Shown: positions 1-38,290 of the stretch, piece by piece | How the letters are laid out: the number at the start of each line of letters is the position of its first letter | How positions within the stretch are numbered: the first letter of the stretch is position 1 | NCBI GenBank assembly: GCA_017534835.1 | Contig: JAFXVT010000034.1 | Span: 1-38,290, forward strand | Source of the DNA: Ruminococcus sp. | GTDB taxonomy: Bacteria; Bacillota; Clostridia; Oscillospirales; Ruminococcaceae | DNA length: 38,290 nucleotides | Direction of reading: 5' to 3' | Made by a program: the position numbers and the translations under genes | The notes under the pieces: model-generated | Databases searched by the model: none | The model's input: only the letters and a program-made list of their open reading frames with translations | Told to the model about the DNA's origin: nothing

Positions 1-2
1 GC

Positions 3-1130
3 ACAACTACAACAACAGTCTACACAACATCTACAAAGGAATCCACGACTGCTTCCACTACAACGGAGACAGCTGAGGATACCACAACAACAACTTCCGG
101 CACATCTACGACCACGACAACAGCTACAACAACTGAAAGCGGTACAACGACAACTGCTTCCACAACAGAAAGCACTACCACAACGACAGTCTACACAACA
201 TCTACCAAGGAATCCACAACAGCTTCCACTACAACGGAAACGACCGAGGATACCACCACAACAACAACTTCCGGCACATCTACGACCACGACAACAGCTA
301 CATCAACAACCGAAAGCGGTACAACGACAACTGCTTCCACAACAGAAAGCACTACCACAACAACAGTCTACACAACATCTACCAAGGAATCCACAACAGC
401 TTCCACTACAACGGAGACAACTGAGGATACCACCACAACAACTTCCGGCACATCTACAACTACGACAACATCTGCAACAACAGAAAGCGGTACAACTGCT
501 TCCACAACAGCAAGCACAACAGATACCACGTCAGAAACTTCTTCCGAGAGCACAACAACTACTACAACAGCTTCAACTTCTTCTGTAAGCAGCACAACTG
601 AGACCTCCACTACAGAGTCAGCTTCCGACACAACTACGACCGAGACCTCAACAACTTCAACTACGGAAACAGCTTCGGAAACAAGCAGTACATCTTCAAC
701 AACTGCTGAAACTACAACTGTATCTGAAAGCAGCACATCCACTACGACTTCGACAACAGAGACTGAGTCTACAGATTCCACAACGACCACTTTGCAGACG
801 ACAACAGCCTCCACGACCGAGGAGCCGGTATCAACAACAACTACCGGAACGACTCCTTCACAGCCCGAGGATTATGACCTCGGCGACGTAAACGAGGACG
901 GCAAGGTCGATGCTAAGGACGCTTCAATGGTGCTTGTCGCATACGCCAAAGTATCCACAGGCAGTGAAGACGGTCTGACCGAGAAGCAGCGTGCTGCTGC
1001 CGATGTCAACGCCGACGGCAAGGTCGACGCAAAGGATGCTTCTGCGATACTTGCTTACTACGCATTCGTATCTACTTCCTCCGGCGACATTCCGTCAATG
1101 AAGGAGTATATGACTCAGAAGCAGGCATAA
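3..1130 (+). CDS. Thr/Ser-rich secreted protein with C-terminal dockerin (5' partial)
   Basis: The reading frame is open from the first bases, so the N-terminus lies outside the window. Roughly the first 280 visible residues are almost only Thr and Ser with scattered Glu, Ala and Val, a typical extended and probably glycosylated linker. The last 85 residues hold two calcium-binding-loop repeats, DVNEDGKVDAKDAS and DVNADGKVDAKDAS, each followed by a helix. This is a type I-like dockerin as in Ruminococcus extracellular enzymes, which docks the protein onto a cohesin-bearing scaffold or the cell surface. The catalytic or binding module would be upstream and is not visible, so the enzyme type is unknown. 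The linker is a DNA tandem repeat, so its length may vary between strains. The same dockerin style recurs in the protease at 27764-30652. Confidence 0.85.
   Translation, partial: TTTTTVYTTSTKESTTASTTTETAEDTTTTTSGTSTTTTTATTTESGTTTTASTTESTTTTTVYTTSTKESTTASTTTETTEDTTTTTTSGTSTTTTTATSTTESGTTTTASTTESTTTTTVYTTSTKESTTASTTTETTEDTTTTTSGTSTTTTTSATTESGTTASTTASTTDTTSETSSESTTTTTTASTSSVSSTTETSTTESASDTTTTETSTTSTTETASETSSTSSTTAETTTVSESSTSTTTSTTETESTDSTTTTLQTTTASTTEEPVSTTTTGTTPSQPEDYDLGDVNEDGKVDAKDASMVLVAYAKVSTGSEDGLTEKQRAAADVNADGKVDAKDASAILAYYAFVSTSSGDIPSMKEYMTQKQA
18..520 (+). repeat. Tandem repeat coding for the Thr-rich linker (about 2.9 units)
   Basis: The phrase gtctacacaacatct recurs at 18, 189 and 366, giving unit lengths of 171 and 177 bp (57 and 59 codons, frame preserved). 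Each unit encodes the order VYTTST-KESTTAS-TTTET-EDTTTT-SGTSTTTTT-ESGTT-ASTTEST. The last unit decays after about 500 into shorter Ser/Thr blocks. Both unit lengths are multiples of three, which fits slippage or unequal crossover under selection to keep the frame. Confidence 0.85.
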
Positions 1131-1188
1131 AACGCAAAGCTGCCTCCCGTATGGGATAAAGCTGTTAAGCTGACCGAATAAGAATGAG

Positions 1189-1227
1189 ATCAGGAGTAGG
1201 TCCGGTATTATCGGGCATACTCCTGAT
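1189..1227 (+). terminator. Possible terminator after the dockerin gene
   Basis: ATCAGGAGTA (1189-1198) pairs exactly with TACTCCTGAT (1218-1227), and a smaller CCG/CGG pair sits inside the loop. The following bases, gaattttata, are only moderately T-rich. It lies 59 nt after the stop codon and before the next gene, so a terminator is reasonable but not certain. Confidence 0.5.
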
Positions 1228-1296
1228 GAATTTTATAAGAAAAACTGACGACGAAAAGACATACCTGAAATACTGATAAAGAAAGAAGATGATGTT

Positions 1297-2004
1297 ATGG
1301 AACAGATGAGCAGCGAATTCTTAGCAAAGATGCAGGAACAGCACACGGACGGGATAACGACCGAACAGCTTAAAAAGACACCGGTGCCTCACGGAAAGCT
1401 CGTGGGTTGTTCTTACTATGCGTATACTACGGCGATGCAGTTCAACAGCGATACAAGGGTGAACATTTCAGTTTCGCTCGTAAATGGCGTGCAGCAAATA
1501 TCATACGAGAAAAAAGAGGCGTTCTGTTCAGCGTCCGCTCTTTTATGCAGACCGAATCAGGACGTACTTGCAATGCTCGGCGAGCTTGCCGGGCAGGAGA
1601 ATATGGCTGCGTGGTCTGAACTGAAATACCACGAGCAATTCCAACGTACCGATTGTTCATCCGGAGCAAGCCTGACCTTGTTTTTTGATGACCGTGAGAC
1701 AGGCGGTGGGGCTGAAACTAAGGTAATGATAGATGTGAATGCAGCCTATCAGTGCGGCGGCGGTGATGTTATCAAGCGGTTTTACAGCATACTTGAGGAT
1801 GCCGTCAAGGACGCACAGGTGCTGAAAGAAGTCAAGGGGGCACGTCCAAACTTTGGAATGATGGGTATGCTGTACATTCCGGACGAGCCGCCGGCACCGG
1901 CAGCACCCTCCGAGCCGCCTGCCGGTGCATGGCAGTGCAAAAACTGCGGATTTACTGCCAATACAGGCAAATTCTGCACGGAATGCGGTTCGAGATATGA
2001 GTAA
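1297..2004 (+). CDS. Hypothetical protein with C-terminal zinc ribbon
   Basis: A 235-residue protein of no family I recognise. The N-terminal ~190 residues are soluble-looking, with alternating hydrophobic and polar stretches and no signal peptide or membrane segment. A Pro/Ala-rich hinge (about residues 195-211) leads to a four-cysteine zinc ribbon with CKNCG and CTECG knuckles at the extreme C-terminus. This arrangement is common in Clostridia proteins where a zinc ribbon is appended to an otherwise unknown domain. The start at ATG 1297 follows the purine-rich gaaagaagatgatg. The next gene (2041) begins 36 nt after the stop on the same strand, so the two are probably co-transcribed. Function is unknown. 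Confidence 0.7.
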   Translation: MEQMSSEFLAKMQEQHTDGITTEQLKKTPVPHGKLVGCSYYAYTTAMQFNSDTRVNISVSLVNGVQQISYEKKEAFCSASALLCRPNQDVLAMLGELAGQENMAAWSELKYHEQFQRTDCSSGASLTLFFDDRETGGGAETKVMIDVNAAYQCGGGDVIKRFYSILEDAVKDAQVLKEVKGARPNFGMMGMLYIPDEPPAPAAPSEPPAGAWQCKNCGFTANTGKFCTECGSRYE

Positions 2005-2040
2005 TAGGACGATGTGATAATACATAAGGAGATGATGACT

Positions 2041-2442
2041 ATGCAGTTCAAAGAGGGGCTCTGCTGGAGAGCCTGTTATGACGAGGAAAGAGGTATCTTT
2101 ACCGCTGAGAGGTGGTGGAGAGGTTTTTATCAGCTGTGTGAGATAGACCGGGCGACTTTTGAAAAGCTCGGGGCGGATACATCAGGGAATGAAAGCTCTG
2201 ATGAGCTGATCGCAAGCGGCAGACATCTGTTTGAAGCAAATGATGATTATGATTCAGCCGTGTCGACAGCTACGATATATGATGAGGATTTTTACCGTCT
2301 TGCACCATGGTCAAAGGCGATAAAAAGGGCAGAAAGATCGTCAGTTACCAGCAAAGAGCTGACAGATCTTATGGTGGAGCATTTCCCAGGTGAAGATAAA
2401 AACCGCAGGCACAGAGAGCTTTCTGACGGAGACGAAAAATAA
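2041..2442 (+). CDS. Hypothetical protein, 133 aa
   Basis: The start is placed at ATG 2041 because AAGGAG at 2026-2031 lies 9 nt upstream. In-frame GTG 2014 and ATGs at 2032 and 2035 lie before or too close to that site. The protein is acidic and Trp/Tyr-rich near its N-terminus (CWRACYDEERGIFTAERWW) and ends in a charged, hydrophilic tail. No signal peptide, membrane segment or recognised motif is visible. It follows the zinc-ribbon gene closely and may share its transcript. A perfect CCGGAG-TT-CTCCGG palindrome starts just after the stop codon. Confidence 0.65.
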   Translation: MQFKEGLCWRACYDEERGIFTAERWWRGFYQLCEIDRATFEKLGADTSGNESSDELIASGRHLFEANDDYDSAVSTATIYDEDFYRLAPWSKAIKRAERSSVTSKELTDLMVEHFPGEDKNRRHRELSDGDEK

Positions 2443-2498
2443 AGCCGGAGTTCTCCGGAAGCTGAGCCGGTGAAGCAGGAAGGAACGTAACATCAAGC

Positions 2499-2527
2499 TT
2501 GACAATGGGCGGTGTATGTGGTAAAAT
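2499..2527 (+). promoter_or_regulatory. Promoter for maf-DUF1015
   Basis: TTGACA at 2499-2504, a 17-nt spacer and TAAAAT at 2522-2527 lie 29 nt before the maf start. This is a near-consensus vegetative promoter. Confidence 0.75.
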
Positions 2528-2556
2528 AGAGCTATTGACTGCGAAGGGAGAAGAAA

Positions 2557-3129
2557 ATGAAGATTATACTTGCATCGGGCTCGCCGCGCCGCCGGGAGCT
2601 GATGAAGCTTATAACAGAGGACTTCACCGCCGTATCGGCAGATGCGGACGAGACAGTTCCGGAGGGGATACCTCCGCTTCTCGCATCGGAGTACCTCTCG
2701 AATATAAAGGCGCTCGCAGCGTCTCTGAAAGCTCCGGACAGCGTAGTTATCGGCTGCGATACCACGGTCATCGCGGACGGTGAGATACTCGGCAAGCCGG
2801 CTGACAAGGAGCAGTGCCGCGGATTTATGGAGCTGCTTTCGGGTCGCACTCATCAGGTAGTGACCGGCTGCACGCTGATGTACGGCAGCAGCACGGTATC
2901 GTTTTCGGAGGTGACGGACGTGACCTTCCGCAAGCTCACTGAGGAAGAGACAGAGGCTTACATCTCGACCGATGAGCCCTATGACAAAGCCGGCGGTTAC
3001 GGCATACAGGGCAGGGGAGCTCTGCTCGTTGAGCGGATAAACGGCGATTATTTCAACGTTGTCGGACTGCCTGTATCGCGTCTGAATCAGGAACTCAAAA
3101 AATTTTTATCATCTATAAAGGAGAACTGA
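2557..3129 (+). CDS. maf: Maf-family nucleoside triphosphate pyrophosphatase
   Basis: Maf proteins hydrolyse non-canonical or excess nucleoside triphosphates to the monophosphate and pyrophosphate in the cytoplasm, a house-cleaning role linked to septum formation. The 190-residue length is normal for the family. The N-terminal substrate loop ASGSPRRREL (residues 6-15), the catalytic Asp in GCDTTV (D68) and the late motif YDKAGGYGIQG are all present. The last motif is typical of the dTTP/UTP-preferring (YhdE) branch, so that specificity is inferred. AAGGGAG precedes ATG 2557 with good spacing. The DUF1015 gene follows after one base, so the two are almost certainly one operon. Confidence 0.93.
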   Translation: MKIILASGSPRRRELMKLITEDFTAVSADADETVPEGIPPLLASEYLSNIKALAASLKAPDSVVIGCDTTVIADGEILGKPADKEQCRGFMELLSGRTHQVVTGCTLMYGSSTVSFSEVTDVTFRKLTEEETEAYISTDEPYDKAGGYGIQGRGALLVERINGDYFNVVGLPVSRLNQELKKFLSSIKEN

Positions 3130-3130
3130 A

Positions 3131-4393
3131 ATGAATTCTACTGCTTTCCACAACGCGGATATCCTTATCCCGAACGAAACTGTTGATATGAGCAAATGGG
3201 CTGTTATCGCGTGCGACCAGTACACGAGCGAGCCCGAATACTGGGACGCTGTAAAGGCTGAGGTGGGCTCGGCACCGTCGACCCTGAGCCTTATCCTTCC
3301 CGAGCTCTACCTCGAGGACAGCGACGTTTCCGAGCGTATCGACGGTATCCACAAGGCTATGGACAAGTACATTTCCGACGGTATCTTCACCGAATACAAG
3401 AATGCGATGGTATACCTTGAGCGCGTTCAGAGCAACGGCATCGTCCGCAAGGGTCTCATCGGTGCGATAGACCTTGAAAAGTACGATTTCTCGAAGGGCA
3501 GCACATCTGAGGTCCGCGCGACCGAGGCTACGGTCATCGAGCGCATACCTCCGCGTATCAAGGTAAGAAACGGCGCACCGCTCGAGCTTCCGCACATAAT
3601 GATACTCATTGACGACCCCGAGGACACCGTTATCGGCGCACTTGACAAGGGCTCGATGAAGAAACTCTACGACACACAGCTTATGCAGAACGGCGGCAGT
3701 ATCACGGGCTATCTCGTTGACGAGGCTGCACAGGAAAAGATAGATTCGGCGCTCTCCGCGCTCGCTGACCCCGACGCCTTCAATGCGAAGTACGGTCTGA
3801 TCGGACAGCCTGTCCTGCTCTATGCTATGGGCGACGGCAACCATTCACTCGCGACTGCGAAGGAGTTCTACGAGCAGCTAAAGAAGTCGGCTCCGGACAA
3901 GGACTTCTCGAATCACCCGGCACGCTATGCTCTTGCCGAGATAGTCGACCTCCACAGCGATGCACTCAAATTTGAGGCTATTTACCGCCTTGTATACGAT
4001 GTTGACTGCGACGCTCTCATCGCCGGACTCACAGAGTCGCTCGCTCTCTCCGAGGAGCCTGCTGCACAGTGGGTGGACATCGTTTGCCGCGGTGCTGAGA
4101 AGAAGCTCTACATTCACAATACGACCTCGAATCTTTCCGTCGGTTCGCTCCAGAACTACCTCGACGGCTATATCAAGGCAAATGGCGGCAAGATAGACTA
4201 TATCCACGGCATCGAGAATGTAAAGGCGCTCGCGGAAAAGCACAACGGTATTGCCTTCATTCTGCCTGATATGGACAAATCCGAGCTCTTCCCGACCGTA
4301 ATCAAGGACGGCGCACTGCCGAGAAAGACCTTCTCAATGGGTCACGCCGATGACAAGCGCTTCTACATCGAGGCTCGCCGTATCACCGAGTGA
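3131..4393 (+). CDS. DUF1015 family protein
   Basis: A 420-residue cytoplasmic protein matching the DUF1015 family in length and landmarks: an N-terminal ADILIPN...WAVIACDQYTSEPEYW region and, near residue 237, the motif MGDGNHSLATAK, which corresponds to the family's conserved DG(N/H)H signature. Some relatives of the fold are related to ParB/sulfiredoxin-type nucleotide-using enzymes, but the reaction in this organism is not established. AAAGGAG lies 7 nt before ATG 3131, overlapping the end of maf. A strong terminator 27 nt after the stop ends the operon. Pairing with maf is the only functional hint. Confidence 0.85.
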   Translation: MNSTAFHNADILIPNETVDMSKWAVIACDQYTSEPEYWDAVKAEVGSAPSTLSLILPELYLEDSDVSERIDGIHKAMDKYISDGIFTEYKNAMVYLERVQSNGIVRKGLIGAIDLEKYDFSKGSTSEVRATEATVIERIPPRIKVRNGAPLELPHIMILIDDPEDTVIGALDKGSMKKLYDTQLMQNGGSITGYLVDEAAQEKIDSALSALADPDAFNAKYGLIGQPVLLYAMGDGNHSLATAKEFYEQLKKSAPDKDFSNHPARYALAEIVDLHSDALKFEAIYRLVYDVDCDALIAGLTESLALSEEPAAQWVDIVCRGAEKKLYIHNTTSNLSVGSLQNYLDGYIKANGGKIDYIHGIENVKALAEKHNGIAFILPDMDKSELFPTVIKDGALPRKTFSMGHADDKRFYIEARRITE

Positions 4394-4419
4394 TATTCAA
4401 TAATTGCTATATTTAACAC

Positions 4420-4452
4420 GCTCTGACCAATTGTTGCGGTCAGAGCTTTTTT
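4420..4452 (+). terminator. Intrinsic terminator after the DUF1015 gene
   Basis: GCTCTGACC (4420-4428) pairs with GGTCAGAGC (4438-4446) and is followed by six T residues. This is a textbook intrinsic terminator. Confidence 0.92.
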
Positions 4453-4558
4453 CTGCTTGACAAAGTTATAACACTGTGATAGAATAAAGCTGTAGCCGTA
4501 CTATTACAAGCAGTACAGCTAATGACCGGTTTTCAGTTTTGCGCCGTCCGGAGTCTTA

Positions 4559-4884
4559 CAAGGGCTCTGCCCTTGACCTGCCAAAGGCTCTGCCTTTGGA
4601 ATCCGCTGGGGCTCTGCCCACGTCCCCGGCAAGGGGCGCACCCCTTGCAACCCGGTTTCGCTGCCGCTCGTTACACTCGCTGACTATCTTCAAACGGCTC
4701 AGATGTCGTCGCCGCAGCCGCCGAAGATTTAATCGGGAGAATGCGGATGATTCGACGACACGGTAAGTCATTCGGAAGCGGTGAGCGAGTGTAATGAGCG
4801 TCAACGAAGCTGGGATGCAAGGGTCTATGACCCTTGCCGGATTGTCAAGGCAGAGCCTTGACCGGGTCAAGGGCAGAGCCCTTG
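4559..4884. repeat. Long near-palindromic intergenic repeat, copy 1
   Basis: The element consists of an outer left arm of small hairpins (AAGGGCTCTGCCCTT, AAAGGCTCTGCCTTT, AAGGGGCGCACCCCTT), a core whose halves pair (CGCTCGTTACACTCGCT with AGCGAGTGTAATGAGCG), and a right arm of mini-hairpins (AAGGGTCTATGACCCTT, AAGGCAGAGCCTT, AAGGGCAGAGCCCTT). The whole unit can fold as one long branched structure. It fills most of the 629-bp gap between the DUF1015 gene and the efflux operon. The short open frames inside are by-products of the palindromes. Copies 2 and 3 are at 8658 and 11385. Confidence 0.85.
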
Positions 4885-4960
4885 GTATGAGCGTGCGACA
4901 AAAGGCTTAAAATCGAAAAAGGTCGTTATCATTACAGTTTTGTAATATTGCGTGAAAATA

Positions 4961-4989
4961 TTGACAAAGTCGCAAGTGTGTGATATAAT
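4961..4989 (+). promoter_or_regulatory. Promoter of the MacAB-like operon
   Basis: TTGACA at 4961-4966 and TATAAT at 4984-4989 are separated by exactly 17 nt, both perfect consensus. They lie 34 nt before the ATG of the adaptor gene. Confidence 0.9.
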
Positions 4990-5022
4990 TGTCAATATCA
5001 GGACGAAAGGAGTATTGTTCAT

Positions 5023-6456
5023 ATGAACAAAAGTATTATTTTGAGAACAGCAGCCGCATTATCCATATCGGCAGCACTGCTCTGCGGAGCTGCATCATGC
5101 GGAGTTTCAGACCTTATCAATATCCCTATCCAGACATATACCGTCGAGCACACTGACGTTGAGAACTATATCAGCGTTTCCGGTACTGTCGAGGGCAGCA
5201 ACATCGTGAAGGTAACGAGCGACGTCGTATCGAAGGTTAAGACGCTTAATGTCGGCGTGGGAAGCGCTGTTAAGGCAGGCGATGTCCTCTGCGTATTCGA
5301 TTCCGCCGACTTCCAGGAGCAGTACGACAAGCTCAAGGAAACAGCTACGAACACCGACGAGCGCCTTGACAATATCCACAACAAGAATGTCCGCGCACTT
5401 CAGGACGCAAAGAACAACAAGACCGACAGTCTCCGCAGAGCTCAGCGTGCTATCGACAACGCTGTATCCGCAAGAGATTCGGCTTATTCCAAGTACAATT
5501 CGCTCGGCTCGGAGATGAACGGCTACTATGCACAGTACAGCGACGCATACGACGCAGGCGATATGGAGTCGGCTGAGTATTACCTCAAGCTCTATGAGGG
5601 AGCAAAGGAGCAGTACGAAATGGCAGGCTCTTCGCTGAGCAGCTATGATTCGGCTGTTCAGGAGGCTCGCGACGCATACAGCGATGCCGAGAAAATGGCT
5701 GACGAGGCTATCAGACTCGCTCAGGAGACCATCGACGACGAGAAGTACAACAAGGATTCGACGGTTCAGAACGAGCTCGACGCTCTTCAGGAGAAGATCG
5801 ACGCCTGTACCGTAAAATCGCCCAAGGACGGCATCATCACCTCGCTCTCTATCGCAGAGGGAAGCGTTGCCACCTCTGATGCGCTGATGACTATCGAGGA
5901 CACCACCGAGCTCCGTATCAACGTAAAGATACAGGAAGCTGACATCCTCAAGGTCAAGGAGGGACAGAGCGCTGTCATCACCACTACCGCTACAGGCGAG
6001 GAAGAGTTCTCCGGCAAGGTAGAGCGCGTCGTAAACATTATGAGCGGTCAGACGACGAATGCATTCACAGGCGAGCAGTCCGGCGGCGGTTACTCCGCTG
6101 AGATCGTCATCGACAAGGGTGCAGACAACCTTCTCATCGGTATGACTGCAAAGGCTAAGATTATCCTCGACAAGAAGGAGAACGTTCTCGCAGTTCCCTA
6201 TGATTCGATAAAGGAGAACGAAGACGGTACATTCTCTGTATTCATCGCAGAAAAGAACGGCGACAAGGGCTATAAGGCAAAGGAAGTAAAGATCGAAAAG
6301 GGTATGGAGACCAACTACCTCACCGAGATCTCTTCCTCTGACCTCAGCGACGGCGACGTCATTCTCACAGATGTAAAATCAAACGATGTATTCGACGGCA
6401 AGGAAGTTACAGTAGCAGAGCCGTATACTGACCCCGATACGGACAAGGGAGAGTAA
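5023..6456 (+). CDS. Efflux periplasmic-adaptor-like lipoprotein (HlyD/MacA family)
   Basis: The protein begins with a lipoprotein signal peptide: a hydrophobic stretch ending in GAASC, so Cys26 should be lipidated and the protein anchored outside the membrane. A biotinyl-lipoyl-like half (VSGTVEGSNIVKVTSDVVSKV, about residues 52-72) is followed by a long alpha-helical hairpin rich in Glu, Lys and Tyr (about 105-250). The second lipoyl half follows (CTVKSPKDGIITSL), then a beta-barrel and membrane-proximal domain. This is the MacA/HlyD order. In Gram-positives such adaptors work with a MacB-type ATPase and permease to export peptides or toxic compounds. AAGGAG precedes ATG 5023. The ATPase gene begins one base after the stop. 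The substrate cannot be told. Confidence 0.92.
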   Translation: MNKSIILRTAAALSISAALLCGAASCGVSDLINIPIQTYTVEHTDVENYISVSGTVEGSNIVKVTSDVVSKVKTLNVGVGSAVKAGDVLCVFDSADFQEQYDKLKETATNTDERLDNIHNKNVRALQDAKNNKTDSLRRAQRAIDNAVSARDSAYSKYNSLGSEMNGYYAQYSDAYDAGDMESAEYYLKLYEGAKEQYEMAGSSLSSYDSAVQEARDAYSDAEKMADEAIRLAQETIDDEKYNKDSTVQNELDALQEKIDACTVKSPKDGIITSLSIAEGSVATSDALMTIEDTTELRINVKIQEADILKVKEGQSAVITTTATGEEEFSGKVERVVNIMSGQTTNAFTGEQSGGGYSAEIVIDKGADNLLIGMTAKAKIILDKKENVLAVPYDSIKENEDGTFSVFIAEKNGDKGYKAKEVKIEKGMETNYLTEISSSDLSDGDVILTDVKSNDVFDGKEVTVAEPYTDPDTDKGE

Positions 6457-6457
6457 T

Positions 6458-7249
6458 ATGGCAAAAAAACTGATAATGATGAGAAATATCATCAAGCGTT
6501 ATTATATCGGTCAGCCGAACGAGCTCCAGATACTCAACGGCATCGACCTCGATATACACGAGGGTGAATTTGTTGCCATTGTCGGTGCTTCGGGCTCGGG
6601 TAAAAGTACGCTGATGAATATGATAGGCGCACTCGACAAGCCTACAGAGGGTACATATTTCCTCAATGACACCGATGTCAGCAGGCTCAATGACAAGCAG
6701 CTCAGTGCGATAAGGAACAAGGAGATAGGCTTCGTCTTCCAGACCTTCAACCTTATCCCGAGAGCGAACGCCCTCAAGAATGTAGAGCTTCCGATGCTCT
6801 ACGCCGGCGTCAAGAAAAAGGAGCGTCAGGAGCGCGCAATGGAGCTCCTCAAGCTCGTTGAGATGCAGGACAGATACACGCATAAGCCGAACGAGCTATC
6901 GGGCGGTCAGAAGCAGCGTGTCGCGATCGCAAGGGCAATGGCGAACGACCCCTCAATTATCCTCGCAGACGAGCCGACCGGCGCTCTCGACAGCAAGACC
7001 GGTCATATGGTAATGGACATCTTCCACAAGCTCCACAAGGAGGAGGGCAAGACCGTTGTCCTCATCACTCACAGCCCCGAGCTTGCAGCCGAGACCGAAC
7101 GTATCATCACGATAAGCGACGGTTCGATAATCTCCGACACGCTCAAGAAGGAAAAGATCAGCGGTGCGAACGATTTCGTTGAAGAAAGCAAGGAGCACGA
7201 CCTGAAGGACGCCTTCCTACAGGCTGAAACGGAGGTGGACGCAGAATGA
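6458..7249 (+). CDS. MacB/LolD-type ABC transporter ATPase
   Basis: A 263-residue nucleotide-binding subunit. It has Walker A GASGSGKST (about residues 43-51), Q-loop in GFVFQTFNL, signature LSGGQKQR, Walker B IILADEPTGALD and the switch His in VLITHSPE. The GALDS wording and length match the MacB/LolD/FtsE class, which drives mechanotransmission rather than a classic alternating channel. A C-terminal tail of about 35 residues beyond the ABC fold is acidic. The gene lies one base after the adaptor and overlaps the permease start by four bases (ATGA), indicating translational coupling in a three-gene operon. Confidence 0.94.
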   Translation: MAKKLIMMRNIIKRYYIGQPNELQILNGIDLDIHEGEFVAIVGASGSGKSTLMNMIGALDKPTEGTYFLNDTDVSRLNDKQLSAIRNKEIGFVFQTFNLIPRANALKNVELPMLYAGVKKKERQERAMELLKLVEMQDRYTHKPNELSGGQKQRVAIARAMANDPSIILADEPTGALDSKTGHMVMDIFHKLHKEEGKTVVLITHSPELAAETERIITISDGSIISDTLKKEKISGANDFVEESKEHDLKDAFLQAETEVDAE

Positions 7250-8553
7250 ATATATGGGAAAATATGAAAATGGCGCTGAGCTCGATACTCGCAAACAAGC
7301 TCCGTTCGCTGCTCACGATGATAGGAATAATCATCGGTATCTGCGCCGTTATCACGATAACCACACTCGGAACGACCCTGCGTTCGACTATCACTACAAC
7401 GCTCAATTCGCTCGGCTCGAATCTTATTGGAGCATATGTCACCACAAGAACAACCAGCTACTATGACAGCGTGAACGTGGAATACACTCCCGATGACTTC
7501 ATAACCTACTCAACTGTCGAGCGGCTCATTGAAAAATATCCCGAGCTCCGCATAGCTGAGGAGAACACTGTCGGCAGCGGAAATACAAAGAATTCCCTCG
7601 GCAAGCAGGTGAACGTTACTCTCGTAGGCGGCTACAACGGTACACTTGACCAGAACGGTTCAAGAATTGTTTCCGGACGTATGCTCACTATGGACGACGT
7701 TTCGATGAAGAAATACACCTGCGTCGTAACGAATATCTTCGTAAGACAGTATTTCAAGAACAACGAGGAGCCGGTCGGACAGGTGATAAAGCTGAATTCC
7801 GAAAACGGTATCGCATATGAGTTCACCATCGTCGGCGTCTGCACTTACAATTCGCTGATAAACGGTGCATTCGGCGGCAATGAGGAAGATATGGCAACAC
7901 CGGTATATATCCCCGACTCCATAGCAAGACAGATCCAGGGCAGCTACGGCGAGGAATATATGCAGGGCTGGGTATTCTCCTATGACCCCAAGACCGACGG
8001 AAAGACCGCAAAGCAGCACCTCAAGTCATTCTTTGAAGAGGAGTATGCAGCGAACAAGAATTTCACGGTAGAGATCATCAGCAATCAGGATACGATGATG
8101 ATAATCGACATAATCATCAACGTCATCACGATATTCGTAGCTGTCATCGCTTCCATTTCGCTCATCGTCGGCGGTGTCGGCGTAATGAACATAATGCTCG
8201 TAAGCGTAACGGAGCGTACACGTGAGATAGGTATACGAAAGGCACTCGGTGCAAAGAAGTCGACGATAAAGCTCCAGTTCGTAACTGAGGCGATAATAAT
8301 GTGTCTTATCGGCGGACTCATCGGTGTTCTGATAGGACTTTTCAACGGCTTCATCGCAGGCGTTATCGCGAACCTGATAATCGGCTCGATACCGGCGGCA
8401 AAGCAGGTGCTCGGCACGATAGTGATGACACCTTCACCGCTCGCAATAATCATATCTATCATCTTCTCGATGATAACCGGCGTATTCTTCGGATACTATC
8501 CGGCAAGCAAGGCTGCGAAGATGAATCCGATAGACGCTCTCAGATACGACTGA
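7246..8553 (+). CDS. MacB-type ABC transporter permease (FtsX-like)
   Basis: A 435-residue protein with the MacB plan: an N-terminal transmembrane helix (about residues 18-42), a large extracytoplasmic domain (about 50-280), then three transmembrane helices near 285-310, 340-370 and 390-420. The diagnostic FtsX-family stretch GGVGVMNIMLVSVTERTREIGIRKALGAKK follows the second helix, and the protein ends PASKAAKMNPIDALRYD, as MacB permeases do. It forms the membrane part of the exporter with the adaptor at 5023 and the ATPase at 6458. A strong terminator lies 37 nt downstream. Confidence 0.94.
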   Translation: MNIWENMKMALSSILANKLRSLLTMIGIIIGICAVITITTLGTTLRSTITTTLNSLGSNLIGAYVTTRTTSYYDSVNVEYTPDDFITYSTVERLIEKYPELRIAEENTVGSGNTKNSLGKQVNVTLVGGYNGTLDQNGSRIVSGRMLTMDDVSMKKYTCVVTNIFVRQYFKNNEEPVGQVIKLNSENGIAYEFTIVGVCTYNSLINGAFGGNEEDMATPVYIPDSIARQIQGSYGEEYMQGWVFSYDPKTDGKTAKQHLKSFFEEEYAANKNFTVEIISNQDTMMIIDIIINVITIFVAVIASISLIVGGVGVMNIMLVSVTERTREIGIRKALGAKKSTIKLQFVTEAIIMCLIGGLIGVLIGLFNGFIAGVIANLIIGSIPAAKQVLGTIVMTPSPLAIIISIIFSMITGVFFGYYPASKAAKMNPIDALRYD

Positions 8554-8590
8554 TAGACCAACGCTTATAATTTCCTCAATATATACAAAC

Positions 8591-8638
8591 AAGCTGCCAT
8601 TCTCCGGACATACCGGAAATGACAGCTTTGTTTTTTTT
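8591..8638 (+). terminator. Intrinsic terminator of the MacAB-like operon
   Basis: An interrupted stem pairs AAGCTG, CAT and CCGG on the left with CCGG, ATG and CAGCTT on the right, and is followed by tg and eight T residues (8631-8638). Confidence 0.9.
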
Positions 8639-8657
8639 CTCCATTCGCTCAGCTTTT

Positions 8658-8970
8658 CAAGGGCTCTGCCCTTGACCCGGTCAAGGCTCTGCCTTGACAA
8701 TCCGCTGGGGCTCTGCCCCCGTCCCCGGCAAGGGGCGCACCCCTTGCAACCCGGTTTCGCTGCCGCTCGTTTCACTCGCTGACTGACTTCAAACGGCTCA
8801 GATGTCGTCGCCGCGGTCACCAATATATCGGGAGAATGCGGATGATTCGGCGACACGGTAAGTCTTTCGGAAACGGTGAGCGAGTTTACGAGCGTCAACG
8901 AAGCTGGGTTGCAAGGGTCTGCGACCCTTGCCAGGTTCCAAGGACAGAGTCCTTGGGGCAGAGCCCTTGC
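8658..8970. repeat. Long near-palindromic intergenic repeat, copy 2
   Basis: Same architecture and orientation as copy 1: left-arm hairpins (AAGGGCTCTGCCCTT, AAGGCTCTGCCTT, GGGGCTCTGCCCC, AAGGGGCGCACCCCTT), the core with CGCTCGTTTCACTCGCT and AGCGAGTTTACGAGCG, then right-arm hairpins. It lies between two convergent transcription units, each of which has its own terminator, so the element is not needed as the terminator of either gene. Confidence 0.85.
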
Positions 8971-8997
8971 ATAAGAATATTCGGGATTTTTACACAC

Positions 8998-9029
8998 AAA
9001 AAGGGCGTAAGAAAACAAATCTTACGCCC
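8998..9029 (-). terminator. Intrinsic terminator of ackA
   Basis: Read on the minus strand, GGGCGTAAG (9029-9021) pairs with CTTACGCCC (9011-9003) and is followed by five T residues (9002-8998). It lies 21 nt past the ackA stop codon. Confidence 0.9.
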
Positions 9030-9050
9030 AGTGTTTTTATTATCCGGTGA

Positions 9051-10250
9051 TTACTTGGAGATGAGCTCGAGAGTGTCTCTTGCGATGAGGAGCTCTTCGT
9101 TAGTGGGAACGATCCATACCTCGATCTTGGAATCGGGAGTAGAGAGCTTGGTGAGCTTGCCTCTTACAGAGCGGTTGAGCTCCTTGTCGATCTTGATGCC
9201 GAAGTAGTCCATATCGGTGCATACGCCCTCGCGTACCTCCCATGAATTCTCGCCGATACCGCCTGTGAAGAGGATAGCGTCGATACCGTTCATAGCAGCA
9301 GCGTATGAGCCGATGTACTTCTTTATCTCGTAAACGAGCATATCGGAAACGAGCTGAGCTCTCTTGTTGCCCTCGTTGGCAGCAGACTGAACATCGCGGT
9401 TGTCCGAGCCGACGCCGGAAACACCGAGGAAGCCGGACTTCTTGTTCATATACTCGCTCATCTCAGAGGGAGTGAAGCCATGCTTGTCCGCAACGAAAGT
9501 AACAGCAGAGGGGTCAACAGCACCTGTACGAGTGCCCATAACGACACCGTCGAGGGGAGTGAAGCCCATAGAAGTATCAACAGACTTGCCGCCGTCAACA
9601 GCAGTGATGGAAGAGCCGTTTCCGAGGTGGCATGAAACTATCTTGAGGTCTTCAACGTTCTTGCCCATAGCCTCAGCGAGAGCCTTAGAAACGAAGCGGT
9701 GAGATGTACCGTGGAAGCCGTACTTTCTTACGTGGTATGTCTCATAGTCGCTGTATGGGAGACCGAACATAAATGCCTTGGGGGGCATTGTCTGGTGGAA
9801 GGCAGTATCGAATACAACGACCTGAGGAACGTTTGCGGGGATAACGCTCTTGCATGCGCGGAGAGCGAGAGCGTGAGCGTGGTTGTGTACGGGAGCAAGC
9901 TCGCGGAGCTCGTCTATCTTGTCGATTACCTCGTCAGTAACGAGAACGGACTTGTCGAACACGTCAGCGCCCTGTACTATACGGTGACCAACAGCAGAGA
10001 TCTCGTCCATGCTGTCGATGACCTTTGCATCGCTCTTTGTGAGAGCCTCAACGAGCTTCATGAAAGCCTCTGTATGGGTCGGGAAAGCGCAGTCCTCATC
10101 AAGAGTTCTGCCGTCAGCAGCCTTGTGAGCGATATGACCGTCGATACCGATACGGTCGCAGTTGCCCTTAGCGAGTACGCTCTCATCGTCCATATTGATG
10201 AGCTGGTACTTGAGTGATGAGCTTCCTGCATTAACAACTAAAATAAGCAT
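9051..10250 (-). CDS. ackA: Acetate kinase
   Basis: Acetate kinase converts acetyl phosphate and ADP to acetate and ATP, the energy-yielding end step of acetate fermentation, in the cytoplasm. The 399-residue length is standard. Visible signatures are VVNAGSSSLKY at the N-terminus (phosphate-1 loop, Asn7), GHRIVQG, SCHLGNGSS (catalytic His in HLGNGSS), GTRTGAVDP, and FTGGIGENS near the C-terminus. The usual partner pta is not adjacent. GAAAGGAAT precedes the ATG. It is transcribed alone from a promoter at 10291-10319 and ends at a clear terminator. Confidence 0.97.
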   Translation of the reverse strand: MLILVVNAGSSSLKYQLINMDDESVLAKGNCDRIGIDGHIAHKAADGRTLDEDCAFPTHTEAFMKLVEALTKSDAKVIDSMDEISAVGHRIVQGADVFDKSVLVTDEVIDKIDELRELAPVHNHAHALALRACKSVIPANVPQVVVFDTAFHQTMPPKAFMFGLPYSDYETYHVRKYGFHGTSHRFVSKALAEAMGKNVEDLKIVSCHLGNGSSITAVDGGKSVDTSMGFTPLDGVVMGTRTGAVDPSAVTFVADKHGFTPSEMSEYMNKKSGFLGVSGVGSDNRDVQSAANEGNKRAQLVSDMLVYEIKKYIGSYAAAMNGIDAILFTGGIGENSWEVREGVCTDMDYFGIKIDKELNRSVRGKLTKLSTPDSKIEVWIVPTNEELLIARDTLELISK

Positions 10251-10283
10251 ATCAGGTGATTCCTTTCAGATATTATTTTTTGC

Positions 10284-10319
10284 GTATAACATTATACCAC
10301 ATAATGCAGCAAAAAGCAA
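10284..10319 (-). promoter_or_regulatory. ackA promoter with a palindrome over the -10
   Basis: On the minus strand, TTGCTT (10319-10314), a 17-nt spacer and TATAAT (10296-10291). The -10 is embedded in a perfect palindrome GTATAA-CA-TTATAC (10284-10297), which could be an operator or just a by-product of the -10 sequence. Confidence 0.7.
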
Positions 10320-10397
10320 GGGTTCGCGGCGAAAAATTTACACCTTCCCCGACTTTGCCGTCATACGCCGCTTATATCCCGGAAACAGCTTTGCAGC

Positions 10398-10991
10398 TCA
10401 GAAGTTGTTTATGACGAACTCATACTTGCTCACATCAAAGGTATCGCGTTTCACGCCGTCCTGCACGAGCCATTTCCGCACAGTCGCAGACGTATCGGCA
10501 AGCCTGATATTGCGGTGCTTTGCCCATTTTTTCACCTTATCGGTGTATCTGCGGACATTCTCCGCTCCGTATTCGCTGATAAGCTTCTGAGTATCATCTT
10601 TTTTCTCAGAGGGCGGAGCCGTGCTTTCTTTCGTATTTTCTTTAGTATTTCTTTTAAAAGGTGTATCTGTCACGGCTGAATGAACGGTTCTGTCAGGGCT
10701 GACAGTAGCCGTACCCTCAAAGCTGACAGTACGTGCAGAATGCGAGCTGTCAGAGCTGACGGTAATATAGCCGAGACGTGCGAGTTTTGCAGCGGCTCTG
10801 TCGACGCTCGAAACGCTGAGCCTGCACTCCTTTGCTATCGCGGACGATGAGATCTGTATGCTTTTGCGGTGGAACCCGGCGGTCTGACGAATGATGAAGA
10901 GCATTATCCTGAGCTCTGTTCCGGTAAGACCGCTTCTGTACAGGTCCTCTATCACTTCATTCGGTACGGCTGTGAAATTTGCTTTCAGCAT
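10398..10991 (-). CDS. Phage-type replication protein with N-terminal winged helix
   Basis: A 197-residue protein whose first ~80 residues match the phage replication protein O-like / replisome-organiser N-terminal domain: FTAVPNEVIEDLYRSGLTG, then an LRIMLFIIRQTAGF helix and an ISSSAIAKECRLSVSSVDRA helix-turn-helix. A Ser/Thr/Lys-rich linker follows. The C-terminal 60 residues are helical and charged (VRKWLVQDG), as in phage and plasmid replication initiators. Such proteins bind origin DNA and recruit helicase. The start is set at 10991 because AAAGGAGG lies 6 nt upstream; an in-frame start 48 nt earlier has no such site. No other phage genes are nearby, so it looks like a remnant or domesticated gene. 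Confidence 0.72.
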   Translation of the reverse strand: MLKANFTAVPNEVIEDLYRSGLTGTELRIMLFIIRQTAGFHRKSIQISSSAIAKECRLSVSSVDRAAAKLARLGYITVSSDSSHSARTVSFEGTATVSPDRTVHSAVTDTPFKRNTKENTKESTAPPSEKKDDTQKLISEYGAENVRRYTDKVKKWAKHRNIRLADTSATVRKWLVQDGVKRDTFDVSKYEFVINNF

Positions 10992-10996
10992 TGTAT

Positions 10997-11016
10997 CGCC
11001 TCCTTTATAAGAGGCG
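10997..11016 (-). promoter_or_regulatory. Hairpin over the ribosome binding site of the replication-like gene
   Basis: On the minus strand CGCCTC (11016-11011), an 8-nt loop and GAGGCG (11002-10997) form a perfect 6-bp stem. The Shine-Dalgarno AAAGGAGG of the gene starting at 10991 has its GAGG inside this stem, so the fold could limit translation. The regulatory role is inference. Confidence 0.45.
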
Positions 11017-11085
11017 TGGAAAAAGCCCATTGTCAACACGTACCCGTTGATTATAGGAGAAATTTTTTTATTTTAACGAATCCTC

Positions 11086-11337
11086 TTACTTGAAGAACGA
11101 GAAGCCCTTCTTCTCATACGGCTCGCACTCGTGTGAGAGGACCTTGTAGCCGTCCGCCTCGATGAGCTGTGTGAGCTTTGCATAGTCAGGCTCTGTTTCG
11201 GCGATTATCTCGGTCGTGCCCTTCTTATGCGACGAGCTCACCTTGCTTACGTTGAAATTATTGCGGACAGTATCATTCACGTGTGCCTCACAGTGTCCGC
11301 ACATCATACCGTCTATTTTGAGTGTTATCTTGTACAT
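11086..11337 (-). CDS. Small heavy-metal-associated (CopZ-like) protein
   Basis: An 83-residue cytoplasmic protein with the HMA ferredoxin-like fold signature: MYKITLKIDGMMCGHCEAHVN at the N-terminus, with the metal-binding pair in MCGHC (Cys13 and Cys16). The strand order continues to a late ADGYKV turn. Such proteins carry Cu(I) or similar soft metals to P-type ATPases or repressors. No copA-like ATPase or csoR/copY repressor is next to it. The start at 11337 follows AGGAGGTG with good spacing. Upstream in-frame residues would come from the promoter and repeat and are discarded. An unusual FSFFK tail ends the protein. Confidence 0.88.
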   Translation of the reverse strand: MYKITLKIDGMMCGHCEAHVNDTVRNNFNVSKVSSSHKKGTTEIIAETEPDYAKLTQLIEADGYKVLSHECEPYEKKGFSFFK

Positions 11338-11351
11338 ATAAATGCACCTCC

Positions 11352-11387
11352 TGTTATCATTGTATAACATATCTGTTATTTTGTCAA
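11352..11387 (-). promoter_or_regulatory. Promoter and operator-like repeats of the HMA gene
   Basis: On the minus strand TTGACA (11387-11382), 17 nt, TACAAT (11364-11359). Between and around the two boxes are three alternating half-sites: TGTTAT (11352-11357), ATAACA (11364-11369) and TGTTAT (11374-11379). These make the palindrome ATAACATATCTGTTAT across the spacer. A repressor bound here would block polymerase. The regulator is unknown. Confidence 0.7.
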
Positions 11388-11730
11388 GGTCTCTGCAAGG
11401 GCGCTGCCCTTGACCCGGCAAGGGTCATAGACCCTTGCAACCCGGTTTCGCTGCCGCTCGTAAACTCGCTGACTGTCTTCAAACGGCTCAGATGTCGTCG
11501 CCGCAGTCACAGAAATTTAAGGCAACGAAATATCGGGAGAATGCGGATGATTCGACGACACAGTAAGCCATTGGGAAACGGTGAGCGAGTTTACGAGCGT
11601 CAGCGATACTGGGTTGCAAGGGGTGCGCCCCTTGCCGGGGACGGGGGCAGAGCCCCAGCGGATTGTTAAGGCAGAGCCTTGACCGGGTCAAGGGCAGCGC
11701 CCTTGCAGAGTCCAGAGACAGAGTCTCTGG
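11385..11730. repeat. Long near-palindromic intergenic repeat, copy 3 (arms swapped)
   Basis: The core (about 11441-11612) is in the same orientation as in copies 1 and 2. The outer arms are exchanged: the short arm with AAGGGTCATAGACCCTT is now on the left, and the long arm with AAGGGGTGCGCCCCTT, GGGGCAGAGCCCC and AAGGCAGAGCCTT is on the right, each as the reverse complement of its counterpart. An extra CCAGAGACAGAGTCTCTGG hairpin closes the right end. The element begins inside the -35 region of the HMA gene and ends 8 nt before the helicase stop codon. Confidence 0.82.
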
Positions 11731-11738
11731 AGGGGGCG

Positions 11739-13976
11739 TTATCCGAGAGCGGCTGCCCATTCGCGGACGCGCTCCTTCATACCGTCGATGTCGAGGATAC
11801 CGTAGGCGAAGCCCTTGCGGACGAGCTCGGGCGGTACGTACTGGTCGTATTTCTCGAACATGGGTACTTCGTTCGGATAGACGAGGTCGGTCGGTGGGAA
11901 GTCCGCTTGTGCTTCCTCGGCGAGGATACGGAAGAACTCCGCCGGCTGTACCTTCATCGTGAACTGGATATAGTAGGGACGAGCGGAGTCCATACCGCGC
12001 AGCCCGAGCCTGTCAGCGCAGCGGAGCTTGAGAAAGCGCTCCATCGCGAAGAAAGCATACGTCCCGAGCCACGGGAAAAGCACCCACATATTGCCGCCGA
12101 GACAGATGAGCGGCGATTCGGTCAGACCGGAATTGCGTGCGGAGCTTCGCCCCTGTGCGAGCCTGAGAACGGCATTTTTCATCAGGTAAGGATAGCTCTT
12201 GTCCTCGCGCAGCACCTGCCGCATCCTGAGCAGGATCTTCGTGTTGATGTCGCCGGGACAGTCGCCGAAATACGCCGGCACCTTGCCCTTTATCTTCTCG
12301 CAGTAGACGAGGCGGCGCTTGTGGTCTATCTCCTCGACTACCCAGACGTGTCCGGCTATCGCGAGCTTTTCACCGACAGGCGGAGGACTCACGACAGTTC
12401 CGAGCTCCTGCGAATCCCAGCGGACGGTGTACTCCTCGTTCTCCTGAAAGACCGCATAGAACCGGAAGCTGTTTATGACTCTCTCTCCTGCGAGCCCCAC
12501 GATGAGACCGCCCTCCTCGGTGCGCTGGATATGCTCGATCTCGAGGAGGTGGCGGAGCAGTACGCGGAAATCGTCCTGTGAGATGCGGTGGAAGTATTTC
12601 AGTGACAGCACGCGCGACGCCAGCTGAGCCGGAGTCAGCTCGCCGTTTGAAGCGAGGGTGCTCATCGTCTGATGATAAAGCAGCGAGAAGGGGAGACGGT
12701 CGAGCTTTGGCGGCTCTACCCAGCGTTCCTCGACGTAGACCTGTACGAGAGCGATGCCCTGCAAAAGCTTCCACGGAACTGTTTCCGGCAGCATAGAGCG
12801 CGGCTCAGGGAGCTCCTCGCGGATAACGAACCACATCTCAGGCGGAAGGTCGCGTCGTCCGGTGCGTCCCATACGCTGAAGGAAGGACGAAACGGTGAAC
12901 GGCGCGTCCACCTGAAAGGCACGTTCGAGCCTGCCTATGTCGATACCGAGCTCAAGGGTCGCGGTGGTGCAGGTGGTCATAAAGACGTCCTCGTCCTTCA
13001 TCGCAGCCTCGGCGGTCTCGCGGTAGGCGGCGGAGAGGTTTCCGTGGTGGATAAGGAAGCGGTCGGGCTCGTGATTCGCCTCGCAGTAGGAGCGCAGCGT
13101 AGTCGTGACAGCTTCGCACTCCTCGCGCGAATTCACGAAAACAAGGCATTTCTTGCCGCGTGTGTGCTCAAAGATGTAGCCCATTCCGGCGTCTGCGTGG
13201 TCGGGTGCGGAGTCCGTTTTCTCGTCGAGTACGGGGAGCGCCTCGACGTCCGCGCCGCCCTCGGGGGCATTCTGCTGCGAGACGTAGAAATGCTCCATCG
13301 AGAGCCGCCATTTGCTGCCCTTCGCCTCGATACGGGGAATGACGGTGCCTCGGTCGGTGCCCGATGCGAGGAACTCGCCGGTCGCGCGGAGGTCGCCGAT
13401 AGTCGCAGAAAGCCCTATCCTGCGCGGTTTTACGCCTGCGAGCCGCGAGAGGCGCTCAATGAGGCAGAGAGTCTGACCGCCGCGGTCGCCGCGCATCAGC
13501 GAGTGTACCTCGTCGATCACGATGAAGCGGAGGTCGCCGAAGAGCTTCGGTATGAGTGCGTGCTTGCGAAGCAGCATAGCTTCGAGGGATTCGGGCGTTA
13601 TTTGCAGTATGCCGGACGGGTTTTTCAGCATCTTCGCCTTGTGGGACTGTGCGGCGTCGCCGTGCCAGTGCCAGACGGGAATATCCGCCTCTTCGCACAG
13701 CTCGGTCAGGCGCGTGAACTGGTCGTTTATCAGAGCCTTCAGCGGACCGATGTACAGCGCTCCGACGGAACGCGGCATATCCTCCGAAAACAGCGTGAGT
13801 ATGGGAAAAAATGCAGCCTCGGTCTTGCCCGATGCGGTCGATGCTGAGAGCAGCACGTTCTCGTCCGTGCAGAAAATAGCCTCGCCGGCAGCTGCCTGTA
13901 TCGCACGGAGCGACTCCCAGCCGCTGCGGTAGATGAAATCCTGAATGAACGGCGCATAGCGGTCGAATACGTCCAT
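11739..13976 (-). CDS. Lhr/BrxHI-like superfamily II DNA helicase
   Basis: A 745-residue DExH helicase. Motif I is SASTASGKT (K51), motif II IDEVH (D155-H158), motif III GLSATIG (S190-T192), and motif VI QRMGRTGRR (367-375). The order and the DEVH box match the Lhr-like branch, including BrxHI of type 2 BREX systems. About 350 C-terminal residues beyond the two RecA domains form an Lhr-type accessory region with a winged-helix-like part (about 430-500). It should translocate on DNA (or DNA/RNA hybrids) using ATP. AAGGGGG before the ATG overlaps the end of the ATPase gene, 9 nt away, so the pair is tightly coupled. It is the last gene of the trio that starts at 16890. Confidence 0.88.
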   Translation of the reverse strand: MDVFDRYAPFIQDFIYRSGWESLRAIQAAAGEAIFCTDENVLLSASTASGKTEAAFFPILTLFSEDMPRSVGALYIGPLKALINDQFTRLTELCEEADIPVWHWHGDAAQSHKAKMLKNPSGILQITPESLEAMLLRKHALIPKLFGDLRFIVIDEVHSLMRGDRGGQTLCLIERLSRLAGVKPRRIGLSATIGDLRATGEFLASGTDRGTVIPRIEAKGSKWRLSMEHFYVSQQNAPEGGADVEALPVLDEKTDSAPDHADAGMGYIFEHTRGKKCLVFVNSREECEAVTTTLRSYCEANHEPDRFLIHHGNLSAAYRETAEAAMKDEDVFMTTCTTATLELGIDIGRLERAFQVDAPFTVSSFLQRMGRTGRRDLPPEMWFVIREELPEPRSMLPETVPWKLLQGIALVQVYVEERWVEPPKLDRLPFSLLYHQTMSTLASNGELTPAQLASRVLSLKYFHRISQDDFRVLLRHLLEIEHIQRTEEGGLIVGLAGERVINSFRFYAVFQENEEYTVRWDSQELGTVVSPPPVGEKLAIAGHVWVVEEIDHKRRLVYCEKIKGKVPAYFGDCPGDINTKILLRMRQVLREDKSYPYLMKNAVLRLAQGRSSARNSGLTESPLICLGGNMWVLFPWLGTYAFFAMERFLKLRCADRLGLRGMDSARPYYIQFTMKVQPAEFFRILAEEAQADFPPTDLVYPNEVPMFEKYDQYVPPELVRKGFAYGILDIDGMKERVREWAAALG

Positions 13977-13985
13977 ATTTCCCCC

Positions 13986-15311
13986 TTATATCTCGAATTC
14001 AGCGAATTCGTCGCCGGTGCTTTCCTGTGAGACCGATGACGGCATATCCTCTGACATTATGAACTCGCTGATATTTATCTGCGGATTCTGGTAAACGATG
14101 TCGAGCAGCTCGATGAAATCGCGTATCACCTCGCGCGGCGTGATGTGGCTGCCGGAGCCGATACGTGAGAATTCGAGCCGTATGAAGCTCACGAGGTCTT
14201 CCTGCGTGATAACGCGCTGATAGCCGAAGAGCCCGGCGTGTATATCCGCGAGCTTTTCGGTCAGGACGAGCATTTCCTCATTCGTGAGCGGAGCAAGGTG
14301 AATGACAGGCGCGAGCATATCCTTTACGCCCTCGCGCCCGAACCTTCCCTCCGCGAGCCTCGAACGCAGCGCCTCATAGCTGTAGACTCCGCGGCGCGTA
14401 TCCTCGATACACTGGGGAGTTCCGCCCATAATGATGCCGAGGTGCTTAGCCTTGCCCTGAAGCGTGTCGTTGTACATCGTAAGAATTTTTTCGTAGTTGT
14501 ACTGGCGCGTTATCGCGTTGGGTATCTTGTAGATGTTGACGAGCTCGTCGATGAGCACGAGCAGTCCGCCGTAGCCGGCACGCCTGAGGAAAGCGGCGAA
14601 AAGCTTGATATATTCGTACCAGTCATCGTCAGTGATGATGATATTCACGCCGAGCTCGTTTTTCGCCTCGGTCTTGGTGGTATATTCGCCGCGGAACCAC
14701 TTCACTACCTTTGCCTTGCTCTCGTCGTCACCGGAGGCATATGAGCGGTAGTAAACTGTCAGCAGCTTCGCGAAATCAAAGCCGTGCACCATTTCGTTCA
14801 GCGCGGAGATGACCTCGAATATCCTCCGCTCGACAGCGTCTGCGAACTCCGGCGAATCGGCGGCAAGTCCGGTCGCGGCGGCAGTTTCGGTCTGTACCGA
14901 GCTTATCCAGCGGTCGAGAATGAGCGTGAGAGCGCCGCCGTCGGGACGTGTTTTTGTCGACATATTGCGGATAAGCTCCTTGTACGTTGCAAGTCCCTGA
15001 CCCTTCGTGCCCTGCAAGCGGCGCTCGGGGGAGAGGTCAGCGTCCACAACGACGAAGCCCCTGTCCATAACGTGAGCGCGGATAGTCTGCAAGAGGAAGC
15101 TTTTACCGCTTCCGTACTTGCCGACGATGAAACGGAACGAAGCTCCGCCGTCCTCGATTATGTCAACATCGTGGAGGAGGGCGTCGATCTCGGTCTCGCG
15201 TCCGACGGTGATGTACGGCAGACCGATACGCGGTACAACGCCGCCTTTGAGCGAATTTATCACAGCCGAGGCGATACGCTTCGGGATAGCAGGTCGGTTA
15301 TTTTCTGGCAT
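13986..15311 (-). CDS. BrxD-like P-loop ATPase (DUF2791 / BREX ATP-binding family)
   Basis: A 441-residue AAA-like ATPase with Walker A GKYGSGKS (residues 64-71), Walker B GLLVLIDEL, and the downstream GTPQCIEDTRRGVYSYEALRSR block that is characteristic of the BREX BrxC/BrxD ATP-binding family. In type 2 BREX, BrxD sits beside the Lhr-like helicase BrxHI, the same adjacency as here. The start is placed at 15311 because GAGGTG lies 6 nt upstream; in-frame ATGs at 15347 and 15332 overlap the previous gene. The stop of the TerB gene is 13 nt before this start. A role in loading or controlling the helicase is inferred. No BREX methylase, PglZ or BrxC gene is in the window. Confidence 0.85.
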   Translation of the reverse strand: MPENNRPAIPKRIASAVINSLKGGVVPRIGLPYITVGRETEIDALLHDVDIIEDGGASFRFIVGKYGSGKSFLLQTIRAHVMDRGFVVVDADLSPERRLQGTKGQGLATYKELIRNMSTKTRPDGGALTLILDRWISSVQTETAAATGLAADSPEFADAVERRIFEVISALNEMVHGFDFAKLLTVYYRSYASGDDESKAKVVKWFRGEYTTKTEAKNELGVNIIITDDDWYEYIKLFAAFLRRAGYGGLLVLIDELVNIYKIPNAITRQYNYEKILTMYNDTLQGKAKHLGIIMGGTPQCIEDTRRGVYSYEALRSRLAEGRFGREGVKDMLAPVIHLAPLTNEEMLVLTEKLADIHAGLFGYQRVITQEDLVSFIRLEFSRIGSGSHITPREVIRDFIELLDIVYQNPQINISEFIMSEDMPSSVSQESTGDEFAEFEI

Positions 15312-15324
15312 TTTGTCCACCTCA

Positions 15325-16890
15325 TCATACATATTCTTGCAGCTCATCGGCGTAATCCTCGATTATCCCGGGGACATCGGCTGAGCAGTCTATCACGGTA
15401 TCGCCGAAGAAGTCGAAGAGCTTTTCATTTATACTGTCCGCGAGCAGCGACGGCATTTCGCCGACTTCACGCGCCGCGGAAGCCCAGTCTCCGCCGCTCA
15501 GCAGAGCTTGCAGGAAGACTTTTTCATTTGCGGTCAGCGGCGACGCGGCAGCATTGTCCGGAGCAGGCTCAGTTACGGGCTCGGGAGCAGGCGAGAGCGT
15601 TTTGCCGGGCGAGGCTGCGGCGTCCTGCGGAACAGCTTCATTGCCGCGGTCGGCAGCCGTATCCGGTGCGGCGCAGCTTTCAGGTTCCTCATCGACTATG
15701 AGCTTGTCGCGCGTGACATCGGCAGCGGCGCGGATACCTGCTATCTTCGAGAGGTCTATCTCGATATTCATCGCCTTTTTGCGGTTCTTTTCGGCTTCGA
15801 GAGCGTCGAGCTCCTTCTTTATCAGGTCCGTTATCGTCTTTGAGACCTCGCCGGGACGCAGCTTATAGCGGAAATCGCATCGCTCGCGGAGCTGGCAGTC
15901 GAGCGTGCGCATCATCTCGCCGAGCTGCTGATTACGTGTACGGTTGCCGTAGTAGCGGCTGCACCGCCATACACCGTTGCGGCAGGTGTAGGTGTGTATC
16001 GGGTCGAGCTCGTAGTCGGTCGAGCGGCTGGGCTGTCTGTCGTAGAAAACAGCGAGCTCGAACAGCTTGCAGTTCATTTCGGTGCGGCGCCCGAAGAGCT
16101 TCTCACAGAGGGGATTTTTCCTGTGCGAGCGGAAAAATGCGGAAATGCTGCGGAATACGCGGACTGCGGCTTCGCGGAAGCCGTCGGGGTCGGAGATGTA
16201 GTAGCGCGAACGCTCGAACGGATAGCCGCAGAGCGTTGAAATGGCGGAAAACAGCTCTTCATCGGGAGTCGTCTCCCATTCCGTAAGCTTCACGAGTGCG
16301 TGGTCATAGACGAGCTCGGGAATGTCGGAAACGAGCGCCGGGTCGAGCTCCTCATAGACGCACAGGTCAACTGCCCAGCGGTTGAGATGACGGGTGAGCT
16401 CGGGGTCGTCCGCGCCGTAGACCGCGGCGAGCTGACGGAGACGTTTTATGCCGCTTTCGGGCGAATCTATGCCGATGCCGTTTATCATTTCGTATGCGTG
16501 CATATAGATGAAGGACTTCGGAGCGTAGGGAAAAACTCCCTCGCGCACCTGCCTGCGCCACGAGAAATAGCCGCAAAGCTGTTCCGTATCAAGGTCGCGG
16601 TAGGTGGGATAGAACTTGACGAGCTCGCCGCCGAAATCATAGACGTCGGTGTAGTCCTCCATAAATTTGCCCTGCGTGTAGAAGAGCCAGGCGGAGGTCT
16701 TCCAGTAAGCCTCGGGAGTGTATGCGAGCGCCTTCATTTCCTTTATTTTCTGCGGAGTACCGGACGTTTTTATCTGAGAGGCGCGCTTGATTATCGGCTG
16801 GTCGGTGTAGACCTTGTCGCGGAACGCACGGCTCCCGAGGAGCTTTTCGTCGCTGAGTATGCTGTCGAGTATGTCTTTCACGTCGGACAT
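15325..16890 (-). CDS. TerB-N / TerB-C domain protein
   Basis: A 521-residue protein. The region around residues 50-260 matches the TerB N-terminal domain: YWKTSAWLFYTQGKF, LCGYFSWRRQVREG and SFIYMHAYEMINGIG are its landmarks. A TerB-C-like region begins with MNIEIDLSKIAGIRAAADVTR (about residue 370), runs through an acidic Ala/Pro-rich linker, and closes with LLADSINEKLFDFFGDTVI. Comparative-genomic surveys of tellurite-resistance (Ter) systems link TerB-N/TerB-C proteins to an ATPase and helicase in a predicted DNA-processing complex. The TerB alpha-helical metal-binding domain itself was not recognised between them. GGAGG lies 7 nt before ATG 16890. It leads the three-gene operon and has a good promoter. 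Confidence 0.83.
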   Translation of the reverse strand: MSDVKDILDSILSDEKLLGSRAFRDKVYTDQPIIKRASQIKTSGTPQKIKEMKALAYTPEAYWKTSAWLFYTQGKFMEDYTDVYDFGGELVKFYPTYRDLDTEQLCGYFSWRRQVREGVFPYAPKSFIYMHAYEMINGIGIDSPESGIKRLRQLAAVYGADDPELTRHLNRWAVDLCVYEELDPALVSDIPELVYDHALVKLTEWETTPDEELFSAISTLCGYPFERSRYYISDPDGFREAAVRVFRSISAFFRSHRKNPLCEKLFGRRTEMNCKLFELAVFYDRQPSRSTDYELDPIHTYTCRNGVWRCSRYYGNRTRNQQLGEMMRTLDCQLRERCDFRYKLRPGEVSKTITDLIKKELDALEAEKNRKKAMNIEIDLSKIAGIRAAADVTRDKLIVDEEPESCAAPDTAADRGNEAVPQDAAASPGKTLSPAPEPVTEPAPDNAAASPLTANEKVFLQALLSGGDWASAAREVGEMPSLLADSINEKLFDFFGDTVIDCSADVPGIIEDYADELQEYV

Positions 16891-16923
16891 TTTCACGCCT
16901 CCATTTCGTTATCTTTACCCTTC

Positions 16924-16952
16924 ATTATAGCACACATTTTAAGTAATATCAA
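16924..16952 (-). promoter_or_regulatory. Promoter of the TerB-BrxD-helicase operon
   Basis: On the minus strand TTGATA (16952-16947), a 17-nt spacer and TATAAT (16929-16924), 33 nt upstream of the TerB-N start. It would drive the whole trio. Confidence 0.85.
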
Positions 16953-17042
16953 GTACACGCGGAGAAAACTTCCTGTGCGCAGATCTGTGCCGTATAAAAA
17001 AACCGAGCCGTTTAAGTACGGTACGTATAAAGAAGTTTTACG

Positions 17043-17079
17043 CCATAGTATTTCTGATGTAAGGTCAGAAGTACTATGG
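17043..17079. repeat. Long inverted repeat upstream of the VOC gene promoter
   Basis: CCATAGTA-T-TTCTGA pairs with TCAGAA-G-TACTATGG around a 7-nt loop (17058-17064). This is 14 paired positions with one T/G opposition that would be a wobble pair in RNA. It lies 9 nt before the -35 box. No T-run follows on either strand, so an operator or remnant of a mobile repeat is likelier than a terminator. Confidence 0.6.
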
Positions 17080-17087
17080 AGTTTCTA

Positions 17088-17116
17088 TTGACAATGCAGC
17101 GGTGCCGTGCTATAAT
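17088..17116 (+). promoter_or_regulatory. Promoter of the VOC-family gene
   Basis: TTGACA (17088-17093), exactly 17 nt, TATAAT (17111-17116): perfect consensus, 37 nt before the start codon. Confidence 0.9.
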
Positions 17117-17153
17117 TGTCACTAACATAAATCGGAATTTACTGGAGGACAAG

Positions 17154-17501
17154 ATGAAATGTAAAATTAATTCGCTTTATATCTGTGTGAAAGATATGAA
17201 TAGGGCTATTCAATTCTATGAGAACTTTTTTGAACAGTCTGTTACGGAGCGGGAAGACACATATAGTGTGTTTGATGTTAATGGATTCAGATATGGACTG
17301 TTTGCATACCTCACAGTCAACGAAGAGCATTCTTTCGGTAGTAATTGTTTGCCAAGCATCAGCTTTGAAAATATAGAAATACTTAAAGAGAAACTTGATG
17401 ATAAAGAGATATGCTTTCCTTTAACTAAAATCAAAGGGAACTGGGTGGCTGAATTTGTTGATTCGGAAGGAAATCATGTTGAAGTAACAGCACCAGAATA
17501 A
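17154..17501 (+). CDS. VOC-superfamily (glyoxalase/bleomycin-resistance fold) protein
   Basis: A 115-residue single-module vicinal-oxygen-chelate protein. The opening INSLYICVKDMNRAIQFYENFF and the closing AEFVDSEGNHVEV are the fold's usual first and last elements, the latter with the metal-ligand Glu position. Members include glyoxalases, antibiotic-binding resistance proteins and dioxygenases; the substrate cannot be read from sequence. GGAGG precedes ATG 17154. The gene is distinctly AT-rich, with codons such as aat, ata and ttt, unlike the GC-rich neighbours on both sides. With its own perfect promoter and flanking inverted repeat it is a likely recent acquisition. Confidence 0.85.
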   Translation: MKCKINSLYICVKDMNRAIQFYENFFEQSVTEREDTYSVFDVNGFRYGLFAYLTVNEEHSFGSNCLPSISFENIEILKEKLDDKEICFPLTKIKGNWVAEFVDSEGNHVEVTAPE

Positions 17502-17540
17502 CAAATTCTGATTTATTTTAGCATTCGTATAAAATGCAAT

Positions 17541-17570
17541 GCCCCGAAGCACTTTGAAATGCTTCGGGGC
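17541..17570. terminator. Bidirectional hairpin between VOC gene and cysE
   Basis: GCCCCGAAGCA (17541-17551) pairs exactly with TGCTTCGGGGC (17560-17570). It sits between the convergent VOC and cysE genes. T-tracts are short on both sides (aaaac on the right, so gtttt read on the minus strand before the stem; attgcatttt on the minus strand after it). Confidence 0.65.
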
Positions 17571-17617
17571 AAAACTTCTCTATAGGTATCTGTCTTACAG
17601 GCTCGGTTACGCAGTAT

Positions 17618-18577
17618 TCAGATGATGTAGAACCACGTTTCGTCCTGCGGGAGCTCGGTCTGCTGGACGGGTCTGTCGGACTTGAAATTGAAGCGCAGCT
17701 CGGGATTCTTAATGCTGACCCTCGCGCCGGCAGGTACGGACTTGGTGATAAATGCATTGCCGCCGATGACGGAATCTCTGCCGATGACGGTCTCGCCGCC
17801 GAGAATGGACGCTCCGGAATAGATCGTCACATTGTCCTCGATAGTGGGGTGACGCTTGCGGTTTTTGAGGAGCTGTCCGCCGCGTGTCGAGAGAGCGCCG
17901 AGCGTTACGCCCTGATATATCTTCACATTGTCGCCTATCTCGGTCGTTTCGCCGATAACTATGCCTGTACCGTGGTCGATGAAGAAGTATCTGCCGATGG
18001 AAGCGCCGGGGTGGATGTCGATACCCGTAACGCTGTGGGCGTGCTCGGTCATGATTCGCGGAATGAGCGGTACTCCGAGCAGGTGGAGCTCATGGGCGAT
18101 ACGGTTCACGAGAATAGCGAAAAGTCCGGGATAAGAGAAGATTATCTCCTCCTTGTTGAATGCAGCAGGGTCGCCCATAAATGCGGCTTCGACGTCGGTC
18201 GCGATGTAGTCCCTTATCTTCGGGAGCTTTTCGAGGAACTCGAATGTGAGCTCCTTTGCACGGTGTTCGATGAACTCCTGCTGAGCGTTCTCGTAGTCCG
18301 GATTATAGCGGAGAACAACGGAGATCTGCCTTGAGAGGTTGTGTATGATGTCCTCGAGCTGTACTGAGATATTGCTGCGGACGGTGTAGAGTCTGAAGCG
18401 GTCGTTTTTGTAGTAGCCGGGGTAGATGATGTTTCGCAGGCTCAGTATTATCGCGATGACCTTTTCCTTGTCGGGGTGGTCGAATGCGACGGTCTTGTCT
18501 ATCGTGCGGTCGTTGCCGTAGTCGCTGATGAGCGTGTCAACAAGCGAATTTATGCGGTTTTCAAAGCTTTGGGTCAT
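17618..18577 (-). CDS. cysE: Serine O-acetyltransferase (EpsC-type)
   Basis: Serine acetyltransferase makes O-acetylserine from serine and acetyl-CoA, the first step of cysteine synthesis. The C-terminal half is a left-handed beta-helix of hexapeptide repeats: HPGASIGRYFFIDHGTGIVIGETTEIGDN, then VTLGALS and YSGASILGGETVIGRDSVIGGNAF. Catalytic His residues lie in IDIHPGA and IDHGTG. The 319-residue length with a long alpha-helical N-terminal region matches the EpsC-like SAT family common in Clostridia and Bacteroidetes. The tail GARVSIKNPELR is retained. AAAGGAG precedes the ATG. It is a single-gene unit with its own promoter; no cysK is adjacent. Confidence 0.94.
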   Translation of the reverse strand: MTQSFENRINSLVDTLISDYGNDRTIDKTVAFDHPDKEKVIAIILSLRNIIYPGYYKNDRFRLYTVRSNISVQLEDIIHNLSRQISVVLRYNPDYENAQQEFIEHRAKELTFEFLEKLPKIRDYIATDVEAAFMGDPAAFNKEEIIFSYPGLFAILVNRIAHELHLLGVPLIPRIMTEHAHSVTGIDIHPGASIGRYFFIDHGTGIVIGETTEIGDNVKIYQGVTLGALSTRGGQLLKNRKRHPTIEDNVTIYSGASILGGETVIGRDSVIGGNAFITKSVPAGARVSIKNPELRFNFKSDRPVQQTELPQDETWFYII

Positions 18578-18622
18578 TTATTGGGCTCCTTTCGGTGAGA
18601 ATAAAACCTATCGTACTGCTAT

Positions 18623-18651
18623 ATTATATCACATCGCGATAAGAAATGCAA
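18623..18651 (-). promoter_or_regulatory. cysE promoter
   Basis: On the minus strand TTGCAT (18651-18646), a 17-nt spacer and TATAAT (18628-18623), 45 nt before the cysE start. No T-box or S-box-like leader is seen in the short 5' region. Confidence 0.75.
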
Positions 18652-18729
18652 CATTTTCACTTTGCCGGGCATTTGCGGCTGATCTCAGGGAACGCTCTGT
18701 GTGTACGGCAAGATTTTTACGTCACCCCA

Positions 18730-18758
18730 TTGATATTTCACAGATGATATGTTATAAT
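18730..18758 (+). promoter_or_regulatory. Promoter of the Y-family polymerase gene
   Basis: TTGATA (18730-18735), 17 nt, TATAAT (18753-18758), 31 nt before the start codon. I looked for a LexA box of the GAAC-N4-GTTC kind around it and did not see one. Confidence 0.8.
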
Positions 18759-18789
18759 AAAAGAAACAAACTTTCGGGAGGCGGCTGAA

Positions 18790-20313
18790 ATGAACGAAAA
18801 CAGAACATATATCGCGATCGACCTCAAATCCTTCTACGCCTCCGTGGAGTGCGTCGACAGGGAACTCGACCCGCTCAATACCAACCTCGTCGTCGCTGAC
18901 CCGACACGCACCGAAAAGACTATCTGTCTCGCAGTCTCGCCCTCGCTGAAGGCACACGGCATATCCGGCAGAGCGCGGCTCTACGAGGTCATACAGCGCG
19001 TCGGCGAGGTGAACTCCGAGCGCCGCAGAAAAGCTCCGCGGCGGAGGTTCAGCGGCAAGTCCCACTTCGCGGACGAGCTCGAAGCAGACCCGTCCCTCGA
19101 GCTCGATTACATCGTAGCTCCTCCGCATATGAGGCGGTATATGGAGGTGAGTGCGTCCATTTACGGCATTTATCTGCGATATATCGCCCCCGAGGACATT
19201 CACGTCTATTCGATAGACGAGGTGTTCATCGACGCGACAGGCTACCTGCGCACCTACAAGACCGACGGTCACGGGCTGGCAATGATGCTCGTGCGCGAGG
19301 TCCTCAAAGAGACCGGTATCACTGCGACTGCCGGTATCGGTACGAATATGTACCTCTGCAAGGTCGCGATGGACATCGTCGCAAAGCATATGGCTCCCGA
19401 CAAGGACGGCGTGCGAATCGCCGAGCTCGACGAGATGTCCTATCGCCGCACGCTCTGGGACCACCAGCCGATAACCGATTTCTGGCGCGTCGGAAAGGGC
19501 ACGAGCCGCCGCCTCGCCGAGTATGGTATGTACACTATGGGCGATGTCGCGCGGTGCTCGGTCGGGGACAGGTTCGACCGGCTGAACGAGGACCTGCTCT
19601 ACAAGCTTTTCGGAGTGAATGCTGAGTTCCTCATCGACCACGCATGGGGCTGGGAGCCGTGCCGTATCTCCGACATCAAGCGCTACCGTCCGGCGAGCAA
19701 CAGTCTCAGCTCCGGACAGGTGCTCAAGCGCCCGTATGAGTCCGAGAGGGCAGCTCTCATCGTCCGCGAAATGACCGACCTCCTCAGCCTCGACCTCGTG
19801 GCGAAGGGGCTCGTCACCGACCAGATAGTGCTGACTATCGGCTATGACATCGAAAATCTCAGGGATACCGACCGTCTCATCGGCTACACCGGCACATTCA
19901 AGAACGACCACTACGGCAGGCGTGTGCCGAAGTCCGCCCACGGAACGCAGAAGCTCGGCAGATATACGGCTTCGTCGCGGCTGATGCGGAAGACGGCGAT
20001 GGAGCTCTATGACCGGATAATCCACAGCGACCTTCTCGTGCGGAGGATAACCATTGCCGCGATGCGCGTTATCCCCGAATCGAAGGCACCGGAGGAGGCT
20101 CCGCGTCAGCTGAGCCTGTTCGATGACCCCGAGCAGGAGCAGGCGAGGATAGACCGCGAAAATGCGGCACTTGCGAAGGAAAAGGCGCTGCAAAAGACGA
20201 TAGTCGGACTGCGGAAGAGGTTCGGCAAGAATGCGGTGCTGAAGGCGATGAACCTCGAGGAGGACGCGACTGCCGTCGAGCGGAATTCGCAGGTCGGCGG
20301 TCACAAGGCGTAG
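18790..20313 (+). CDS. Y-family DNA polymerase (UmuC/ImpB type)
   Basis: A 507-residue translesion polymerase. The palm-domain catalytic acidic residues are D11 in AIDLKSFYASVE and D143/E144 in YSIDEVFID; the FY pair after D11 is the steric-gate region. An insertion of about 35 basic and acidic residues (about 75-110) separates the two motifs, as in the Gram-positive UvrX/YqjW and ImpB/MucB branch rather than short DinB. A beta-clamp binding motif QLSLF begins at residue 440, after the little-finger domain. A charged helical tail follows. It would bypass DNA lesions at stalled forks. GGGAGG precedes ATG 18790. A 95-bp tandem repeat begins just after the stop codon. Confidence 0.93.
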   Translation: MNENRTYIAIDLKSFYASVECVDRELDPLNTNLVVADPTRTEKTICLAVSPSLKAHGISGRARLYEVIQRVGEVNSERRRKAPRRRFSGKSHFADELEADPSLELDYIVAPPHMRRYMEVSASIYGIYLRYIAPEDIHVYSIDEVFIDATGYLRTYKTDGHGLAMMLVREVLKETGITATAGIGTNMYLCKVAMDIVAKHMAPDKDGVRIAELDEMSYRRTLWDHQPITDFWRVGKGTSRRLAEYGMYTMGDVARCSVGDRFDRLNEDLLYKLFGVNAEFLIDHAWGWEPCRISDIKRYRPASNSLSSGQVLKRPYESERAALIVREMTDLLSLDLVAKGLVTDQIVLTIGYDIENLRDTDRLIGYTGTFKNDHYGRRVPKSAHGTQKLGRYTASSRLMRKTAMELYDRIIHSDLLVRRITIAAMRVIPESKAPEEAPRQLSLFDDPEQEQARIDRENAALAKEKALQKTIVGLRKRFGKNAVLKAMNLEEDATAVERNSQVGGHKA

Positions 20314-20316
20314 AAG

Positions 20317-20515
20317 GGGACACCCTTCTGAGATACTTGTCATTACAGTGAAAGTGGGCTGCCGGGCAATAAAAGCTGCGGTACATCCCGGTCTGCTGCG
20401 AAACAGGGGAAGGGACACCCTTCTGAGATACTTGTCATTACAGTGAAAGTGGGCTACCGAGCAATAAAAGCGGCGGTACATTACGGTCTGCTGCGAAACA
20501 GGATAGGGGACACCC
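20317..20515. repeat. 95-bp tandem repeat with a conserved hairpin (two units plus a stub)
   Basis: The sequence gggacaccc occurs at 20317, 20412 and 20507, exactly 95 bp apart. Units 1 and 2 differ by only about a dozen bases. Each unit opens with a small hairpin: GAAGGG-GACA-CCCTTC in unit 1, GAAGGG-ACA-CCCTTC in unit 2, and AGGGG-ACA-CCCCT in the third stub, which ends there. The unit then carries cttgtcattacagtgaaagt and ctgcgaaacagg. The repeat starts 4 nt after the polymerase stop codon and ends 8 nt before the tmcAL -35 box. No coding potential is evident. Confidence 0.88.
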
Positions 20516-20523
20516 CTCGGGTA

Positions 20524-20552
20524 TTGACAAATATGCAGAATTATTGCATAAT
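20524..20552 (+). promoter_or_regulatory. Promoter of the tmcAL operon
   Basis: TTGACA (20524-20529), a 17-nt spacer and CATAAT (20547-20552), 49 nt before the tmcAL start. It may drive the whole six-gene run to 25795. Confidence 0.75.
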
Positions 20553-20601
20553 AATAAATAGTATGCAAAAACGCTTGAAATCCCGGGAGAGAGGTAGTAT
20601 A

Positions 20602-21804
20602 ATGAAAGTCAGCGGTCTCATCTGCGAGTACAACCCGTTCCACAACGGTCACCTTTACCACATAAACGAAACGCGCAGGAACGGTGCGACGCACATCGTG
20701 ACAGTTATGAGCGGCAGCTTCGTACAGCGCGGAGATGTCGCGGTAATGGACAAGCTGAGGCGTGCGCGGCTGGCGGTCAGGTCGGGCGCTGACCTCGTTA
20801 TAGAGCTGCCGGTGCAGTTCAGTCTCTCCTCGGCAGAGAATTTCGGAGCGGCGGCAGTATGGCTGCTCAACTGCCTCGGAGCTGTGGACGAGCTCTCGTT
20901 CGGCAGTGAGTGCGGCGACGTCGAAAAGCTCTCTGCGGCACTGGAGCTGGTGGACGAGGTAGCTGCTGCAAAAAAGGCAGAGATAAACGAGATAATGGAG
21001 CGCGGCTACACCTATCCGCGTGCGCTGAGCTCGGTGCTGAGCGGCGAGGATCCGCGTGCAGCTGCGGTCATCTCCGAGCCGAACAACACTCTCGCGATCG
21101 AGTATCTGAGGGCGCTGAAAAGCTTCCGCTCACCGATAAAGCCGTTCACGGTGAAGCGCGTGGGAGCCTCTCACGACAGCACCGGAGCCGAAAACGGCTA
21201 CGCGAGCGCCTCATTTATCCGCGAGAGCATTCTTTCCGGCGGCGATATTTCACAGCTCCCGGAGCTTATGCCCGAGCTGTGGGCGCAGGAGACCGCAAAG
21301 GCAGCCGGTGACGGCAGCATTGCAAGGCTCGAACGGCTCGAAAGAGTGATACTCTACAAGCTGAGGATGTCCTCGCCGGAGGAGATAGCTCAGACAAGCG
21401 ACATCGGACAGGGACTCGAAAACAGGATCTATGCCGCAAGAATGGCAGGCTCGCTCGACGAGCTCCTGTGTATGGTAAAGACAAAACGCTACACGATGGC
21501 ACGTATCCGGCGGATACTGCTGTCGCTGCTGATAGGGATAACACGCGGGGATATGACGCATATGCCGCCATACGGCAGGATACTTGCCTTCAACGAAAGG
21601 GGCAGGGAGATACTTGCCGCAGCGAAGGGAAAGGCGGTCATACAGTACGGCTCATCGCTCGCAAAGCTTTCACAGAAGAACAAGGTGACAAGGCGCTTCG
21701 CGGAGCTTGAGGGAAAGGCTTCCGATATTTACGGTCTTGCACTAAGCACAGTGACCTCCGCTGCTGACGATTACAGGGCGAAGATCGCTATCGATACCGA
21801 GTAG
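20602..21804 (+). CDS. tmcAL: tRNA(Met) cytidine acetate ligase (TmcAL/YlbM family)
   Basis: The 400-residue protein opens with KVSGLICEYNPFHNGHLYHI, the nucleotidyltransferase HxGH-like motif that is the hallmark of the TmcAL (formerly YlbM, DUF795) family. The characterised Bacillus enzyme uses acetate and ATP to acetylate the wobble cytidine (ac4C34) of elongator tRNA(Met). Family-typical blocks TVMSGSFVQRGDVAVMDK and ELPVQFSLSSAENFG are present. The start is set at ATG 20602 because the family begins there; an in-frame upstream extension would run through the repeat and promoter. It heads a run that also contains mnmA and a TrmN6-like gene. Confidence 0.94.
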   Translation: MKVSGLICEYNPFHNGHLYHINETRRNGATHIVTVMSGSFVQRGDVAVMDKLRRARLAVRSGADLVIELPVQFSLSSAENFGAAAVWLLNCLGAVDELSFGSECGDVEKLSAALELVDEVAAAKKAEINEIMERGYTYPRALSSVLSGEDPRAAAVISEPNNTLAIEYLRALKSFRSPIKPFTVKRVGASHDSTGAENGYASASFIRESILSGGDISQLPELMPELWAQETAKAAGDGSIARLERLERVILYKLRMSSPEEIAQTSDIGQGLENRIYAARMAGSLDELLCMVKTKRYTMARIRRILLSLLIGITRGDMTHMPPYGRILAFNERGREILAAAKGKAVIQYGSSLAKLSQKNKVTRRFAELEGKASDIYGLALSTVTSAADDYRAKIAIDTE

Positions 21805-21824
21805 ATCGATATGGAGTAATCAGA

Positions 21825-22808
21825 ATGATAAGAAGAATAGCTGCTTTGGCAGCCGTGATGATAGTTTCGGCGGCTGCACTCACCTCGTGCGGCGGACGCA
21901 ATGTCCGGCTCGAGGGCGACAACGAGGTAGAGGGCTCGACCGCCCCTGTGACAGAGCAGAAAACCGAGCCTCCCACAACGGAGGCTGAGACTGAGCCTGC
22001 GACCGAGCCGGGACCTCCCGTGCGTGTCGAGGTCGATGTGAAGATGCCGGAGGGCTATAAGCTCAAAAATAAGGCGTCCGTGTACGTCGAGGCTGTTTTG
22101 CAGGAGCCGGAGCTGCCGACCGGCTGCGAGATAACGGCGCTCACCGAGCTTCTCGGATTCTACGGATTCAGCGCGAACAAGTCGCAGATGGCAGACATTT
22201 TTATGCCGAATGACCCCGACGGCTACTACACGATGAACGACGCCTACCTCGGCAACCCTCACCTCGATAACGGATTCGGCTGTAATGCGCCCGTTATCGT
22301 GAGAACTGCCAACGACCTCTTCGATTACATAAAGTCGGACTGGTATGCGGTCGACCTCACCGGCAGTCCTATCGAGGAGATATACTACCAGATAGAGCAG
22401 GGCAGACCGGCTATCGTGTGGACTACGATAAGGCAGGTCGAGATAGCAAAGGAGTACCAGTTCAGGCTTGGCTGCGGTGAGGACTTCTGGTTCAACGGTA
22501 TGCAGCACTGCGTAGTGCTGTACGGCTACGACTACGACGAGAAGAAGGTTTCCGTCGCCGACCCCCTCGCAGGAGACCAGAAGTACGATATGGAGCGCTT
22601 TGAGCGCATTTATGCGAGCATGGACAAGCAGGCGGTCATACTCATCGGGAATGAGGAGTCGGCAGGCGTCGAGTACGCCACGAACGCCGAAAAATCCGCG
22701 TGGATGAAGGCGAACCGCGTATTCGAGGGCGACAGCAGGTTATGGCTCAGGAAAAACTATCCCGAGGAACAGCCCGAGCCGGAAACTGAAAAAAACACGG
22801 AGGCATAA
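21825..22808 (+). CDS. Lipoprotein with C39-like cysteine peptidase domain
   Basis: A 327-residue surface lipoprotein. The signal peptide ends at ALTSC, so Cys22 is lipidated. A Glu/Thr/Pro-rich stalk (about 30-65) follows, then a C39-like papain-fold domain. The predicted catalytic residues are C101 in LPTGCEITAL, H228 in GMQHCVVLYGYD and D246 in VADPLAG, with a Gln-rich approach typical of the Peptidase_C39_2 family. Such domains in Firmicutes are anchored peptidases or peptidase-like binding proteins of unknown substrate. No ABC exporter domain is attached, so it is not a bacteriocin processor. It lies 20 nt after tmcAL and 2 nt before the HAD gene, inside an otherwise tRNA-modification-rich run. 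Confidence 0.88.
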   Translation: MIRRIAALAAVMIVSAAALTSCGGRNVRLEGDNEVEGSTAPVTEQKTEPPTTEAETEPATEPGPPVRVEVDVKMPEGYKLKNKASVYVEAVLQEPELPTGCEITALTELLGFYGFSANKSQMADIFMPNDPDGYYTMNDAYLGNPHLDNGFGCNAPVIVRTANDLFDYIKSDWYAVDLTGSPIEEIYYQIEQGRPAIVWTTIRQVEIAKEYQFRLGCGEDFWFNGMQHCVVLYGYDYDEKKVSVADPLAGDQKYDMERFERIYASMDKQAVILIGNEESAGVEYATNAEKSAWMKANRVFEGDSRLWLRKNYPEEQPEPETEKNTEA

Positions 22809-22810
22809 AC

Positions 22811-23476
22811 TTGATAAAGGGCATTATTTTTGACCTCGACGGAACACTGCTCGATTCAATGGGTATGTGGTTCGACATCGACCGCCGTTTCCTGAAGGAA
22901 TGCGGCGTAGCGGACCCGCCGGAGAGCATCTCGTGGAAGGTCAAGCAGATGACGATAGAGACTGCGGCAGAGTATCTCGTCCGCGAATTCGGGCTGAGTA
23001 TGACGCCGGAGCAGGTGATACGGCGTATCGGCGAGCTCGTCCGCGAGGAGTATCTGCACAATATACCGCTGAAAAAGGGCGCGGCGGAGCTCCTGCGCTT
23101 CCTCGATGAAAAGGGGATACCCTACGGCGTCGCGACGGCTACATACAAGGAGCTCGCGGAGGCGGCACTGAAGCGGTGCGGAGTTTATGACAGGCTGAGA
23201 TTCCTGCTCACGGACAGGGAATACCCCAACGGAAAGGGCTTCCCGGACATCTTCCTCGGGGCGGCAGAGCTGCTCGGAGCAGAGCCGGCGGAGGTGCTCG
23301 TTGCGGAGGATTCGATACACTGTGTCGAGACCGCGAACAATGCCGGATTCGTCACGGCGGCGGTCTACGATGAGGCTTCCGCGGCAGAATGGGATAAAAT
23401 GAAGGCTGCGGCTTCTTACAGCTTTACGGAGCTCGGTGAGATGCGCGCACTGTTTGAGGATATGGACAATGAGTAA
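22811..23476 (+). CDS. HAD-superfamily hydrolase (phosphoglucomutase-like)
   Basis: A 221-residue HAD phosphatase. Motif I is IFDLDGTLLDS with the nucleophile and acid/base Asp pair, a helical cap follows (about 20-85), motif II is in GVATATYKEL, and motifs III/IV lie in RFLLTDREYPNGKGFPDIFL and LVAEDSIHCVETANNAG. This is the subfamily I, beta-phosphoglucomutase-like class; the substrate is unknown. The start codon is TTG 22811, supported by GGAGG 7 nt upstream and by the fact that IKGIIFDLDG begins right after it. The stop overlaps the mnmA start by 8 nt, indicating coupled translation. Confidence 0.9.
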   Translation: MIKGIIFDLDGTLLDSMGMWFDIDRRFLKECGVADPPESISWKVKQMTIETAAEYLVREFGLSMTPEQVIRRIGELVREEYLHNIPLKKGAAELLRFLDEKGIPYGVATATYKELAEAALKRCGVYDRLRFLLTDREYPNGKGFPDIFLGAAELLGAEPAEVLVAEDSIHCVETANNAGFVTAAVYDEASAAEWDKMKAAASYSFTELGEMRALFEDMDNE

Positions 23477-24545
23477 GGTCATGGTAGGAATGAGCGGCGG
23501 AGTTGACAGCTCTGTTGCGGCAATGCTGCTGCGCGAGCGCGGCTATGAAGTAATGGGCGTGACGCTCAAGCTCTTCAGTGACGAGGACGTCGCTGAGGCT
23601 GTGAAGGAGGGCAAGACCTGCTGTGCGCTCTCGGACGTGCTCGATGCGCGGGACGTCGCGAGAAAGCTCGGCTTCGAGCACCTCGTTTTCAATTTCAGGG
23701 ACTGCTTCCGCACGGAGGTGATGGAGCGCTTCGCACGGAGCTATATCGCCGGAAGAACGCCGAATCCGTGCATCGAGTGCAACCGCCACGTCAAGTTTGA
23801 CGCTATGCTGCGGCGTGCAATGGAGCTCGGGTACGACTTCATCGCAACGGGTCACTACGCTGTGAACGAATATGACTCAGAGCGCGGAAGGTGGCTGCTG
23901 AAGCGTCCTGCCGACCGCAGCAAGGACCAGACATATGTGCTATATTCGCTCACGCAGGAGCAGCTCGCACATACGCTGTTTCCGCTCGGAACTCTTGAAA
24001 AATCGCAGGTACGCGAGCTCGCGGAGAGGGCAGGTCTCGTGAATTCCGCAAAGCCGGACAGTCAGGACATCTGCTTCGTCCCCGACGGAGACTACGCCGG
24101 ATTCATCAGCCGCTTCGCCGGTATCACGCCGGAGGAGGGCGACTTCCTCGACCTTTCGGGAAAGGTGCTCGGAAGGCACAAAGGCGTTATCAGCTACACC
24201 GTCGGACAGCGCAAGCACCTCGGTATCTCGCTCGGCAAGCCGGCTTACGTCGTCAGCAAGGACGCGGCAGCGAATACGGTCACTCTCGGCGACGAGTCCG
24301 ACCTCTACACAAAGACGCTCATCGCAGACGACTTCAACCTCATCTCCGTTGCGGAGCTGACCGAGCCTATGCGCGTGACCGCGAAAACACGCTATTCCCA
24401 GCACGAGCAGCCGGCTGTCGTCACTTGTCTCGGCGACGGGCGGTATATGGTCGAATTCGACGAGCCGCAGCGCGCCGTCACGAGCGGACAGGCGGTCGTA
24501 CTCTACGACGGTGACATCGTTGTCGGCGGAGGGACGATAATATGA
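23469..24545 (+). CDS. mnmA: tRNA-specific 2-thiouridylase MnmA
   Basis: MnmA thiolates the wobble uridine (s2U34) of tRNAs for Lys, Glu and Gln using ATP and a sulfur relay. The 358-residue protein shows the PP-loop SGGVDSS (residues 9-15), the catalytic cysteines C101 in NPCIECN and C202 in SQDICFVPDGDY, and family blocks FIATGHYA and YTVGQRKHLGIS. All residues needed for activity are visible. The start ATG 23469 overlaps the preceding HAD gene. The next gene begins four bases before its stop codon (ATGA overlap), so expression is tightly linked. Confidence 0.96.
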   Translation: MSKVMVGMSGGVDSSVAAMLLRERGYEVMGVTLKLFSDEDVAEAVKEGKTCCALSDVLDARDVARKLGFEHLVFNFRDCFRTEVMERFARSYIAGRTPNPCIECNRHVKFDAMLRRAMELGYDFIATGHYAVNEYDSERGRWLLKRPADRSKDQTYVLYSLTQEQLAHTLFPLGTLEKSQVRELAERAGLVNSAKPDSQDICFVPDGDYAGFISRFAGITPEEGDFLDLSGKVLGRHKGVISYTVGQRKHLGISLGKPAYVVSKDAAANTVTLGDESDLYTKTLIADDFNLISVAELTEPMRVTAKTRYSQHEQPAVVTCLGDGRYMVEFDEPQRAVTSGQAVVLYDGDIVVGGGTII

Positions 24546-25078
24546 CGAAAACGGCACTTCTTGTTATCGACGCGCAGGAGCTTATAACCACCGGAAAGCT
24601 CTATGCTTACGATACATATATAGCTAATGTCCGCAAGCTCATAGCCGAAGCACGCATTTTCGGCACGGAGGTCATCTATGTACGCCACGACGACGGCAGT
24701 GGAAAGCCGCTCTCAAAGGGAAATGAGGGCTTTGATGTATGCAGTCAGTTCGCTCCCGAAGCAGCCGAGCGCATATTCGACAAGACCGTGAACAGCCCGT
24801 TCCGCGAGAGCGGTCTGCTCGAATATCTGAGGGAAAAAGGTGTATCAAGACTTGTCGTGACGGGCTTGCAGACGGATTATTGCATAGACGCCACTGTGAA
24901 ATGCGGCTTTGAGCATGGTTTCGAGATGATAGTTCCCGAATACTGCAACTCTACTTTTGATAATGAGTTTATGACAGCGGAGCAGTCCTACCGTTACTAC
25001 AATGATCTTATATGGAAAAACAGGTACGCAAAGTGCGTTGAAATGAGGACTGCGATTGAGATTTTACGGAGCAAATGA
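24542..25078 (+). CDS. Isochorismatase-family cysteine hydrolase
   Basis: A 178-residue cysteine hydrolase of the nicotinamidase/isochorismatase fold. The catalytic triad is visible: D10 in ALLVIDAQE, K81 in FDKTVNSPF, and C114 in TDYCIDATVK, followed by GFEMIVPEYCNST. Members cleave amide or ether bonds in small metabolites such as nicotinamide or isochorismate. The wording here fits an unassigned subgroup, so no substrate is named. It overlaps mnmA by 4 nt and its stop codon abuts the next start codon. Confidence 0.9.
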   Translation: MTKTALLVIDAQELITTGKLYAYDTYIANVRKLIAEARIFGTEVIYVRHDDGSGKPLSKGNEGFDVCSQFAPEAAERIFDKTVNSPFRESGLLEYLREKGVSRLVVTGLQTDYCIDATVKCGFEHGFEMIVPEYCNSTFDNEFMTAEQSYRYYNDLIWKNRYAKCVEMRTAIEILRSK

Positions 25079-25795
25079 ATGGAATACAAATACGAAAAAC
25101 TGACAGATAAAATATACGTCTGCGCGAGCAGCGACCACCGCTTCGGCACTGACGCCTTCCTGCTCACCGATTTCTGCGGCTACCGCGCAAAGGACAAGGT
25201 CTGCGACCTCGGTACTGGCTGCGGCATAATACCGCTTATAATGCAGAAGCTCCGTCCGCCGCAGGTGACCTACGCCGTGGACATACAGGAGGGCGCGATA
25301 GAGCAGCTCCGTCTCGGAATGGAGCGCAGCGAAACGTGCGGTATCGTCCCTGTGTGCGCCGACCTCAAGGAGCTCTGGGAGGGCGCGCCCCTCGGACAGC
25401 TCGACCTCGTTACGTGCAATCCGCCGTACAAAGCCGACAATGCCGGCTTTCAGAGCGAGATAACGGCTCAGCGTATCGCGCGGCACGAGATAATGTGTAC
25501 GATAGACGACGTGTGCGCCGCCGCGGAGAAGCTGCTGAAATTCGGCGGCAGACTGTGTGTGTGCAACCGTCCGGAGCGCCTGAGCGATGTGATGTTCGCG
25601 ATGAAGTCGCACAATATCGAGCCGAAGCGCCTGAGAATGGTGTCGAAGAATCCGGACGAGGCTCCGTGGCTCTTCCTCATCGAGGGAAAGAAGGGCTCGA
25701 AGCCGTTTATGCGCATCGAGCCGCAGCTGTATATTCGCAGCGGTGAAGGCTTCACGGACGAGCTCCGGCGTATATACGATACCGGAAAGGACTGA
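25079..25795 (+). CDS. TrmN6-like tRNA1(Val) (adenine37-N6)-methyltransferase
   Basis: A 238-residue Rossmann-fold methyltransferase. The SAM-binding motif I is CDLGTGCGIIPL (about 42-53), and the catalytic N6-adenine motif is NPPY (about residue 118, in VTCNPPYKADN). The N-terminal DKIYVCASSDHRFGTDAFLL matches the YfiC/TrmN6 family, whose characterised Escherichia coli member methylates A37 of tRNA1(Val). The exact tRNA target here is inferred. It is the last gene of the run that starts at 20602; the ATG directly follows the stop of the preceding gene. Confidence 0.85.
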   Translation: MEYKYEKLTDKIYVCASSDHRFGTDAFLLTDFCGYRAKDKVCDLGTGCGIIPLIMQKLRPPQVTYAVDIQEGAIEQLRLGMERSETCGIVPVCADLKELWEGAPLGQLDLVTCNPPYKADNAGFQSEITAQRIARHEIMCTIDDVCAAAEKLLKFGGRLCVCNRPERLSDVMFAMKSHNIEPKRLRMVSKNPDEAPWLFLIEGKKGSKPFMRIEPQLYIRSGEGFTDELRRIYDTGKD

Positions 25796-25800
25796 GTTTT

Positions 25801-25841
25801 CGCCCGTTTCTATGCACACAGATGTGTCATAGGAACGGGCG
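25801..25841 (+). terminator. Long hairpin at the end of the tmcAL-trmN6 run
   Basis: CGCCCGTT and CTATG on the left pair with CATAG and AACGGGCG on the right, with one T/G mismatch and further ACA/TGT pairing toward the loop. It begins 5 nt after the stop codon. The following gttcctgctt is only weakly T-rich, so it may be a terminator or an mRNA-stabilising end. Confidence 0.55.
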
Positions 25842-25945
25842 TTCCTGCTTAATGAAGATAATGCGCAGAGGGCTCCGGAGAGGTATCACTGACTAACCAA
25901 TTCTTGCGAAGTTATAAAATTCCAGAAGAAAATTTGATAATATTG

Positions 25946-25974
25946 TTGCAATTTGTCTAAATATGTGGTATAAT
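25946..25974 (+). promoter_or_regulatory. Promoter of the PHP phosphoesterase gene
   Basis: TTGCAA (25946-25951), 17 nt, TATAAT (25969-25974), in an AT-rich stretch. It leaves a leader of about 95 nt before the start codon, containing no recognised riboswitch. Confidence 0.75.
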
Positions 25975-26074
25975 TGTTATCGCTGTATGTAATTCTACTT
26001 ACGCTCGTGACATCATATAATGCAGTATTAAATCGTCTGCCGCGGGAAATGCGGCTGTGAAAAGAGGTTATCAT

Positions 26075-26911
26075 ATGATCTGCGACCTGCACTGTCATAC
26101 CAAGCTGTCTGACGGCTCGCTCGGTATCGAGGACATTATATCACAGGCTAAACGCACCGGTATAGACTGCCTGTCTATCACCGACCATGACACAATGGCT
26201 TCCTTTTCAAGAGCAGAGGTGCTCGGTCAGCGCGAGGGAGTGAAGATACTCCGCGGCGTTGAGCTCTCAGCGTGGGATAAGGAGAGAAACAGCAAGGTAC
26301 ATATTCTCTGCTACGCTCCGCAGAAGCCCGACAGACTTGAGGGTCTGTGCCTGAAATCCTGCGAGATAAGAAAGGCTTGCACGAAAGAGATGATAGACAA
26401 GGTAATGGAGAGATTCCCCATCACTCTTGAGAGTATACTCAAGCACACCACCGCTTCAAAGAGCATCTTCAAGCAGCACATAATGCGTGCTCTCATCGAC
26501 TACGGCTATGCGCTCGAATTCTACGGCGAACTCGACCGCGAGCTGTTCAATCCTCAGACCGGCTCATGCTACGTTGAGCGCGAATACCCCGATGTAAATT
26601 TCGTCATTGACCTTATCCACACTGCCCGCGGAGTTGCTGTAATGGCTCACCCGGCGCAGTATGACAATATCGAGCTTCTCGAAGAGCTCGCAAAGAAGGG
26701 CAAGATAGACGGCGTTGAGATAGGTCACCACTCGGCTGATGAATCATACCGCAAGGCTCTCGGCGAGATAGCCGACAAGTACGGTCTCATCAGGACGGGC
26801 GGCTCTGACTTCCACGGACTCTACAACAGCGTCCCCACACATCTCGGAAGCGAGACGACTCCGCAGGAGGAGGTAGACCGCATACTCAGGCTCGCCGCAA
26901 AGAAGGACTGA
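26075..26911 (+). CDS. PHP-domain phosphoesterase
   Basis: A 278-residue metal-dependent phosphoesterase of the PHP family. Metal ligands are visible in DLHCHTKLSDG (His6, His8, Asp13), ITDHDTM, GVELSAW, AHPAQYDN and GGSDFHG. This set and the length match the YciV/RNase AM group, which acts on 3',5'-nucleoside bisphosphates or short RNA ends; which reaction occurs here is inferred. The start is at ATG 26075, with AAAGAGG 7 nt upstream, rather than the in-frame GTG at 26057. The YdcF-family gene follows 45 nt later and may be co-transcribed. Confidence 0.88.
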   Translation: MICDLHCHTKLSDGSLGIEDIISQAKRTGIDCLSITDHDTMASFSRAEVLGQREGVKILRGVELSAWDKERNSKVHILCYAPQKPDRLEGLCLKSCEIRKACTKEMIDKVMERFPITLESILKHTTASKSIFKQHIMRALIDYGYALEFYGELDRELFNPQTGSCYVEREYPDVNFVIDLIHTARGVAVMAHPAQYDNIELLEELAKKGKIDGVEIGHHSADESYRKALGEIADKYGLIRTGGSDFHGLYNSVPTHLGSETTPQEEVDRILRLAAKKD

Positions 26912-26956
26912 CCTTCCGCACATTCGTTCAAGAAAAAAGATACAGAAAAGAGACAT

Positions 26957-27751
26957 ATGGACTGGAATGATATGCTGAATTATATCAGGACAGAAATGAG
27001 AGTTTTACCGGCTCTCATTTCTTTTATAATGCTGGTAGTTTTCCTCCTGCCGCTGACGGGAGGGATAATAAATGCCGGAAACTGTGCCGGGGCATTCGTT
27101 TCCGCAGCTCTGACGGCTGCGTTCGTTTTCTATGGCAGCACGAGCCGCTTCATCTCACGGCTCTGGGAGAGACCTGCCGGACGCATCGGGCTGTGCGCTG
27201 CGGCGGCTGCTATTATAATAGGTATAGTAGCGGCAGCTGTGATAAGCTTCTTTATGGTGCGCGAGATGAACGATACACCGAAAAACACCGATACTACCGT
27301 AGTCGTGCTCGGCTGCAAGGTCAGAAACGGAGCCCCGAGCCTTATGCTCAGACGCAGGCTCGACGCCGCTTACGGCTATCTTTCGGAGAATCCTGAGGTG
27401 TGCGCGGTCGTCTCGGGCGGACAGGGCAGCGACGAGAGTATGAGCGAGGCTCAGTGTATGAGGGATTACCTCGCAGAAAAGGGCATCTCGCCCGACCGCA
27501 TAATTATGGAGGACAAATCCACGACCACGGACGAGAACCTCCGCTTTTCGTATGAACTGATACAGAAAAACGCTCTGCCGGAGCATATCACGATAGTGAC
27601 TGACGGCTTCCACCAGCTTCGCTCGGATATGAAGGCGCGCAGACTCGGAATGGAGGCGTACAACATCTCCGCCCACACTCCGTGGTGGCTGACGCCGACC
27701 TACTGGGTGAGAGAATGGTTCGGCATCGCGTATTACACATTAGTAAAATGA
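26957..27751 (+). CDS. YdcF/SanA-like DUF218 membrane protein
   Basis: A 264-residue protein. Three hydrophobic segments (about 16-36, 43-62 and 77-101) anchor it, followed by a DUF218 domain: VVVLGCKVRNGAPSLMLRRRLDAA, VVSGGQGSDES, ISPDRIIMEDKSTTTDENL and VTDGFHQLRS. This is the YdcF/ElyC/SanA family, linked in other bacteria to cell-envelope maintenance, with an unknown reaction; the domain should face outside. AAAGAG precedes ATG 26957. The dockerin protease starts 12 nt after the stop, so the two are probably one transcript. Confidence 0.87.
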   Translation: MDWNDMLNYIRTEMRVLPALISFIMLVVFLLPLTGGIINAGNCAGAFVSAALTAAFVFYGSTSRFISRLWERPAGRIGLCAAAAAIIIGIVAAAVISFFMVREMNDTPKNTDTTVVVLGCKVRNGAPSLMLRRRLDAAYGYLSENPEVCAVVSGGQGSDESMSEAQCMRDYLAEKGISPDRIIMEDKSTTTDENLRFSYELIQKNALPEHITIVTDGFHQLRSDMKARRLGMEAYNISAHTPWWLTPTYWVREWFGIAYYTLVK

Positions 27752-27763
27752 GGAGGCGAGCAG

Positions 27764-30652
27764 ATGAAAAAAGGCTTTGAGCGGATAGCTTCCGCCTTCT
27801 CGGCAGCCGCACTCACAGCGGCTCTCACGGGAGCTTCCGGCTTTGCGGAGGTCTGCGTTTCGGCGGCGGACTGCTTCACAGCCTCGGAGCAGGGGAGCGG
27901 CTGCACGTATTCGCGTCCGGTCTTCCGGATAACCGAAAAGACCGCTTCCGGCACCGCTGATATAGTTCCGCAGACAGGCGTTTACACTGCCGCGGAGGAG
28001 CCTTCGTCCGGTTTTCCGGCGAAGTTCGATATGCGTGAGAGGTACCCGGTAACGCCCGTGAAGAACCAGTCTCCTTACGGCACCTGCTGGGCGCATTCAG
28101 CGATAGCGAGCGCCGAGAGCAGCATCTCGCGCATCGTCCCGACTGTCGACCTCTCTGAGTTCCACACGGCGTACTATGCGAATTTCTCCGACCGCAGCTA
28201 CGATACTGACAGCGAGACCGTAAGGCAGATACTCAATTCCGGCGGAAGCGCTACCGATATAACACATCTCTGGGCTCAGTGGAGAGGTCCGGCGGACGAG
28301 AGCGTTATGCCGTACAGCGACCTCTCGAAGCTCACGGATGCGCAGTATGTCGCCGAACATGACACAAGTGCTGCGTATCACCTCCGCAATTCCTACACCT
28401 TCGATTTTGACAGGGAAAGGTCCAACGAAGCTGAGGTAGAGGCAATGGTGAAGGAGTTCGTCTACGCCGGAGAGGCTGTAGATGTGGCATTTTTCGCTGA
28501 CCCCGTGCAGAATTACGATTCCGGGCACGCCTCCAGCTGCACACAGAGGAAGCCGCGCTTTGCCAACCATTCCGTTGTAATAGTCGGCTGGGACGACAGC
28601 TTCCCGAAGGAGAATTTCAAGAATTCACCTGACAGGGACGGCGCATGGCTCGTCAAGAACAGCTGGGGCAGCACCTACGGCAGAGACGGCTATATCTGGA
28701 TCTCCTATGCCGACCGTTCACTTTCCGAGTTCACCGTGTTCGAGCTCGGCTCAAAGGACGACCACACGCAGATATTCCAGCACGACAACTACGTCCATGT
28801 GCAGAGCCTTTCCGCCTATAATGACGGTGAGAATGCCCCGACCTATATGGCGAATGTATTCACCGCTTCCGAAGACGTGCGGCTCACAGCGATAGGAACG
28901 TTCATCGACGCTCCCTCAACGGACTACGAGATAACGATATATACAGACCTCACCGACCCGTCCGACCCGACCTCCGGCACTCCGTCAGCGGTCACGGCAG
29001 GCAGCTGCGAGCGCACAGGCTTCGTGACGCTCGGGCTCGATGAGCCGGTAGAGATAAATGTCACGGACGGCGGCTCACGGAGCTTTTCTGCCGTCGTGAA
29101 GATGTATTCGGAGGAGTCGCCCTTCGTTGTACCGCTTGAGACAGCGGTCTACGTCACCGATGACGATACGGCGGAGATCACGAGCCTCGGGCGCTACACA
29201 ACGTATGATATGCTGACCGCGGACACGCTCCCGGGTCAGAGCTTCTACAGCGCCGACGGAGCTGAGTGGACCGACATCGTTGACGATACGAGCGATTTCT
29301 CGGACGAGGAGGAGACTGAGCTCCTCGCTTCCATAAAAGAGGACCTCTACGACGGGCTCTACGAGACCGATACGGCAGAGCTCGCGAGCGCCGAAGCAGC
29401 GTATGAGAGTATGAAGGAACTCTTTGCGCATGGTTCGGTACACATTATCGGCGGTAATATCTGCTTAAAAGTATACGGAGAGGATAATTCTGCCGTGAGC
29501 TTCTCGCATATGAGCGGTGCAGTTCCCTCCGGCGAGCTGGTCGGGCTGAGTGCCGGCGGTAAAGATATTTTTTACAAGGTCGAACCGGTCGGTGCGACGC
29601 TGAATAATACAGTTTTCAAGCCTTATACCGAGCCTTTTCCCATAACATCGGCAGTTACGGTGACAGCGATGACCGACTCCGAAAGCGGAAAAACGTACTC
29701 ACGGACGTATTATCCCGAGTCTGCGCACGCTGTAAGCTTCACGTATCAGACGTCGGACGGCTCGAATATCACCAACGAGAAGCCCTGCGAATACGATCTG
29801 GTAACACATAAGCTGACCCTTCCGGTCTTCTCCGAAAGTATCACAGACCTCTATATCAAGCCGAATGTGACGGGTACTGTCACATATGACGGCAAGAGCT
29901 ATCAGAGCGGAAAAAGCATCCGTATACCGCTTTCCGGGCAGACCACGTTTGCCGAAATAACGGTCAGCCACGAGGAATATGCGGACAATATCATCAGATT
30001 CCGCGCAGATAAGGGCTTTTACGGCATCGACAGAGACACCGGTATCCTCACGCTCAACGGCGCCGAGCAGGTTACTGCGCCGGACGGCAAGGTCTACAAA
30101 AACGGTGATGATGTGCGTCCGGCAGCCGGACAGACCCTTTCCGGCGAGACAGAAGACGGCACAGCATTCAGCCTGAAAGTGCCTGAAAAATCGCCTGTTC
30201 TTCATCTTCCGACGCTCGACTTCGCAAACAGCTGTGTCTATGACTTCGGAGAAGCTGAGCCCGGCGAGCTGAGATTCTCGCTCGATGGCGTAGTATACCA
30301 AGATATATCGGGCAGGATCAGAGACGGAAAAGTCGCGGTGCAGCCCGGAGAAAAACTCTATTTTAAAATAGAGGGGACCGCTGACAGCTTCGCGAGCGAT
30401 GTCATCTGCTTCGAGGTGCCGGAAGATCTCACTGTAAATACCTTCCGGAAGGGCGACGCAGACGGCAGCGGAAAGGTCGATGCGAAGGACGCGAGCCGCG
30501 TTCTTATGCACTATTCCTCGCTCTCGACCGGCGGAGACGGCGTTATCGGTGCTGAGCTCCTCACTGCGGCGGACTACGACGGCAGCGGCGCTGTGGACGC
30601 AAAGGACGCAAGCGGTATACTTTCGTATTATGCGAAGGTGTCGACTGAGTGA
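27764..30652 (+). CDS. Secreted papain-family (C1A) cysteine protease with dockerin
   Basis: A 962-residue extracellular enzyme. A signal peptide (about 1-34) leads to a peptidase C1A domain: Q102 and C108 in KNQSPYGTCWAHSA, H269 in FANHSVVIVGWDD, N299 in VKNSWGSTYGRDGY. Residues about 328-455 (HDNYVHVQSLSAY, ANVFTASEDVRLTAIGTF) resemble the lectin-like domain that often follows bacterial C1A peptidases. A long region of beta-rich segments follows. The last 69 residues are a dockerin with two calcium loops (DADGSGKVDAKDAS and DYDGSGAVDAKDAS). It should dock to a cohesin scaffold, so a protease joins the cellulosome-like machinery. GAGGAGG precedes ATG 27764. No propeptide of the classic papain type is obvious. 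Confidence 0.92.
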   Translation: MKKGFERIASAFSAAALTAALTGASGFAEVCVSAADCFTASEQGSGCTYSRPVFRITEKTASGTADIVPQTGVYTAAEEPSSGFPAKFDMRERYPVTPVKNQSPYGTCWAHSAIASAESSISRIVPTVDLSEFHTAYYANFSDRSYDTDSETVRQILNSGGSATDITHLWAQWRGPADESVMPYSDLSKLTDAQYVAEHDTSAAYHLRNSYTFDFDRERSNEAEVEAMVKEFVYAGEAVDVAFFADPVQNYDSGHASSCTQRKPRFANHSVVIVGWDDSFPKENFKNSPDRDGAWLVKNSWGSTYGRDGYIWISYADRSLSEFTVFELGSKDDHTQIFQHDNYVHVQSLSAYNDGENAPTYMANVFTASEDVRLTAIGTFIDAPSTDYEITIYTDLTDPSDPTSGTPSAVTAGSCERTGFVTLGLDEPVEINVTDGGSRSFSAVVKMYSEESPFVVPLETAVYVTDDDTAEITSLGRYTTYDMLTADTLPGQSFYSADGAEWTDIVDDTSDFSDEEETELLASIKEDLYDGLYETDTAELASAEAAYESMKELFAHGSVHIIGGNICLKVYGEDNSAVSFSHMSGAVPSGELVGLSAGGKDIFYKVEPVGATLNNTVFKPYTEPFPITSAVTVTAMTDSESGKTYSRTYYPESAHAVSFTYQTSDGSNITNEKPCEYDLVTHKLTLPVFSESITDLYIKPNVTGTVTYDGKSYQSGKSIRIPLSGQTTFAEITVSHEEYADNIIRFRADKGFYGIDRDTGILTLNGAEQVTAPDGKVYKNGDDVRPAAGQTLSGETEDGTAFSLKVPEKSPVLHLPTLDFANSCVYDFGEAEPGELRFSLDGVVYQDISGRIRDGKVAVQPGEKLYFKIEGTADSFASDVICFEVPEDLTVNTFRKGDADGSGKVDAKDASRVLMHYSSLSTGGDGVIGAELLTAADYDGSGAVDAKDASGILSYYAKVSTE

Positions 30653-30751
30653 CAAAGCGGTGATAATAGACAAAAACGCCGCGCCGAGCCAAGCCCGGAA
30701 TTGGTATCATTGGGCAATTGACATAAAACGAACGAGCCTGATATGTATAAT

Positions 30752-30850
30752 AAAGTCAAAAAAGACTTTTACCGTTTTGTAACTTTTGAATTTTACAGCC
30801 TGTAAAATTGTAAAAATCAACAATAGAACCCTGTTGAAAATGTACAGGGT
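30752..30850 (+). other. Cluster of three small hairpins downstream of the protease gene
   Basis: In the AT-rich gap after the protease, three perfect stems occur in a row: AAAGTC/GACTTT (30752-30769), ATTTTACA/TGTAAAAT (30790-30808) and ACCCTGT/ACAGGGT (30828-30850). None has a good T-run on the plus strand. Together they may end the protease transcript or insulate the next promoter. Confidence 0.4.
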
Positions 30851-30882
30851 GCTTAAAAAATGTTAAAGAACGATTCAAAGCA

Positions 30883-30911
30883 TTGACTTTGAGAGAGAAA
30901 TACGGTATATT
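30883..30911 (+). promoter_or_regulatory. Promoter of the leader RNA and sugar-transporter operon
   Basis: TTGACT (30883-30888), exactly 17 nt, TATATT (30906-30911). A start near 30918 gives a leader of about 350 nt before the binding-protein gene. Confidence 0.78.
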
Positions 30912-30917
30912 TTAAGT

Positions 30918-31200
30918 ACAAAAGCAAGACACCTGCGATAAAGATAAATGCAGTTACGTGCAGCGATGCCGGACGGTAATGCTCCTGCCGCGGAGGACGT
31001 CCGCAGGGACGCGGAGCCGATGGTACAACGGGCACGGAATACGGAGGACTTCCGTAGAAATGCTTGCTTCAAGATAAGATTACTGGGGCTTTGCCCTGTG
31101 TAATAGTCCTAACGGACACAACGGCAGTTCTGACGAGACGCTATGCAGCGGCGAGGACAGTCGTCGTGCGGAACAGAACGAAAGAGGCAGCCGAAAACAT
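30918..31200 (+). ncRNA. Candidate structured leader or small RNA of unknown class
   Basis: The stretch is GC-rich between two AT-rich borders, has no coding frame with a ribosome binding site, and holds a chain of stems: GCGGA/TCCGC (30990-31004), ACGGA/TCCGT (31041-31055), ATTAC..GGGC/GCCC..GTAAT (31079-31104), GTCC/GGAC (31106-31117), and a nested domain CGGC/GCCG (31122-31193), GTTCTG/CAGAAC, ACGA/TCGT and CGCT/AGCG. The first two hairpins share the loop start GGAC. A promoter lies just upstream and no terminator is seen before the transporter gene, so a 5' leader is likeliest. I do not recognise it as a known riboswitch, RNase P, 6S, tmRNA or SRP RNA. Confidence 0.5.
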
Positions 31201-31218
31201 TCACATTTCAATTCAAAA

Positions 31219-31243
31219 ATATTATATTTTCATAATATAATAT
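31219..31243 (+). other. AT-only hairpin just before the binding-protein gene
   Basis: ATATTATATT (31219-31228) and AATATAATAT (31234-31243) form a perfect 10-bp A/T stem with a TTCAT loop, 8 nt before the AAGGAGG ribosome binding site. It also contains -10-like hexamers, so a second, nearer promoter (TTCACA-17-TATATT) is possible. Confidence 0.45.
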
Positions 31244-31267
31244 ACATATTTAAGGAGGAAAATTCTA

Positions 31268-32731
31268 ATGAACACACTTAAGAAAACATTAGCATTAGTA
31301 GCTACACTTGCAATGGCAGCAACTGCATTCGCAAGCTGTGGTGACGACGAGAGCTCTTCTGAGTCTTCTTCTAAGGCAGACAAGACAGAGGCTGCTTCTG
31401 AGGCTGAGGCTTCTTCTGAGGCTGGCGGCGAAGAGGTTTCTACTGGCGAGATCGATGCATCTGTAGGCAAGGGCGGCGACAAGTTCACTGTTGCAGCTTG
31501 GAACGCAGACGATGTTCCTTTCCTTATCGCTCAGTGGAAGGGTCTCTCATTCGATACAATCGTTGACGACCTCGCAGACGGCAAGGTTGAAGGCATTGAT
31601 TGTAAGGTATTCGGCGTAGGCGGCGGCGAGGCTGCTGACCGTTACGACCAGCTATTCAACGAGGGCGGCGACCTTGATGTTTACTTCTGTGAAGCTGACT
31701 GGGCTCTCAAGTACATCAACGACGATACTAAGACACTTGCTCTCAGCAAGCTCGGTCTTGGCGACAGCGATTTCGCTAACATCTACAAGTACACAGACGA
31801 GATCGGTAAGGATTCCAACGGCGTTCGTAAGGGCGTTTCATGGCAGGCTGCAGCAGGCGGTTTCGCTTACAGAGCAGACCTCGCTAAGGAGTACCTCGGT
31901 GCTGATTCACCCGCTGCTATGCAGGAGAAGGTTGGCGACTGGGATAAGTTCGTTGCTGCTGCTAAGGAAGTTAACGAAAAGTCCGGCGGCAAGACAGCTC
32001 TCGCTGATACAGTTGGCGGTATGTGGCAGGCATTCGCTTGCGGTCGTACACAGCCCTGGGTTAAGGACAACAAGCTCGTTATCGACGACTTCTGCCAGGA
32101 CTTCGCTGATACAGCTAAGCAGCTCTGGGATTGCGGCGGCGTAACAAAGAACAGCCAGTGGACAGATGAGTGGACTGCTGCTGGTACAACTGATAACTGC
32201 ATGGGTTACTTCGTATCTACATGGGGCTTCGGCGGATTCTTCCTCGATGCTGCTGGTGGAGAGAATGGTCCTGCTTACGGTAAGTGGGCAGTTTGCCAGG
32301 GCCCGCAGGCATTCTTCTGGGGCGGTACATGGATCGTTGTTAACCCCAAGACAGATAACGGCGAAGAGGCTCGTGACTTCATCCTTTCTGCAACTTCTAA
32401 GGAAGATCAGATGTCTGCATACGCTAAGGCTAAGCCTGAGTATGTAAACAACACAAAGGTTATGGACGATCTTATCTCTGGCAACACAGTATTCAACGAG
32501 AAGATCTCCGGCAACTTTGCTGACAAGCAGAACTACTTCGCAGAGCTCGCTAACAACGCTAAGACAATCGACTTCAAGGGTCTCATCACTCCTTACGATG
32601 CTACTTGCAAGAGCGCATTCCTCGAGGCAGTAACAGATGAGATGCTCAAGGGCGGCAAGTCTTATGACGATGCTATCGTTGAGTTCAAGAAGAAGTGTGC
32701 TGAGGCAATTCCGTCTCTTGAAATTGAATAA
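31268..32731 (+). CDS. Sugar ABC transporter substrate-binding lipoprotein
   Basis: A 487-residue extracellular solute-binding protein of the family 1 (carbohydrate) type. The lipoprotein signal ends AFASC (Cys23), followed by a Ser/Glu/Ala-rich linker (about 25-65). Trp and Tyr are frequent in the pocket region (WAACQG-like segments GKWAVCQGPQAFFWGGTWIV), as in sugar-binding proteins. It delivers a sugar to the permeases at 32837 and 33901. AAGGAGG precedes ATG 31268. Codon use is strongly biased (ggc, gct, ctc, aag), as in highly expressed genes. A long stem-loop after the stop separates it from the permeases. Confidence 0.92.
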   Translation: MNTLKKTLALVATLAMAATAFASCGDDESSSESSSKADKTEAASEAEASSEAGGEEVSTGEIDASVGKGGDKFTVAAWNADDVPFLIAQWKGLSFDTIVDDLADGKVEGIDCKVFGVGGGEAADRYDQLFNEGGDLDVYFCEADWALKYINDDTKTLALSKLGLGDSDFANIYKYTDEIGKDSNGVRKGVSWQAAAGGFAYRADLAKEYLGADSPAAMQEKVGDWDKFVAAAKEVNEKSGGKTALADTVGGMWQAFACGRTQPWVKDNKLVIDDFCQDFADTAKQLWDCGGVTKNSQWTDEWTAAGTTDNCMGYFVSTWGFGGFFLDAAGGENGPAYGKWAVCQGPQAFFWGGTWIVVNPKTDNGEEARDFILSATSKEDQMSAYAKAKPEYVNNTKVMDDLISGNTVFNEKISGNFADKQNYFAELANNAKTIDFKGLITPYDATCKSAFLEAVTDEMLKGGKSYDDAIVEFKKKCAEAIPSLEIE

Positions 32732-32761
32732 TTAACAATATCACAGTTTAACACGAATTAT

Positions 32762-32791
32762 ACCTACGGAATACTTATGTATTCCGTAGGT
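32762..32791 (+). promoter_or_regulatory. Stem-loop between binding protein and permeases
   Basis: ACCTACGGAATAC (32762-32774), loop TTAT, GTATTCCGTAGGT (32779-32791): a perfect 13-bp stem, followed by the T-rich gtatatttgtttac and then attcattttttt. It may act as a partial terminator or as a 3' stabiliser, giving more binding protein than permease. Confidence 0.8.
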
Positions 32792-32836
32792 GTATATTTG
32801 TTTACTATTCATTTTTTTCACGAGAGGGTGTGTGTT

Positions 32837-33904
32837 ATGGCAACAGCTGCTCAGAAACGCATTAAGTCTATCAGCTATGCTAAATATGGCTATATTTTTA
32901 TTCTGCCATTCTTTATAGTTTATCTTTTTTATCAGTTCTGGCCTCTTATTAACACCTTTATTGTTGCCTTTAAAGGTAATACTGTACATACTGAGGAATT
33001 TGTAGGCCTTAATAACTTTAAGGATCTTTTGATAGGTGATTCGTCAAAGCCGTTCTCTGCTGCTCAGCAGGTACATGAAGCTTTTTTCAGAACTCTTGGC
33101 AATACCGTGATCCTCTGGGTAGGTAACTTTATCCCCCAGATCCTTCTTTCTCTTTCGTTAGCTGTCTGGTTCACAGAGGCTAATCTTAAGATCCCGGGAA
33201 AAGAATTCTTCAAGGTAGTAATGTATCTTCCCAATATCCTTACTGCCGCTTCTGTCGCTGTTCTTTTCGTTCAGCTCTGCGGACAGTCTGAAACTAACCC
33301 CGGTGCGATCAACTCGCTTTTAACTAAATTCGGAATCGTCAAAACGACGTCAGCCGGACTTCTCGTAAATCCTGTTGAATTTATCGATGGAGTATGGCCT
33401 TCGCGTTTTGTCGTTATGTTTATCCAGACATGGATGTGGTTCGGTAATACTATGATCATGCTCATGTCAGGTATCCAGGGTATCAACCCTTCACTTTTCG
33501 AAGCTGCTTCTATCGACGGTGCAAGCTCCGGACAAGTATTCAGAAAGATAACTCTTCCTCTTCTTACACCCATCATGGCTTACACTCTTGTAACATCTAT
33601 GATCGGTGGTCTCCAGATGTTCGATATACCTTACCTCTATAACAAAGACGGTTCAGCAAGTAAGTATCTTGAAACTATCGCTGCTCTCATCTATAAGTAC
33701 TTCCATGTTACTAACCAGGAGCAGAATAAGATCGGTTACTCAGGTGCGGCATCTGTTCTCCTGTTCTTCATTACACTCATACTCGGCTGTATCGCGTTCT
33801 ATATGACACGTGACAAGGACGAGATCGCTAAGAAGAAGCAGAGAAAGAAGATCGCTAAACAGCTTAAGGCTGAAAGCAAGCAGTTTGGAGGTTTCTCGAT
33901 ATGA
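32837..33904 (+). CDS. Sugar ABC transporter permease (MalF-like)
   Basis: A 355-residue membrane protein with about six hydrophobic helices. The cytoplasmic EAA loop EAASIDGASSGQVFRKITLPLLTP, which contacts the ATPase, is intact, placing it in the carbohydrate-uptake (CUT1) family. A charged C-terminal tail (RDKDEIAKKKQRKK) faces the cytoplasm. The start is set at ATG 32837, preceded by GAGAGGGTG; a longer in-frame start at 32777 would lie within the stem-loop. It overlaps the second permease gene by 4 nt (ATGA). Confidence 0.92.
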   Translation: MATAAQKRIKSISYAKYGYIFILPFFIVYLFYQFWPLINTFIVAFKGNTVHTEEFVGLNNFKDLLIGDSSKPFSAAQQVHEAFFRTLGNTVILWVGNFIPQILLSLSLAVWFTEANLKIPGKEFFKVVMYLPNILTAASVAVLFVQLCGQSETNPGAINSLLTKFGIVKTTSAGLLVNPVEFIDGVWPSRFVVMFIQTWMWFGNTMIMLMSGIQGINPSLFEAASIDGASSGQVFRKITLPLLTPIMAYTLVTSMIGGLQMFDIPYLYNKDGSASKYLETIAALIYKYFHVTNQEQNKIGYSGAASVLLFFITLILGCIAFYMTRDKDEIAKKKQRKKIAKQLKAESKQFGGFSI

Positions 33905-34794
33905 GTAAAATGGACTCTGTATACGGAAAGGCTAAGGATAATTACAGAGCTAAGATTGTTTTCAAGTCGACTGTACTTGTTATCTGGTTCATTATCCTTA
34001 CCATCATCTGTTTATTCCCGATTTATATTCTTCTTATCAACTCCACCCGTGACACTCATCAGATCTCGAACGGTATCAGCTTCATTCCGAGCTCACACCT
34101 CTTCGATAACTACAAGAGTGTTACCGGTAACGACTTCAAGCTCAACTACCGTGCTCTTTACGGTTACAGAAACAGCCTTCTCATCACTTGCTCGGCTTGC
34201 TTCCTGACCGTATTCTTCTCGGCACTTACTGCATACGGTATCCACGTTTATGACTTCAAGCTCAAGGAGATCTCTTACACAGTTATCCTCCTCGTAATGA
34301 TGGTTCCTATGCAGGTAACTTCCGCAGGTTTCTTAAACTTCATGGCTAAGCTCCACCGTACCGGTCACTATGATCCGCTCATACTCCCGGCTATCGCGGC
34401 GCCAGCGGTCGTCTACTTTATGAGGTCGTATATGAAATCCTCGTTCCCGTTGGATATCGTCGAGGCAGCACGTATCGACGGCTGCTCCGAGTTCAGGACA
34501 TTCGTTTCCATCGCTATCCCGATGATGAAGCCGGCTATCGCTGTTCAGGCGATTTTCGCATTCATCGCTACATGGAACAACTTCTATACACCTAATATGA
34601 TCCTTATCGGTGTTGACACTAAGAAGAAGACCTTACCTATGATGATCAACGCTCTTCAGTCATCAGACGTACTTAATGACTACGGTGCTGTTTACCTTGC
34701 TATCGCAATGTCGATCGTACCGATCATTATCGCATACGTTGCACTGTCCAGATTCATCATCGCAGGTGTTGCACTTGGTGGTGTAAAGGAATAA
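33901..34794 (+). CDS. Sugar ABC transporter permease (MalG-like)
   Basis: A 297-residue partner permease with six predicted helices and the EAA loop EAARIDGCSEFRTFVSIAIPMMKP. The order binding protein, MalF-like, MalG-like is that of CUT1 sugar importers. No ATPase gene follows, so a shared MsmK/MsmX-type ATPase encoded elsewhere is expected. Translation is coupled to the upstream permease by the ATGA overlap. A strong terminator lies 13 nt after the stop. Confidence 0.93.
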   Translation: MSKMDSVYGKAKDNYRAKIVFKSTVLVIWFIILTIICLFPIYILLINSTRDTHQISNGISFIPSSHLFDNYKSVTGNDFKLNYRALYGYRNSLLITCSACFLTVFFSALTAYGIHVYDFKLKEISYTVILLVMMVPMQVTSAGFLNFMAKLHRTGHYDPLILPAIAAPAVVYFMRSYMKSSFPLDIVEAARIDGCSEFRTFVSIAIPMMKPAIAVQAIFAFIATWNNFYTPNMILIGVDTKKKTLPMMINALQSSDVLNDYGAVYLAIAMSIVPIIIAYVALSRFIIAGVALGGVKE

Positions 34795-34807
34795 TCTTAT
34801 ACATAAG

Positions 34808-34836
34808 ACAGCGTACTTCGGTATGCTGTTTTTTTT
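34808..34836 (+). terminator. Intrinsic terminator of the sugar-transporter operon
   Basis: ACAGCGTAC (34808-34816), TTCG tetraloop, GTATGCTGT (34821-34829), then seven T residues. One G-T wobble is in the stem. Confidence 0.93.
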
Positions 34837-34838
34837 AT

Positions 34839-34868
34839 GTCATAAACCGCTCCGGACGAGCATACATT
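34839..34868 (+). promoter_or_regulatory. Sigma-E-like promoter of the spoIIIA operon
   Basis: GTCATAAA at 34839-34846, a 14-nt spacer, and CATACATT at 34861-34868. This fits the mother-cell sigma-E consensus (about GTCATATT, 14-15 nt, CATACAHT), with an exact -10. It lies 21 nt before the spoIIIAA start. The Bacillus subtilis spoIIIA operon is known to be sigma-E-controlled. Confidence 0.75.
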
Positions 34869-34889
34869 TTAGTAAAAGGAGCGATGAAA

Positions 34890-35792
34890 ATGACAGAACG
34901 TACAAGCCTTGAAATAATAGCAGGCTATCTGCCCGAGCCTCTGCGGGCAGCAGTTCTCTCCGCGGAGGCTGCTATCGGACCTGACCTGACCGAGCTGCGG
35001 CTCTATTCCGGTCAGCCGGCAGCTATCGTTTATCCGTACAGGATATTGTTCCTGACCAGAAGCGGAGTTACAGCGAGCAGCGCGAATACAGCCGTGATAC
35101 GCACCGGCTTCGAGGACATCCGCCGCACGATAGATGCGGTCACGCACTACTCGTTTCACAGCCACGTAAACGAGTTCCGTCAGGGCAGCTTTATTATCGG
35201 GAACGGTATTCGCGCCGGTATCTCGGGCGTTTACAATCAGGACGGGCTGATAACTGACGTTACCGGTATCTGCTTCCGTATTTCACGCAGCGTACCGGGC
35301 TGCTCCGCTGATCTTGCCGGACTTGTCGGCGGAGGAAAGGGGCTGCTCATCTGCGGAGGTGTCAACTCCGGCAAAACAACGATTTTACGCGATCTGTGCT
35401 GTGTTCTCGGACGAAAGCGCAAGGTCGTACTTGTCGATGAGCGCAACGAGATCGCGGCAGTTTCGGACGGTCGGACAGGCTGCGATGTTGGTATCCTCAC
35501 GAACGTTCTGACCGGCTGTCCGCGGCATATCGGGATAATTTCGGCTATCCGCTCGCTCTCGCCGGACGTCATCATCTGCGATGAGCTTGCAGGCGACGAT
35601 GACATTGAAGCAGTCGCCGCCGGTGCCGGTTGTGGTATCAGCTTCTGTGCGAGCGTCCATGCCGAAAGTCTTGAAGCTCTCAAATGCCGGTATTTCGCGG
35701 AAAGACTGCTTTCGACCGGACTTTTCAGCCATGCGGCATTTCTCGCCGGAGCATCTCAGCCCGGTCGGATACGTGAGGTGGCTGTGCTGTGA
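34890..35792 (+). CDS. spoIIIAA: Stage III sporulation protein AA (ATPase)
   Basis: A 300-residue secretion-type ATPase with Walker A GGVNSGKTT, the Walker B-like DVIICDELAGDDD and a late SVHAE segment, as in type II/IV secretion ATPases. SpoIIIAA is thought to power the SpoIIIA-SpoIIQ channel between mother cell and forespore. ATG 34890 is chosen because AAAAGGAG lies 8 nt upstream; the in-frame ATG at 34884 is only 2 nt from it. The next gene starts on the final A of this stop codon (TGATG), so translation is coupled. Confidence 0.93.
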   Translation: MTERTSLEIIAGYLPEPLRAAVLSAEAAIGPDLTELRLYSGQPAAIVYPYRILFLTRSGVTASSANTAVIRTGFEDIRRTIDAVTHYSFHSHVNEFRQGSFIIGNGIRAGISGVYNQDGLITDVTGICFRISRSVPGCSADLAGLVGGGKGLLICGGVNSGKTTILRDLCCVLGRKRKVVLVDERNEIAAVSDGRTGCDVGILTNVLTGCPRHIGIISAIRSLSPDVIICDELAGDDDIEAVAAGAGCGISFCASVHAESLEALKCRYFAERLLSTGLFSHAAFLAGASQPGRIREVAVL

Positions 35793-36292
35793 TGATACGT
35801 GTTTTCGCTGCGGCAGCATTTGTCGCTGCCGGTGCTGTCACAGGCTCTGCTCTTGCATCGAAGCTTCGCCGGGAGCAGCGGATATGTGCGGCGATATGCA
35901 GCCTTTTTTCGCGGACGGCTTTTCTTGTCGGGTATCGCGGAGACGATGTTTATTCTGTCTGCTCCGAGCTTCGCCGCGACATCGAGCTCGCTCCGCTGAC
36001 CTTTCTGAATGAGCTGCCGGAGACCTATTCATCGGGAGCTGATTTCCGCGATATATGGCGTTCTTCGGTCACTTCACAGTCCTTCGGAGCGGAAGAGACC
36101 GAGCTGCTTATCCGTCTCGGCAGCATTATCGGTCGGAGCGACAGCGCAAGCCAGTGCGAAACTATAGATCAGCTCGGGAAGCGTGCTGCCGAGCTCGAAA
36201 AGCGCCGCGCCGATACCTCCCGTCAGAAGGGGCGGCTCTATCGCAGCGTAGGACTGCTTTTGGGCGTGATCTCGGCAATTCTTGTTATTTGA
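35792..36292 (+). CDS. spoIIIAB: Stage III sporulation protein AB
   Basis: A 166-residue protein with an N-terminal membrane helix, a helical cytoplasmic domain (LLIRLGSIIGRSDSASQ and the AAELEKRRADTSRQKGRLYRS stretch) and a C-terminal hydrophobic tail ending LGVISAILVI. This matches SpoIIIAB, a GspF-like membrane component of the SpoIIIA channel. Position directly after spoIIIAA and before spoIIIAC supports it. The start shares a base with the preceding stop. Confidence 0.88.
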   Translation: MIRVFAAAAFVAAGAVTGSALASKLRREQRICAAICSLFSRTAFLVGYRGDDVYSVCSELRRDIELAPLTFLNELPETYSSGADFRDIWRSSVTSQSFGAEETELLIRLGSIIGRSDSASQCETIDQLGKRAAELEKRRADTSRQKGRLYRSVGLLLGVISAILVI

Positions 36293-36305
36293 AGGAGTGA
36301 GAGAA

Positions 36306-36503
36306 ATGGACATTGACCTGATATTCAAGATAGCCGGCGTCGGGATAATCGTAGCGGTGCTCAACCTCGTACTAAAGCGTGCAGAGCGCGAAGAACAGGC
36401 GATGATGACCACACTTGCCGGGCTCATCGTCGTGCTCGTCATAATCGTGCAGGAGATAGGCGGACTCTTCGACACGGTAAAATCGGTGTTCGGACTATGG
36501 TAG
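36306..36503 (+). CDS. spoIIIAC: Stage III sporulation protein AC
   Basis: A 65-residue protein with two hydrophobic helices (MDIDLIFKIAGVGIIVAVLN and LAGLIVVLVIIVQEIGGLF) separated by a charged KRAEREEQ turn, the exact plan of SpoIIIAC. GGAG lies 8 nt before ATG 36306. It overlaps spoIIIAD by 7 nt. SpoIIIAC and AD form small membrane parts of the channel. Confidence 0.92.
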   Translation: MDIDLIFKIAGVGIIVAVLNLVLKRAEREEQAMMTTLAGLIVVLVIIVQEIGGLFDTVKSVFGLW

Positions 36504-36886
36504 ACGGAGCATTCACAACGGCAGTTTTCTGCGTAGCTTCGGCTATCCTCGCTGTTCTTCTGAGGCAGTACGTCCGCGAGCACTCCCTTTTCATCGCGGC
36601 AGCCGCCTGTACAGCGGTCGCAGGAGCACTCGTTGCGCTGTTAAGTCCGGCGGTGGAAGAGATACGCGGGATATTTGCTGAGTCGGGTCTTCCGGAAGGC
36701 TATATCTCGGTAGTTTTCAAGGCTACAGCCATCTGTATCATCACGCAGATAGCGTCTGACCTCTGTCGTGACAGCGGCGAATCTGCGATCGCTTCAGCGG
36801 CTGAAATGTGGGGAAGGGGAGCCGTAACGCTCCTGAGTATCCCTCTTGTCCGTGCTCTTATCGAGCAGATAAGCGGTATTCTGTGA
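36497..36886 (+). CDS. spoIIIAD: Stage III sporulation protein AD
   Basis: A 129-residue membrane protein with about four hydrophobic helices and the family phrase SVVFKATAICIITQIASDLCRDSGESAIASAAE broken across the third helix. The length and place in the operon fit SpoIIIAD, which resembles a duplicated and extended SpoIIIAC. It overlaps the end of spoIIIAC by 7 nt. Confidence 0.92.
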   Translation: MVDGAFTTAVFCVASAILAVLLRQYVREHSLFIAAAACTAVAGALVALLSPAVEEIRGIFAESGLPEGYISVVFKATAICIITQIASDLCRDSGESAIASAAEMWGRGAVTLLSIPLVRALIEQISGIL

Positions 36887-36896
36887 GGTGCGCAAA

Positions 36897-37997
36897 ATGA
36901 GGATATTCATTATCACAGCAGCGGCAGTTGTCCTGCTGTTTGGCTGTATTTCGCCGGTTTCTGCGTATGCGGAGGAAGACGTTTACGCTGAGGTCACTGA
37001 TGAGATAGACGGCGCGCTCGACGAATTCGGTCTCGGGATAACTCTCGACGAGGTGCCCGGACTCACCTTCGGAGAGCTTGCATCAGCTGTCGCCGAAGGA
37101 ACACGTGACCGGCTCGCTGCACCTCTTCGCATGCTCGCGCTCGTTTTCCTTGTAGTCGTTGCAGCCTCTATCCTGCGGAATACAGCCGGAAACTCACTTG
37201 CGAGCACCTCCGCCGGAACGTATGATATGGTCTGTACAACAGCGGCAGCAGCAGCTGTCGCGCCACAGATAATAGCTGTCTTTGAGGACACACTTGTGCA
37301 TATCCGGCTCTGCGGCGGCTTTATGATCGTGTTTGTGCCGGTATTTACGGCAGCAGCGGCGATGTGCGGAAGTCTGACGACCTCGGGCGTGTACAACGTC
37401 CTCATTCTCGGAGCCTCGGAGCTTATCACACAGCTTGCGGAGAGCTATCTTCTGCCGGTTCTTGGAGCTGCAACAGCTCTTTCCGTGACCGGCAGCGTCT
37501 TCCCGGACACCTCCCTTGAAAGTGCGGCAGCTCTGCTGAAAAAGGTGTCGATATGGTGCATTTCGGTCATTATGACGCTTTTCACCGGCTTTGTTTCGGT
37601 CAAATGCACCATTGCCGCACGAACTGACGGAGTAGCTGTCAAAGCCGCAAAGACCGTCATTTCGGGAATGGTACCGGTTGTCGGCGGAGCTGTCAGTGAT
37701 GCTTATGCAACGGTCAAGGGCAGCTTTGAGGTCATCGGCACCACAGCCGGAGCCGCCGGGATCATCGGTATCGTACTGCTGATACTTCCCCATATCCTCG
37801 AGCTTTTCGCCTATCGCGGAGTTATGCTCGCCGGAGCTGCCGCCGCGGATATGTTCTCTGTCCCGACTGTCGGCAAGCTTCTGCGCAGTCTCGACAGCGC
37901 CCTTGCTATAGCCCAGTGCGTCCTTGTCTGCTACTCGCTGATGTTCCTCATATCCTCCGCTATCCTCGCCCACTCTATCACTTCCGCCGCCGTTTAG
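36897..37997 (+). CDS. spoIIIAE: Stage III sporulation protein AE
   Basis: A 366-residue polytopic membrane protein with an N-terminal signal-like helix (IFIITAAAVVLLFGCISPVSAYA), an acidic soluble stretch (about 27-70) and six or more transmembrane helices. ADMFSVPTVGKLLRSLDSALAI near the C-terminus is typical of SpoIIIAE, a permease-like part of the channel. GAGGTG 6 nt before ATG 36897 supports this start over the in-frame GTG at 36888. In Bacillus spoIIIAF-AH follow directly, but here about 290 nt of repeats follow and no further gene is seen before the window end. Confidence 0.92.
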   Translation: MRIFIITAAAVVLLFGCISPVSAYAEEDVYAEVTDEIDGALDEFGLGITLDEVPGLTFGELASAVAEGTRDRLAAPLRMLALVFLVVVAASILRNTAGNSLASTSAGTYDMVCTTAAAAAVAPQIIAVFEDTLVHIRLCGGFMIVFVPVFTAAAAMCGSLTTSGVYNVLILGASELITQLAESYLLPVLGAATALSVTGSVFPDTSLESAAALLKKVSIWCISVIMTLFTGFVSVKCTIAARTDGVAVKAAKTVISGMVPVVGGAVSDAYATVKGSFEVIGTTAGAAGIIGIVLLILPHILELFAYRGVMLAGAAAADMFSVPTVGKLLRSLDSALAIAQCVLVCYSLMFLISSAILAHSITSAAV

Positions 37998-38017
37998 TAC
38001 CCTTCACCTTCTATCGT

Positions 38018-38046
38018 GGAAAACCTTTCTGAAGAAAGGTTCTTCC
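38018..38046 (+). terminator. Hairpin after spoIIIAE
   Basis: GGAA and AACCTTTC pair with GAAAGGTT and TTCC around a TGAA tetraloop (one bulged C). The bases after it are C-rich rather than T-rich, so termination here is uncertain; it may be the edge of the repeat element that follows. Confidence 0.45.
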
Positions 38047-38070
38047 CCGAACCCCTTTCCAAAGACTTTC

Positions 38071-38165
38071 AGCTTTGTTTTCCCCCTCCTATGGGGTCAC
38101 GTTAGCAGTATTTACTGGGAATCAGGTTCTCTTCCGTGACCCCATAGGAGGGGGAAAACGGAGTT
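38071..38165. repeat. Perfect 25-bp inverted repeat downstream of spoIIIAE
   Basis: Positions 38077-38101 are exactly complementary to 38135-38159 around a 33-nt centre; the arm contains CCCCCTCCTATGGGG. In RNA the stem extends by about six more pairs, partly wobble, to 38071 and 38165. No frame in the centre is coding. The length and perfection suggest a mobile or recently amplified palindromic repeat. Confidence 0.85.
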
Positions 38166-38222
38166 AAAAGTTTTAGGGGAGGAGTTTAGCCCACGTTCGC
38201 TAACGAACATTGGTTTTATTAT

Positions 38223-38254
38223 ATCTCCGAGGGAGTAGCCCCTCGGAGATTTTT
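38223..38254 (+). terminator. Terminator-like hairpin near the window end
   Basis: ATCTCCGAGGG (38223-38233) pairs with CCCTCGGAGAT (38240-38250), followed by TTTT. It could end the spoIIIAA-AE transcript or belong to the flanking repeat region. Confidence 0.65.
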
Positions 38255-38290
38255 GGTGTTAAAGTATCAGTATATCGCCATTTTCAGCAA

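What the first reader, a model, noticed from the sequence alone, without database searches (positions are those of the whole stretch)
11739..16952. Three-gene TerB-N/C + BrxD-like ATPase + Lhr/BrxHI-like helicase cassette outside any BREX locus
The genes are tightly linked (13 nt and 9 nt gaps), share a good promoter, and pair the two type 2 BREX accessory families (BrxD, BrxHI) with a TerB-N/TerB-C protein. No BREX methylase, PglZ or BrxC is present. BrxD-BrxHI adjacency and Ter-linked helicases are known from comparative genomics, but this compact trio has no established function. It could be a stand-alone DNA-processing or anti-phage system, with the TerB protein as sensor and the ATPase as helicase loader. 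The helicase and ATPase motifs are all intact, so the system looks active.
Basis: partly seen in the sequence, partly recalled or inferred. Interest (0 to 1): 0.85.

Follow-up and report, generated by a model that had tools for sequence, protein, structure and literature searches.

The report
Shango anti-phage system, clostridial form
These three genes are a complete copy of Shango, an already published bacterial defence system against viruses, here in a Ruminococcus-like bacterium; the one less ordinary feature is that its first gene changes much faster than the other two and lacks a recognisable TerB domain.

Summary
The trio is real, but its function is not unknown. Its proteins match the PADLOC Shango models: SngC 934 bits, SngB 650, SngA 240. 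Shango restricts phages in P. aeruginosa (PMC10250203). The genome has no PglZ and no second BrxC/D. Presence is patchy: SngB in 16 of 148 family and 50 of 125 genus genomes. Fifteen of 148 have all three genes; two more carry a subset near a contig end. SngB homologues lie on 692 plasmid records; 9 of 10 opened have the TerB_N gene beside them. Nearby genes show no clear excess of defence families. Two features I did not find in print: SngA of this lineage has TerB_N and TerB_C but no detectable TerB domain (54 of 54), and SngA is the most divergent of the three in 2016 of 2016 pairs, in one close pair inside a divergent stretch flanked by 91-98% identical DNA. Verdict: new member of a known kind, with a testable hint that SngA is the recognition subunit.

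The parts
16924..16952 (-). promoter-like site of the operon (TTGATA-17-TATAAT, extended TG)
   Evidence: 11 of 12 consensus matches; consensus match only
15325..16890 (-). sngA: TerB_N + TerB_C protein, 521 aa, no detectable central TerB domain
   Evidence: PADLOC SngA 240 bits, protein 29-521 to model 53-525 of 528 (numbered from GTG 16896); Pfam
13986..15311 (-). sngB: BrxC/D-type AAA+ ATPase, 441 aa (mechanical ORF starts at 15347)
   Evidence: PADLOC SngB 650 bits, model 4-439 of 439; PF10923 577 bits
11739..13976 (-). sngC: Lhr-like SF2 helicase, 745 aa
   Evidence: PADLOC SngC 934 bits, 3-737 to 5-717 of 720; best solved relatives by sequence are named ATP-dependent DNA helicase, 5v9x and 7lhl
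11086..11421 (-). flank: heavy-metal-associated (HMA) domain protein, also between sngC and ackA in relatives (start codon uncertain)
   Evidence: ORF match in L018, L020, L022 and nucleotide match in L021
9051..10250 (-). flank: acetate kinase, marks the site; present without Shango beside it in G019 and G135
17618..18577 (-). flank: serine O-acetyltransferase-like gene on the other side

Best explanation
This is a complete Shango (SngABC) anti-phage system; the confidence given is for that identity and role. Shown: family identity, intact motifs, operon layout, no PglZ in the genome, patchy presence. Inferred, at about 0.45: SngA, held to its partners by conserved N- and C-terminal parts, recognises a phage cue through its fast-changing middle; SngB, an ORC/Cdc6-like AAA+ ATPase, then loads or activates SngC on phage DNA; SngC translocates and unwinds it, blocking phage replication or exposing it to host nucleases, since no nuclease family was found in the three proteins.
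For: PADLOC SngA/B/C are the best PADLOC hits of the three proteins. Phage restriction by the same trio from PA14 in PAO1, 10-100-fold EOP change against many but not all phages (PMC10250203 passages). Walker and SF2 motifs near-invariant over 64 systems. No nuclease family among the Pfam hits of SngA and SngB at E<=1; for SngC the ResIII and Cas3-like C-terminal hits are helicase parts (that reading is recalled). All three genes in 15 of 148 family genomes, the two other positives ending near contig ends. SngA upstream of SngB in 80 of 80 loci and SngC near it in 76 of 80. Patchy in the genus, 50 of 125. SngB homologues on 692 plasmid records, 542 predicted conjugative; 9 of 10 opened have an annotated TerB_N gene beside it, the tenth has no annotation. 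SngA divergence about 3 times that of SngB/C.
Against: No experiment in this lineage. No clear excess of PADLOC families near the loci: about 14 of 126 near ORFs if same-named models are taken as one protein (strict upper bound 29) against at most 23 of 140 far ORFs. In G019, G094 and G122 the genes lie on different contigs, so operon linkage is not essential; L051 and L084 show no SngC nearby despite about 9-10 kb of downstream sequence. No record of the phage collection carries an SngB relative. The plasmid matches are all under 60% identity and most were not opened, so some may be BrxD. Sensor, loader and unwinding steps are inference; no structure could be obtained.
Confidence: 0.93

Rival explanations
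1. A host DNA-repair or genome-maintenance module that has been domesticated; phage restriction is a side effect. (Overlaps with the Shango identity, so the odds do not add to one.)
For: In the window it sits among ordinary genes; it keeps the HMA-ackA side in the window, L018, L020, L021 and L022; in G019 sngA lies between an ion-channel and a cation-efflux gene. SngC resembles Lhr-type helicases.
Against: Patchy within the genus, 50 of 125, and family, 16 of 148. Upstream flank unrelated in 6 of 8 close pairs that could be measured, although two of the six (L018/L021, L018/L022) share the ackA side. SngB homologues on conjugative plasmids. Published phage restriction.
Confidence: 0.1
2. A remnant or satellite of a type 2 BREX locus (BrxD + BrxHI left behind).
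For: SngB and SngC are homologous to BrxD and BrxHI.
Against: Scores to SngB/SngC far exceed those to BrxD/BrxHI (650 v 161, 934 v 410). No PglZ and no second BrxC/D in the genome. Strong PglZ (E<1e-50) in 8 of 148 family genomes, of which only G054 has Shango, on another contig; two more Shango genomes have weak matches, G108 below the cut-off and G122 just over it at 25.5 bits.
Confidence: 0.02
3. Shango acts by abortive infection: SngA is a toxic effector held in check by SngB-SngC and released on infection. (A rival for the mechanism, not for the identity.)
For: A review passage calls the TerB homologue of another system, Dionysus, a toxin (PMC12926258). Helicase-as-sensor logic is published for Hachiman (PMC12278908, abstract in listing).
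Against: [quoted passage not shown] No catalytic family matches SngA.
Confidence: 0.2

Closest known systems
Shango (SngABC), P. aeruginosa PA14 and enteric plasmids
   Same: Same three families; order A-B-C also on the Klebsiella plasmid copy, whose SngB is 42% and SngC 31% identical
   Different: SngA 521 aa instead of 769, no detectable PF05099 TerB, hardly alignable to the Klebsiella SngA (BLASTP E 0.008)
Type 2 BREX accessory pair BrxD + BrxHI
   Same: Homologous AAA+ ATPase and Lhr-like helicase, neighbouring genes
   Different: No PglZ and no second BrxC/D in the genome, PglW and PglX not searched; TerB_N/C partner instead; lower family scores
Hachiman, Druantia, Dpd helicase systems
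   Same: SF2 helicase in defence; SngC, BrxHI, DruE and DpdJ reported as one potential clade (PMC12278908 passage)
   Different: Different partners; no nuclease family in SngA or SngB

Membership tests
Shango | SngB ATPase model match | tested here: met
   650 bits, 19-453 to 4-439 of 439
Shango | SngC helicase model match | tested here: met
   934 bits, 5-717 of 720
Shango | SngA model match | tested here: met
   240 bits, 53-525 of 528
Shango | Three adjacent genes in one operon | tested here: met
   13- and 9-nt gaps, one promoter-like site; transcription not tested
Shango | PF05099 TerB domain in SngA: a domain annotation for Shango in one review table (PMC10952713), not one of the three PADLOC models and so not taken here as defining | tested here: not met
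   None in the window SngA at E<=10, none in 54 of 54 at E<=0.1; the middle part does not align to TerB in hhalign. Present in 5 of 6 long Pseudomonadota/archaeal SngA, one of them (L163) just under the curated cut-off; absent in L166, which is otherwise of the long kind.
Shango | Anti-phage activity | not testable with these tools
   Published for PA14, and cited there for E. coli
BREX type 2 | PglZ and BrxC present | tested here: not met
   No PF08665 match and no second PF10923 match in the genome
BREX type 2 | BrxD / BrxHI as best family match | tested here: not met
   Both come second to SngB / SngC

The most novel reading that the evidence does not exclude
In clostridial Shango, SngA is a hypervariable, exchangeable recognition subunit, comparable in role to HsdS of type I restriction (comparison recalled): conserved ends dock to a near-invariant SngB-SngC motor, while a rapidly changing middle that has lost or replaced the TerB domain sets which phages are sensed, and systems retarget by swapping sngA. 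Lowered from 0.30 to 0.25 on rechecking, because in the one clear pair the divergent stretch also covers DNA just upstream of sngA and another divergent stretch lies downstream.
Probability: 0.25. Interest if true: 0.55.

Novelty: new member of a known kind. Interest (0 to 1): 0.24.

Why it matters
It settles a finding that looked new as a published defence system and shows that it is common but patchy in Ruminococcus-like bacteria. The contrast between a nearly fixed SngB-SngC pair and a fast-changing SngA without a detectable TerB domain gives a concrete way to ask what Shango senses: swap sngA alleles between close relatives.

Tried and rejected
Universal housekeeping rejected: presence varies within genus and family. 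BREX remnant rejected, though no tree of SngB/SngC with BrxD/BrxHI was made.

Defence-island placement was looked for and not seen: two ORFs nearest on each side against the two farthest, in 42 loci with enough flank; 126 of 166 near and 140 of 165 far ORFs were scanned after random down-sampling to fit the residue limit, ORFs of 1200 aa or more left out, ORF calling mechanical. The answers give families, not distinct proteins. Near: 14 if models of one name are one protein, strict upper bound 29, of 126. Far: at most 23 of 140. A modest near-excess is therefore not excluded.

Positive selection on SngA: not shown. For the window against L018, L020, L021 and L022 dN in SngA is 4.7-6.4 times that in SngB or SngC, but dN/dS stays at 0.12-0.23. 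SngA is not the only fast gene: against L018 a C39-peptidase-like gene is as divergent (65%). In the pair L041/L042 the divergent stretch (73-78% from about 8.0 to 9.5 kb of L041) covers the first two thirds of sngA (8475-9995) and about 0.5 kb before it, the last third being 90%, and a further stretch at 17.1-18.8 kb is 79%. No donor was found: the two alleles remain each other's nearest.

Rows dropped before the pairwise counts: 17 of 81 (80 loci plus the window), because a gene was cut, missing or short; two short ones are named. Alignment A1 holds 54 of the 64 systems with all three genes full; it includes L064 (labelled Alistipes) and L090 (Deltaproteobacteria bacterium Smac51), so 'clostridial' is not strictly its make-up. 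A comparison of A1 with the single Klebsiella SngA aligned only one stretch at 34% probability; the stronger figures come from six long SngA together.

Structure prediction of SngA was asked for 16 times, each time answered that the machine was busy, so whether the middle of SngA is a diverged TerB fold stays open. Sequence search of solved structures found no convincing relative of SngB or SngA (one hit each near E=1).

Literature: the listings showed no paper that by title or start of abstract dissects SngA, its loss of TerB or its variability; only 40 of 158 papers with the word were listed. This holds for the held open-access library only. PMC10250203, PMC10952713, PMC11096173, PMC10221251, PMC12278908, PMC12839542, PMC12926258 and PMC13356809 were read as passages found by term, not whole. 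The E. coli report (Millman et al. 2022) was not seen; it is known here only as cited.
Full report
WHAT IS THERE. The minus strand of 16952-11739 holds three intact genes behind one good promoter-like site: a TerB_N/TerB_C protein (521 aa from ATG 16890, preceded by GGAGG), an AAA+ ATPase of the BrxC_BrxD family (441 aa from ATG 15311), and an Lhr-like SF2 helicase (745 aa). ATPase and helicase motifs are complete and near-invariant in an alignment of 64 systems.

WHAT IT IS. PADLOC holds models for exactly this trio. The proteins score 934 bits to SngC, 650 to SngB and 240 to SngA, against 410 to BrxHI and 161 to BrxD. That is Shango. Shango from P. aeruginosa PA14, a three-gene unit with TerB-like, ATPase and helicase proteins, lowered plating of many, not all, phages 10-100-fold in PAO1 and protected liquid cultures; an E. 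coli copy had been reported by another group (PMC10250203, passages).

BREX. The genome has no PglZ match, and its only BrxC/BrxD-family match is SngB itself. In 148 family genomes PglZ matches with E<1e-50 occur in 8, SngB in 16, and only G054 has both, on different contigs; the Shango genomes G108 and G122 have weak PglZ matches, the latter just over the cut-off. PglX and PglW were not searched.

DISTRIBUTION. In the 148 family genomes SngB (E<=1e-20) occurs in 16, SngA (E<=1e-10) in 17, SngC (E<=1e-100) in 15. Fifteen genomes have all three; G133 (A and B) stops at a contig end, and G080 has only A, close to the end of a 7.1-kb contig. In the genus 50 of 125 genomes have SngB, 33 of 68 of the better ones. 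In the named genome collection 350 stretches encode a relative of SngB; the best 80 were kept, by their titles mainly Ruminococcus and related Clostridia, with outliers such as Deltaproteobacteria bacterium Smac51 at 76% identity. SngA lies upstream of SngB in 80 of 80, at least in part, and SngC lies near in 76 of 80: L094 ends at the locus edge and L060 1.7 kb after sngB, while L051 and L084 show none in about 9-10 kb. Of 63 full loci apart from the window, the A-B gap is at most 37 nt in 59, and the B-C gap is between -4 and 61 nt in 44; L044 has the order A-C-B. Among plasmids 692 records match SngB, all under 60% identity and 542 predicted conjugative. Of ten opened, nine have an annotated TerB_N gene beside it and one has no annotation; the others were not opened, so some may be BrxD. 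No record of the phage collection matches.

SITE AND MOBILITY. The window, L018, L020, L021 and L022 carry Shango next to an HMA gene and acetate kinase and form one clade in a SngB+SngC tree. In two other members of the genus acetate kinase is present without Shango beside it (G019, G135). Among 20 pairs of loci with SngB at least 88% identical in DNA, the flank 2.5-4 kb upstream could be compared in 8: 2 are syntenic and 6 look unrelated (fixed offsets, so a large insertion could mimic this). Two of the six, L018/L021 and L018/L022, still share the ackA side. The unit thus both persists at a site and changes place.

NO DEFENCE ISLAND SEEN. The window's neighbours that were scanned are ordinary genes. 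Over 42 loci the nearest ORFs show no clear excess of PADLOC families over ORFs further out: about 14 of 126 (strict upper bound 29) against at most 23 of 140. This goes against the island expectation, but the bounds leave room for a modest excess. In G019 sngA lies on another contig than sngB-sngC, in G094 all three lie apart, and in G122 sngC lies apart. Of the few neighbours of these split genes that were scanned, most are ordinary, but an Abi_2 gene lies next to sngA in G094.

SNGA. Two features are worth a specialist's minute. First, SngA of this lineage has no detectable TerB domain: 54 of 54 aligned members (of 64 full systems) have TerB_N and TerB_C only, as do eight further SngA, two of Paenibacillus and six of unnamed family members, whereas 5 of 6 long Pseudomonadota or archaeal SngA have TerB in the middle. 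A profile comparison aligns the ends (78% and 95% probability) but not the middle to TerB (0.2%). Profiles were shallow and about 150 residues remain between the two domains, so a diverged TerB is not excluded. One review table lists PF05099 for Shango (PMC10952713). The PADLOC SngA model is itself only 528 positions long, so the short form is not foreign to it. Second, SngA changes fast: mean pairwise identity 41% against 81% (SngB) and 80% (SngC) in 64 systems, lowest in 2016 of 2016 pairs, with divergence about 3 times that of its partners.

ONE CLOSE PAIR. Between R. albus 8 (L041) and isolate RUG10798 (L042) the DNA is 95-98% identical over the first 7 kb and 91-98% from 10 to 11.8 kb, but 73-78% from about 8.0 to 9.5 kb, which covers the first two thirds of sngA and about 0.5 kb before it; the last third of sngA is 90%. 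Synonymous divergence is 0.87 in sngA against 0.18 and 0.12 in sngB and sngC. This looks like replacement of one allele by recombination. It is one clear pair, the divergent stretch is not limited to sngA, another stretch at 79% lies further downstream, and no donor was identified.

MECHANISM. Shown: families, motifs, linkage, patchiness. Inferred: SngB resembles BrxD, which is classed as an ORC/Cdc6-type AAA+ ATPase and proposed to load or activate its helicase partner (PMC12839542, passages); SngC is placed with BrxHI, DruE and DpdJ in a possible defence clade of SF2 helicases (PMC12278908, passage). No nuclease family was found in SngA or SngB. The most likely reading is that SngA recognises infection, SngB loads or switches on SngC, and SngC disrupts phage DNA replication. 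Abortive action by SngA is the main rival for the mechanism (0.2).

NOVELTY. A new member of a known kind. The hypervariable-SngA reading is the boldest that the data allow; the listings did not show it in print.

Noticed in passing
window 10398-11039 (-): An ORF with a phage replication protein O N-terminal / winged-helix match sits between the HMA gene and acetate kinase; no ORF matching it was listed at that place in L018 or L020.
   Followed up: partly
window 9051-18577: The block ackA-HMA-sngCBA is inverted relative to the neighbouring ABC exporter genes when compared with L018 and L020, and cysE lies in a different orientation relative to the sng genes, so the site has been rearranged.
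   Followed up: partly
G019 (L103, L104), G094 (L106-L108), G122 (L109, L110): Shango genes split over different contigs yet all three kept in the genome; sngA of G019 lies between an ion-channel gene and a cation-efflux gene, sngA of G094 next to an Abi_2 gene.
   Followed up: partly
L041, L042, L048, L061 between sngB and sngC: An ORF of 163-165 aa that looks like a P-loop kinase (label by eye) and, in three of these four, a small ORF of 52-60 aa inside the operon; L083 and L091 carry a different small ORF there.
   Followed up: no
L070 and L085 between sngB and sngC: 4.5 kb and 1.5 kb of extra ORFs, including a NUDIX-like one (label by eye), inside the operon; L044 has the order sngA-sngC-sngB.
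   Followed up: no
window 17088-17116 (+): A perfect 12 of 12 sigma-70-type promoter match with extended TG at the start of a small glyoxalase-like ORF that diverges from sngA.
   Followed up: no
L064: A contig labelled Alistipes carries a Ruminococcus-type Shango, 79% identical in SngB; transfer or mis-binning not resolved.
   Followed up: no
L165 (Mesorhizobium huakuii plasmid): An IS256-family transposase gene lies between two annotated TerB_N genes upstream of sngB.
   Followed up: no
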